A stretch of DNA of 45,052 bases from an uncultured Candidatus Melainabacteria bacterium (lineage in GTDB: Bacteria > Cyanobacteriota > Vampirovibrionia > Gastranaerophilales > Gastranaerophilaceae): the NCBI GenBank assembly GCA_946055575.1, contig CAMGGL010000002.1, positions 1-45,052 on the forward strand, given 5' to 3'. This document shows positions 1-45,052 of the stretch, one piece after another. Each line of letters opens with the position of its first letter. The stretch's first letter is position 1. Position numbers and translations under genes: made by a program. A model generated the notes under the pieces. The model was not told where the DNA came from and did no database searches. It was given only the letters and a program-made list of their open reading frames with translations.

Positions 1-23
1 ATTTGGTAACAATGGAAGATTTG

Positions 24-32
24 TGATATAAT
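24..32 (+). promoter_or_regulatory. Extended -10 promoter element of deoC
   Basis: TGATATAAT is a perfect extended -10 (TG-A-TATAAT). A weak TTGGTA lies 18 nt upstream of the hexamer at 3-8. Transcription would begin near position 39, at the ribosome-binding site AAGGAGGG (38-45), so the 5' leader would be only about 12 nt. The start site is inferred from spacing alone. Confidence 0.6.
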
Positions 33-50
33 CAAACAAGGAGGGTTATT

Positions 51-704
51 ATGGAAAACTTGAACAACTATATTGAACACACTTTATTGAAACAGGATGC
101 AACAAAACAAGATTTTACCAAACTTTTTGAAGAAGCTAAAAAAAATCAATTTCTTGGAGTTTGCGTCAATCCTTGCTATGTAAAACTTGCAAAAGAATCA
201 CTCAAAAATTCAAATGTAAAAGTTGTAACAGTTATAGGTTTTCCACTTGGTGCAAACACCACAAAAACTAAGGTTTTTGAAACAACTAACGCAATAAGTG
301 ACGGCGCAGATGAAATTGACATGGTTATAAATGTTACCAAAGTAAAAGATAGAGATACCGAATTTATTGTTGATGAAATAAGTCAAATTAAAAGAGCGTG
401 TGAAAAGCATAATTTAAAAGTAATATTAGAAACAGACCTGTTAACAAAAGAAGATATTAAATATGCGTGCGAATGTGCAATAAAAGGAGGCGCAGATTTT
501 GTTAAAACTTCAACAGGGTTTGTAAAAGGCGGAGTTGGCGCAAAAGTTGAAGATGTCGAACTTATGTATCAAACTGTCAAAAATGCAGGTTTACAGGTTA
601 AAGCATCTGGCGGAATAAGAGATAAAGAAACCGCAATTTCAATGATAAAAGCCGGAGCCGTAAGACTTGGAACAAGCTCAGGAGTTAAAATAATATCAGA
701 TTAG
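51..704 (+). CDS. deoC: Deoxyribose-phosphate aldolase
   Basis: Reversible class I aldolase that cleaves 2-deoxyribose 5-phosphate to glyceraldehyde 3-phosphate and acetaldehyde, feeding deoxynucleoside carbon into central metabolism in the cytoplasm. The 217-residue length is normal for the family. Visible active-site landmarks are the EIDMVIN strand with Asp90, the Schiff-base lysine Lys152 in FVKTSTGF, and Lys184 in the KASGGIR motif. The start is fixed by a strong AAGGAGGG five nt upstream of ATG. It is followed by a 110-nt gap and then flhB on the same strand, which has its own -10, so the two are probably separate units. No other deoxynucleoside catabolism gene is visible nearby. Confidence 0.96.
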   Translation: MENLNNYIEHTLLKQDATKQDFTKLFEEAKKNQFLGVCVNPCYVKLAKESLKNSNVKVVTVIGFPLGANTTKTKVFETTNAISDGADEIDMVINVTKVKDRDTEFIVDEISQIKRACEKHNLKVILETDLLTKEDIKYACECAIKGGADFVKTSTGFVKGGVGAKVEDVELMYQTVKNAGLQVKASGGIRDKETAISMIKAGAVRLGTSSGVKIISD

Positions 705-780
705 AAGTATCCGGCTCTTATATAGATATTTTTAAGTAAAACATACAAAATGCTTTTGCGCGAATTTTTATTATTATCCA

Positions 781-789
781 TGATATAAT
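781..789 (+). promoter_or_regulatory. Extended -10 promoter element of flhB
   Basis: TGATATAAT, identical to the deoC element, lies 25 nt upstream of the flhB ATG and directly before the AAAAAGGA ribosome-binding site (796-803). No convincing -35 is seen at normal spacing. It does not resemble a sigma-28 promoter, so flhB expression appears to depend on the housekeeping sigma factor. Confidence 0.5.
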
Positions 790-814
790 ATAGTCAAAAA
801 GGAACTATCTCAAA

Positions 815-1891
815 ATGGGTGATGAGGACAAGCAATTTGATGCCACCCCTCGAAAACTCGAGCAGGCAAGAAAAGAAGGGCAGGTTGTTAAGTCAAAAGA
901 CTTTTCGACAGCAGTTTCTTTGCTTGTTTTATTTTCCGTAATTTTTGGATTAGCACCTTTTATTTGGGATCAAATTGTTCAGGTTTTTACCCTTCTGTAC
1001 GAACAAATTCCAAATGCCCATACCGAAAAAATCGGTTACATGTACATCCTATTGATTGCGGTAAAAGGAGCCGCACTAATTATAGGTCCAATTCTTGCAA
1101 TTGCTTGGCTTGTAGCGGTATTAGCAGATTTTATACAGGTAGGACCTTTAGTTGCAGTCGCACCTTTAATGCCAAAACTTGATAAACTAAATCCGACAAA
1201 ATATTTCAAAAATATTATGTCAATAAAAACCTTGTTTGAATTATTTAAAAACATCATAAAAGTTATTATTTTAGGTTATATCGGCTGGATGGTTTATAAA
1301 GACCACATTGAGTCAATACTTATGCTTGCATCTATTGATAATAACTTTGCTGTCATGATAGAATTTGGCAAAATTATTACCGAATTTATTTTTAAAGCCT
1401 GTATCGCTTTTTTGATAATTGCAGCGGCAGACTATGGTGTCACTAAGTGGAAATTTTTAAAAGACCAAAAAATGTCGTTCAAAGAAATAAAAGATGAATA
1501 CAAAAACTCAGAAGGTGACCCAAACGTAAAAGCTCAACTTCGCCAACGACGAATGCAAATGCTACAACAGGGAGCAATGGATGCTGTGCCTACCGCAGAT
1601 TTTGTCGTAACAAACCCCACACATGTCGCCTGCGCACTTAAATATGTGGCAGAAGAAATGGATTCTCCAATGTTAATTGCTAAAGGGACAGAGCTTATTG
1701 CGAAAAAAATTATAAATATTGCAAAAGAACATAATGTTCCGGTTATTGAAAACCCACCTGTAGCCAGAGCTTTATTTAGAATGGTAGATATAAATCAATC
1801 AATTCCTCCTGAATTGTATAAAGCAGTTGCTGAAATTTTAATGTTCGTATATAAGATGAAAAATCCATCAAATAAACGACCGCGAAATTAA
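815..1891 (+). CDS. flhB: FlhB/SctU-family type III export apparatus protein
   Basis: Inner-membrane export-gate component that switches substrate specificity in the flagellar (FlhB) or injectisome (SctU) type III secretion apparatus. The N-terminus has the family signature ATPRKLEQARKEGQVVKS (residues 10-27). Four hydrophobic segments follow, at roughly 33-55, 75-105, 143-162 and 185-205. The linker signature EGDPNVKAQLRQRR precedes the autocleavage motif NPTH at 267-270, which is intact, followed by the usual cytoplasmic domain. The 358-residue length is typical. The next gene is a sigma-28-like factor 30 nt downstream, which favours the flagellar member of the family. No flhA, flhF or other export gene is in the window, so flagellar versus injectisome assignment rests on that neighbour. 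Confidence 0.9.
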   Translation: MGDEDKQFDATPRKLEQARKEGQVVKSKDFSTAVSLLVLFSVIFGLAPFIWDQIVQVFTLLYEQIPNAHTEKIGYMYILLIAVKGAALIIGPILAIAWLVAVLADFIQVGPLVAVAPLMPKLDKLNPTKYFKNIMSIKTLFELFKNIIKVIILGYIGWMVYKDHIESILMLASIDNNFAVMIEFGKIITEFIFKACIAFLIIAAADYGVTKWKFLKDQKMSFKEIKDEYKNSEGDPNVKAQLRQRRMQMLQQGAMDAVPTADFVVTNPTHVACALKYVAEEMDSPMLIAKGTELIAKKIINIAKEHNVPVIENPPVARALFRMVDINQSIPPELYKAVAEILMFVYKMKNPSNKRPRN

Positions 1892-1921
1892 TTTATTGTA
1901 GTAATATTGAGTTGTAAAACT

Positions 1922-2587
1922 ATGGCTAATGAAGATAACAAAAAAAATTTACAGCATTACATAGATATAGTTCAAAAGGTTGCACGAGTAGAACATAAAC
2001 GTATTCCATCACACATGGTGGAATATGAGGAGCTGCTCTCTATTGGGATAATAGCAATTCAAGTCATGATAAAAAACAAGACACCTGAACAACTTGAAAA
2101 ATATAATGCTGCATATATCGCAACAGCAGTACGTTGGGCAATCCGTAACGAATTAAGAATAAGATATAAATGGTATTCACTAAAACATAAATCAGAAGAT
2201 GAATACGATGAGGAAGAAGCAGTAGAAGGCATGGATATGAAACAGGCTAAAGTCCGTGAAGCAATCTACGAAACAATTTTGTCAATCGACGGACTTGCAG
2301 CTGCAGCAAGCGACAATGATTCACCGTTTGATTTTGTAAAAGACCCTCATGCAATGCCTGATGAGAGTGCCGAAATCTCTGAAATGGGTAAAATGATAAG
2401 GGCTGCAATCTCAAAACTTCCGCCAAAAGAAAGAACTGTTGTAGAATATCGTTTTTACAGAAATATGCAAGTAAAAGATATCGCAACTCAAATCGGACTA
2501 TCGCCATCGCGCGTTACCCGTATTGTGCAATCCTCACTTAACAGTGTTCGAGAATACTTGAATGCCCACGAGCAATACGGCTATTAA
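1922..2587 (+). CDS. Sigma-28 (FliA/SigD)-like RNA polymerase sigma factor
   Basis: Alternative sigma factor with the FliA/SigD architecture. Region 2 is seen around residues 10-75 (DIVQKVARVEHKRIP, EYEELLSIGIIAI, AAYIATAVRWAIRNELR). An acidic middle segment follows, then region 4 with a helix-turn-helix (LPPKERTVVEYRFYRN, then VKDIATQIGLSPSRVTRIVQS). I chose ATG at 1922; an in-frame TTG at 1907 would add five residues and neither has a strong ribosome-binding site. It lies 30 nt after flhB, probably co-transcribed, suggesting control of motility or export genes. Its stop codon overlaps that of the convergent 5'-nucleotidase gene by four nt. Region 2 is fairly divergent, so a more distant group 3 sigma factor is possible. 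Confidence 0.8.
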   Translation: MANEDNKKNLQHYIDIVQKVARVEHKRIPSHMVEYEELLSIGIIAIQVMIKNKTPEQLEKYNAAYIATAVRWAIRNELRIRYKWYSLKHKSEDEYDEEEAVEGMDMKQAKVREAIYETILSIDGLAAAASDNDSPFDFVKDPHAMPDESAEISEMGKMIRAAISKLPPKERTVVEYRFYRNMQVKDIATQIGLSPSRVTRIVQSSLNSVREYLNAHEQYGY

Positions 2588-4269
2588 GCCTCTACAATTT
2601 GTATTCTGTTATCGTTTTTAATCTCTATTGGTTGATCCAGTTTTTTGATGTAATCACATGCCAGTTTGTTTTTATCTAAATCAAACTTTTCGAGCACGAA
2701 ATCAGGATTTTTATTACTTTCCAAATATCCGTCCCCACCTGTTGCAAAGAAATCATCTGCCGCTACGGTATATTTTTTATCAGGATTTGGATTGTTTATA
2801 TCAATTTTGTGAACATTATTTTCCTTATCAATAAATTCTAAATCAAGAAGTTCACCTTTTGTATTAGCCTTGTACCTCAAACCTGAAACAAGCAATATTC
2901 CCGGTTTGTTTGAACTTTTATTCAATGATTGTAAACCGATCTTTATTGCATCAACAATTTGTTTTTCGGACAAGTTTAAAATCATCATTTTATCCTCAAA
3001 TGGAGTAATATCAGATATTGCCCTTGAATCAATTGTTCCTTGAGGAAAACTTCCGCGAATATTTCCGGTATTCAAAATCCCGATATCTGTACCAAGTTCG
3101 CATCTCATAGCATCAACTATCACATTACCGTGAGGATTGTTTTCTGCAAGTCTTTTTTCCGGCGGAGGAAGTGTTGTTTTTACTCTGCCGATAACTTCAG
3201 GCTTGCCTATTATTTTTTCAACAGAATCTTTGACAAAAAGCGGTCTGTTAAATTCTCTTACCTTAATGATATTGTTTTGAGCTTTTTTAATAATTCCGTT
3301 TTCATCAAAATCTACGTTTAATATACCTACAGTTTCACCATCTTTACCTGCCTGAGTAATAATTGTCGGCTCTCCGCGTTTTGAGTAGAAAAGGTTTTCA
3401 CCTTCCTTAACACCGTCAATTAAATCATGAGTGTGCGCACCAAAGATTAAGTCTATACCTTCAGTTTCTTGTGCCAAACGCTTATCAGCCTTAATTCCGG
3501 CATGTGATAAGACGGCAATATGTTTTATTCCCTGAGCTTCTAGATTTTTTACTTCTTCTTGAACAAGTTTTATTGTTTCCTCAGCATCAGAAACCTTAAA
3601 ATCTTTGAGGGTATTATTCATTTTCACACGTTTTAGCATATCAGACGGTGCAATACCGATAAGTCCATATTTAACTCCGTCTTTTTCAACTATCATGGAT
3701 TTCTCTATTTTACCGTGCAATGGTGATTTTTCATCAATTTTTACATTTATAGCAAGCAATTTATATGAAGCATCATTCAGTAATTTTGCAAAATTTTCAG
3801 GCTCCGATACATCTAATTCGTGATTGCCAAGTGCAGATGCAATAAATCCGCTCCAATTCAAAAACTGGCTTGCTACTTGGTTTGTAGTATAGTTTGCACC
3901 AAGAATTATATCTCCTGAAGATACTTTGAATTTTGAAACATTATCAGCAGAAGGGGCAAAGAATTTTCCGGTCAAGTCTTTCGAAGGAATCCTGTCAAAC
4001 TCCAATGCCAGATTATAAATTCTTTCCATATTGGTCATTTTGCCATGAATATCATTTATATAAAACCAGCTTGTATGAGTTGGTTTTGAAGTGTTTGCAG
4101 AAGTTTGTTCTCCACTTCTTGCATACACAGGTATTGTTTCTTGCGGGTATATATTGGTTGTATAATTTGTTTGTTGAGAGACATTAGCAGGCGCAGAAGC
4201 TGTTTTAGGTTGAACCGTGCCTGTTTTATTTATCATTGCAGATTGATTTATATTTGGTACGTTTAACAT
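2584..4269 (-). CDS. 5'-nucleotidase / UshA-type metallophosphoesterase lacking a signal peptide
   Basis: Two-domain nucleotidase. The N-terminal metallophosphoesterase carries the metal ligands in NDIHGK (Asp73, His75), GNHE (148-151), LSHAG (His256) and GAHTH (277-281). The C-terminal substrate domain has NTGNIRGSFP (from 400) and the nucleoside-binding DFFATGGDGY (506-515). These enzymes normally hydrolyse nucleotides or UDP-sugars outside the cytoplasm and start with a signal peptide. Here the first ~65 residues are hydrophilic, rich in Asn, Gln, Ser and Thr, and contain no hydrophobic stretch. AGGTTAG lies just upstream of ATG. It converges on the sigma-factor gene with a four-nt overlap. 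Catalytic residues look intact, so it should be active; its location is unclear. Confidence 0.88.
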   Translation of the reverse strand: MLNVPNINQSAMINKTGTVQPKTASAPANVSQQTNYTTNIYPQETIPVYARSGEQTSANTSKPTHTSWFYINDIHGKMTNMERIYNLALEFDRIPSKDLTGKFFAPSADNVSKFKVSSGDIILGANYTTNQVASQFLNWSGFIASALGNHELDVSEPENFAKLLNDASYKLLAINVKIDEKSPLHGKIEKSMIVEKDGVKYGLIGIAPSDMLKRVKMNNTLKDFKVSDAEETIKLVQEEVKNLEAQGIKHIAVLSHAGIKADKRLAQETEGIDLIFGAHTHDLIDGVKEGENLFYSKRGEPTIITQAGKDGETVGILNVDFDENGIIKKAQNNIIKVREFNRPLFVKDSVEKIIGKPEVIGRVKTTLPPPEKRLAENNPHGNVIVDAMRCELGTDIGILNTGNIRGSFPQGTIDSRAISDITPFEDKMMILNLSEKQIVDAIKIGLQSLNKSSNKPGILLVSGLRYKANTKGELLDLEFIDKENNVHKIDINNPNPDKKYTVAADDFFATGGDGYLESNKNPDFVLEKFDLDKNKLACDYIKKLDQPIEIKNDNRIQIVEA

Positions 4270-4353
4270 TTTCTAACCTTTTTTCCACTGGTATAAAAAC
4301 ACGTAAAAATATTTTTTGCCTGATTAGAGATTTTTGTTAAGAAACATAAAGTT

Positions 4354-5262
4354 TTAATTAAAATGTTCAAAAATATGCTTTTCAACATCAGCTTTTGTAT
4401 AATATACAGAGTTATCAGAAAATCTCAAATTTACACCCAAACCTAATTTAGCTTCCCCTACCACAACACCGCCACAGTCTAATTCTTGCGGCACAACCGC
4501 TACAATACCATAATCCTCTCCGCCAAACAAAACCATATTCTGCCAAAAGTCAAATTGTTCGATATCTTTATCGTAAGGTATTTTATTAAAATCAATATCC
4601 AAAAAAACACCGCTTTCGTTTGCAATTGTTGACAAAGCATCCAACAATCCGTCTGAGGTATCCATCATTGCATAATCTTGTTTTACGGATGAAGAAATTT
4701 CCCTTGCGAATTCGGTTTGCACTTTCGGCATTAAATGCGCATCTATAAATTTTTTGGGCTGGCGCTTACCTTGCATCAACAACCTCAATCCGGCAGCAGA
4801 CGAACCATGCAGACCTGATACTACTACCTTATAACCCACTTTCGCACATTTTCGGGAAGATACTTTTCTAAAAGCAGAAGCCCCTATTGCACAAACAGAT
4901 ACCAATACCTTATCTGCACCGGTTATATCACCGCCAACTATTTTTACATCGTTACCACAAGCAAATTTTGCCCCTTCATAAAAACTTTTTATAAATTCAT
5001 TATCAATATCTGACGGCAATGACAAAGCTATCGTAAGATATTTTGCCTGAGCACCGCTTGCTGCAACATCAGACAAATTCACCGCTACAGACTTATACCC
5101 AAGTTCAAACGGATTCATAAAATCACGCCTAAAATGAACGTTTTCAACAAGACTATCTTGAGTAACAACAATACCCAAATCCTTTAAATATGCACAATCA
5201 TCCCCAATATACTCCGATTGCAATACTTCTTTTATTACGGATATAAATTCTTTTTCCTTCAT
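4354..5262 (-). CDS. thiL: Thiamine-monophosphate kinase
   Basis: ATP-dependent phosphorylation of thiamine monophosphate to thiamine diphosphate, the last step of cofactor synthesis. The 302-residue length is typical of ThiL. Diagnostic motifs of the ATP-grasp-unrelated PurM-like fold are present: YIGDDCA near the N-terminus, VAVNLSDVAASGA, VGGDITGADK, MMDTSDGLLDALS and FGGEDYG. The start codon lies only five nt after the stop of the GGDEF-HD-GYP gene and has no ribosome-binding site of its own, so translation is probably coupled. No other thi gene is in the window. Confidence 0.95.
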   Translation of the reverse strand: MKEKEFISVIKEVLQSEYIGDDCAYLKDLGIVVTQDSLVENVHFRRDFMNPFELGYKSVAVNLSDVAASGAQAKYLTIALSLPSDIDNEFIKSFYEGAKFACGNDVKIVGGDITGADKVLVSVCAIGASAFRKVSSRKCAKVGYKVVVSGLHGSSAAGLRLLMQGKRQPKKFIDAHLMPKVQTEFAREISSSVKQDYAMMDTSDGLLDALSTIANESGVFLDIDFNKIPYDKDIEQFDFWQNMVLFGGEDYGIVAVVPQELDCGGVVVGEAKLGLGVNLRFSDNSVYYTKADVEKHIFEHFN

Positions 5263-5267
5263 AATAA

Positions 5268-7175
5268 TTAAACTATATCATGCTCAATTAGGGAAATAAA
5301 TTCTTTTACTAAGGTATCATTCCATTTTTTACCCGAATCCGCCTTAATAATCTCAAGTGCATCCCTACTTGACAATTTTGAACGATACGGACGAGGTTCA
5401 ATCAAAGCAAAATATTCATCAATAATCAAGATAATTTGTGAAGTTAAAGGAATAGCATCCTTAGATATCTTATTAGGATAACCGGAACCATCCCAATTTT
5501 CGTGATGATGCTCAATTATCGGCAAGACATCCTGAATGTATGATATCGGCTTCAATATTTCTCTTGATGCAATCACAGGATGGTGTTTAATCTTTTCACG
5601 TTCCTCATCGGTCAATGGAGTAGCTTTTTGAAGCAAATCATCAGGCAACATAAGGTTTCCAATATCATATAACAGTACTGCAACCCTCAAATTATCAATA
5701 TCCGCTTTCGGAATATCAAAACGCTTTGCCAAACTTACCGCCATAATAACTTTGTTTTTAATAACTCCCGGAGTGTGCATAGGATTGTATATCTTTGTAA
5801 GCATATCCGCAACCGTATACAAAGCTTCTTTGGAATATTCATCTTTATTTGCCGGCGCATTCAATTTTAAGCACAGCTCTTTTGAAAGGTGTTGTACTTT
5901 TGGAATTTTATTTTTTGATAATAAATCAATAAACGTATTAACTGCAACTTCTTGCCAATAGGTTTCGGAAACAGGTTTTGCAAGAGTAACACGATTGCGA
6001 CCTTCTCGTTTTGATGTATACATCGCCTGATCAGTCAATTCCATCAATTCATCAATATTTTCACTATGTTCAAAATAAGTTGCAACACCCAAACTACCGG
6101 TAATATGCCCGACAGTATCAATATCTACAGCTTCAATAGATTTACGTATTCTTTCTGCAGCAACCATTGCCCCCTCCGATCCTATACCGGGAAGCAATAC
6201 ATTAAATTCTTCTCCGCCAATTCTTGCCGCAACATCGACAGAACGTGCATTCGATTTCAAAACGTCAGCAATTGCCTTTATAGCCATATCTCCATACACA
6301 TGTCCGTAAGTATCATTGATTTTTTTCAGATAATCTAAATCAATACCAATAATAGAAAACGGTTGTTTTTGTCGTTTTGCACGTTGAACTTCTTTGTCTA
6401 ATGCCTCCTCGAAATATCTTCTGTTATACAAACCGGTCAAGGCATCCGTAACAGCCTGATCACGAACAGCTTGGAATAAATCAGCAATTGTAATAGCCAT
6501 TTCAATCTGTTTTGCGAATAATCCCAAAAAGTCCATTTCAACACCCGCAAGTTCTTCTCTTGCCGAAAATACGCAAAACCAACCAAATTCTTTTTTCTGA
6601 ACAACTAAAGGAACAACTATCACAGATTTTACAGGTTGATTGGCAATAACTTTTTGAATTACATCTGACGATAATTCAGGCAAAACAGCCTTCAAAGATA
6701 AATCAATTGATTTTGTTTGTATAATCGTTTTTTGCCTCATAGTATCAGCAAACACACTATCAGAAGAATATGTAAGTCTTCTGGTTTGGATACCCGGAGT
6801 TCCGATTATACTGTTGAGCCTATCAATCAAACCATCGTTCGATTGAGCCAAAACTCGCATAAAATCACCATTTTCGTCTTGGAGTTTTCGTATAATTGCA
6901 CAGTGCATATATCCAAGTTCACCCTGCGTACTGTTTACAATAGCCTCTAATACATTTTCCAACGGAGTAGAAGAATTCATCATCTCCCATATATGTTGCA
7001 AGGTAAACATTCTTTTATTTGCATCATTAAGTTCTTCCGTACGCTCCGCAATTTCTCGCTCCAATTCAAGATTACGCTCATATATTTCTAAATAATCACG
7101 TTTTTCATTATAAATATTATTCTCAACTTCTGAAACCTTACGGGTAACTTCTTTAAATTTATCGAATAATCCCAT
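5268..7175 (-). CDS. GAF-GGDEF diguanylate cyclase with degenerate HD-GYP domain
   Basis: Cytoplasmic c-di-GMP signalling protein of 635 residues. In order: an N-terminal coiled coil (about 15-60), a GAF-like sensor (about 65-235), GGDEF (about 240-400) and HD-GYP (about 450-635). The cyclase signature is GGEEF (320-324), intact, with an inhibitory RxxD site, RSVD (311-314), exactly five residues upstream. The HD-GYP half keeps HHENWDGSGYP (557-567) and RPYR, but the metal-binding HD pair is replaced by Tyr503-Asp504 in LLYDIGN, and the later DxxDA is DEYFA. It is therefore probably a cyclase with a weak, non-catalytic or ligand-sensing HD-GYP domain. AAAGGG precedes the ATG. It heads a unit with thiL. 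Confidence 0.92.
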   Translation of the reverse strand: MGLFDKFKEVTRKVSEVENNIYNEKRDYLEIYERNLELEREIAERTEELNDANKRMFTLQHIWEMMNSSTPLENVLEAIVNSTQGELGYMHCAIIRKLQDENGDFMRVLAQSNDGLIDRLNSIIGTPGIQTRRLTYSSDSVFADTMRQKTIIQTKSIDLSLKAVLPELSSDVIQKVIANQPVKSVIVVPLVVQKKEFGWFCVFSAREELAGVEMDFLGLFAKQIEMAITIADLFQAVRDQAVTDALTGLYNRRYFEEALDKEVQRAKRQKQPFSIIGIDLDYLKKINDTYGHVYGDMAIKAIADVLKSNARSVDVAARIGGEEFNVLLPGIGSEGAMVAAERIRKSIEAVDIDTVGHITGSLGVATYFEHSENIDELMELTDQAMYTSKREGRNRVTLAKPVSETYWQEVAVNTFIDLLSKNKIPKVQHLSKELCLKLNAPANKDEYSKEALYTVADMLTKIYNPMHTPGVIKNKVIMAVSLAKRFDIPKADIDNLRVAVLLYDIGNLMLPDDLLQKATPLTDEEREKIKHHPVIASREILKPISYIQDVLPIIEHHHENWDGSGYPNKISKDAIPLTSQIILIIDEYFALIEPRPYRSKLSSRDALEIIKADSGKKWNDTLVKEFISLIEHDIV

Positions 7176-7220
7176 GAATGCCCTTTATATTAGTAATTAC
7201 GGTATAATTATACAACTTTT

Positions 7221-8270
7221 TTATTGAAATATCAAGCCTTTGACGACTTCAACAACATCTGCCGGATTTGGAAAATGTGTACAGGCATTACAATTTTTCT
7301 GCAATTTACACTTACGTTTAAAACACGGCTGGCAAAACATACCTTCGCCACCTAATGCAACATATTTATTTGACGGTCCAAACGGAGCTAAAACTTTCTT
7401 AGGTGTACAGGTGAAAATAGTTACAACCGCAGGTTTTCCTGTTGCCCAAGCTAAATGAGCACTTCCGCTATCAGGAGCCATTACAAGATTAGCTCTGGAA
7501 AATAATTCCATCAATTCCATTATATCGGTTTGCCCTGCAAGATTGATATATTTGCCGCCACTAATATATTCAATTAATTCACTATCATTAGGCCCGCCCG
7601 TAAAAACAAGATTACAGCATGGGGCAAGATTTTCCACCACAATTCGCCAATTATCTTTATCCCAATGTTTATTCACCCAAGTTGTAGCAGGGGCAATAAC
7701 GACCAACGGCTTTGATTTATCAAGTCCGGCTAATATTGCATCAATTTTCTCAACCTGCTCTGCACTTCGCTCCGGTAACGAAACTTGAATTTGCTCAGGG
7801 TTAATACCCAAATAATTGGCATAACGTAAATAATTCAATACTATCGGAGAATCCGGCGCATAAGAAATATCATCAATCCACTCATTTCCACCTAATATTG
7901 CTAATTCTCTGGCTTCCTTAGATATAATTCTGCGTTTTGCACCTGAGAAAAGCATCCAATAAAGGCTTTTTAACATCATCTGCGAATCTATCGCAATATC
8001 AAACTTTTCATCTCTTATTTGCCTTAAAATTGAAAGATATTCTTTAAAGCTTTCAAATGAAAATCCGCGTTTTTTCCATTTTACAACAGGAGCCAATATA
8101 ACATTATCAACACAAGGGTTATCCTTAACAACCTGTATTCCCTTCTCAGAAACCAGCCAAGTGACCTCATAACCTGCACCTTTTAGCGCATTTGCCAAAG
8201 GAATGTTAAAAATAACATCACCAAGTGACGATAACTTAATCAATAATACCTTTTGTTTCTTGTTCTCCAT
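7221..8270 (-). CDS. Glycosyltransferase family 9 (ADP-heptose:LPS heptosyltransferase-like)
   Basis: Family 9 glycosyltransferases of the WaaC/WaaF type transfer heptose from ADP-heptose to the LPS core on the cytoplasmic face of the inner membrane. Seen here: the N-terminal VLLIKLSSLGDVIFNIPLA donor/acceptor fold signature, APATTWVNKHW in mid-protein, FTGGPND, and the sugar-nucleotide-binding APDSGSAHLAWATGKPAV. A C-terminal cysteine cluster (CQPCFKRKC, then CNAC) resembles that seen in some GT9 proteins and may bind metal. I start at ATG 8270 (MENKKQ); extension to 8294 would require a TTG codon. The gap to the upstream rsmD gene is 27 nt. The exact acceptor sugar cannot be told. Confidence 0.88.
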   Translation of the reverse strand: MENKKQKVLLIKLSSLGDVIFNIPLANALKGAGYEVTWLVSEKGIQVVKDNPCVDNVILAPVVKWKKRGFSFESFKEYLSILRQIRDEKFDIAIDSQMMLKSLYWMLFSGAKRRIISKEARELAILGGNEWIDDISYAPDSPIVLNYLRYANYLGINPEQIQVSLPERSAEQVEKIDAILAGLDKSKPLVVIAPATTWVNKHWDKDNWRIVVENLAPCCNLVFTGGPNDSELIEYISGGKYINLAGQTDIMELMELFSRANLVMAPDSGSAHLAWATGKPAVVTIFTCTPKKVLAPFGPSNKYVALGGEGMFCQPCFKRKCKLQKNCNACTHFPNPADVVEVVKGLIFQ

Positions 8271-8297
8271 AAAGTTATTATAACTTAAAAACAAAAC

Positions 8298-8825
8298 TTA
8301 AGCAGATTTTTTTAGGAAAGTTATTAATTTATCACCATATTTTTTCTGTTTTAAAACATCAAAACCTATAAAATCTACATCTACGACATGTTCCAGAATT
8401 ACAATTCCCGAAGCAATATCTTTTACCGCCAAAAGACTATCCTCATAAACTCCTGCATAATACGGAGGATCAATATAAATCACATCAGGCATAAAAGACA
8501 TCTTTTGACAAAGTTTTAAGCTGTCACCAAGAAAAAGTTTAATATCATTATCTTTTTCGTACTTTTTGATATTTGTTCTAATAATATTAAAAACTTTACG
8601 ATTTTTTTCAATCATCACAACAGAGGTAAAACCGCGAGAGAGTGCTTCCAACCCCATTATACCTGAACCCGAAAACATATCTAAAAAACTTGCACCTTCA
8701 AAATCAATCATTGACTGCAATGTATTAAAAACACTCATTCTGACTTTTGATAATGTCGGACGGGTGATATTTTCATCCGGAGCAATAACTTTTTGTCCTT
8801 TATATTTACCTGCAGTAATATTCAT
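8298..8825 (-). CDS. rsmD: 16S rRNA (guanine(966)-N2)-methyltransferase
   Basis: SAM-dependent methylation of G966 of 16S rRNA in the 30S subunit. The 175-residue protein opens with the family motif ITAGKYKGQKV and RPTLSKVRMSVFN. SAM-binding motif I is LDMFSGSGIMGLEALSRG (48-65), and the N-methyltransferase catalytic motif IV DPPY is at 119-122. Length and motif order match RsmD. It is followed closely by the GT9 gene on the same strand. A perfect-looking terminator of the upstream phosphofructokinase gene lies only about 30 nt before its start, so it begins a new transcription unit. Confidence 0.94.
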   Translation of the reverse strand: MNITAGKYKGQKVIAPDENITRPTLSKVRMSVFNTLQSMIDFEGASFLDMFSGSGIMGLEALSRGFTSVVMIEKNRKVFNIIRTNIKKYEKDNDIKLFLGDSLKLCQKMSFMPDVIYIDPPYYAGVYEDSLLAVKDIASGIVILEHVVDVDFIGFDVLKQKKYGDKLITFLKKSA

Positions 8826-8854
8826 AACTAAAGTTTAACACAAAATCCAAAATT

Positions 8855-8884
8855 AAAAGGGACTGATTGTAATCAGCCCCTTTT
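8855..8884 (-). terminator. Intrinsic terminator of PPi-phosphofructokinase
   Basis: Arms AAAAGGGACTGATT (8855-8868) and AATCAGCCCCTTTT (8871-8884) pair over 14 positions with one mismatch around a GT loop. On the minus strand the hairpin is followed by a T-rich run. It lies about 40 nt beyond the phosphofructokinase stop codon. Confidence 0.85.
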
Positions 8885-8925
8885 ACGGTTATATTGACAT
8901 CTTATCTGCCACATTCAAAATCAGC

Positions 8926-10608
8926 TTAAACAGATGCCAATTCTTTACTTCTTTCCAAACGCAAAGTTACTGTCGTAATATCACAAACAGAGCTTGGTCC
9001 GAAATACTGAATTGCTCCAGGGAATAAATATCTGTCATTCATTGCCCAATCTTCTCTGTTGTCTTGTAGTTGTTTAAATACAGGACCGTTGAGCTTAACA
9101 AGAGCTTTTTGAATAACAGGTTTCATTTCGCCATGACGTTTTTCCATATTCATCATCATAGTAAGAGGAATACCGCCCGCAACCCATTCAGATGCCGGAG
9201 CAGTAAGATTTCTTACTGATGACAAGTAACCGGTCAAACCGTTATTAATCAAAGCAAAAGCGTTATAACCAAGTGAATAGCAATAATCAGCATCAAAGTT
9301 TGACGGGAATGCACATCTTCCTTCATATCCGAAGAAGTGTGATTGTGCTGAGAATTTACCGCTATATTTGCCTTGTTGCTTCATTTCATCCAATCTTGTA
9401 GCAATCATTTCACTTAATAATTTTTCTGTTTCAATCTTAGAAACCTGAACATTACCGTGAGGATCTCTGTCTGCAAGTAACTGTGCTTTTATACTTGCCG
9501 GAAGTGAGCTATATACAGATGCATTGTTATCATCTAATCTTTTTTCTACGATTTCAAATTTAGCACTCATGCTTGTTGCAGCCAAGAAGCTTGAATCAGT
9601 TTCCAATTCAGCCATAATATCATTCAGATTAGAAATCATTGATTTCATCTCAGGAATAAATTCAATTAACCCTTCAGGAATAACCGCTATACCGAAGTTT
9701 TTACCTGCATTTGCACGTCTTGCAATAATATCAGCCATATAATTAACAATTGAATCCAAAGACATTTGTTTAGCTTCTACTTCTTCTGAAATCAATGTGA
9801 TGTTAGGTTGGGTTTGTAAAGCTGCTTCCAAAGCAACGTGAGATGCACTTCTTCCCATAATTTTAATAAAGTGCCAATATTTTTTAGCTGAATTAGCGTC
9901 ACGTTGAATATTTCCGATAAGTTCAGCATAGGTTTTAGTAGCAGTATCAAAACCGAAAGAAATTTCGATTTGTTCATTTTTCAAATCACCATCAATAGTT
10001 TTAGGGCATCCGATAACTTGAATACCTGTATTATTTTTCACAAACCATTCAGCTAATAATGCAGCATTTGTGTTAGAGTCGTCACCACCGATAATTACGA
10101 TAGCTGATATTCCCAATTTTTTACAAACATTATATGATTCATTGAATTGATCTTCTGTTTCTAATTTTGTTCTGCCTGAACCGATAATATCAAAACCACC
10201 GGTATTTCTGTAATCATTAATAAATTCATCAGTAAATTCTACATATTTACCGTCAATGATACCGGAAGGTCCGCCCAAAAATCCGTATAATTTATTAGCA
10301 GGGTTTGCACTTTTTAATGCATCATATAAACCTGCAATAACATTGTGTCCGCCAGGAGCTTGACCGCCTGATAAAATCACACCAACATTTCTTACTTCCG
10401 AAACAGAAGATTCAGAAGTTGATTTGAATGTTACGGTAGGTTTTCCGTAAGTGTTAGCAAATAATTCACTAATCTGTTCCTGATCTCTGACAGATTGAGT
10501 TGCTGCACCTTCTATAAGCTCAAGTGAGTTAACACCGTTTTGTAAGCTTGAAGGAAGTTTTGGTTGATACTTTAATCTTTCAATTTGTAATGGTGAAAGT
10601 TTTGTCAT
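8926..10608 (-). CDS. pfp: Diphosphate-dependent phosphofructokinase (PFP, long clade)
   Basis: Reversible phosphorylation of fructose 6-phosphate with inorganic pyrophosphate instead of ATP, in glycolysis and gluconeogenesis. At 560 residues it matches the long PPi-PFK clade. Motifs: [15 protein letters not shown] (76-90), GGDDSN (174-179), where the second Asp after GG is the hallmark of PPi specificity (ATP enzymes have Gly), PKTIDGD (202-208) with the catalytic Asp, and MGRSASH. AAAGGA lies eight nt before ATG. The gene stands alone, with its own terminator downstream and the divergent clpP upstream. Confidence 0.94.
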
Positions 10609-10721
10609 TTAATTATCCTTTCCTTTTGTAACCTCGTATACATGCCATATTTTACTACAAAAATACAGAATTTAAATATAATAAGCAATAATAACCCCTT
10701 TTCCGCATAAAATTTTTGTAG

Positions 10722-10727
10722 TATAAT
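10722..10727 (+). promoter_or_regulatory. -10 element of clpP
   Basis: A perfect TATAAT ends 22 nt before the clpP ATG, with the AAGGAG ribosome-binding site (10737-10742) immediately downstream. The predicted leader is about 16 nt. The -35 region (TTTTCC at 17 nt) is poor. Confidence 0.55.
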
Positions 10728-10749
10728 ACCAACAAAAAGGAGAGCCAAA

Positions 10750-11361
10750 ATGGATCAGGAAACTTATATGAAAATAATGGGCTATGTCCCGACTGTTATT
10801 GAAGCATCTTCACGCGGAGAACGCTCTTTTGATATTTTTTCAAGACTTTTACGTGAAAGAATTATCTTTTTGGGTACAGAAATAGATGATGAAGTTGCAA
10901 ACTCTGTTGTTGCACAATTACTACTTTTAGACAGCGAAAACTCAGAAAAAGATATTATGCTGTATATTAACAGTCCTGGTGGTGTTATTACTGCCGGTAT
11001 GGCAATATATGATACTATGAACCTTATTAAATCAGATGTTTCAACAATCTGTCTTGGTGATGCTGCATCTATGGGTGCATTCTTGTTGTGTTCAGGCGCA
11101 AAAGGAAAGAGAATGGCTTTACCAAACGCAAGAGTTATGATTCACCAACCATTAGGAGGTGCTCAAGGACAAGCTACCGATATCGAGCTTGAAGCAAAAG
11201 AAATTCTACGTATGAAAGATATGTTAATAAGTATTATGGCAGAAAATTCCGGTCAACCTTATGATAAAGTAAAAGAAGATTGTGAACGCGACCATTTCTT
11301 AACCGCTTATGAAGCGATGGAATACGGCTTGATTGACAAAGTTGTAGAACGCGGAAAATAA
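10750..11361 (+). CDS. clpP: ATP-dependent Clp protease proteolytic subunit
   Basis: Serine peptidase of the barrel-shaped Clp protease, which degrades unfolded or tagged proteins delivered by ClpX or ClpA/C. The 203-residue protein has the full catalytic triad: Ser107 in [11 protein letters not shown], His132 in [16 protein letters not shown], and Asp181 in [12 protein letters not shown]. Other family landmarks are [19 protein letters not shown] and [10 protein letters not shown]. It starts directly with the mature-like [14 protein letters not shown] region after a short propeptide. A strong AAGGAGA precedes ATG. It is monocistronic, ended by a clear hairpin; no clpX or tig gene is adjacent. 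Confidence 0.97.
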
Positions 11362-11390
11362 ATTTATTAAGAAATGTTAACAAACCGTCA

Positions 11391-11422
11391 AAAACATGCA
11401 ATTACTTGGGATTGCATGTTTT
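11391..11422 (+). terminator. Intrinsic terminator of clpP
   Basis: A perfect 12-bp inverted repeat, AAAACATGCAAT (11391-11402) and ATTGCATGTTTT (11411-11422), around an eight-nt loop. The T-run continues as TTATATATA. It lies 30 nt after the clpP stop. Confidence 0.88.
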
Positions 11423-11433
11423 TATATATATGT

Positions 11434-11477
11434 AGGTTAAAAAAGGTTAGTTACAAAGGTTAGAAAAGGTAGGGTTA
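11434..11477 (+). repeat. Degenerate AGGTTA direct repeats in the leader of the unknown gene
   Basis: AGGTTA occurs at 11434, 11444 and 11457, then AGGTAGGGTTA at 11467-11477, spaced 10, 13 and 10 nt. The stretch sits between the clpP terminator and the ATG at 11482. It may hold a regulator site or simply an A/G-rich ribosome-binding region. Confidence 0.4.
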
Positions 11478-11481
11478 AATT

Positions 11482-12006
11482 ATGGGCGTTCTAATGTTCA
11501 CAGCCAGAGTCCACGACTTGATTTACCAAAAAAGTAATGTCGAGTACAAACTCTTGAAGCTGACAAGAAAATTAAGAGATTTACAACAGTATGCGTCCAC
11601 CATTGCTAACGGAGGAATTTCAATCGGTGATTTACTTAATTCTCCGGGTTCAATGATGGGCAGAACAATGAGGTACTTGAACTATGCACACAACAATGCA
11701 ATGCTTTATGCACAACAACAAGCACCTTATATACAACAGTTCTACATGCAAAATATGCCAAATCTAAATGCTCAACAGCAACAACAACTTCAAAAATACA
11801 TGATGGTAAGTTTGTATACGCAGGGCAGAAATATGGCAATGCAAGTAGAAACAAGAAACTTAAAATGCGAAGAAGAAAGATTAGTTCAAGATAAAGAAAG
11901 ACTTGAAGCTCTAAGTAAAGAAATTGATGCCGATCTTGAAGCAGCTAAAAAAGGTAGAGATGCAAGCATCCAAGCTATGGCACCAAAATATACAGCTAAC
12001 GGCTAA
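11482..12006 (+). CDS. Uncharacterised coiled-coil protein, 174 aa
   Basis: No family recognised. Visible features: a basic N-terminal helix (VHDLIYQKSNVEYKLLKLTR), a Met/Gln/Tyr-rich middle (about residues 70-105, with a run of glutamines), and a charged C-terminal coiled coil from about 115 to 165 (heptad-like Leu/Glu/Lys). No signal peptide and no membrane segment. ATG 11482 follows AGGTAGGG; a second in-frame ATG 12 nt later is an alternative start. The gene lies alone between two intrinsic terminators, so it is an independently transcribed unit. Size and coiled-coil content recall small structural or export-chaperone proteins, but no motif supports that. Confidence 0.75.
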   Translation: MGVLMFTARVHDLIYQKSNVEYKLLKLTRKLRDLQQYASTIANGGISIGDLLNSPGSMMGRTMRYLNYAHNNAMLYAQQQAPYIQQFYMQNMPNLNAQQQQQLQKYMMVSLYTQGRNMAMQVETRNLKCEEERLVQDKERLEALSKEIDADLEAAKKGRDASIQAMAPKYTANG

Positions 12007-12056
12007 TAAATTATAGAAGAAATAAATAACCCTATATTAACAACTAACCCCCTATT

Positions 12057-12081
12057 AAGGTTTACCATTACGGTAAACCTT
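12057..12081. terminator. Convergent intrinsic terminator
   Basis: Perfect 10-bp stem AAGGTTTACC (12057-12066) / GGTAAACCTT (12072-12081) with a five-nt loop. The T-rich tail is better on the plus strand (ending the 11482-12006 gene). It also directly abuts the stop codon of the convergent cyclo-ligase gene, so it may serve both strands. Confidence 0.75.
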
Positions 12082-12609
12082 TTAACCTTTTATGACATTA
12101 TTTACGGGTATATCAAAATCATCATGCGGCAATTTTTCAACAAACAACTCTTTTGGAATTGCACAAATTGTTTTAACATCAAAGCGAATTTCTGACAAAA
12201 ATTTATCATAAAAACCTCCGCCATAACCCAATCTATAGCCGCTATTATCAGCCATCAAGGCAGGAACAATTATCAAATCCAAAATCTTTGCATTTACAGG
12301 ATTTGAACAGGGTTCTAAAATATTAAAACTTGATTTGTTTAATTCATCTCCCAAACTATACGGACAAACTTGTAATTCGCACCCGTTAACACGCGGAAAA
12401 TAAAAATTTTTTGATGTATCCTCTAGCAAATCTAACAAATTTACTTCATATTTTGTAGGATAAAAAAGCATAACATGTTTGGCATTGACATACTCAAAGG
12501 TCTGCCTAATTTTTGATACCAATTTTGATGAAACAACATCCATTGGTAAACTTTTTCTTATATTTTTAGCATTAATCCGTAAGACAGTTTTTTTATCCGA
12601 AATTTTCAT
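12082..12609 (-). CDS. 5-formyltetrahydrofolate cyclo-ligase
   Basis: ATP-dependent conversion of 5-formyl-THF to 5,10-methenyl-THF (MTHFS/YgfA family), salvaging an inhibitory folate. The diagnostic motif is GYRLGYGGGFYDKFL in the C-terminal half, preceded by LDLIIVPALMADNSG. FYPTKYEVNLLDLL provides the usual substrate-pocket segment. I start at ATG 12609 (MKISDKK), giving 175 residues, which suits the family. A longer reading to 12645 would run through the divergent cobO start and adds an atypical hydrophobic leader. The gene is divergent from cobO, and their start codons are about 20 nt apart. Confidence 0.9.
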   Translation of the reverse strand: MKISDKKTVLRINAKNIRKSLPMDVVSSKLVSKIRQTFEYVNAKHVMLFYPTKYEVNLLDLLEDTSKNFYFPRVNGCELQVCPYSLGDELNKSSFNILEPCSNPVNAKILDLIIVPALMADNSGYRLGYGGGFYDKFLSEIRFDVKTICAIPKELFVEKLPHDDFDIPVNNVIKG

Positions 12610-12610
12610 A

Positions 12611-12616
12611 TATAAT
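12611..12616 (+). promoter_or_regulatory. -10 element of cobO within the divergent start region
   Basis: TATAAT lies 12 nt before the cobO ATG and one nt from the start codon of the divergent cyclo-ligase gene. If used, the cobO leader would be only about six nt, nearly leaderless. The two divergent start codons share this 19-nt interval. Confidence 0.45.
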
Positions 12617-12628
12617 AGTTTAGAGAAA

Positions 12629-13207
12629 ATGACAGAAATTTGCAATCAAAATTTAATAAATCCTAATTGGGAACAACACGGTTATATTCAAGTGTACACA
12701 GGCGACGGCAAAGGAAAAACCACAGCATCTTTGGGTTTGGCTATGCGTGCGCTGGGCAGATGTTGGAAAGTACTTATCATAATGTTTACAAAAGGCGGGA
12801 ATGACTACGGAGAATTAAACTCATTTAGAGAACTTTCCCCTGAAATATCCAACAATCTTAAGATAGTACAAGCCGGACTGGATAGAATTGTATATAGAAA
12901 AAACCAAAACGAAGAAGATGCAAAAGAAATAAAAAAAGGTTGGGAACTTGCCAAAAAAGTTATACAAAACCACGAATGTCAACTTTTAATTCTTGATGAA
13001 ATCAATATTGCAATAGATTTGGGAATACTTGATGAAGATGAAGTTATTAATGTCTTGAAAAACAAACCTGATGAAATGGAAATAGTTTTAACCGGAAGAA
13101 ATGCTCACCCAAAGATTATAGAAATTGCACATCTTGTATCTAAAATAGAACCTGTAAAACATTATTGGGATAAAGGTATTGCAGCAAGAAAAGGAATTGA
13201 ATACTAA
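12629..13207 (+). CDS. cobO: Cob(I)yrinic acid a,c-diamide adenosyltransferase
   Basis: CobO/BtuR-type enzyme that transfers the adenosyl group of ATP to cob(I)alamin or its precursors, making the coenzyme form of vitamin B12. It has the modified P-loop YTGDGKGKTTASLG (23-36), the LILDEIN acidic motif, EIVLTGRNAHPKIIEIAHLV, and the C-terminal GIAARKGIEY typical of the family. Length (192 residues) is normal. ATG 12629 is preceded by AGAGAAA; upstream in-frame sequence belongs to the divergent gene. No other cobalamin gene is nearby, suggesting a salvage role. It converges on the histidine kinase gene with a three-nt gap and no terminator. Confidence 0.93.
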   Translation: MTEICNQNLINPNWEQHGYIQVYTGDGKGKTTASLGLAMRALGRCWKVLIIMFTKGGNDYGELNSFRELSPEISNNLKIVQAGLDRIVYRKNQNEEDAKEIKKGWELAKKVIQNHECQLLILDEINIAIDLGILDEDEVINVLKNKPDEMEIVLTGRNAHPKIIEIAHLVSKIEPVKHYWDKGIAARKGIEY

Positions 13208-13210
13208 ATA

Positions 13211-14419
13211 TTATTTTTGAGGGAAATTCAAAATAAACTCGGTACCTTCGTTTTCCGCACTAATAACTTGAATTTTTCCTCTGTGCAGTTTTACAAATTC
13301 TTTTACTATAGTTAAACCAAGCCCTGTAGAGGTTTCTGTTTTCAGTAACGTATCCTGAACTTGATAAAATTTACCAAAAATCTTTCTATGATGTTCTTTT
13401 GGAATACCAATACCATCATCTTTAATTGAAATTAAAATATTTCCACCTTTTAACGAAACATCAATAATTATTTTAGATTTTGCATACTTTACGGCATTAC
13501 TTAAAAGATTTAACAAAATTTGTTGAAACTTTACATAGTCTGCCACAATACTTAAATTATTATCAATATTTGTATCCAGTACAAGTTTTTTCTTTAAAAC
13601 AAGCGGATTGATAATATTACAAACTTCAAAAACCGCATCCGAAACCTTAAATTCCGACAAATTCAGCTTTAGACTGTGAGATTCAATTTTTGTTATATCC
13701 AAAATTTCATTTATCATTCCCAGAAGTTTCAGTCCGGCAATTTTAATATCTTCCACATAATCTTGTTGTTTTTGATTTAATTCACCAAAAAATTTCCCCG
13801 ATAAAGCTTCCGACAGGCCTATAATAGAGTTCAAAGGCGTGCGTAAATCATGTGATACATTTGCAAGAAACTTATTTTGTAACTTTTCATTCTCCTTGAT
13901 TTTTTTATTTTGCTTTTTGATAATCTCATAGGATTGATGAGTTTCAATTAAACCTTCCTGCATCGCTTTTACCTGCAATTTCAACACATTCGAAAGTTCT
14001 AAATCCTTTATCAAATTAGCAACAATTTTTGCACAGGTTTCAAAAATAAGTTTTTCATCAAACGAAAAATCCTCTTTTTCTCTTTCAATGACGAAAACTC
14101 CGATTACCGAATCCTTAACAGACAACCTTACGGCTAGAATATGAGATTTTCCAATAAGTTTTTTTACTATATCCGTAATTTCACCAGATGATTTATCATA
14201 TAAAATTTTTGATATCTTTTCGTTAATTTTTATATCATGATACAGCTCAAAATTTTTCCCAAACTCAAGGCTTAAATCATTCGGGGCAAGATAAAAAACC
14301 GCAGCAGAATCAAACTTAATTATCTCATTCAAAACATCAAACATTTCGTCCGCATGTGAATTTTTAGTTAAGTCAATCTCGTAAAATTTACTTATTTTTT
14401 CTACCGCATTTTTAAACAT
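13211..14419 (-). CDS. GAF-containing sensor histidine kinase (soluble)
   Basis: Two-component sensor of 402 residues without membrane segments. It has an N-terminal GAF-like region (about 20-140), a coiled-coil linker (about 145-182), HisKA with the phospho-acceptor His190 in FLANVSHDLRTPLNSIIG, and a HATPase_c domain: N-box LLNLLSNAVKYA (Asn304/Asn308), G1 DDGIGIP (334-340), and TSTGLGLTIV (364-371). All catalytic boxes look intact. It is last in the run priA-tilS-hpt-kinase (13-nt gap after hpt). No response regulator is encoded nearby, so its partner is elsewhere. GGGAT precedes ATG. Confidence 0.92.
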   Translation of the reverse strand: MFKNAVEKISKFYEIDLTKNSHADEMFDVLNEIIKFDSAAVFYLAPNDLSLEFGKNFELYHDIKINEKISKILYDKSSGEITDIVKKLIGKSHILAVRLSVKDSVIGVFVIEREKEDFSFDEKLIFETCAKIVANLIKDLELSNVLKLQVKAMQEGLIETHQSYEIIKKQNKKIKENEKLQNKFLANVSHDLRTPLNSIIGLSEALSGKFFGELNQKQQDYVEDIKIAGLKLLGMINEILDITKIESHSLKLNLSEFKVSDAVFEVCNIINPLVLKKKLVLDTNIDNNLSIVADYVKFQQILLNLLSNAVKYAKSKIIIDVSLKGGNILISIKDDGIGIPKEHHRKIFGKFYQVQDTLLKTETSTGLGLTIVKEFVKLHRGKIQVISAENEGTEFILNFPQK

Positions 14420-14432
14420 CTATATCCCAAAA

Positions 14433-14966
14433 TTAAACTTCTTTATACCCGATATAACGTAAATTTCTGTAGTATCCGTCGTAATCAAGTCCATAACCTA
14501 CAACGAATTTATTATCAACCTCAAAACCATAATAATCCGGCTCTACATCGACTTTTCTTGTAACTTTTTTATCCAATAAAGAACAAAATTTTATAGATTT
14601 CGCATTAAAATTACAATGCATAAAATCTAATAAAAATTTTGCCGTCAAGCCTGTATCAACAATATCCTCAATAATTAAAACATTTTTACCGTTCAAATCG
14701 GGTAATTTTATATCAACGGCATTAACTTTACCTGATGTCGTGGTAGATGAGCCATAACTTGATAACCTGATAAACTCCATTTGTAATGGCATATCAAGAT
14801 GCTTAACCAAGTCAATCGCAAACATTACCGCACCTTTCAATACACATACTGCAACAACTTCTTCGCCGTTATAAAATTTATTCATATCATTTGCAAGCTC
14901 TTTTATTCGATTTTGCAACTGCTCCTCACTAAATAAAATTTTCAAATCTTCAATTTTAATTTCCAT
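14433..14966 (-). CDS. hpt: Hypoxanthine phosphoribosyltransferase
   Basis: Purine salvage enzyme that makes IMP (and usually GMP) from hypoxanthine or guanine and PRPP. The PRPP-binding signature VLIIEDIVDTGLTAKFLL spans residues 96-113. VCVLKGAVMFAIDL and MEFIRLSSYGSSTTTSG form the pyrophosphate and flexible-loop segments. The 177-residue length fits. Its ATG follows the tilS stop codon with no gap, and its GAGGG ribosome-binding site sits inside the tilS 3' end, so the two are translationally linked. tilS-hpt adjacency is widespread in bacteria. Confidence 0.96.
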   Translation of the reverse strand: MEIKIEDLKILFSEEQLQNRIKELANDMNKFYNGEEVVAVCVLKGAVMFAIDLVKHLDMPLQMEFIRLSSYGSSTTTSGKVNAVDIKLPDLNGKNVLIIEDIVDTGLTAKFLLDFMHCNFNAKSIKFCSLLDKKVTRKVDVEPDYYGFEVDNKFVVGYGLDYDGYYRNLRYIGYKEV

Positions 14967-16310
14967 TTATTTACCCTCATTTTTATAAAACTTTAATCTG
15001 TGAGTTGGTTTGTTTGTAACCTTTATTTTATCACTAATACCCAAACTTATCGCCCAAAATATTTCATTACAAGAAGCCAAAAAATATAAAGTTTCCTTCT
15101 CGTGATTTGGAATTTTCTTCTCATTTAAATATTTTTTCAATTTTTGACTGCCGGATGAGCCCAACGGGTGTATAATATCACCATCTTTACGATGCCTAAG
15201 AACAAAATTTTCAGGAATACCATTTGGGAATTCGACGTAAGCTGTTAAATCCTTATCTAACGGGAATTTCTCAACCATATCCGTATATTTTTCTATTTCA
15301 AAAATCCAATCTGCTACTTGATATGTTCCTTCTTTTGTTATCAAGATTTCATCAAACTCTTTATCTTTTTTTGATATAATTTCAATGAATTTTTCATTCA
15401 CAAAAATCCATAAATCATTTGTTAATGAGGCAGTTTTACCTGACTTCAACTTAGAATTTTCTATCAAAAATTCCCAAGTTTTTAAGATTTTTTTTCTGTC
15501 ATATTCTAAATTATTATCTTGGAAAATGCCATAGACAATTCTTTTTTGCACAGCATCCGAAAATGATAAAAATCTTTTGGTATCTATCTTTTTCCCATTA
15601 GAAATCCTATTTACAATCTCTGATATATATTCTTCAACAATTTGAGTTTCTTCTAAAGCAACTTCGGATAATGAAGTCACAGCATCAATTATATTTGAAT
15701 TAACATCTTTTAATAAAGGTAAAATCTTTGTTCTGATTAAATTTCTCTTATATTTTGTATTTGAATTTGAGCTGTCATTATTAGGATTTAAATTATTTTC
15801 ACTACAATAATGTTCAATATCTTCACGACAAACCGACAACAACGGGCGGTAAAAAATATCACGTTTTGCACAAATCCCCTTCAAACCACTTACACCCGTA
15901 CCCATAGAAATTCTGTAAATAAGAGTTTCAACATTATCATTCTTGTTATGAGCCGTAAAAATTATATTGGCAGAATATTTTTTTGCACAACGATAAAAAA
16001 ATTCGTAACGAGCTTCTCTTGCAGCTGTTTCGGTATGAGGGATATCAGAAGATAAATTCTCCGAATAAAATTCAACACCAAGTTGTTCACAAAATTGTTT
16101 GCAATTTTGTTCCTCTAAATCACTTTCATCTCCACGCCAATTGTGATTTAAATGTATAGCTATAATTTTGTTTTTAACAAACGATTTTAAACAATGAAGC
16201 AAGCACATAGAATCATAACCACCGGAAAAAGCAACAATATATACTAAATCCGGTTTATCCAAATCATATTCTTGTAAAAAAGATTTAATTGTTTGTTTGA
16301 TTTTAGCCAT
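14967..16310 (-). CDS. tilS: tRNA(Ile)-lysidine synthase
   Basis: Modifies the wobble cytidine of tRNA-Ile(CAU) to lysidine with ATP and lysine, allowing AUA decoding, a codon common in this AT-rich sequence. The PP-loop SGGYDS is at 29-34, followed by HLNHNWRGDESD, ETAAREARYEFF, FTAHNKNDNVETLIYR and YKRNLIRTKILPLL, all classical TilS motifs. The C-terminal substrate-recognition domain has LRHRKDGDIIHPLG and KKYLNEKKIP. Full length is 447 residues. It sits 17 nt downstream of priA and directly abuts hpt. Confidence 0.95.
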   Translation of the reverse strand: MAKIKQTIKSFLQEYDLDKPDLVYIVAFSGGYDSMCLLHCLKSFVKNKIIAIHLNHNWRGDESDLEEQNCKQFCEQLGVEFYSENLSSDIPHTETAAREARYEFFYRCAKKYSANIIFTAHNKNDNVETLIYRISMGTGVSGLKGICAKRDIFYRPLLSVCREDIEHYCSENNLNPNNDSSNSNTKYKRNLIRTKILPLLKDVNSNIIDAVTSLSEVALEETQIVEEYISEIVNRISNGKKIDTKRFLSFSDAVQKRIVYGIFQDNNLEYDRKKILKTWEFLIENSKLKSGKTASLTNDLWIFVNEKFIEIISKKDKEFDEILITKEGTYQVADWIFEIEKYTDMVEKFPLDKDLTAYVEFPNGIPENFVLRHRKDGDIIHPLGSSGSQKLKKYLNEKKIPNHEKETLYFLASCNEIFWAISLGISDKIKVTNKPTHRLKFYKNEGK

Positions 16311-16327
16311 AGTATTGAATATAGTTA

Positions 16328-18628
16328 TTATAAAATATCCAACGGGTCAACGTCAACGGTCATTTTTATATCTTTAGGCGAAGATATTTTACCTAAAAAA
16401 CTTGAAATAAATTGATGTCCCTTATCCTCAAGTTTATTTTTAATAAGAATTTGAAAACGATATTGACCATTAATCCGCTCAATTACACAAGGAGTTGGAC
16501 CAAGTACCTCAAGCCTTTCTCCAAAACCGAATTTTTCAATCATAGTACAAAGTCTTAACGCAATTTCTTGAGCCGCTTTTTCTGCTCGAAAATTATTAGC
16601 GGAACTCAAAATCAAACGTATAATTTGACTAAACGGCGGATAATCAAAATCTTCACGAGATTTTATTTCTTTTTCATAAAATTCCGAATAATTTTGCGAT
16701 TTGGCACTTTCTAAGGCATAATATTCAGGATTGTAAGTCTGAAAAACTACACGTCCGCGAAACTCCCCACGTCCGGCACGCCCAGCAACCTGAGTTAAAA
16801 GTTGAAAACCTCGTTCGGAAGCACGAAAATCCGGCAAATTAAAACTTGCATCCGCAGAAATTACTCCAACCAGAGTGACGTTAGGATTATCTAAACCTTT
16901 TGCAATCATTTGAGTTCCTACTAAAATATCTATTTCACCTTTTTGAAATCTCTCCAATAATCTTATATGCTCACCCTTTCGAACAAGTACATCACTATCT
17001 ATACGCTCTACATTATAATTTGGGTACAATTCTTTGACGTACTGTTCAATTTTTTGAGTTCCCGTTCCCGAATTTTTAAGTCCGTCAAATCCACAATTCG
17101 GACAAACATCAGGAAAATATTCAACATGATTACAATAATGACACTTGAGCATATTATCTTTTGAATGCCAAATCATAGGTATTGCGCAATTCGGGCATTC
17201 TATCACATGCCCGCAACCTTGACATTGGGTATATGTTGAATATCCTCGTCGATTAATCAATAAAATCACCTGTTGTTTATTTCCAAGGGTTTCATTTATC
17301 GCAGTTTGTAATGGTTTTGAAATAAGGCTTTTATATGCCGCACGTCCATATTCCTGCATATTTATTACCGTTACCGGTGCGACTTTTGCATTATTATAGC
17401 GTTTTAACATTTCATACAAATGGTTTGAATTTATCGCTCTGTAATAACTTGAGATATCAGGAGTTGCAGAACCCAAAATCAACGGACATCCATTAAATTC
17501 AGCCAACTTTTTAGCGACCAGTCTGGCGTCATATCTCGGTGCAGGTGAGGTTTGTTTATACGCGCTTTCATGTTCTTCATCAATTATTATCAAACCAATA
17601 TTTTGAAGCGGAGCAAAAACCGCAGAACGCGCACCGGCAAGTATTTTTATTTCATTTTTATAAAGTTTTTGCCAAACGTCATACCTTTCGCCTTCTGAAA
17701 TACTACTGTGCCATATAGCAACATCTTTTGTTCCGAATTTACGTGCAAGCCGCTTTGTTAATTGAGATGCCAAAGCAATCTCCGGAGCCAAAAATAACAC
17801 ATTCTTACCTGACTTTATCGTATCATCTATAAGTTTAAAATAAACTTCTGTTTTACCGCTTGCAGTTATACCATGAAGTAGTATTTGAGGAGATTTTTCA
17901 TCTCTAATCTGTTTTGATATACCCTCATATACTTTTTGTTGAATATCCGATAATTGAAATAAATCTTCTTTTTTATCAATATGCAAAATATCCAAAGGAT
18001 TTCGATAAACCTGTTCTTCTGTAAGTTTTATACAACCTATTGCTTCAAGTTTTTTTATAGTTGCCCTTGTCGTTTTTGCCTTTTTCTCAAACTCTATAAG
18101 CGAAATTTTTCCCGCCTGCTGCAACAATTCCAAAACTTGAAGTTGACGCTTTGTTGCTCCATCTGTATGAACAAACTCAACAATATATTCTGTTTTTAAT
18201 GATTTTTCAATGAGTTTTAAAGGAATTGCTGCATTCAAAACGGTTATTAAATCCGTACAATAATAATTAGCAACCCATTCCAAAAGTTTTAAATATTCTA
18301 CCGAAAAAAGCGGAGTTTCATCCAAAATTTTACTAATCTTTTTCGCTCGAATTTCAGGCGGTAAATAATCTGAAAATCCGACACAAAAAGCATTTATCAA
18401 TCCCTGTCTTCCAAAAGGGACTAAAAGAGCCTGACCGATTTTAATTGTATCCTGCATTTCAGGCGGGATTATATAACTAAACGTCTTTACTCCAAGAGCT
18501 TTTACATTCACAAGGCACACAGCATAACGAGGTGCCGAAACCGACACCTCAGATGCTTCACGTCTTTTTAATGCTAATTTACGAGAAGGAATTTCAAATA
18601 ATTTATTTTGAATTGTATCTTCTGACAT
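16328..18628 (-). CDS. priA: Primosomal protein N' (replication restart helicase)
   Basis: PriA recognises stalled forks and reloads the replisome. It has an N-terminal 3' DNA-binding domain (about 33-140), a winged-helix region, the Walker A motif GITASGKT (253-260), Walker B DEEH (350-353), and HSSISEGERYD. A zinc-binding insert follows, with eight cysteines arranged CQGC, CPNC, CHYC and CPNC. Motifs V/VI are GTQMIAKGLDNPNV and QVAGRAGRG. Length is 766 residues, normal. A GGAGAGG ribosome-binding site decides the start. It begins a run with tilS, hpt and a histidine kinase; the PC4-like gene lies 78 nt upstream on the same strand. Confidence 0.96.
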   Translation of the reverse strand: MSEDTIQNKLFEIPSRKLALKRREASEVSVSAPRYAVCLVNVKALGVKTFSYIIPPEMQDTIKIGQALLVPFGRQGLINAFCVGFSDYLPPEIRAKKISKILDETPLFSVEYLKLLEWVANYYCTDLITVLNAAIPLKLIEKSLKTEYIVEFVHTDGATKRQLQVLELLQQAGKISLIEFEKKAKTTRATIKKLEAIGCIKLTEEQVYRNPLDILHIDKKEDLFQLSDIQQKVYEGISKQIRDEKSPQILLHGITASGKTEVYFKLIDDTIKSGKNVLFLAPEIALASQLTKRLARKFGTKDVAIWHSSISEGERYDVWQKLYKNEIKILAGARSAVFAPLQNIGLIIIDEEHESAYKQTSPAPRYDARLVAKKLAEFNGCPLILGSATPDISSYYRAINSNHLYEMLKRYNNAKVAPVTVINMQEYGRAAYKSLISKPLQTAINETLGNKQQVILLINRRGYSTYTQCQGCGHVIECPNCAIPMIWHSKDNMLKCHYCNHVEYFPDVCPNCGFDGLKNSGTGTQKIEQYVKELYPNYNVERIDSDVLVRKGEHIRLLERFQKGEIDILVGTQMIAKGLDNPNVTLVGVISADASFNLPDFRASERGFQLLTQVAGRAGRGEFRGRVVFQTYNPEYYALESAKSQNYSEFYEKEIKSREDFDYPPFSQIIRLILSSANNFRAEKAAQEIALRLCTMIEKFGFGERLEVLGPTPCVIERINGQYRFQILIKNKLEDKGHQFISSFLGKISSPKDIKMTVDVDPLDIL

Positions 18629-18706
18629 ATATACCCTCTCCAGAATTTATAAGCCCTTTTTGGCTATCACAAATTCCATTATCTTTTGGTAAGACAAATC
18701 AAAAAC

Positions 18707-18949
18707 CTAGCCCTCTGCTTCCATAGACATAAATTCTTGCTTAGCTTCCTCAATTGCTTCTGTTAATAAATCCAATTGTTCAGGAGAAAAAGTTACACCT
18801 TTCTTTGTCGGCAACCAAGTTGCACCATCATCTGTAGTGTAAAATATTCTCATATTCAAATAACTTTTACCTTTGTATTCACTAACTGAAATTTGTAATT
18901 GTTCAGTATCAGATCTTTCAATAACCGCTAAAATTTTAGAATCTGCCAT
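18707..18949 (-). CDS. PC4-like single-strand DNA-binding/coactivator domain protein
   Basis: Small 80-residue protein that matches the PC4/Sub1 (transcriptional coactivator p15) fold pattern: ISVSEYKGKSYLNMRIFY, then ATWLPTKKGVTF and SPEQLDLLTEAIEEA, i.e. the beta-sheet strands followed by a C-terminal helix. In eukaryotes and in bacterial homologues such as YdbC this fold binds single-stranded nucleic acid as a dimer. The start is supported by AAGGAGAG. It lies just upstream of priA and has its own promoter. Function in this organism is inferred from fold resemblance only. Confidence 0.8.
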   Translation of the reverse strand: MADSKILAVIERSDTEQLQISVSEYKGKSYLNMRIFYTTDDGATWLPTKKGVTFSPEQLDLLTEAIEEAKQEFMSMEAEG

Positions 18950-18982
18950 TATGTTTCTCTCCTTCTTTTATAATGCTTAATC

Positions 18983-19010
18983 ATTCTATCATAAATCAAC
19001 TGCCATGCAA
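18983..19010 (-). promoter_or_regulatory. Promoter of the PC4-like gene
   Basis: On the minus strand a -35 TTGCAT (19005-19010) and a -10 TAGAAT (18983-18988) are separated by 16 nt, with an extended TG-A before the -10. The predicted leader to the ATG at 18949 is about 28 nt. Confidence 0.6.
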
Positions 19011-19024
19011 ATAAAATATTATTT

Positions 19025-19726
19025 TTAAATTTTAACTGACAACTCCTTCTTCCATACAATATAAAAATAAACCGCCAAAATCGTATAAACAAGCCACATC
19101 AAAATAGTTGCAAAACAATTTGAGCCGTTATAATATGCCTCAATCCACATTAAAGTTGACAATACATTCACAAAAAACCATACATACCATTGTTCAATGC
19201 AACGCTTTACAGTCAAAATCAAACCCAAAACAGAAAAGACTGAAGTTAAAGCATCAAATAACGGACTTTTATCATTCAGATATAGCAAAATAAAATAAAA
19301 AATCGCAGATAAAACAAAAACCCCAACAGAATAATAAAATTTTTCCTTTTTAGATAATTGAGTTTTAACAATTTCACCGGTTTCAGGCTTTAAGTGATTG
19401 CGCCATTTAAAAATACCATAAACTTGCATCGGAAAATAATAACACATATACAAAATCAAATTTCCGTACAAAGCATTTTTAAATGCAATATAACTATAAC
19501 AAAATGTCCCCATTAACCCGAAAATATAACAAGATATTTTACCTTTACCCGCAAAAATTGTGTAACTAATACCGCAAATAGCTGAAATTAAAGCAATCTT
19601 ACTATCATTCAGATATATTGAGATTACAAGAATTGTTATTACAGTAAGCGGGAAAAATATTCTCTCATACTTGCCCCAACCATCTAATTCTTTTTTTATA
19701 AACCCGATTAAACTCATTAAAATCAT
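19025..19726 (-). CDS. pnuC: PnuC-family nicotinamide riboside/vitamin transporter
   Basis: Inner-membrane facilitator of the PnuC family (SWEET-like fold), which usually moves nicotinamide riboside and sometimes thiamine or riboflavin. The 233-residue protein has about seven hydrophobic segments. The family signature RCIEQWYVWFFVNVLSTLMW spans the late membrane segments, preceded by FDALTSVFSVLGLILTVK. MQVYGIFKWRN follows the fourth segment. ATG 19726 has AGGTTAG five nt upstream; a second ATG nine nt later is possible. No nadR kinase or thi gene is adjacent, so the substrate cannot be fixed from context. Confidence 0.85.
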   Translation of the reverse strand: MILMSLIGFIKKELDGWGKYERIFFPLTVITILVISIYLNDSKIALISAICGISYTIFAGKGKISCYIFGLMGTFCYSYIAFKNALYGNLILYMCYYFPMQVYGIFKWRNHLKPETGEIVKTQLSKKEKFYYSVGVFVLSAIFYFILLYLNDKSPLFDALTSVFSVLGLILTVKRCIEQWYVWFFVNVLSTLMWIEAYYNGSNCFATILMWLVYTILAVYFYIVWKKELSVKI

Positions 19727-19827
19727 TCTAACCTAAAATTTCCATAATAATAAATTATTTTAAGAATTATAAAAAAAATTTTACTTTTTACTTTGTGTGC
19801 GTTCAAATATAAATAGGTAAAACTAAA

Positions 19828-20823
19828 ATGTCTATACAAAAAATAAATCCAAATAGTTTAACAACAAGATTTTTAAAAAATAAACGAGTTTTAAAAACCC
19901 TTGAAAAAATATCCGAACACGGCACTTCATTTGCTGCAGGAACGTCACTTATTTTATCATTAACAGTCAGGCCGGCAGCCATTGCAACGACACCGGATAC
20001 CGAAAAAGAAAATAAACAGTATGCCATAGCAAACTCTATTGGCTCAGGGCTGATGAAATTTGCAATGGTAGAATCTGTCGCTATTCCGATTGAAAAGGCC
20101 GTGAAAAATATAGATAAAAATCCTGAAAAATTTTTAAAAACCTCTACATTGGAAAATTTAGGTAAAAATTCAAAAAGTTACAAACTCATTACACAGGTGA
20201 TAAAACTCGGAACCGGATTTCTGACCGCCATTCCGAAATCTATACTTACAGTTGCATTAATTCCGATAATTATGGATAATTTATTCTTCCGAAAAAGAAC
20301 CTCCAAAGCAAATGAAACACAAACACCTCAAGTTCAAAATAATAAAAATATCAGCTTTAACGGCTTGAGCGACAAAATATCCAAAGGAATTTCTAAAATT
20401 ATTGACAATAAAAGTATACAAAATTTTGCAATAAAACACCAAGATAAAGATAAAGATATTGCAAAACATATAACCGCCGCAACCGATATTTTACTAACAT
20501 CAACCTCTGCCTATCAAACAAATAAAAGTGACAGAATTCTAGAAAACCGTAAAAAAGCATTGATATACAATAACATAATTTCAACAGGAATAACTCTTGG
20601 ATTTGGATATGGAATTGATAATATTATTAAAAAAGCTATGGGAAATTTTGTTGATAAATTTAAACTCATTAATGCAAATGACCCTAAATTACATAAATAT
20701 GTCGAAGGTATAAACATCCTTCGTCCTGCAATTATATTTGCAGCAATTTACTACGGAATTTTACCAATATTCTCGACATATATGTCAGAAAAAATAGATA
20801 AATTCATTGAAAAACATAAATAA
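19828..20823 (+). CDS. Uncharacterised membrane protein with internal duplication
   Basis: No family recognised. The 331-residue protein appears to be a tandem duplication. The first half holds a helix-rich module at about 25-92 (GTSLILSLTVRPAAIAT, IANSIGSGLMKFAM) and a hydrophobic segment at about 118-152 (LGTGFLTAIPKSILTVALIP). The second half repeats this as 210-270 (ATDILLTSTSAYQTNKS, YNNIISTGITLGFGYG) and 289-323 (LRPAIIFAAIYYGILPIF). The linker (about 157-195) is polar. There is no cleavable signal peptide. TATAAA (19808) lies upstream with a weak AGGT. Its stop is one nt from the stop of the convergent TPR gene. Confidence 0.78.
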   Translation: MSIQKINPNSLTTRFLKNKRVLKTLEKISEHGTSFAAGTSLILSLTVRPAAIATTPDTEKENKQYAIANSIGSGLMKFAMVESVAIPIEKAVKNIDKNPEKFLKTSTLENLGKNSKSYKLITQVIKLGTGFLTAIPKSILTVALIPIIMDNLFFRKRTSKANETQTPQVQNNKNISFNGLSDKISKGISKIIDNKSIQNFAIKHQDKDKDIAKHITAATDILLTSTSAYQTNKSDRILENRKKALIYNNIISTGITLGFGYGIDNIIKKAMGNFVDKFKLINANDPKLHKYVEGINILRPAIIFAAIYYGILPIFSTYMSEKIDKFIEKHK

Positions 20824-20824
20824 T

Positions 20825-21424
20825 TTATTTACCGATTATGCGTAAAAGATTATTCGCAGGGAAATAATCAGGTAAAATATCAAGACAAGCTTGACAAGAT
20901 TTTAAAGATTTATCAATATTTTTCTCGCTATAATAATATATATAAGCTAATAAATAATGTAATTCCGGATCATGATAAAACTTGTCTTTTGCACGTCTTA
21001 AAAAAAACATCGAGGCAGACATCAAATTATTTGCCCATAATGCACGACCGATAAACTTATAACACTCTGGATTGTAATATGCCATAAAATCCGCATATCT
21101 AATGACTTTCTCTACATAATTTTCTTTACAATAAAGTATCAAAATATTTAAATCCAACTCTAAAAAATTTCTCAATTCAAAATATGTCGGATAAGATTTT
21201 ATGTCATCTTGTAAAAGTTGTATCAAAAACAAGCCCCAATGGGCACGAATGTCACGGTCTTTTTCCATTTGAAAAAACTCTTTGGCTTTATCCAACTTGT
21301 CAAGAACAATACAACAATAAGCAGCTTCAACGTAATTATGATTTAATTCAAAAAAAGTTTTACAGCCTTTCAATCTGCCAGATAGGAAATCTTTTTTTAT
21401 TCTTTCATAATCGCTGCTTGCCAT
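20825..21424 (-). CDS. TPR-like repeat protein, 199 aa
   Basis: All-helical protein with tetratricopeptide-like spacing: YVEAAYCCIVLDKLDKAKEF, CYKFIGRALWANNLMSASMF, LHYLLAYIYYYSEKNIDKSL and CLDILPDYFPANN. No enzymatic motif, signal peptide or membrane segment. I start at ATG 21424 (MASSDYER); the longer reading to 21436 needs a TTG start. It follows the larger secreted TPR-type gene after 21 nt, so the pair is probably one operon. A role as a protein-interaction scaffold is inferred from the repeats only. Confidence 0.75.
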   Translation of the reverse strand: MASSDYERIKKDFLSGRLKGCKTFFELNHNYVEAAYCCIVLDKLDKAKEFFQMEKDRDIRAHWGLFLIQLLQDDIKSYPTYFELRNFLELDLNILILYCKENYVEKVIRYADFMAYYNPECYKFIGRALWANNLMSASMFFLRRAKDKFYHDPELHYLLAYIYYYSEKNIDKSLKSCQACLDILPDYFPANNLLRIIGK

Positions 21425-21445
21425 AGATAATACCAAACCGGATTT

Positions 21446-22747
21446 TTACAAGGTTAAATCACCCATCATAGTCTGCATCATCATCATTTGGATAGCTTCC
21501 GGTGACATCTTTTTCATCCCGTCTTCCGTCATATAAGGAATTATGTCAGAAATATCATCTTTTTTTTTATCGGATGTTCCCAACATTTGAGTTATCTGCT
21601 CAAGCTCTTGTTGATTTTTTACAAATTCAGGATCTTTTTGCAAACTTTCCCATTCACTTGCAAATGACGGCTGTTCATAAGCCAACTTGATTGTACCTAA
21701 ATCAGATTTATGTTTATCAAAATCCTTTATATTTTTCAAATTATATATATCTTTATCTTCATCATCCTTATTGTTGTTAATCGTACTTTGGATTTTCTTC
21801 AACTGAATTTTTTTGTACTCATTATTCAACTCAGGAGATAAACCATTTCCGTATGGTGCATTGATAAAGTCATCAAGTTCTTTATCCTGTTGACCAAACG
21901 GTAATTGAATTTCATCTTTATCTTTATTTTTAGCATCTTTACCACCGGCATTTTGTTTATCTTTTTCATCAACCAACGGACTAAGTTTTTCCTTAAGAGT
22001 ATTGAGATTTCTGTTGACAAGTGTTTGCGGATCAACAGGAACAAGTTCTGCCGCATGAGCATTTACATAATCCGCATAAGGATATACAAGTTCCGGTTCA
22101 TTTACATTAGGATAACATTCTTCATTAGAATTACCCATTACACAATTACGACCGTTCGTCGCATATTTAACAATCATAGGATTATCGTTTAATTCAATAA
22201 CTCTTTCATAAGCTCTGATTGCATTATCTTTATCGCTTACTTTTGTATAAGCCATTGCCAAATAGTAAAATCCCAAAGTATCATAAGGATGTAATCTTAC
22301 ATAAGATACACATTCCTGCATACAACCTGCAAAATCACTTTTGCGATATTTTTCAATGATACTTTCTAATGTCGGATTTTCATAATATGAAGGACCAACC
22401 ATCCATGCCGGTTCTTCAGTCATATTTGAATAGTGTCTTGCAGAAGATTCTCTTAAAGTTTGATTTCTTGTTTTTACGGAATTTGTCATATCTGAACCGA
22501 AATCATATGCGCTCGGAAGCGGAGGTAAATCAGAAGAAGACTTTGCTGCCGATCCGGAAGAAGAAGAATTAGCACTTGGCAGAATATCATTGACTACAGT
22601 TTCTCTATCTGAATAGTCACTATCTACAGGGTGTGTATCTTCATATAAATTATAGCTTTTCAACGGATTTGTAAATGCAAACGCCGCTGAAGATGCTGTA
22701 TTCAATACCAAAACCGCTGCCAGTATAAAGCCTAAATTCTTCTTCAT
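21446..22747 (-). CDS. Exported TPR-containing protein with charged C-terminal region
   Basis: Begins with a typical Sec signal peptide (MKKNLGFILAAVLVLNTASS, cleavage likely after AFA near residue 24). A Ser-rich linker (about 55-75) follows, then a TPR-like pair at about 125-200 (ESIIEKYRKSDFAGCMQECV, TLGFYYLAMAYTKVSDKDNA). A long Lys/Asp/Glu-rich region (about 255-400) leads to a Met-rich tail (PEAIQMMMMQTMMGD). AGAGGA lies eight nt before ATG. Envelope or periplasmic location is expected. Paired with the cytoplasmic TPR gene downstream. Function unknown. Confidence 0.8.
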   Translation of the reverse strand: MKKNLGFILAAVLVLNTASSAAFAFTNPLKSYNLYEDTHPVDSDYSDRETVVNDILPSANSSSSGSAAKSSSDLPPLPSAYDFGSDMTNSVKTRNQTLRESSARHYSNMTEEPAWMVGPSYYENPTLESIIEKYRKSDFAGCMQECVSYVRLHPYDTLGFYYLAMAYTKVSDKDNAIRAYERVIELNDNPMIVKYATNGRNCVMGNSNEECYPNVNEPELVYPYADYVNAHAAELVPVDPQTLVNRNLNTLKEKLSPLVDEKDKQNAGGKDAKNKDKDEIQLPFGQQDKELDDFINAPYGNGLSPELNNEYKKIQLKKIQSTINNNKDDEDKDIYNLKNIKDFDKHKSDLGTIKLAYEQPSFASEWESLQKDPEFVKNQQELEQITQMLGTSDKKKDDISDIIPYMTEDGMKKMSPEAIQMMMMQTMMGDLTL

Positions 22748-22834
22748 TATCTTGTCCTCTTTTGTAAAAATTCTTCTTTTTCAAGGATATTATATGATAT
22801 TATGGACATCAAGTCATAATACAAACGGATGATA

Positions 22835-23398
22835 TTACGAAATTTTCATTGCAAATTTACAACCGCAATAATTTTGTCTGTACAAATTTAGTTCTTTTGA
22901 AATTTTATTAGTTTTTAAAAATCCGTCATTTTTCCTAAAATTTGTTGCAAGATACAATAAACCGTATTTTTTTGCAATTTCGACACCAATTGAGGTCAAT
23001 TTTTCATAATTTTTATGCGGGCTGATTACCATTGATGTCGTAAATTCTTGGATGCCAAGTTCTTTTGCTAATTTTGCACTATTTTCCAATCTCAAAGCAA
23101 AACATTTATCGCATCTTCGCCCTTTCTCAGGTTCATTTTCCAAACCCTTTACATAAGTATAATAAACCTCAGGTTCATATTCCCCAACAATTAACTCACA
23201 ATCTAAAGTTTTGCAAAGTTTCTTTTCTGCCTCAAGTCGTTTATCATATTCTTCTTTTGGAAAAATATTTGGATTATAAAAATAAACGACAACAGAATAT
23301 CCCATATCCTTTAACAAAGATATGGGATAACCTGAACAAATACCGCAACAAGCGTGCATTAGAATTTTTTTAGAAGATTGATTTTGGTTTTGCGCCAT
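22835..23398 (-). CDS. queH: Epoxyqueuosine reductase QueH
   Basis: Last step of queuosine tRNA modification, reducing epoxyqueuosine, performed by the cobalamin-independent QueH family (formerly DUF208). The 187-residue protein carries the conserved N-terminal HACCGICSG (Cys17, Cys18, Cys21), FYNPNIFPKEEYDKR, the RRCDKCF pair (Cys96, Cys99), TTSMVISPHKN and the terminal YCGC (Cys178, Cys180), residues that bind an iron-sulfur cluster and metal. The first 28 nt overlap the end of the VKOR-DsbA gene. No other queuosine gene is in the window. Confidence 0.93.
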   Translation of the reverse strand: MAQNQNQSSKKILMHACCGICSGYPISLLKDMGYSVVVYFYNPNIFPKEEYDKRLEAEKKLCKTLDCELIVGEYEPEVYYTYVKGLENEPEKGRRCDKCFALRLENSAKLAKELGIQEFTTSMVISPHKNYEKLTSIGVEIAKKYGLLYLATNFRKNDGFLKTNKISKELNLYRQNYCGCKFAMKIS

Positions 23399-24593
23399 GT
23401 TCTATTGCCCATTTTTTCAATTCGTGATAACCCTTAACACCCATTTGGAAATCTTCACCCATTTTCATTGAAGGAGTACCGATTTGCTTATTCGCAACCG
23501 CATAATCTATATCATCTGAAATAATTTTTGCAACCTTCTTGCTGTGAGCGTCTTTTTGAAGTTTTTCCATATCAAGATTAAAGCCTGAATTTTTCAACAC
23601 TTCAATAACTTCATCTTCTGTTGCAGGTTTTTTCTCAAAAAATAACGAATTAACTTCCCAGAATTTACCCTGAATTTGTGCCGCTTCCGCATATTTTGCC
23701 ATTGTGCAGGAACCCTTATGAAATTCTTGTTTTAAATGTCTGTTACATTCCATATCCAAAGGCATACTATGATGTTCTACACGCAAATTTTTAAATTCGG
23801 TTACCAATTTGTGAACCATAATATTGCAAGCATAACACATCGGACACATATAATCGGAATAAACACTCAAAACTACAGCATCTTTTTCTTCCGATCCTAA
23901 AACATTACCCTTCACAGCATATTTGTTATTTGTTGCTCTGGTAAATTCACCGTATTCCCTGTTAAACTTTAATGAAGGAGAAAATTTTGCACTTGTATAA
24001 GTCCAACCCAAAAATCCGCACGCACAAAGCATAACTACAATAAATGCAACCCTGTAAGGCACAGGTTTTAGCGCATCAACAAAATCCAGCCAACTCTGTT
24101 TTATTGCTGTAATAAAGTGGCCTTTTATGCCCATAACTGCAATTATTGCAATTCCTAAGTCAATAACATAAGTTACAGCACACATTATACATAATTTTTT
24201 AATACTAAATAAGCTAATACAAAGTAATATCATTGAAATAGTAAAAGAAATCAATCCCAACGATGCAATATAATGAAATTTATTTTTAAAGACTTCTAAA
24301 AATTTTAAAAACGGTATCTTTTTAAGTTTATCAACCGACAAAAGCATTATTATAAATGAATACAAAAACATTCCCCAATAAGCAAGAGGAACACCTAAGA
24401 ATTGAGATTCAGTTGTTCTTGCAACACTATCACAATCAATAAAATCATTCACCGAACAGAAACTCGGCAAAGCATACTGATTAAAATTGGCTTGATAATA
24501 AATATATGCCAAGTCAATTGTTACCACAAAACCTATTAAAAGAAGTATTCCAATAATAATACTCTTTTGGTATTCTCTATTTTCATTTTCCAT
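23370..24593 (-). CDS. Vitamin K epoxide reductase-DsbA fusion (disulfide-bond formation)
   Basis: A one-protein oxidative folding system. Residues about 10-200 are a VKOR-type membrane domain with several hydrophobic helices, the loop cysteines Cys46 and Cys54 and the quinone-proximal active site CIMC (135-138). Residues about 225-407 are a periplasmic thioredoxin-fold DsbA-like domain with CPMC (250-253) and the cis-proline loop GTPSMKM (372-378). The VKOR half should reoxidise the DsbA half and pass electrons to quinone. ATG 24593 is chosen because GGGAGAAG lies directly upstream; an extension to 24632 lacks this. It overlaps queH by 29 nt. VKOR-thioredoxin fusions are known in cyanobacteria and relatives. 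Confidence 0.92.
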   Translation of the reverse strand: MENENREYQKSIIIGILLLIGFVVTIDLAYIYYQANFNQYALPSFCSVNDFIDCDSVARTTESQFLGVPLAYWGMFLYSFIIMLLSVDKLKKIPFLKFLEVFKNKFHYIASLGLISFTISMILLCISLFSIKKLCIMCAVTYVIDLGIAIIAVMGIKGHFITAIKQSWLDFVDALKPVPYRVAFIVVMLCACGFLGWTYTSAKFSPSLKFNREYGEFTRATNNKYAVKGNVLGSEEKDAVVLSVYSDYMCPMCYACNIMVHKLVTEFKNLRVEHHSMPLDMECNRHLKQEFHKGSCTMAKYAEAAQIQGKFWEVNSLFFEKKPATEDEVIEVLKNSGFNLDMEKLQKDAHSKKVAKIISDDIDYAVANKQIGTPSMKMGEDFQMGVKGYHELKKWAIEHGAKPKSIF

Positions 24594-24615
24594 ATTCTTC
24601 TCCCTTTTTCCTACT

Positions 24616-24621
24616 ATTATA
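24616..24621 (-). promoter_or_regulatory. -10 element of the VKOR-DsbA gene
   Basis: TATAAT on the minus strand, 22 nt from the ATG, with a weak TTTAAA (24638-24643) at 16-nt spacing. The predicted leader is about 16 nt and contains the GGGAGAAG ribosome-binding site. Confidence 0.5.
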
Positions 24622-24677
24622 CATTTTATCATACATATTTAAAGATAATTAATCAACCTGCTTAATATCAATATCCC

Positions 24678-24706
24678 TTGAACTAATTTCTAATTAATGC
24701 TAGACT
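24678..24706 (+). promoter_or_regulatory. Promoter of the MshEN-like/asparaginase operon
   Basis: -35 TTGAAC (24678-24683), a 17-nt spacer and -10 TAGACT (24701-24706) with an extended TG-C. The predicted start near 24713 lies downstream of the ATG at 24697, which therefore cannot be the start codon. Confidence 0.65.
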
Positions 24707-24726
24707 TATTGGTATTCGGAGTAGAT

Positions 24727-25449
24727 ATGAATAGGAAATTTCTGACACAATTTTTAAATAAGATTTCAAATTTTCCACTTTGGGTTAAAGAAATTATATA
24801 TAATAAACTCGGGGAAGAAATTGATGAAGATACTAGTCTTACTTACGTTTTTACAGCATACAAACCCATATTGACATATAAGGGGAAATGTGAACTAGAC
24901 TTTAAAAAATCAGGATTTGATACAAATATATACAACATTTTGGAAGCTGCTGATAACGATTTTAGCATATCTGAAATAATATTAAACACATACTTGTCAT
25001 TAGAAGAAATTGCAAGTTATTTTCTTTTCTGCGTAGATGAAGGTTATTTTGAACTTCCTGACAATTCCGAAATCCTTAATATCGCAGGATTTTTAACCGG
25101 GAAATTAAAAACCGGAGAATATTTTGTTGAAAACGGTTCAATTTCAAAATCAGAATTAAACAATGTAATTGAAAAATTTGAAACTCAAAAAAACACAAAA
25201 AAATTTGGTCAGGTATTGATTGACTTTGGTCTAATTTCCAAAAAGCAACTTGATAAACTTCTTTCTATAAAAGATGATGCAAAAAGGAGATTTATTCTGG
25301 ATCACAATGAAGTCCCAAAAATTCAACCGGAATATACGAACCAAGCAGACATTTACAAAGAACAAATCAGTAAATTGCAAAATGAAAATATACTGCTAAA
25401 AACAAAACTTGAACAACTTTTAACTATGGTGAAGAAAAATGAATCATAA
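24727..25449 (+). CDS. Protein with tandem MshEN/GspE-N-like motifs
   Basis: Uncharacterised 240-residue soluble protein. After a divergent N-terminal region (about 1-115, with a winged-helix-like segment YNILEAADNDFSISEIILN), it carries two consecutive copies of a motif typical of GspE/PilB N-terminal (MshEN) domains: GEYFVENGSISKSELNNVI (about 130-148) and GQVLIDFGLISKKQLDKLL (about 161-179). A C-terminal coiled coil (about 205-235) follows. MshEN domains can bind c-di-GMP, but the arginine-rich ligand motif is not obvious here. GGAG lies five nt before ATG 24727. It overlaps the asparaginase gene by 11 nt, so the two are one transcript. Confidence 0.75.
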   Translation: MNRKFLTQFLNKISNFPLWVKEIIYNKLGEEIDEDTSLTYVFTAYKPILTYKGKCELDFKKSGFDTNIYNILEAADNDFSISEIILNTYLSLEEIASYFLFCVDEGYFELPDNSEILNIAGFLTGKLKTGEYFVENGSISKSELNNVIEKFETQKNTKKFGQVLIDFGLISKKQLDKLLSIKDDAKRRFILDHNEVPKIQPEYTNQADIYKEQISKLQNENILLKTKLEQLLTMVKKNES

Positions 25450-26398
25450 AAATACTGAACCTGCAAAACTTGTAACGTACGTACGTGACGGACTTATTGA
25501 AAAAGAACATTTCGGATATGTTGTCAGATACGGAAAAAATCATATAATTGAAAAAATCGGTGACGACAAAAATTATCCGTTTTACCTGCGTTCCTGCGCA
25601 AAACCCCTACAAGCAGCATTGATTATTGATTACGAACTGGATAAAAAATACAATTTGACAGAAGAAGAAATCGCCCTTTGTGCAGCTTCCCATGCCGGAG
25701 AAAAAGTACATATTGATATTGTTAAGAATATTCTTAATAAATTTGAAATCCCAGAAGAAAAATTGAAATGCGGAAACCATGCTCCAATATCACGTTCCGC
25801 ACAAGATGAACTGTTGTTACACGGAGAAAAATCAAGTGCAATACATAACAACTGCTCAGGAAAACACGCCATGATGCTTGGTTTATGTAAGCTTAACGAT
25901 TGGGATATGGATAACTATGACAATATCAACCATCCGCTACAACAGGCTATTCTAAAAAAAATATACCAACTTTGTGAAGTTAAAACACAAGAATTTCCTG
26001 TGACAAAAGACGGTTGCGGAGTTCCCGTACCTTCAATGCCTTTGGAAAACATATTAAAAGGCTACCTTAATTTATTTTGCAATCCAAAATATGAAAAAAT
26101 TAAAAATGCATTTCTAAATCATTCTTACACAATAGGCGGAGAAAACCGGACTGACACAAAAATTATAGAAAACTCAAAAGGATTGATTGCAAAAGTCGGA
26201 GCAGGCGGACTCTGTGTTGTTGTAAACACTCAACTGGAAGAAGCATTTATAGTGAAAATTTGCGATGCTGATATGAGCGCCCGAGAATTTGTTACAATTG
26301 ATTTGATAAACAATCTTCACTGGGCAAATATACAAATCCCACATAATATAGAAACTAACCACCACGAAACCGTCGGAACTGTGATTACCAATTTGTAG
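25439..26398 (+). CDS. Asparaginase II family protein
   Basis: Member of the thermolabile L-asparaginase family (PF06089-like), distinct from the classical type I/II bacterial asparaginases, expected to hydrolyse asparagine to aspartate and ammonia. Visible features: RSCAKPLQA (about 52-60), ALCAASHAGEKVH, KCGNHAPISRSAQDELL, the conserved IHNNCSGKHAMMLG, TKDGCGVPVPSMPL, and the glycine-rich GLIAKVGAGGLCVV. The 319-residue length is normal. No signal peptide, so cytoplasmic. It overlaps the upstream gene by 11 nt and the 3' end of the convergent secreted-protein gene by 14 nt. Confidence 0.88.
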   Translation: MNHKNTEPAKLVTYVRDGLIEKEHFGYVVRYGKNHIIEKIGDDKNYPFYLRSCAKPLQAALIIDYELDKKYNLTEEEIALCAASHAGEKVHIDIVKNILNKFEIPEEKLKCGNHAPISRSAQDELLLHGEKSSAIHNNCSGKHAMMLGLCKLNDWDMDNYDNINHPLQQAILKKIYQLCEVKTQEFPVTKDGCGVPVPSMPLENILKGYLNLFCNPKYEKIKNAFLNHSYTIGGENRTDTKIIENSKGLIAKVGAGGLCVVVNTQLEEAFIVKICDADMSAREFVTIDLINNLHWANIQIPHNIETNHHETVGTVITNL

Positions 26399-26996
26399 TT
26401 TCTTCCGGTGAATTTTTTAACTTAATATACGTATAAGCATTCAAATCCATTGAACCAAATATAACTTTTATTTTATCATCGCCTTCCGGAAACCATTCAC
26501 CAAAAACAATTGTATCTTGATTGAAATCATCTTCGGTTTCTGTTGCCGGAAATTTTGCTAACAAATATTGAGATTGAAAAAAGTTTATATATACATTACC
26601 TTCTTCATCTTTTTCACCCTTTATCTGATAATGGCCAACAGGTAAAAAGCTGCCCTCTCCAACTTCAAGTTCAACTGGAATACTCAAAACAGGCAAAGTA
26701 CCCTTATCTGATTGCTCATTAATAATTTCTGTTTCATTACTCTGATGAAATTCCTCACCTTTAGGAATTTGTTTTTTCATCTGCTTATACTTACGTTTAT
26801 TAATTTTTTTGTCAACCTGCTCAATAGCTTTATCAAAATCCTCGTCACTAACGGGCTTGACTTCTCGACCATCTTGATTTGTACCATTCCAATCATCCCA
26901 CAAATCATCCGTTGCAGGCAAATCTATATCGCTGTCCGCATACACAGGAACAGATAACAAACCTAAAGACAACAAAATTATAAGAAATCTTTTCAT
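26385..26996 (-). CDS. Uncharacterised exported protein, 203 aa
   Basis: Starts with a clear signal peptide, MKRFLIILLSLGLLSVPVYA, with a likely type I cleavage site and no lipobox cysteine. The mature part begins with an acidic segment (DSDIDLPATDDLWDDW), then a Lys-rich stretch (about 65-85), then a beta-rich C-terminal half (LEVGEGSFLPVGHYQI, VYINFFQSQYLLAKFP, IKVIFGSMDLNAYTYIKL). No family recognised. I start at ATG 26996 so the signal peptide is N-terminal; a longer reading to 27038 would bury it. It lies 55 nt after the CorC-like gene. Its end overlaps asparaginase on the other strand. Confidence 0.75.
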   Translation of the reverse strand: MKRFLIILLSLGLLSVPVYADSDIDLPATDDLWDDWNGTNQDGREVKPVSDEDFDKAIEQVDKKINKRKYKQMKKQIPKGEEFHQSNETEIINEQSDKGTLPVLSIPVELEVGEGSFLPVGHYQIKGEKDEEGNVYINFFQSQYLLAKFPATETEDDFNQDTIVFGEWFPEGDDKIKVIFGSMDLNAYTYIKLKNSPEETTNW

Positions 26997-27051
26997 ACCA
27001 TAATAATAATGAATTTTTACGGAAAGTAAACCCGACATTTATATGAAAATT

Positions 27052-28398
27052 CTATTCCGCAGAAATTTCTTCAGTTTTCTGTTCTTCTTTAACAATCAAT
27101 AATTTTGTAATTCTTGCCCCATCAACCTCTTTAACCGTAAACGTAAAACCATTGTATTTTACGATATCATCAAGTTGAGCAATTCTTCCAAGTTCTTTCA
27201 CAACAAGTCCGGCAATTGTATCAACATCTTCATCTTCCATTTTTTCATCAGGAATATCAAAATATTCAGCCAACTCGTCAAGACGCATCATACCATTTGC
27301 GAGATAATGATTTGGCTTAATTTCCTTGATATCAATTTCAACTTCTTCATCAAATTCATCTTGAACATCGCCAAAGATTTCTTCCAAAACATCTTCCAAC
27401 GTAATAATTCCCGAAGTTCCGCCAAATTCATCCACAACAACTGCCATTTGACCTTTATTTTTCTTAAATTCACGAACCAAATTATCCATCGTAATCGTTT
27501 CAGGAACTAGCATAACATTACGTTGTATTTGTTCAACCGGACAGACTTCATCCTTTATTGCCAGAGAATACAAGTCTTTTACGTGAATTAAACCTGTAAT
27601 ATGATCAATATCACCCTCATAAACAGGATATCTTGTATATTGATTTTCCATTGCAACTTTGTTTAATTCTTCAAAAGATATATCATTAGGAACGCATATC
27701 ATATCCGTTCTTGGTATCATAACCTCACGCGCAGTCAAATCCGAAAACTTGAACACATTATGAAGCATATCTTTTTCGGTTTCATTCAATACACCTTCAT
27801 CATAACTCGTATCGACAAGTAAATCCAAATCCTCAATAGTATGAACCATTTTTACAGAATGAACAGGTACTCTGAATAATTTTAAAATACTGTTACAAGC
27901 TACATTCAAAATCCAAACAAACGGTTTTGAAATAGTCATAAACAAATCCATTGGCTTTGCAACATACAAAGAAATTCTTTCAGGGTACTGAAGCGCAATA
28001 CATTTCGGAACTTGTTCGCCTATCACTACATGTAAAAAAGTTATTACCAAAAATGCAACAACCGCAGTAATTCCGTGAGTCAAATAAGCATAACTTGCAG
28101 GAAGTTCAGCTAAAATCGGTGCAAGCATTTTTTCAATAGTAGGAGAACCAAACCAACCAATACCAATACTTGCAATTGTCACTCCGACTTGCACAGCAGC
28201 GATAAAGAAGTTCATATCTTCCAATGCTTTTAAAGCAAGTTTTGCATCAACATTGCCATCTTTTGTAAGTTGTTCAATCCTCGTTCTTCGGGCTCTTACT
28301 ATCGCAAATTCCGCAGCTACAAAAAATGCGTTTACCAGTAACAATATAAAAACTATCAGCCAATTGGTGAAAATTATTCCCAAACCTGACTCACTCAT
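27052..28398 (-). CDS. CNNM/CorC (HlyC) family membrane protein with CBS domains
   Basis: Four-helix DUF21/CNNM transmembrane domain (about 1-190: NWLIVFILLLVNAFFVAAEF, AAVQVGVTIASIGIGW, FLVITFLHVVIGEQVPK), a CBS pair (about 215-335, with REVMIPRTDMICVP, YTRYPVYEGDIDHITGLIHV and MAVVVDEFGGTSGIITLEDV), and a C-terminal CorC_HlyC domain (about 355-435). Family members act in divalent cation, mainly Mg2+, efflux or homeostasis; the old hemolysin label is not supported by function. The 448-residue length is typical. GAGGAA precedes ATG. It lies between the SNF2 gene and an exported unknown, all on the minus strand. Confidence 0.93.
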   Translation of the reverse strand: MSESGLGIIFTNWLIVFILLLVNAFFVAAEFAIVRARRTRIEQLTKDGNVDAKLALKALEDMNFFIAAVQVGVTIASIGIGWFGSPTIEKMLAPILAELPASYAYLTHGITAVVAFLVITFLHVVIGEQVPKCIALQYPERISLYVAKPMDLFMTISKPFVWILNVACNSILKLFRVPVHSVKMVHTIEDLDLLVDTSYDEGVLNETEKDMLHNVFKFSDLTAREVMIPRTDMICVPNDISFEELNKVAMENQYTRYPVYEGDIDHITGLIHVKDLYSLAIKDEVCPVEQIQRNVMLVPETITMDNLVREFKKNKGQMAVVVDEFGGTSGIITLEDVLEEIFGDVQDEFDEEVEIDIKEIKPNHYLANGMMRLDELAEYFDIPDEKMEDEDVDTIAGLVVKELGRIAQLDDIVKYNGFTFTVKEVDGARITKLLIVKEEQKTEEISAE

Positions 28399-28471
28399 TC
28401 TCTATTTTTTCCTCTATAATTACAAGTTCAATTATAATATCATTCATATAAAAATGCAACCGGCATTTACA

Positions 28472-31447
28472 TTACGCAGAAAGAGTAAATATCTCGTAAA
28501 TTTCCTCATCTGACAATTCTGTAATAATCTTTTCACCTTCATAAACTGCAAGATCTGCCAATTCTTTTTTAGATTTTAACATCTCATCAATTTTTTCTTC
28601 AAAAGTACCGAGTGTAATCATGCGGTGAACCATTACATTTTTATCTTGACCTATACGATATGTTCTGTCTGTTGCTTGATCTTCAACAGCAGGATTCCAC
28701 CACAGGTCATAATGAATTACGTTTGTTGCACTTGTCAGGTTCAAACCTGTACCACCGGCTTTTAATGACAAAATCATAACTCTTGCATCATCATTTGTTT
28801 GGAATTTTTCAATCAATTCTTCACGCTGAGAAACGGTTAGACTTCCATGAAAGAACAGTGGTTCAGTATTACATTCTTGAGAAATAATTTTACACAAAAT
28901 ATCACCCATTTCTTTGTATTGTGTAAAAATAAGAGTTTTTTCTCCATTATCCAATATTGATTGAACCAAATCCAAACATTTTTCCATTTTCCCGGATAGT
29001 TCTCGACCCATTTCACCTGATTTTAAGAATTGATAAGGATGATTACAAATTTGTTTTAATGCCGTTATCAATTTAAAGATATTACCACGTCTGTTAACAC
29101 CCGTAAATCCACTAATTTTAGTCATCATTTCATTAAGCGTTTTTTCATATAAAACAGCTTGTGCTTTTGATAAATAGCAGTATTCATTCAATACCATTTT
29201 TTCAGGTAAATCAGAAATTACATTTTTATCGGTTTTCAAACGTCTTAAAACAAACGGAGAAATAGACATTCTGAGTTTATTAGCCCTTGTGTTTTCCTTA
29301 AAGCGTTCTATCGGAATTGCATAACTTTTTTGGAATTCTCTCAAAGAACCCAGATAACCCTTATTAATAAAATCAAAAATACTCCACAATTCGGTCAACC
29401 TATTTTCTACAGGTGTACCTGTCATTGCAATTTTAACATCCGATTTTAACATCTTTATAGCAAGAGTTTGTGCAGTATCAGGATTTTTTATATTTTGTGC
29501 TTCGTCTACAACAATTACACTCCAAGTATGCTTTTTAAGTTCTTCAACATCAATTCTCATGATTGCGTAAGTGGTTAAAATCACTTCATGATTAACATCC
29601 AATTGCCTATCTGCACCATGATATATTGCAGCATCAATATCCGGAGCAAACAGTTGTAATTCTTTCATCCAGTTACCCATTAAAGTCGTCGGACAAATAA
29701 CTAGCACAGGTTTTTTAAGTTTGCCTTCTTCTTTCATTTTCAAAATCAAACTTATTACCTGAATGGTTTTACCTAACCCCATATCATCTGCCATACAAGC
29801 ACCAAAACCTTTTGAAATATTTGTCCATAACCATTTCAAACCAATCTGCTGATAAGGTCTTAACTCGCCATGCAAACTTTCCGGAACGCTGACATCTACA
29901 GGTTTTGTGAAATCAGATAATACCCTTGCAAATGCTGCATCATAATCAAAATCATACTCTGCAATTTGACCTGATAACGAAGCATGTATAAGCTCCATTC
30001 TCGACATTGATTTCAAGTTAGATTTCGCAATCTGTTCAAAAATCTTTTTACTTTCTTCTTTATCTATAAGTACATATTTATTCTTATATTTAATCAAGCC
30101 GTTATTTTCTTCCAATAACTTTTGATATTCCTCAAGTGAAATTTTTTCATTACCAATAGAAATTTCATAAGTAAATTCCAAAATATCATCCAAAGAAATT
30201 TTTGATGTAGGAACATTGTTGTTAATTAAATCAGACAAATCCCCACTTCGAGAGGCTTTTACTTTTGCATTAATTGAAGCTCTCGGGATAACAATATTAT
30301 TGAGTTCATCAGGTAATATAACTTCAATTTGAGCTTTTTGAAGATAATAAGCAGTTTGAGTAATTATTTTATAAACTTCATTCAAATTCAAATCAAGATA
30401 CAATTTGTCTTCATCTTCAAATAACAATTCAAGTTCCGGCATATAGCGAAGCGCATAATTAAGCTGCTTTTCAACAATTCTTGCAATATCACTTGCCTTT
30501 GCGCCAAATACATCCTCATCCGTATAAAGTTTATCTATTAAGACACTTTCATTATTTTTTCTGTCTTTTATATGAACTTTTAACCTAAAGAGTTCATCTT
30601 CAAGTTTTTCTATTTTAAAATACGGAATTACATCGTATTTACCTAAATACAACTCATCAAACCATTGAGCAAAACTTTCCGCAATATCTTTCCCTTTTAA
30701 TACAGCACGCTGCTCCAAATCTTTCAACAAATAAGTACCTGATTTTACATCCTTAAATCTGTACATTTTTATACCTAAAAATTTATAAATAACATAATTC
30801 AAATATGTATAAATAAATTCATAAACAAAATTTTTAGGTTTTTCACCTTCTATAAATAAATCTTCCGGCAAACATTCTTCAAACATATTGACAATTCTTG
30901 CCATTTTTTGATTATTAATAATCGGTTCATAAACAATTCTAAACATATTATTGTAACGTTTTACCGTCGGAATAAAATAAAGTTTTTCAATAAGTTTCAT
31001 AACAAAATATGTTAACTTATTCAGATATACAAAAGTCGGAGTTAAATCAGCAATATCAACGACATTACCAAACCCGCCAAAATAATCCATTACCAAATCC
31101 CAGCTCATAAAATATCCGACTTTATCTCCTAAAACATCAGATTTAAAACGGAATAACGAACCTTTTGATTTTAAATAATATTGAAAATTATTGGTCGGCG
31201 TAACAAAAAACGACAACTTACCGGATTTGTTAATAAGGTAAAAATTAGTATTTCTTGTCGGAGCGTTAGGGCTCAAGAAAACTCCGGCAAATTCATCTTC
31301 TATTGTCTGATAAATCATACTCAAGGTGTAACGAAAATCTTTATTTTTAAAATTTTCCGGATTTTCACTCAAGTTGTAAAACAACTCATCAACATTATTC
31401 TTTTTAAACGAAAAATCAATATCTAAATCTTCAATCTTATTTGCCAT
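28472..31447 (-). CDS. SNF2/Rad54-family DNA-dependent ATPase (helicase-like)
   Basis: 991-residue protein with a long N-terminal region (about 1-520, no recognised domain) and a SNF2-type ATPase core: ELRPYQQIGLKWLW, Walker A DDMGLGKT (554-561), Walker B VVDEAQ (646-651), AMTGTPVENRLTELWSIFDF, then the C-terminal lobe with LIFTQYKEMGDIL, LKAGGTGLNLTSATNVI and the motif VI ATDRTYRIGQ. Such proteins translocate on double-stranded DNA and remodel DNA-protein complexes. Motifs appear complete. AAGG lies upstream of ATG. It follows gpmI after a hairpin and precedes the CorC-like gene. No methylase, nuclease or Z1-type partner is adjacent, so a defence role is not supported. Confidence 0.92.
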   Translation of the reverse strand: MANKIEDLDIDFSFKKNNVDELFYNLSENPENFKNKDFRYTLSMIYQTIEDEFAGVFLSPNAPTRNTNFYLINKSGKLSFFVTPTNNFQYYLKSKGSLFRFKSDVLGDKVGYFMSWDLVMDYFGGFGNVVDIADLTPTFVYLNKLTYFVMKLIEKLYFIPTVKRYNNMFRIVYEPIINNQKMARIVNMFEECLPEDLFIEGEKPKNFVYEFIYTYLNYVIYKFLGIKMYRFKDVKSGTYLLKDLEQRAVLKGKDIAESFAQWFDELYLGKYDVIPYFKIEKLEDELFRLKVHIKDRKNNESVLIDKLYTDEDVFGAKASDIARIVEKQLNYALRYMPELELLFEDEDKLYLDLNLNEVYKIITQTAYYLQKAQIEVILPDELNNIVIPRASINAKVKASRSGDLSDLINNNVPTSKISLDDILEFTYEISIGNEKISLEEYQKLLEENNGLIKYKNKYVLIDKEESKKIFEQIAKSNLKSMSRMELIHASLSGQIAEYDFDYDAAFARVLSDFTKPVDVSVPESLHGELRPYQQIGLKWLWTNISKGFGACMADDMGLGKTIQVISLILKMKEEGKLKKPVLVICPTTLMGNWMKELQLFAPDIDAAIYHGADRQLDVNHEVILTTYAIMRIDVEELKKHTWSVIVVDEAQNIKNPDTAQTLAIKMLKSDVKIAMTGTPVENRLTELWSIFDFINKGYLGSLREFQKSYAIPIERFKENTRANKLRMSISPFVLRRLKTDKNVISDLPEKMVLNEYCYLSKAQAVLYEKTLNEMMTKISGFTGVNRRGNIFKLITALKQICNHPYQFLKSGEMGRELSGKMEKCLDLVQSILDNGEKTLIFTQYKEMGDILCKIISQECNTEPLFFHGSLTVSQREELIEKFQTNDDARVMILSLKAGGTGLNLTSATNVIHYDLWWNPAVEDQATDRTYRIGQDKNVMVHRMITLGTFEEKIDEMLKSKKELADLAVYEGEKIITELSDEEIYEIFTLSA

Positions 31448-31466
31448 ATTTTTACCTTATAAAATT

Positions 31467-31496
31467 TTGTCATTCCGAAAATAATCGGAATGACAA
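31467..31496 (-). terminator. Intrinsic terminator of gpmI
   Basis: Perfect 12-bp stem TTGTCATTCCGA (31467-31478) / TCGGAATGACAA (31485-31496) with a six-nt loop, followed on the minus strand by AATTTTAT. The short T-run allows some readthrough into the SNF2 gene, whose start is 20 nt away. Confidence 0.7.
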
Positions 31497-31506
31497 TCTG
31501 ATACAA

Positions 31507-33033
31507 TTACTTTATTAATGATTTACCCGTCATTTCGGCAGGTTGGTCAATTCCCAACAACTGCAACACCGTTGGTGCAACATCACATAAAGCTCCGGTT
31601 TCACGTAGTTCTGTACCGGATGGTGCATTCACTATCACAAACGGAACTTCATTGGTTGTATGCGCAGTTTGCGGTTTGCCGGTAGATTCATCAACCATAA
31701 CTTCTGAATTACCATGATCGGCAGTCAATAACATTACAATATCATTTGCCTTACAAGCATCTGCAATCTTACCGACACATTCATCGACAACTTTACAAGC
31801 CTTTGTCGCAGCTTCAATAACTCCCGTATGTCCAACCATATCAGGATTTGCAAAGTTTACCAAAATAAACTGATATTTTGGATCATTTACTGCCTTCAAT
31901 ACATTCTCACAAACTTCATAAGCACTCATTTCAGGCTGCATGTCATAAGTTGCAACTTTTGGAGACGCCACAAGAACTCTTGTTTCATGAGGTTGAGGTT
32001 CATCTATACCACCGTTGAAGAAAAATGTTACGTGAGCATATTTTTCGGTTTCAGCTGTTCTGAATTGGTTAATTCCGTTAGCTTCCAAAACATCACCCAA
32101 TATATTTACAAGTTTTTCTTTCGGGAATGCAACAGGATATGTGAAAGTTGCTTCATAACTCGTCATTGTTGTATATAAGATATTTTTAAGAACTTTCTTT
32201 CTTGCAAATCCGTCAAAATCGACAAAATTAATAGCCTTTGTAATTTCTCTTGCCCTATCCGGACGATAATTGAAGAATATTATAGAATCATTATCATGTA
32301 TTCTTGTCTCTTCCCCGCCAATAACAGTCGGCAGAACAAACTCATCAGTTTCACCCTTTGCATAAGATGCTTTAACACCTTCAATTGCGGTTTCTGCGTG
32401 TTCACCTTCACCTAACAACAACGCGTTATAACCTTTTTCAACTCTGTCCCAACGATTATCCCTGTCCATAATATAATAACGTCCGATAACAGTTGCAACA
32501 GGAGGAAGATTATATTTTTTCAATTCATCTTCTAAAACCTGTAAATATTCACAAGCACTTGCAGGCGGAGTATCACGACCATCCAAAAATGCGTGAACAT
32601 ACACTTTTGTCAAACCGTTATCTGATGCCATTTTAATTAGCGCAAGCAAATGCTCCAATGATGAATGAACACCACCTGTAGAAACCAATCCGTAAATATG
32701 TAAAGCTGAATTATTTTTCTTTGCATGCTCAATTGCATTTAAAAATCTTTCATTTTTGAAAAACGAACCGTCTTTTATCGCATTATTTATCTTTGATAAA
32801 TCTTGATAAACAATTCTTCCTGCACCCAAATTCAAATGACCCACTTCCGAATTACCCATTTGACCTTGCGGAAGTCCTACATTTTCACCATCAGCTTTAA
32901 TCTTGATAAATTTTTCTTCTTTTTCTAATTTAGGGACATTTACAGGATGTGCAAGCTTGGTTGCATCATATTTTTCCGAACCTGTTGAAATTCCCCAACC
33001 ATCCATTATACATAACAAAACTCTTTTAGTCAT
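31507..33033 (-). CDS. gpmI: 2,3-bisphosphoglycerate-independent phosphoglycerate mutase
   Basis: Mn-dependent interconversion of 3- and 2-phosphoglycerate in glycolysis. Alkaline-phosphatase-superfamily enzyme of 508 residues. It has the N-terminal metal site CIMDGWGIS (8-16), nucleophile Ser62 in GQMGNSEVGHLNLGAGR, VYVHAFLDGRDTPP, GRYYIMDRDNRWDR, FFNYRPDRAREIT, NFANPDMVGHTG and LTADHGNSEVM. All are canonical. AAGGG precedes ATG and a consensus-like promoter lies upstream. Together with the PPi-phosphofructokinase it shows an active Embden-Meyerhof route. Confidence 0.97.
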   Translation of the reverse strand: MTKRVLLCIMDGWGISTGSEKYDATKLAHPVNVPKLEKEEKFIKIKADGENVGLPQGQMGNSEVGHLNLGAGRIVYQDLSKINNAIKDGSFFKNERFLNAIEHAKKNNSALHIYGLVSTGGVHSSLEHLLALIKMASDNGLTKVYVHAFLDGRDTPPASACEYLQVLEDELKKYNLPPVATVIGRYYIMDRDNRWDRVEKGYNALLLGEGEHAETAIEGVKASYAKGETDEFVLPTVIGGEETRIHDNDSIIFFNYRPDRAREITKAINFVDFDGFARKKVLKNILYTTMTSYEATFTYPVAFPKEKLVNILGDVLEANGINQFRTAETEKYAHVTFFFNGGIDEPQPHETRVLVASPKVATYDMQPEMSAYEVCENVLKAVNDPKYQFILVNFANPDMVGHTGVIEAATKACKVVDECVGKIADACKANDIVMLLTADHGNSEVMVDESTGKPQTAHTTNEVPFVIVNAPSGTELRETGALCDVAPTVLQLLGIDQPAEMTGKSLIK

Positions 33034-33069
33034 TTTGTATCCCTTCTTTTAATATTTATATACCAGAAA

Positions 33070-33098
33070 ATTTTATCAGGAACACATTTATTTTTCAA
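33070..33098 (-). promoter_or_regulatory. Promoter of gpmI
   Basis: On the minus strand: -35 TTGAAA (33093-33098), a 17-nt spacer and -10 TAAAAT (33070-33075) with an extended TG-A. It lies just downstream of the small unknown gene. Confidence 0.65.
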
Positions 33099-33117
33099 TG
33101 GGAAAATTTTTAAAACA

Positions 33118-33432
33118 CTAGTCCTGTTTGTTTTGAGAGTATTTCTTATAAACATCTGCAACTGATTTGTACAATGACGGAATTTGAGTTATTTTATGCG
33201 TAAGGTAATATGGATTTGAAAAAGCGGAAAACACTTCAGCACTAACCGTTGAGGTTGTATTCGCAGCCAAACGTAACTTGTCATCTTTGATATCATTTTT
33301 GTCAAAAGTTCTTCTAAACGGGTTATCAGCTTCATACACGTCATAAGTTACGGTATCTATCATCTGAGTTATAGGCGTAGAATCAACCCAATTTGAAAAA
33401 TTCTGAATTAATGTTGCATTTATCAAATTCAT
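33118..33432 (-). CDS. Uncharacterised small protein, 104 aa
   Basis: No family recognised and no signal peptide or membrane helix. Predicted mixed sequence with an Asn/Thr-rich start (MNLINATLIQNFSNW), an acidic/basic centre (YEADNPFRRTFDKNDIKDDK) and an amphipathic C-terminal part (PSLYKSVADVYKKY). There is no convincing ribosome-binding site before ATG, which weakens the call. It sits between gpmI and the calpain-like protease gene, 227 nt from the latter, and ends just before the gpmI promoter. Confidence 0.5.
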   Translation of the reverse strand: MNLINATLIQNFSNWVDSTPITQMIDTVTYDVYEADNPFRRTFDKNDIKDDKLRLAANTTSTVSAEVFSAFSNPYYLTHKITQIPSLYKSVADVYKKYSQNKQD

Positions 33433-33659
33433 ACTAATATTAAATATTAAAATCTTATTTTTTGCTATATAAAAACTATTTTATTACATCTTTTAAATAT
33501 TTTGCGGCAGATTTTTCAACAAAATAAATCCGACCATTTTGGAACCTTTATTTTAGAAGCTCATTGGCATATTTGTTTTCATTATTCTATTATAATTAAC
33601 GATTTTATACAACAAAAGTTCAAAATGGCGCCGCGAAATTTCAGCGTCGCCGGCTTTTG
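33433..33659. other. Intergenic region between small gene and calpain-like gene
   Basis: The largest gene-free stretch of the window. It is very AT-rich apart from a GC-rich hairpin at its right end. A TATAAT occurs on the plus strand at 33591-33596, with TTGGCA 21 nt further upstream (too far for a normal promoter). Plus-strand reading frames here show no protein-like features. No other structure is seen. Confidence 0.5.
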
Positions 33660-33660
33660 T
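33612..33660 (-). terminator. GC-rich hairpin after the calpain-like gene, probable terminator
   Basis: Outer arms ACAAAAG (33612-33618) and CTTTTGT (33654-33660) enclose a GC-rich inner stem, GGCGCCGC (27-34 of the 33600s) against GCGTCGCC (44-51), with one mismatch. On the minus strand the hairpin starts at the protease stop codon and ends in CTTTTGTTGT. The internal loop is asymmetric, so the exact fold is uncertain. Confidence 0.5.
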
Positions 33661-35693
33661 TACGGAAGAATAATATTATCTCCCGGATGTATCATTACAT
33701 GTGTATGAGCTCTATTCCATTTTAAAGACGGATTTGCTTTCATAATTTTGTTAACGTAATTTGCAATCTGTGTTGAAGTTGCCCCTTCACCCAGATGTCG
33801 TTTTGCAATTTTCCACAAATTATCACCACGAACTACCGAGTATGAATTAGTTTCAGGTTGTGTCGGATTATTTGGATTAACCGAATTATCTGGATTTTGA
33901 ATATGGGGATTTTGGCTATCAGGATTGTTATGTACATCATCAACCGTAATTGCAGGTTTTGTTGTATCTGCAACGGTTAAATGGCTCACTGCTCTAATAA
34001 AATCTTCTCTTGACATAGTAACTTCTTTATCAGGATGCCAAGGGTTAACCAAAGTTACAGTATCTGCGGTTACCGATTTAATAGTAAGTGCATGTCCACC
34101 CAGTTTTCCGTTCGCATGTACAGTTTGAAATGATGCAATTGCAATATTATCAGTACGCCCATCTTTAGCATCATTCATAATACTATCCAGCATTTCATTT
34201 AATTTTTCTTTATCTTTGGTAATTTTACCATCTACCTCTGAAACTGCAGCTTTAGTGAGTTCACCGGTCTGCTTATGCGTAGGCAAAACAGATATTTGAC
34301 CTTGTTGTAAATCTTCATAAGAAAGACCGAAAGGAGGATTATCCTTATGTATTGAATATACACTAGACTGTCTGCCTGTTAAGATAAATGTCGGATCTTC
34401 CGAGAAACCGCCGGAAAGTATATTCTGTCTATCCGACCCTGTTTGAGTTCCTGCCAACCCCATCTTCTGATTCAAAGAAGGATTTGCATCCAAAGTTTGT
34501 GCAACTTCATTACGGTATTTTTCAAAGGCAGCTTCTAGTAAAATAACATCACCGTCTCCAATAGAATAGCGTTGTCCTGCTTGCTTTAAAATTTCTTCCA
34601 TTTCAGATTCGGTAAATGTATAAGTTCCCGTAATATACATTTTATTCGGGTCAACTTTACTATCTGTTTTTAACCCTTCCGCAGCAACCAGTGCTCCTGG
34701 GAAAGTGACTGTATAAACTTTTTCGCCGTTAGAATTTGTTTCAATCTTTACGAGATTTTTTAACATTTCCTGCCCGTTATCAAGCTCACGAATACTATTA
34801 ATCGTCGCCATTAAGTAGCAATCACCTTCGCTGACCTGTCTTGATAAACCAAAATCACCATCTATTTCAGCAGATATTTTTTGGGTAACATTGCCTTGTT
34901 CATCATATTTCTTTTGTTCTTTTATAACACCATTATCCCAGTATGAAGTTTCTGCTTTTACGTCTCCATTTTCATAATATGCAACGGTATTATGAATTTT
35001 TCCGCTATCATAACAATCTGTCTTTGATTTGATTGCACCACTCGGATATTTAACCTCTTGTGATACAAGAGTTTTATTATCGGCTTGATATTGGTTATAT
35101 GCTGTTTGTTTAAGTTTATTATCTTTATCATAACATTCAACAACAGCTGTATGATTCTTTTTATCACGCTGTTTGACTCTTATATCATTTATTAATTCAC
35201 CATTATTATCAAAAATTTTTCTATTTTCAAGCAGCCCTTCTTTGTCATAAAGCTCTTTTCTTATCAATTTATTTTCAGCATTAAAGGTTTCTTTCTTTTT
35301 AACTTTCCCGTTACGATGATATTCATAATTTGCCGTGACTTGATTTTTTTCACCAAAATTATAGATTTCACTTGACGGTTGCTTCTTTTGAACATCTTTT
35401 TCATTCTTAAATCTCAAACAGTATTTGATTTTATTACCATTGTTATTTTTTGTAGTAACAAATTCAACAGTTCCGTCATCATACTTTATTAAAACACCCT
35501 GCATATTGTCATAAGTGAACTTTTCTTGCGATACGAGATTAGTTTTTGACGGATCAATACGGTGAGCAGCAGTATTCAAAGCCGTACCAATATTCAACTT
35601 TTTAGCCGGATTGACAAGTTCGGCATTAAAACCTGCATCCCTTAGCTGTTGTGTTAATTGAACCGGATTAAAATTATCAACTCTATCTGTCAT
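33660..35693 (-). CDS. Calpain-like cysteine protease with YwqK/MORN-like repeats and C-terminal LysM
   Basis: 677-residue protein. Residues about 115-275 are repeats of the YwqK/MORN type (YEYHRNGKVKKKETF, KYPSGAIKSKTDCYDSGK, YYENGDVKAETSYWDNG). The middle is a family C2 (calpain) peptidase: Gln286 and Cys292 in RQVSEGDCYLMA with the canonical six-residue spacing, His534 in KLGGHALTI, and Asn550 in VNPWHPDK, a complete active site. After an Asn/Pro-rich linker (about 585-615) comes a LysM domain (618-676: YSVVRGDNLWKIAKRHLG). There is no signal peptide. AGGAG five nt before ATG fixes the start. Monocistronic. Substrate and location unknown; LysM suggests peptidoglycan or glycan binding. Confidence 0.88.
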   Translation of the reverse strand: MTDRVDNFNPVQLTQQLRDAGFNAELVNPAKKLNIGTALNTAAHRIDPSKTNLVSQEKFTYDNMQGVLIKYDDGTVEFVTTKNNNGNKIKYCLRFKNEKDVQKKQPSSEIYNFGEKNQVTANYEYHRNGKVKKKETFNAENKLIRKELYDKEGLLENRKIFDNNGELINDIRVKQRDKKNHTAVVECYDKDNKLKQTAYNQYQADNKTLVSQEVKYPSGAIKSKTDCYDSGKIHNTVAYYENGDVKAETSYWDNGVIKEQKKYDEQGNVTQKISAEIDGDFGLSRQVSEGDCYLMATINSIRELDNGQEMLKNLVKIETNSNGEKVYTVTFPGALVAAEGLKTDSKVDPNKMYITGTYTFTESEMEEILKQAGQRYSIGDGDVILLEAAFEKYRNEVAQTLDANPSLNQKMGLAGTQTGSDRQNILSGGFSEDPTFILTGRQSSVYSIHKDNPPFGLSYEDLQQGQISVLPTHKQTGELTKAAVSEVDGKITKDKEKLNEMLDSIMNDAKDGRTDNIAIASFQTVHANGKLGGHALTIKSVTADTVTLVNPWHPDKEVTMSREDFIRAVSHLTVADTTKPAITVDDVHNNPDSQNPHIQNPDNSVNPNNPTQPETNSYSVVRGDNLWKIAKRHLGEGATSTQIANYVNKIMKANPSLKWNRAHTHVMIHPGDNIILP

Positions 35694-35780
35694 ACTTATC
35701 TCCTATGATTTACAATTAATCTCGGCACAAGCGCAAATTTCTTTAATTTACAACACCAATTTGTTACAAAATTTAACAAT

Positions 35781-35817
35781 AAAAAAGACTTAGCACTTTT
35801 TGTACTAAGTCTTTTTT
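35781..35817 (-). terminator. Intrinsic terminator of fabF
   Basis: Perfect 13-bp stem AAAAAAGACTTAG (35781-35793) / CTAAGTCTTTTTT (35805-35817), with A- and T-runs on both flanks, so it can work in either direction. It lies about 20 nt after the fabF stop. Confidence 0.88.
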
Positions 35818-35836
35818 GTATATTTGTTTAACTATG

Positions 35837-37090
35837 CTAAACAGCTTTGAATACCAATGTCGCGTTATGTCCGCCAAAACCAAATGAGTTAGATAAAGCC
35901 ACTTGAACTTTCTTATCTCTTGCTTTGTGTGGAACATAATCCAGTTTTGCAACATGTTCATCTTGATTGTCAAGATTTATTGTCGGAGGAACCTTGCCGT
36001 CTGTAATTGTTTTTACACAAACAATAGCTTCAACAGCACCTGTTGCACCCAACATGTGTCCGTGCATACTCTTTGTCGAACTTACCAACAAGTTTGAATT
36101 TGCATCTTTATCACCAAAAATCTTTGCAATAGCTTGAGATTCAGCGATATCGCCCAATCCTGTACTTGTACCATGAGGGTTGATATAATCAACTTCTTCA
36201 GGTTTCAAATCAGCATCATCCATAGCAAGTTTCATAGCCATATATGCACCATTTCCTTCAGGATCAGGAGCTACCATATCATGAGCATCCGCTGTTTGTC
36301 CGTAACCGACTATTTCAGCATAAATTTTTGCACCACGTTTTTTAGCATGTTCATAATCTTCAAGAACCATTACACCGGCACCTTCGCCCATTACAAAACC
36401 ATCTCTGTCTTTGTCGTAAGGACGTGATGCTTTTTGCGGCTCATCATTTCTTTTTGATAATGCCCTACACGCCGTGAACGCACCAATACCCAAAGTAGTA
36501 ATCGTAGCTTCACAACCACCTGCAACAACAACATCGGCATCACCGTATTGGATACTTCTGAACGCATCACCAATTGAATGTGTACCGGTTGCACAAGCTG
36601 AAACTACAACTTTATTTATACCTTTGTAACCATGTTTCATTGAAATACGACCTGATGCCATATCTACAATCAACATAGGAACAGTAAACGGTGAAGCTTT
36701 TGTAGGTCCTTTTTCAATCATAGCAACGTGGTTTTTTTCAAATGTGTGGAAACCACCTGCTGCCGAACTCACAATAACACCAATTCTATACGGATCAATG
36801 TCAGCTTCATCAATGCCGGAATCAGCAATTGCTTCATCTGCCGCAACCATTGCGAACTGAGTGTATCTGTCCATTCTTTTCGCTTCCTTCGGATCTATAT
36901 AATCTTCAGGTTTAAAATTATCGTCCTTAATCTCCGCAGCTATTTTTACCGCTTGTTTTTCTGTGTCAATTCGTTCAATTAGAGAAACACCGCTTTTACC
37001 TTTAAGCATTGAATCCCAAAATTCTTTGATACCAATACCGCAAGGTGTTACAGCTCCCATTCCCGTAATCACTACTCTTCTTTTATCCAT
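35837..37090 (-). CDS. fabF: 3-oxoacyl-[acyl-carrier-protein] synthase II
   Basis: Condensing enzyme that elongates acyl-ACP with malonyl-ACP in type II fatty acid synthesis. The 417-residue protein has the catalytic Cys166 in VVSACATGTHSIGDAF, His306 in NPHGTSTGLGD, Lys340 in SSTKSMHGHMLGATG and His345 within the same motif. The N-terminus VVITGMGAVTPCGIGIKEFW is typical. A purine-rich AAAGGGGAT lies upstream. It is last in the fabD-fabG-acpP-fabF cluster, separated from acpP by a hairpin and with no promoter of its own in the short gap, so it probably relies on readthrough. Confidence 0.97.
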   Translation of the reverse strand: MDKRRVVITGMGAVTPCGIGIKEFWDSMLKGKSGVSLIERIDTEKQAVKIAAEIKDDNFKPEDYIDPKEAKRMDRYTQFAMVAADEAIADSGIDEADIDPYRIGVIVSSAAGGFHTFEKNHVAMIEKGPTKASPFTVPMLIVDMASGRISMKHGYKGINKVVVSACATGTHSIGDAFRSIQYGDADVVVAGGCEATITTLGIGAFTACRALSKRNDEPQKASRPYDKDRDGFVMGEGAGVMVLEDYEHAKKRGAKIYAEIVGYGQTADAHDMVAPDPEGNGAYMAMKLAMDDADLKPEEVDYINPHGTSTGLGDIAESQAIAKIFGDKDANSNLLVSSTKSMHGHMLGATGAVEAIVCVKTITDGKVPPTINLDNQDEHVAKLDYVPHKARDKKVQVALSNSFGFGGHNATLVFKAV

Positions 37091-37117
37091 TTAAGATATC
37101 CCCTTTAAAATAAATAA

Positions 37118-37151
37118 TGCGAGAATGAAATACAAGTATCTCACTCTCGCA
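37118..37151 (-). terminator. Hairpin between acpP and fabF, attenuating terminator
   Basis: Arms TGCGAGAATGAAATA (37118-37132) and TATCTCACTCTCGCA (37137-37151) flank a CAAG loop. In plus-strand RNA two positions would be A-C mismatches; in minus-strand RNA both become G-U pairs, giving a continuous 15-bp stem. The T-run after it is interrupted (TTATTTATTTT), consistent with partial termination. Confidence 0.75.
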
Positions 37152-37202
37152 AATATAAAATCCAGTTTGAAAAATTCTTCAAAAATTCAATTAGTGAGAT
37201 AA

Positions 37203-37439
37203 TTACTTACCTAATTTGCTGTCAATGTATGAAACAGCATCTTGAACTGTTTGAATTTTTTCTGCGTCTTCATCAGGAATTTCGCATTTGAATTCTTCTT
37301 CTAAAGCCATAACTAATTCAACTGTGTCTAATGAATCAGCACCTAAATCATCTGTAAAACGTGCTTCAGGTGTAACTAATTTTTCGTCAACACTTAATTG
37401 ATCTACTACAACTTTTTTTACTGTGTCTAATGTACTCAT
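37203..37439 (-). CDS. acpP: Acyl carrier protein
   Basis: Small acidic carrier (78 residues) that holds growing acyl chains on a phosphopantetheine arm. The attachment serine is Ser36 in [19 protein letters not shown], the invariant family motif. The C-terminal helix [16 protein letters not shown] is normal. AGAGGA precedes ATG. It has its own strong promoter, followed by a leader of about 48 nt, and lies 125 nt after fabG. A hairpin follows it before fabF, which would let acpP be made in excess of the enzymes. Confidence 0.98.
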
Positions 37440-37462
37440 CTTTTTTTCCTCTTATTATTTGT

Positions 37463-37475
37463 GTATTACTAATAC
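37463..37475. promoter_or_regulatory. 13-bp palindrome in the acpP leader, operator candidate
   Basis: GTATTACTAATAC is a perfect palindrome around one central base, lying between the acpP -10 and the ribosome-binding site. As DNA it could bind a dimeric repressor just after the start of transcription. It does not match the FapR consensus exactly. Function is inferred from position and symmetry only. Confidence 0.4.
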
Positions 37476-37487
37476 GTTTCTCCTTGC

Positions 37488-37516
37488 ATTATAACTTGTT
37501 AAATATTTTTTTGCAA
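37488..37516 (-). promoter_or_regulatory. Strong promoter of acpP
   Basis: On the minus strand: -35 TTGCAA (37511-37516), a 17-nt spacer and a perfect -10 TATAAT (37488-37493). It lies in the 125-nt gap after fabG and gives a leader of about 48 nt. Confidence 0.75.
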
Positions 37517-37564
37517 GAATTTTAAATTTTATAAAGAAATTTGTTAAAAATCTTTACTTTAGAT

Positions 37565-38296
37565 TTATAACATCAAGCCACCGGCAACTTCGATTGCTTG
37601 ACCTGTTACATAATCAGTATCCAAAGCTAAGAACTTAACAACTTTTGCAATATCTTCAGGAGTTCCAAGTCTGTTCATCGGAATTGCTTTTTTGTATTCA
37701 TCAATATTTGCAAGATTTTCAGTCATTGCAGTTTGGATAAATCCCGGACATACCGCATTTACTCTAATATTTCTTGAACCAAATTCTTTAGCAAGAGTTT
37801 GTGTCAAACCGATTAAACCTGCTTTTGATGCGGAATAATTTGCCTGACCTGCATTACCGTGACGACCTACAATACTTGACATATTAATAATAGAACCTTG
37901 ACGAGCTTTCATCATGTATTTGATTACCGCATGAGTTACGCAATATGCACTTGTCAAATTGATTTTAATAACTCTTTCCCATTGTTCCATATCCATACGT
38001 AAGAACAAACCGTCTTTTGTAATTCCAGCATTGTTAAGTAAAATATCAATTTTACCGTGTTCTGCAATCATTTTATCAACATTTTCTTGAGCAGCTTCTG
38101 CATTTGAAACGTCAAACTGATAGAAGTAAGCGTTTACTCCGCAAGCCTTAATTTCATCTAACGCAGGTTGAGCCTTTTCAGCATCACAAATATCGTTGAT
38201 AATGATGTCGCATCCTGCTTTGGCAAGTTCTAATGCACATGCCAAACCTATACCGCGCGAACCGCCTGTAATCAATGCAATTTTTCTTTCTGTCAT
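37565..38296 (-). CDS. fabG: 3-oxoacyl-[acyl-carrier-protein] reductase
   Basis: NADPH-dependent short-chain dehydrogenase that reduces 3-oxoacyl-ACP. The 243-residue protein has the cofactor motif TGGSRGIG (10-17), NNAG (88-91) and the catalytic set Ser141, Tyr154 and Lys158 in NMSSIVGRHGNAG and ANYSASKAG. VNAVCPGFIQTAMT and the C-terminal DYVTGQAIEVAGGL are typical of FabG. AAGGAG precedes ATG. It lies between fabD and acpP, the usual order in bacterial fab clusters; context makes other SDR functions unlikely. Confidence 0.97.
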   Translation of the reverse strand: MTERKIALITGGSRGIGLACALELAKAGCDIIINDICDAEKAQPALDEIKACGVNAYFYQFDVSNAEAAQENVDKMIAEHGKIDILLNNAGITKDGLFLRMDMEQWERVIKINLTSAYCVTHAVIKYMMKARQGSIINMSSIVGRHGNAGQANYSASKAGLIGLTQTLAKEFGSRNIRVNAVCPGFIQTAMTENLANIDEYKKAIPMNRLGTPEDIAKVVKFLALDTDYVTGQAIEVAGGLML

Positions 38297-38394
38297 TAAT
38301 TTTCTCCTTATTCTCTTTTGTTGAAATATAAATTCAACCTACAATTTTATTTCTTCTTATTCAATGCCGGTACGAAAATTATAAATTTCCGATT

Positions 38395-39342
38395 TTACAC
38401 TCCGGCTAATTGTTCCTTTAATACTTGAATTGTTGCATCAAGTGACGCTTTATCAAAAACATTATATGTCGCAACTTCAGGATTTATCTTCTTAATCAAC
38501 CCTGATAAAACTTTTCCCGGCCCGATTTCAATAAACGTATCAACACCTTCAGATACTAAATTCTGAATTGTTTGTGTCCAATGAACCGATGAATAAATCT
38601 GTTTCGGCATTTTATTTCTAAATTCTGAGGCTAAAACCGTTGCCTGAGCATCAACATTAGTAAATACAGGAATTGACGCATTATTCAACTCTAATTCAGA
38701 AACAAAATTTGCAAATTCTTGCCCGGCATTTTCCATAAATTTTGAATGAAAAGCTCCTGATACCGCCAAAGGAACAACCCTTCTTGCTCCCGCAGCAGAC
38801 AACAGTTCGCCAGCTTTTGAAACAGCAGCCTCATCTCCTGTTATAACAATTTGTGCAGGTGAATTATAATTTGCAACATCAACATAACCCACACTTGAAG
38901 CTTCTTCTAAAGCTTTTTCTATGCTGCCTTCCGGTGCATTTAAAATAGCAGCCATCGCTCCGCCTTTTGTTTCTCCCATTAAATCAGCTCTTTTTTGAAT
39001 AGCCTTTAGAGTTGAGGTCAAATCCATAACACCTGAGCAATACATCGCACAGTATTCACCCAAAGAGTGACCTGCTGTTGCATAAGGCTCAATACCTAAT
39101 TCAGATTTGAAAGCCTCTAACGCAGCTATAGACATCGTAACAATACACGGCTGAGTATTAACCGTTTGTTTTAAACTATCTTCAGGCCCGTCAAAACATA
39201 ATGTCGTTATGCTTTTACCCAAAACTTTATCTGCAGTATCAAAAACATTTTTTGCAGACTCAAAATTATCATACAAATCTTTTCCCATGCCAACAGACTG
39301 AGAACCTTGACCCGGAAAAACAAAAGCTATTTTCTTTGTCAT
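38395..39342 (-). CDS. fabD: Malonyl CoA-acyl carrier protein transacylase
   Basis: Transfers malonyl from CoA to ACP to supply fatty acid elongation. The 315-residue protein starts with the family motif IAFVFPGQGSQSVGMG. The nucleophile Ser93 is in GHSLGEY and the catalytic His199 in SGAFHSKFM. I start at ATG 39342 because AGAGGG lies eight nt upstream of it; the in-frame ATG at 39348 would leave only two nt of spacing. It opens the fab cluster behind its own promoter. No fabH is adjacent. Confidence 0.97.
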   Translation of the reverse strand: MTKKIAFVFPGQGSQSVGMGKDLYDNFESAKNVFDTADKVLGKSITTLCFDGPEDSLKQTVNTQPCIVTMSIAALEAFKSELGIEPYATAGHSLGEYCAMYCSGVMDLTSTLKAIQKRADLMGETKGGAMAAILNAPEGSIEKALEEASSVGYVDVANYNSPAQIVITGDEAAVSKAGELLSAAGARRVVPLAVSGAFHSKFMENAGQEFANFVSELELNNASIPVFTNVDAQATVLASEFRNKMPKQIYSSVHWTQTIQNLVSEGVDTFIEIGPGKVLSGLIKKINPEVATYNVFDKASLDATIQVLKEQLAGV

Positions 39343-39383
39343 TTTCATATCCCTCTAAATAAACTATCCTTCTTAATGAAACA

Positions 39384-39411
39384 ATTATACTATAAATAGA
39401 TTAAAAGTAAA
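39384..39411 (-). promoter_or_regulatory. Promoter of the fabD operon
   Basis: A perfect -10 TATAAT (minus strand, 39384-39389) with a -35-like TTTACT (39406-39411) at 16 nt. It lies between the gatA terminator and fabD. Confidence 0.55.
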
Positions 39412-39441
39412 TAATAACACCAAAACCGCCAAATCAAAGAT

Positions 39442-39467
39442 AAAAGGCGGTTATAAAACCGCCTTTT
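39442..39467 (-). terminator. Intrinsic terminator of gatA
   Basis: Perfect 11-bp stem AAAAGGCGGTT (39442-39452) / AACCGCCTTTT (39457-39467), loop ATAA. A second copy of AAAACCGCC at 39422-39430 could pair with the same arm, making an alternative hairpin. Confidence 0.88.
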
Positions 39468-39473
39468 AGAAAA

Positions 39474-40937
39474 TTATATATTTGCCAATTTTTTATAAAA
39501 ATCATTTTCCTGTTCAAATTTATAAGCAAAGTTGAACAATTTTGCCTCTTGCATTTGAGGTGCAAGGATTTGCAAACCGATTGGCATACCGGAATTATCA
39601 AAACCGGCAGGAACACTGATACCCGGCAATCCCGCAAGGTTACAACTAATTGTTGCGATATCAGTTAAATACATTGCAAGCGGATCTGAAGCCTTTGCCC
39701 CCAATTCAAAAGCCGTATTAGGGCAAGTCGGTGAAATCAAAACATCAACCTGTTTAAACGCTTCCTTAAATTCCTCAGTTACCAATGCTCTCATCTGTTG
39801 AGCTTTTTTATAATACGCATCATAATAACCTGAAGATAGTGCATAAGTACCAAGCATTATACGACGTTTTACTTCTGCTCCGAAACCTTCCGCTCTGGTT
39901 TTTGTATACATTTCCATAAGATTTTCAGGATTTGCAGTTCTATAACCGTATTTCACACCGTCAAATCTTGCAAGGTTGGATGAACACTCCGCCGTTGCCA
40001 AAATGTAATAAATCCCGATTGAATATTTTAATTTAGACAACGAAATTTCTACAATTTCACAACCCAATTTTTTGTATGTTTCAATCGCATTTTGAAGTGC
40101 CTTTTGAACTTCAGGCATTAAGCCTTCGCTCATCAATTCTTTTATTACACCGACCTTCTTACCGCGAATATCATTATTCAAACTTGCTGCATAGTGTTCA
40201 ACCGGCATATCAAGCGAAGTTGAATCCTTAGGGTCATGCCCTGAAATAACTTCAAGCAAATTCGCTGCATCTTCAACTGTTCTTGAGAAAGGTCCTATTT
40301 GATCAAGCGATGATGCAAACGCAATTAAACCGTATCTTGAAACCCTACCATAAGTCGGTTTCATTCCGACAATACCGCAAAAACTTGCAGGAAGACGAAT
40401 TGAACCGCCCGTATCAGACCCTAATGCCAATGTTGCTTCACATGATGCAACACTCGCCGCCGAACCGCCGGATGATCCGCCAGGAACTTTATTTAAATCC
40501 CAAGGGTTATGAACTTTATTAAAAGCTGAATTTTCATTGGATGAACCCATAGCAAATTCATCCATATTAGCTTTTCCAACTATAGGAACAAGGTTATTCA
40601 ATAACTTTTCCGTAATAGTTGCATTAAACGGTGAAACAAAATTTTCCAAAATCTTGCTTGATGCGGTTGTGCGAGAACCGATTAAATTCATATTATCTTT
40701 TAAAGCAAGCGGAATACCTGCTAAAAGCGGTAATTCTTCACCTTTAGATATTTTTTCATCAACTTTTTTTGCGGTTTGAAGAGCAGTTTCTTCAGTCAAA
40801 GAATTAAATGCTCCAATTTTACCCTCAATTGAATTTATTCTGTCAAATGCAGCCTTTGTAAGCTCAACGGCCGAAATTTCTTTATTTTTCAAAGCCTTAC
40901 TTTGCTCTGCTGCAGATTTTTTTAGAAGCTCGTTCAT
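39474..40937 (-). CDS. gatA: Aspartyl/glutamyl-tRNA amidotransferase subunit A
   Basis: Glutaminase subunit of the GatCAB complex, which amidates Glu-tRNA(Gln) and Asp-tRNA(Asn). Amidase-signature enzyme of 487 residues with the full Ser-cisSer-Lys triad: Lys80 in PLALKDNMN, Ser155 in VPGGSSGGSAA, and nucleophile Ser179 in GSDTGGSIRLPASF. GIVGMKPTYGRVSRYGL is the usual GatA block. AAGGAG lies six nt before ATG. It is monocistronic with its own promoter and terminator; gatB and gatC are not in the window. Confidence 0.97.
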   Translation of the reverse strand: MNELLKKSAAEQSKALKNKEISAVELTKAAFDRINSIEGKIGAFNSLTEETALQTAKKVDEKISKGEELPLLAGIPLALKDNMNLIGSRTTASSKILENFVSPFNATITEKLLNNLVPIVGKANMDEFAMGSSNENSAFNKVHNPWDLNKVPGGSSGGSAASVASCEATLALGSDTGGSIRLPASFCGIVGMKPTYGRVSRYGLIAFASSLDQIGPFSRTVEDAANLLEVISGHDPKDSTSLDMPVEHYAASLNNDIRGKKVGVIKELMSEGLMPEVQKALQNAIETYKKLGCEIVEISLSKLKYSIGIYYILATAECSSNLARFDGVKYGYRTANPENLMEMYTKTRAEGFGAEVKRRIMLGTYALSSGYYDAYYKKAQQMRALVTEEFKEAFKQVDVLISPTCPNTAFELGAKASDPLAMYLTDIATISCNLAGLPGISVPAGFDNSGMPIGLQILAPQMQEAKLFNFAYKFEQENDFYKKLANI

Positions 40938-40968
40938 AATTTCTCCTTAAAAGCCTATTCTCAAAATG

Positions 40969-40997
40969 ATTGTATGACAAACATATATTGTTAGCAA
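40969..40997 (-). promoter_or_regulatory. Promoter of gatA
   Basis: On the minus strand: -35 TTGCTA (40992-40997), a 17-nt spacer and -10 TACAAT (40969-40974). The predicted leader is about 25 nt and includes AAGGAG. Confidence 0.6.
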
Positions 40998-41025
40998 GAG
41001 AAATAAAAAGCTATATAAACTTTTA

Positions 41026-42240
41026 CTATGCAAAATTTACACTTATAGGATCAAACTCTTCAAAAAAATTGTAATTTTTTGAATTTTCATATTCATCTAC
41101 AATTTTTTCACTGGCTTCACGAGCTTTTCTTTCAAGATAATTATCTCTATAAAATGGATTTGACCAATTCGCATCCTTATAAGGATACTTTAAATCAGCC
41201 ATTGAATATTTAACAGCTTCCCTAATTTCATCTGTATTATCCAATTCTCCAAGGATTCTCATTGCGTCGGTTTCATATGACGTTTTGCCTTTACCAAGTC
41301 GACCGATTTGAGCATACTGATAAGCATGTTCAACTTCATGAGCAACACAATCCACAGCTCTTTCATGAAATTTAGCATTTGAAAAATTCTTAAACAAAAT
41401 ACGTCTTGAAGCTGCGGAAAAAGAACCCTCTGTATTTTCACTTAATTGACAATTTGTAAATACTGAAATTCGTAACTTATCTAAAAATTTTGATTTTAAA
41501 AGCTGTCGTGTCAAAGTCTGAATTCCAATATCCGTTCGTGGATCTAAAAATCTGACTGTTAAGTATTTATCATTCATATCCAAATCAACATTATCAGTTT
41601 TTTCAATATTCCCTAAAACAATATCATTACCCTCTTTTGTAATTAAACCTTTTAGCAACCTCCTATCAGAAGGTTTTCCAACACCTCTGTTAAACGGAGT
41701 GTATAAAAATGTAATTTCTCGAGTTTTTTTACCATCAGAATCAGATACCACAATTTTTTTTGAAGATATTCGCTGTGGACATTTTTCCGTTCTTAATTGT
41801 GAATGTAACCTTAGTGTCGTAATCCGCTGATACTCTGCAGTAACTAATGCAAAATTATCACCTGAATGTGAAGGTTCGTAAGTTGAAATAACTCTACTAT
41901 CGCAAGACGGATACTCATAACAACGCATTTTATTCAACTCACCATTCTTCTTAAATACTCGCATCACCACACGTTTACATTTATCATAAAAGGTCATAAT
42001 TTCGCTATGATATGAAGAATCCGAAATTTTTCCCACCGAAATATAACTGAAAGTATCTGCTTCTAAATCCGGTTCAAAAATCTTTACTGCATTCTTCATA
42101 GCATTACTAGCCGGCATATTTTCAGATTTTGACAAAAGTTTAAAATCTTTTAATGCCGAATAATTACAAGCTAATCTGAATTTATTAACAACCCTAAACC
42201 CGATTGAACGAATTTTTTCAGGGGAAACTTTCAATAGCAT
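41026..42240 (-). CDS. Uncharacterised protein with HExxH zinc-metallopeptidase motif
   Basis: 404-residue protein of no recognised family. Near the C-terminus it has a zincin-type active-site helix, DCVAHEVEHAYQY, in which His301, Glu302 and His305 form HExxH. A downstream helix YLERKAREASEK offers Glu370 or Glu377 as the third zinc ligand, the arrangement of gluzincins. The N-terminal ~270 residues look beta-rich and unfamiliar. No signal peptide or membrane segment. GTAGGG precedes ATG. It lies alone between gatA and a coiled-coil unknown. Peptidase activity is inferred from the motif. Confidence 0.75.
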   Translation of the reverse strand: MLLKVSPEKIRSIGFRVVNKFRLACNYSALKDFKLLSKSENMPASNAMKNAVKIFEPDLEADTFSYISVGKISDSSYHSEIMTFYDKCKRVVMRVFKKNGELNKMRCYEYPSCDSRVISTYEPSHSGDNFALVTAEYQRITTLRLHSQLRTEKCPQRISSKKIVVSDSDGKKTREITFLYTPFNRGVGKPSDRRLLKGLITKEGNDIVLGNIEKTDNVDLDMNDKYLTVRFLDPRTDIGIQTLTRQLLKSKFLDKLRISVFTNCQLSENTEGSFSAASRRILFKNFSNAKFHERAVDCVAHEVEHAYQYAQIGRLGKGKTSYETDAMRILGELDNTDEIREAVKYSMADLKYPYKDANWSNPFYRDNYLERKAREASEKIVDEYENSKNYNFFEEFDPISVNFA

Positions 42241-42262
42241 ACAATCCCTACTTCACCTTATC

Positions 42263-42278
42263 AGTATATTAAAGTATA
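42263..42278 (-). promoter_or_regulatory. Tandem -10-like elements before the HExxH gene
   Basis: TATACT occurs twice on the minus strand (42263-42268 and 42273-42278) within a direct repeat of TTAATATACT, one DNA turn apart, about 22 and 32 nt from the ATG. No clear -35 is seen. Confidence 0.4.
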
Positions 42279-42311
42279 TTAAACATAAAAATTTTTCTTT
42301 TCAAGTTTATT

Positions 42312-43007
42312 TTAAATCTTTTTGCCCATAGATTTTGAAATTTTTGAATGAATAATATTTGCCTGATTTAAATATTCAGTCAACTTTTCATAATTTTGTA
42401 CTTTTTCACCATAAGGAACATTCATCCCTACAAGCTCATCAACACTTTTACTGATTTCCGAAAGCTGTTCCAAAGAATCAGTCAAGGTAACAACCGAGTT
42501 AATCTTTTTTGAAACCCTAGCAAGAATTTGTCTTGATATAAATTCTTGAATTTTGTAAATAACAGGCATCTTCTTTTTAAATTCCTGATGAGAAAATGTA
42601 TTTTTTTCACCCAAAACTCTCCCGCCATATAGCTGTTGTTTTCTCAAAACATCCAGTTCTTGTAAAATTCTGTTCTTTTTAGCCTTTAGCCCTAATGCCT
42701 CGTTTTGAGTTCCATAATTATCAGCAACTTTTATTTTTGCATCCAAATCTTTTACTATAGCTTCTTTTTCTTTTATTCTATATTCAATACTGAGTTCTTC
42801 AGCTTCCGCACCCTCATAATTTGTTTGATTTAAAATCGTAGAATCGTAGCCATTCAGTCGTTTTACAGGATTGGTCACATTGTTAGCTGGTAAGAATGAA
42901 GATGAATTTTGTGAATTAAAATCTCCATTAAAAGGATTGCCGGAAGAAAAATTAAAATCCCGACTAAAAATGTTTCCGTTTACCTTTTGATTGTTACTGT
43001 TATCCAT
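42312..43007 (-). CDS. Uncharacterised coiled-coil protein, 231 aa
   Basis: No family recognised. The first ~65 residues are disordered and rich in Asn, Ser, Phe and Gly (NIFSRDFNFSSGNPFNGDFN). A coiled coil follows at about 72-120 (EYRIKEKEAIVKDLDAKIKV, LKAKKNRILQELDVLRKQQL), then a helical C-terminal region (about 140-225). No signal peptide or membrane helix. The start has no strong ribosome-binding site. It sits between the HExxH gene and the LPS permease, with spacers of about 70 and 63 nt. Confidence 0.68.
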   Translation of the reverse strand: MDNSNNQKVNGNIFSRDFNFSSGNPFNGDFNSQNSSSFLPANNVTNPVKRLNGYDSTILNQTNYEGAEAEELSIEYRIKEKEAIVKDLDAKIKVADNYGTQNEALGLKAKKNRILQELDVLRKQQLYGGRVLGEKNTFSHQEFKKKMPVIYKIQEFISRQILARVSKKINSVVTLTDSLEQLSEISKSVDELVGMNVPYGEKVQNYEKLTEYLNQANIIHSKISKSMGKKI

Positions 43008-43070
43008 ACAACCATTTTAAAACAAGAAAATAAAATTTTTTACCATTAAAAGTATGATTTTACAAAAACT

Positions 43071-44207
43071 TTATGAAATTGTATAAACTTTTTTATAATA
43101 CAACCATACTCCCCATACGGTTAAAATTATATTAGGAAGCCATGCTGCAATAAAAGCGTTCAATGAACCTGCTTCCCCAAACGATATTGCTAATGCTCGG
43201 ACAACATAATATGCAAATATAATCAGGATACTGAATAGAAATCCCCTGTTATATCTTACTCTTGGCGGAGTAATTGCAAGCGGCACACCAAGCAACACAA
43301 AAACAATCGTTGTAATAGGTAGTGCAATTTTATCAAAAAGTTCAATTGTATAAATCTGTCTGTCACGCGCCTCAAGTTCGGTACTTGCAAGATATTTTGA
43401 AAGTTTCATAAAATTCATTTCTTTTGCAGTTTTCTTATTCAACTCCTTTGATAAATCAAGACCAAACTGTACAACTGATGTTTCAAATAAAGTTGTATTT
43501 AAAACCTGTCCATCATCAGCAATTGTATATGCCGCACCTTTTTCAAACTGCCAACCCTTTGGGGAAGTTTTGCCTTCGCGAGCTTGCAAAACCTGAATAG
43601 TGCCATCTGTTGAATTATCTAAAACAGTTACGTTATACAAAGTTTTTTTATCACACAAACCCACATAAAATAATCGTTTCAATACACCTGCATCACCGGT
43701 TTCTTTAAATACAAAATTTTGCTTTCCGTCAGGAATATTCTTTTGACCTAATGCCCACAATGCCAAATCCTGAGATTGTTTTGTCATTATAGGAACAACC
43801 GTTTCATTAATAACAAAGCTGAATAACGCCATTACAATAGCAAAGGCAAAAATCGGCTTTGCTATTCTGTTCAAACTTATTCCGCATGAGCGCATTACAG
43901 TTATTTCAGAAGACAAACTTAATTTATTTAAAGTCATAACAGTCGACAACAATACACCCATAGGGATTGTCATAACAATAACCGCAGGTAAATTCAACAA
44001 TATCATAATAAATGCTACTTTAAACGGTATTCCGAATTTTGCAATTTGTTTTATTAACGTAATAAACGTATCCGACGCAAATATAATCGTCGTAAAAACA
44101 AATACCCCCATTAAAAACATTTCAATAACTTGTTTTAAAAGGTATCTGTCTAATATTTTTGTATTATTGTATTTTTCTACCAATCCCGAAATAAAATTTT
44201 TCAACAT
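43071..44207 (-). CDS. LptF/LptG family LPS export permease (YjgP/YjgQ)
   Basis: Inner-membrane subunit of the Lpt ABC transporter that extracts lipopolysaccharide for delivery to the outer membrane. The N-terminal half has three membrane segments (about 30-120, with the family block LLNLPAVIVMTIPMGVLLS and SSEITVMRSCGISLNRI). A periplasmic beta-jellyroll region follows (about 145-270), and then three C-terminal segments including IALPITTIVFVLLGVPLAIT. I start at ATG 44207 (MLKNF); the longer form needs a TTG. No clear ribosome-binding site is seen. It is probably co-transcribed with the upstream membrane-anchored protein, 41 nt away. F versus G subunit cannot be told; the family in such genomes is often single. 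Confidence 0.9.
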   Translation of the reverse strand: MLKNFISGLVEKYNNTKILDRYLLKQVIEMFLMGVFVFTTIIFASDTFITLIKQIAKFGIPFKVAFIMILLNLPAVIVMTIPMGVLLSTVMTLNKLSLSSEITVMRSCGISLNRIAKPIFAFAIVMALFSFVINETVVPIMTKQSQDLALWALGQKNIPDGKQNFVFKETGDAGVLKRLFYVGLCDKKTLYNVTVLDNSTDGTIQVLQAREGKTSPKGWQFEKGAAYTIADDGQVLNTTLFETSVVQFGLDLSKELNKKTAKEMNFMKLSKYLASTELEARDRQIYTIELFDKIALPITTIVFVLLGVPLAITPPRVRYNRGFLFSILIIFAYYVVRALAISFGEAGSLNAFIAAWLPNIILTVWGVWLYYKKVYTIS

Positions 44208-44248
44208 AAGCAAATTCTAATCTAAAAAAAAGTTTTACGCAATCAAAT

Positions 44249-44848
44249 TTATTTTATATTTTTAAAAAATTCATTTGAAATCAATTGCGAATAACGGTCT
44301 TTATCATTCGCGGAAACAAGTATTTTATCGTTGCCGTTTTCGTCTTTAACAACCGAAATTATACCGGCAATATCTCCTGTAGGAAACTTTTTTATTCTCG
44401 CTCTGAATTTCACATAAGGAACTTCCTGACCGTAAGAGTTCATTGTACCTTTCTCGGTAACCGTAAATTCCTCTAATGCAGCAGCTTGATATTTGACTTT
44501 ATTAATCGCAGCTTTGATTCGATTTTCCGCATCGGCAGCTTTGATATCATCAGGTGTTAATATTTGTTTTTTACCAGAATCAACTACAACCATTTTTTGC
44601 CCGGAAGCCTTGTGTTCAGCTAAAACAGCATTATATCCCAATATCCCTGCGGCTTTTTCTATTTCAAATTCCTTATTTATCTTGGAAAAATCACCGACTT
44701 TTTGTGCGCGTTCCATAACAGTATCTTTACTTGGAGAAATAATATTCTGTATTTGCTGTTTAAGATACTTTTGTCCGCCCAATGCCATAAACCCGACAAC
44801 CACAATTGTCAGAAAAATCGCCCGTGTTACGTTTTTTAAACAACCCAT
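44249..44848 (-). CDS. Uncharacterised membrane-anchored protein, 199 aa
   Basis: One N-terminal membrane segment (about residues 9-24, AIFLTIVVVGFMALGG) followed by a soluble domain, presumably outside the cytoplasm. The soluble part is Lys/Ala-rich and ends in a beta-rich block (YVKFRARIKKFPTGDIAGII, KDENGNDKILVSANDKD). No family recognised. I start at ATG 44848, which has AAAGAGGA seven nt upstream; a longer frame to 44980 would run into the divergent mutS and is rejected. It lies upstream of the LptF/G gene, so a role in envelope or LPS export is possible, from context only. Confidence 0.75.
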   Translation of the reverse strand: MGCLKNVTRAIFLTIVVVGFMALGGQKYLKQQIQNIISPSKDTVMERAQKVGDFSKINKEFEIEKAAGILGYNAVLAEHKASGQKMVVVDSGKKQILTPDDIKAADAENRIKAAINKVKYQAAALEEFTVTEKGTMNSYGQEVPYVKFRARIKKFPTGDIAGIISVVKDENGNDKILVSANDKDRYSQLISNEFFKNIK

Positions 44849-44876
44849 GTTGAAATCCTCTTTTTTTAATAATATT

Positions 44877-44882
44877 ATTATA
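44877..44882 (-). promoter_or_regulatory. -10 element of the membrane-anchored protein gene
   Basis: TATAAT on the minus strand, 28 nt before the ATG at 44848. The same short AT segment also reads TATAAT on the plus strand (44879-44884), directly against the mutS start codon. Confidence 0.5.
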
Positions 44883-44884
44883 AT

Positions 44885-45052
44885 ATGAGCAAACCTGAAA
44901 TCAAATATATAAACAGTTGGGAAGTTAATCCGGATGATACAACTGCAGTTATGCGACAGTATTTGGAAATAAAAAAACAAAATCCTGACATTTTATTATG
45001 GTATCGTTTAGGGGATTTTTATGAAACATTTTTTGAAGACGCTCTTATTATG
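44885..45052 (+). CDS. mutS: DNA mismatch repair protein MutS, N-terminal fragment (runs off window)
   Basis: The first 56 codons of MutS, cut by the window end. The mismatch-recognition domain start is recognisable: [20 protein letters not shown], then [12 protein letters not shown]. The Phe-x-Glu wedge that contacts the mismatch is normally in the GDFYE-x-FFEDA block; here it is [14 protein letters not shown] 44885 is the first in-frame start but has no ribosome-binding site. A second ATG at 44951 would begin just before RQYLEIKK, closer to the shortest family members. It is divergent from the membrane-anchored protein gene, 36 nt apart. Confidence 0.9.

What the first reader, a model, noticed from the sequence alone, without database searches (positions are those of the whole stretch)
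33660..35693. Calpain-like protease combined with YwqK/MORN-like repeats and a LysM domain, without a signal peptide
Seen: a complete C2-type active site (Gln286, Cys292, His534, Asn550-Pro-Trp), upstream repeats of the N-G-x-hydrophobic type and a C-terminal LysM. Established: calpain-like proteases are sparse in bacteria, and LysM binds peptidoglycan or related glycans. Inference: the protein may be exported by a non-Sec route or act on the cell's own wall or a neighbour's, with the repeats as a targeting or inhibitory region. The architecture is unfamiliar to me.
Basis: partly seen in the sequence, partly recalled or inferred. Interest (0 to 1): 0.68.

Follow-up and report, generated by a model that had tools for sequence, protein, structure and literature searches.

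The report
Calpain-like LysM protease of gut Melainabacteria
This gene encodes an intact calpain-type protein-cutting enzyme joined to a repeat sheet and a cell-wall-binding (LysM) domain; it belongs to an expanded family in non-photosynthetic gut relatives of cyanobacteria, has no ordinary export signal, and may leave the cell through a filament-less type III secretion machine that these bacteria all keep.

Summary
The 677-aa protein (33660-35693, minus strand) carries Gln286, Cys292, His534 and Asn550-Pro-Trp. The predicted structure of residues 277-580 matches human calpain protease cores end to end (Z 15.0; all top hits). Residues 104-275 show a 12-residue repeat (z 8.0, 0 of 2000 shuffles), modelled as one continuous beta-sheet. 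LysM (618-676) passes Pfam's cut-off. There is no signal peptide or membrane helix. Two corrections: Pfam's calpain model PF00648 does not hit this protein directly (15 of 44 relatives do), and the repeats score below the MORN_2 cut-off.

The host is a Candidatus Gastranaerophilales bacterium. The protease belongs to an expanded, patchy family nearly confined to that lineage: three genes in this genome; relatives in 95 of 386 genomes of the phylum, 90 of them in its own family. Two species share the close architecture; others swap the tail or add EF-hand-like motifs.

Every genus member keeps a type III export gate (46/46), yet 45 of 46 lack flagellin; that gate is an order-wide clade distinct from flagellar FlhA. 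I favour non-Sec export, most likely through it, to act at a wall or glycan surface. The protease is well supported; export is inference. New variant of a known kind.

The parts
33660..35693 (-). Calpain-like protease gene, 677 aa
   Evidence: catalytic residues conserved in relatives
35699..35704 (-). Shine-Dalgarno-like AGGAGA before the ATG
   Evidence: sequence
35547..35693 (-). Residues 1-49: disordered N-terminus, not hydrophobic; candidate export or chaperone-binding region (inferred)
   Evidence: pLDDT under 50; hydropathy
34869..35537 (-). Residues 53-275: continuous antiparallel beta-sheet; 12-residue YwqK/MORN_2/YD-like repeats in 104-275
33954..34865 (-). Residues 277-580: calpain-like protease core
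   Evidence: AF2 pLDDT 90.7; Z 15.0 to calpain-1 core; Foldseek top 18 rows all calpains
34836..34838 (-). Gln286 (oxyanion hole)
   Evidence: invariant in 44
34818..34820 (-). Cys292 (nucleophile)
   Evidence: invariant in 44
34092..34094 (-). His534
   Evidence: invariant in 44
34038..34046 (-). Asn550-Pro551-Trp552
   Evidence: at least 90% conserved
33855..33926 (-). Residues 590-613: Asn/Pro-rich linker, partly disordered
   Evidence: pLDDT under 50 for 596-613
33663..33848 (-). Residues 616-677: C-terminal LysM, longer than the Pfam model (59 residues matched to 42 positions)
   Evidence: Pfam 24.0 bits over cut-off; strand-helix-helix-strand in the model
33118..33432 (-). 104-aa ORF downstream, pI 5.7, no Pfam match; also downstream of the orthologue in one other species; possible partner, not shown
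815..1891 (+). FlhB/SctU type III export gate subunit, on the same contig but about 32 kb away
   Evidence: PF01312 E 1e-114

Best explanation
It is a calpain-fold cysteine protease with an intact active site, built as: disordered N-terminus, beta-sheet of 12-residue repeats (scaffold or substrate-binding), protease core, flexible linker, LysM. The most likely working: it leaves the cytoplasm by a non-Sec route, most probably the lineage's filament-less type III secretion apparatus. LysM then holds it on peptidoglycan or another N-acetylglucosamine glycan, its own or a neighbour's, while the protease core cuts proteins near that surface. SHOWN: the calpain fold by prediction, conserved active-site residues, the repeats and LysM, no Sec signal or membrane helix, lineage expansion with patchy distribution, a conserved type III export gate without flagellin. 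INFERRED: proteolysis, glycan binding, export, route and target.
For: Catalytic residues invariant or nearly so in 44 family members; the others share only 17-58% identity with it. Model of the core matches calpains over its whole length: Z 15.0, 200 residues, 3.6 A; the top 23 rows are calpains, best other papain-like protein Z 9.7. 12-residue repeats; LysM. No Sec-like N-terminus in 42 of 44 members. The C-terminal LysM recurs in about 20 further proteins of the genus with unrelated N-termini and no signal peptide, although many of those have an internal hydrophobic helix. In one species a gene three places downstream encodes EF-hand-like motifs, two LysM and an HExxH motif. Export gate: FHIPEP in 46/46, flagellin in 1/46, rod proteins in 44/46, VirB4 in 0/46 of the genus; FliE/FliF/FliH/SctV cluster; FlhB in the window itself; divergent SctV clade separate from flagellar FlhA, 100/100 support. 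N-termini of relatives are Ser/Thr/Asn/Gln-rich, 0.337 against 0.231 for housekeeping proteins (relatives not independent).
Against: No secretion data. The gene lies next to fatty-acid genes (fabF, fabG, fabD), not type III genes, and fabF is also close by in four other species' loci. No chaperone identified. Cytoplasmic LysM proteins exist (E. coli YgaU/Kbp; own knowledge), and the LysM here resembles that NCBIfam model, though far below its cut-off. The gate is in nearly every genome and the protease in a minority, so co-occurrence says little. Secretin, needle and translocon genes were not looked for.
Confidence: 0.42

Rival explanations
1. A cytoplasmic regulatory or processing protease. 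The repeats and LysM act inside the cell as protein or ligand-binding modules, as LysM does in cytoplasmic YgaU/Kbp.
For: No signal peptide or membrane helix. Stable place near the fab genes in several species. Only 3 of 66 bacterial calpains have predicted signal peptides (PMC4631099). Some relatives carry EF-hand-like motifs, which would suit calcium regulation.
Against: The family is patchy and variable in its tails, unlike a housekeeping enzyme. LysM-bearing proteins are usually outside the cytoplasmic membrane (own knowledge).
Confidence: 0.33
2. An effector against other bacteria or protists, delivered by lysis, vesicles, a type I system or another non-type-III route; the repeat sheet acts as carrier as in RHS/YD proteins.
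For: Foldseek for the whole model ranks RHS and teneurin sheets among the first rows. RHS_repeat or YD models hit 6-7 of 44 members. One genus member has a type I ABC/HlyD/RTX-like cluster. One weak relative lies in Legionella quateirensis.
Against: TM-scores to RHS are about 0.1. No immunity partner conserved: the 104-aa ORF recurs in only one other species. No C-terminal RTX repeats. No type VI or VII search was made.
Confidence: 0.15
3. A decaying remnant without function.
For: One relative, in genome G045, is broken by stops; many genus members lack it.
Against: Open 677-codon frame, conserved active site, orthologues at 58-60% identity still intact.
Confidence: 0.04

Closest known systems
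Calpain family (MEROPS C2, Pfam PF00648), human calpain-1/-3 protease core
   Same: Predicted two-lobed core over residues 277-580, Z about 15, about 20% identity; same Gln/Cys/His/Asn-Pro-Trp order
   Different: PF00648 does not detect it directly; no calpain domain III or penta-EF-hand domain found; repeat sheet and LysM instead
Known bacterial calpains (Rawlings 2015, PMC4631099; cyanobacterial set of PMC9380684)
   Same: Active-site residues intact, mostly without signal peptides
   Different: Most are peptidase domain only and one per genome, none with EF-hands; here several per genome, LysM tails, 12-residue repeats, EF-hand-like motifs in some relatives; neither paper mentions LysM or Melainabacteria
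YwqK/MORN_2 (PF07661) and RHS/YD repeats
   Same: Short N-G-x-hydrophobic repeats forming a beta-sheet
   Different: Scores below the MORN_2 cut-off; modelled as an open sheet, not compared in detail with the closed RHS cage
LysM (PF01476)
   Same: Over the Pfam cut-off; strand-helix-helix-strand
   Different: Longer than the Pfam model; no Sec signal on the carrier protein
Flagellar and injectisome type III systems
   Same: FlhA/SctV, FlhB, FliE, FliF, FliH and rod proteins in the genome
   Different: No flagellin; the SctV copy forms its own clade, about 37% identical to flagellar FlhA of the same genome where both occur

Membership tests
Calpain-like cysteine proteases (C2 fold and active site) | Gln, Cys, His, Asn in order, with Asn-Pro-Trp | tested here: met
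Calpain-like cysteine proteases (C2 fold and active site) | Two-lobed calpain protease core fold | tested here: met
   pLDDT 90.7; Z 15.0, 200 residues, 3.6 A to 2g8e; Foldseek E 6e-5, top 18 rows calpains
Calpain-like cysteine proteases (C2 fold and active site) | Proteolytic activity dependent on the Cys | not testable with these tools
   needs an assay
Pfam Peptidase_C2 (PF00648) | Score over the curated cut-off | tested here: not met
   no hit to this protein at E 10; paralogue L001 passes (28.8 against 23.8 bits); 15 of 44 members hit at E 0.01
Classical (vertebrate-type) calpain | Domain III and penta-EF-hand domain | tested here: not met
   neither reported by Pfam
LysM (PF01476) | Score over the curated cut-off | tested here: met
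   24.0 against 20.9 bits, residues 618-676
LysM (PF01476) | Binding of peptidoglycan or chitin | not testable with these tools
   needs a pull-down
MORN_2/YwqK repeats (PF07661) | Score over the curated cut-off | tested here: not met
   24.9 against 29.6 bits, although a 12-residue period is clear
RHS/YD cage proteins | RHS core fold | tested here: inconclusive
   among the top Foldseek rows, but TM about 0.1
Type III secretion substrate | No Sec signal and a disordered N-terminus | tested here: met
   (necessary, not sufficient)
Type III secretion substrate | Gene linkage to the apparatus or a cognate chaperone | tested here: inconclusive
   not adjacent; no chaperone recognised
Type III secretion substrate | Shown to be secreted through the system | not testable with these tools
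   needs an experiment
Non-flagellar type III system (the divergent SctV clade) | Export gate separate from flagellar FlhA, without flagellin | tested here: met
Non-flagellar type III system (the divergent SctV clade) | Secretin, needle, translocon | not tested

The most novel reading that the evidence does not exclude
Gut Melainabacteria carry an order-wide, previously unrecognised filament-less type III secretion system, taken until now for a decaying flagellum. Its cargo includes a modular, fast-diversifying set of proteins built from EF-hand-like motifs, YD/MORN-like sheets and LysM tails that carry calpain-like and other peptidase domains. This protein is one of that cargo.
Probability: 0.28. 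Interest if true: 0.85.

Novelty: new variant of a known kind. Interest (0 to 1): 0.6.

Why it matters
Bacterial calpains are described as rare, mostly single-domain and mostly one per genome. Here is a lineage in which they have multiplied and gained cell-wall and repeat modules. If exported, they would be a way for uncultured gut relatives of cyanobacteria to act on neighbours or host material, and would give a use to the incomplete flagellar gene set that these genomes keep. It also makes an open question testable: why bacteria without a filament retain the whole type III export gate.

Tried and rejected
Direct PF00648 scan: no hit, so the calpain claim was tested by relatives and structure instead. 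Sequence search of solved structures with the single protein: only weak TarM matches to the repeat region; with the whole-family profile, only teneurin at E 0.0045; with the core profile, calpains only at E 0.03 and above. First genome-contig scan with the single sequence found nothing; the alignment scan worked. Type IV secretion as exporter: VirB4 absent in 46/46. A conserved link between a calpain paralogue and the second FlhA-like gene, suggested by contig C12, did not hold in genus members whose contig positions could be compared. The 104-aa ORF as a fixed partner: found in one other species only. Alternative tail (A4) as LysM: profile match probability 80, E 1.4e-5, not recognised by Pfam; treated as probable. 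EF-hands in calpain relatives are under Pfam cut-offs, so called EF-hand-like.

Full report
WHAT IS THERE. The ORF at 33660-35693 lies on the minus strand and encodes 677 residues behind an AGGAGA ribosome-binding-like site. All stated active-site residues are present at the stated numbers. Its G+C (34.8%) is that of the window (33.5%), so nothing suggests recent import.

THE PROTEASE. Pfam's calpain model does not detect the protein itself, but 15 of 44 family members hit it. Across those 44 members, which share 17-58% identity with this protein, Gln286, Cys292 and His534 are invariant and Asn550-Pro-Trp nearly so. A model from the family alignment has mean pLDDT 85. The core modelled alone has pLDDT 90.7 and pTM 0.90. 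VIA-align gives Z 15.0 to the human calpain-1 core (200 residues, 3.6 A, 20% identity); the first 23 rows are all calpains, with isolated cores mostly at Z 12-15, and the best other papain-like protein has Z 9.7. Foldseek's first 18 rows are calpain cores.

THE OTHER PARTS. Residues 104-275 repeat with a period of 12 (z 8.0, with harmonics at 24 and 36, 0 of 2000 shuffles). They are modelled as part of one continuous antiparallel sheet, residues 53-275, most like OspA and the extra beta-sheet of TarM-type enzymes. Residues 1-49 and 596-613 are disordered. LysM covers 618-676.

WHOSE IT IS. The nearest relatives with names are Candidatus Gastranaerophilales (Melainabacteria) genomes from guts and rumens, among them Zag_111; some records bear generic or apparently mislabelled names. 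The genome holds three calpain-like genes. A catalytic-domain profile finds relatives in 95 of 386 genomes drawn from the phylum: 90 in the same family, 3 in sister families of the order, and 2 borderline matches elsewhere in the phylum. A weak relative lies in Legionella quateirensis.

ARCHITECTURES. Two species share the close architecture (58-60% identity; L005, L006). Others replace the LysM by a tail that is probably a divergent LysM, add an EF-hand-like loop near the N-terminus (8 members by pattern; below Pfam cut-offs), or lack repeats and tail. fabF lies close by in four other species' loci. Rawlings 2015 (PMC4631099) reports bacterial calpains as mostly single-domain, usually one per genome and without EF-hands, and its text mentions neither LysM nor MORN; the cyanobacterial survey (PMC9380684) does not mention Melainabacteria.

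EXPORT. None of the relatives has a credible Sec signal; the two exceptions in the hydropathy scan look like upstream start codons. Type IV secretion (VirB4) is absent. Every genome of the genus has a FlhA/SctV gate, 44 of 46 have rod proteins, FlhB lies in this window, and FliE (by eye), FliF and FliH sit beside SctV. Yet flagellin is found in only one, a bin with 6% contamination. Over the order, full-length FlhA/SctV falls into two score classes. A tree separates them with 100/100 support and 37-39% identity within one genome. About 70 of 192 genomes have the canonical flagellar form; nearly all, including those 70 with few exceptions, have the divergent one (counted by hand). Di Rienzi 2013 (PMC3787301) and Soo 2014 (PMC4040986) read the incomplete sets as flagellar loss. 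The data here fit better with a separate, conserved type III system, though its outer parts were not examined.

JUDGEMENT. That this is a divergent calpain-like protease with repeats and LysM is well supported. That it is exported, by this route, to a wall or glycan surface is the best single story but inference at each step; a cytoplasmic role is the main rival. Novelty: new variant of a known kind.

Noticed in passing
G000 contig C1 (L123:12702-18558), window 815-1891, and 192 genomes of the order: A second, divergent FlhA/SctV with FliE, FliF and FliH, distinct from flagellar FlhA (100/100 support), is kept in nearly all genomes of the order, including those without flagellin: probably a non-flagellar type III system read earlier as flagellar decay.
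   Followed up: partly
L125:9926-11407 (G000 contig C12): A 493-aa protein with only the cytoplasmic C-terminal domain of FlhA (FHIPEP positions 309-653) is conserved at about 495 aa in nearly every genus member; role unknown.
   Followed up: partly
L056, L053, L057 (G000 contigs C22, C27, C161): Giant proteins (open frames of 3632, 2329 and over 1300 aa) begin with EF-hand-like motifs, YD-like repeats and a LysM, with no signal peptide; the first contains annexin-like G-x-G-T-D repeats by eye.
   Followed up: partly
L062:9581-11659: Three genes downstream of the calpain orthologue in that species: EF-hand-like motifs, two LysM and a C-terminal HExxH motif, a possible metallopeptidase without signal peptide.
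   Followed up: partly
L143-L159: Many genus proteins end in the same long LysM variant behind a single internal hydrophobic helix and an unrelated N-terminal region, so they may be membrane-anchored with LysM outside.
   Followed up: partly
L009 (G045 contig C6): The calpain-like gene of one genus member is interrupted by stop codons.
   Followed up: no
L130:5-5868 (G030 contig C2): A type I secretion ABC transporter, an HlyD-like protein and an RTX-like repeat protein lie directly upstream of the FliE/FliF/SctV cluster in one genus member.
   Followed up: no
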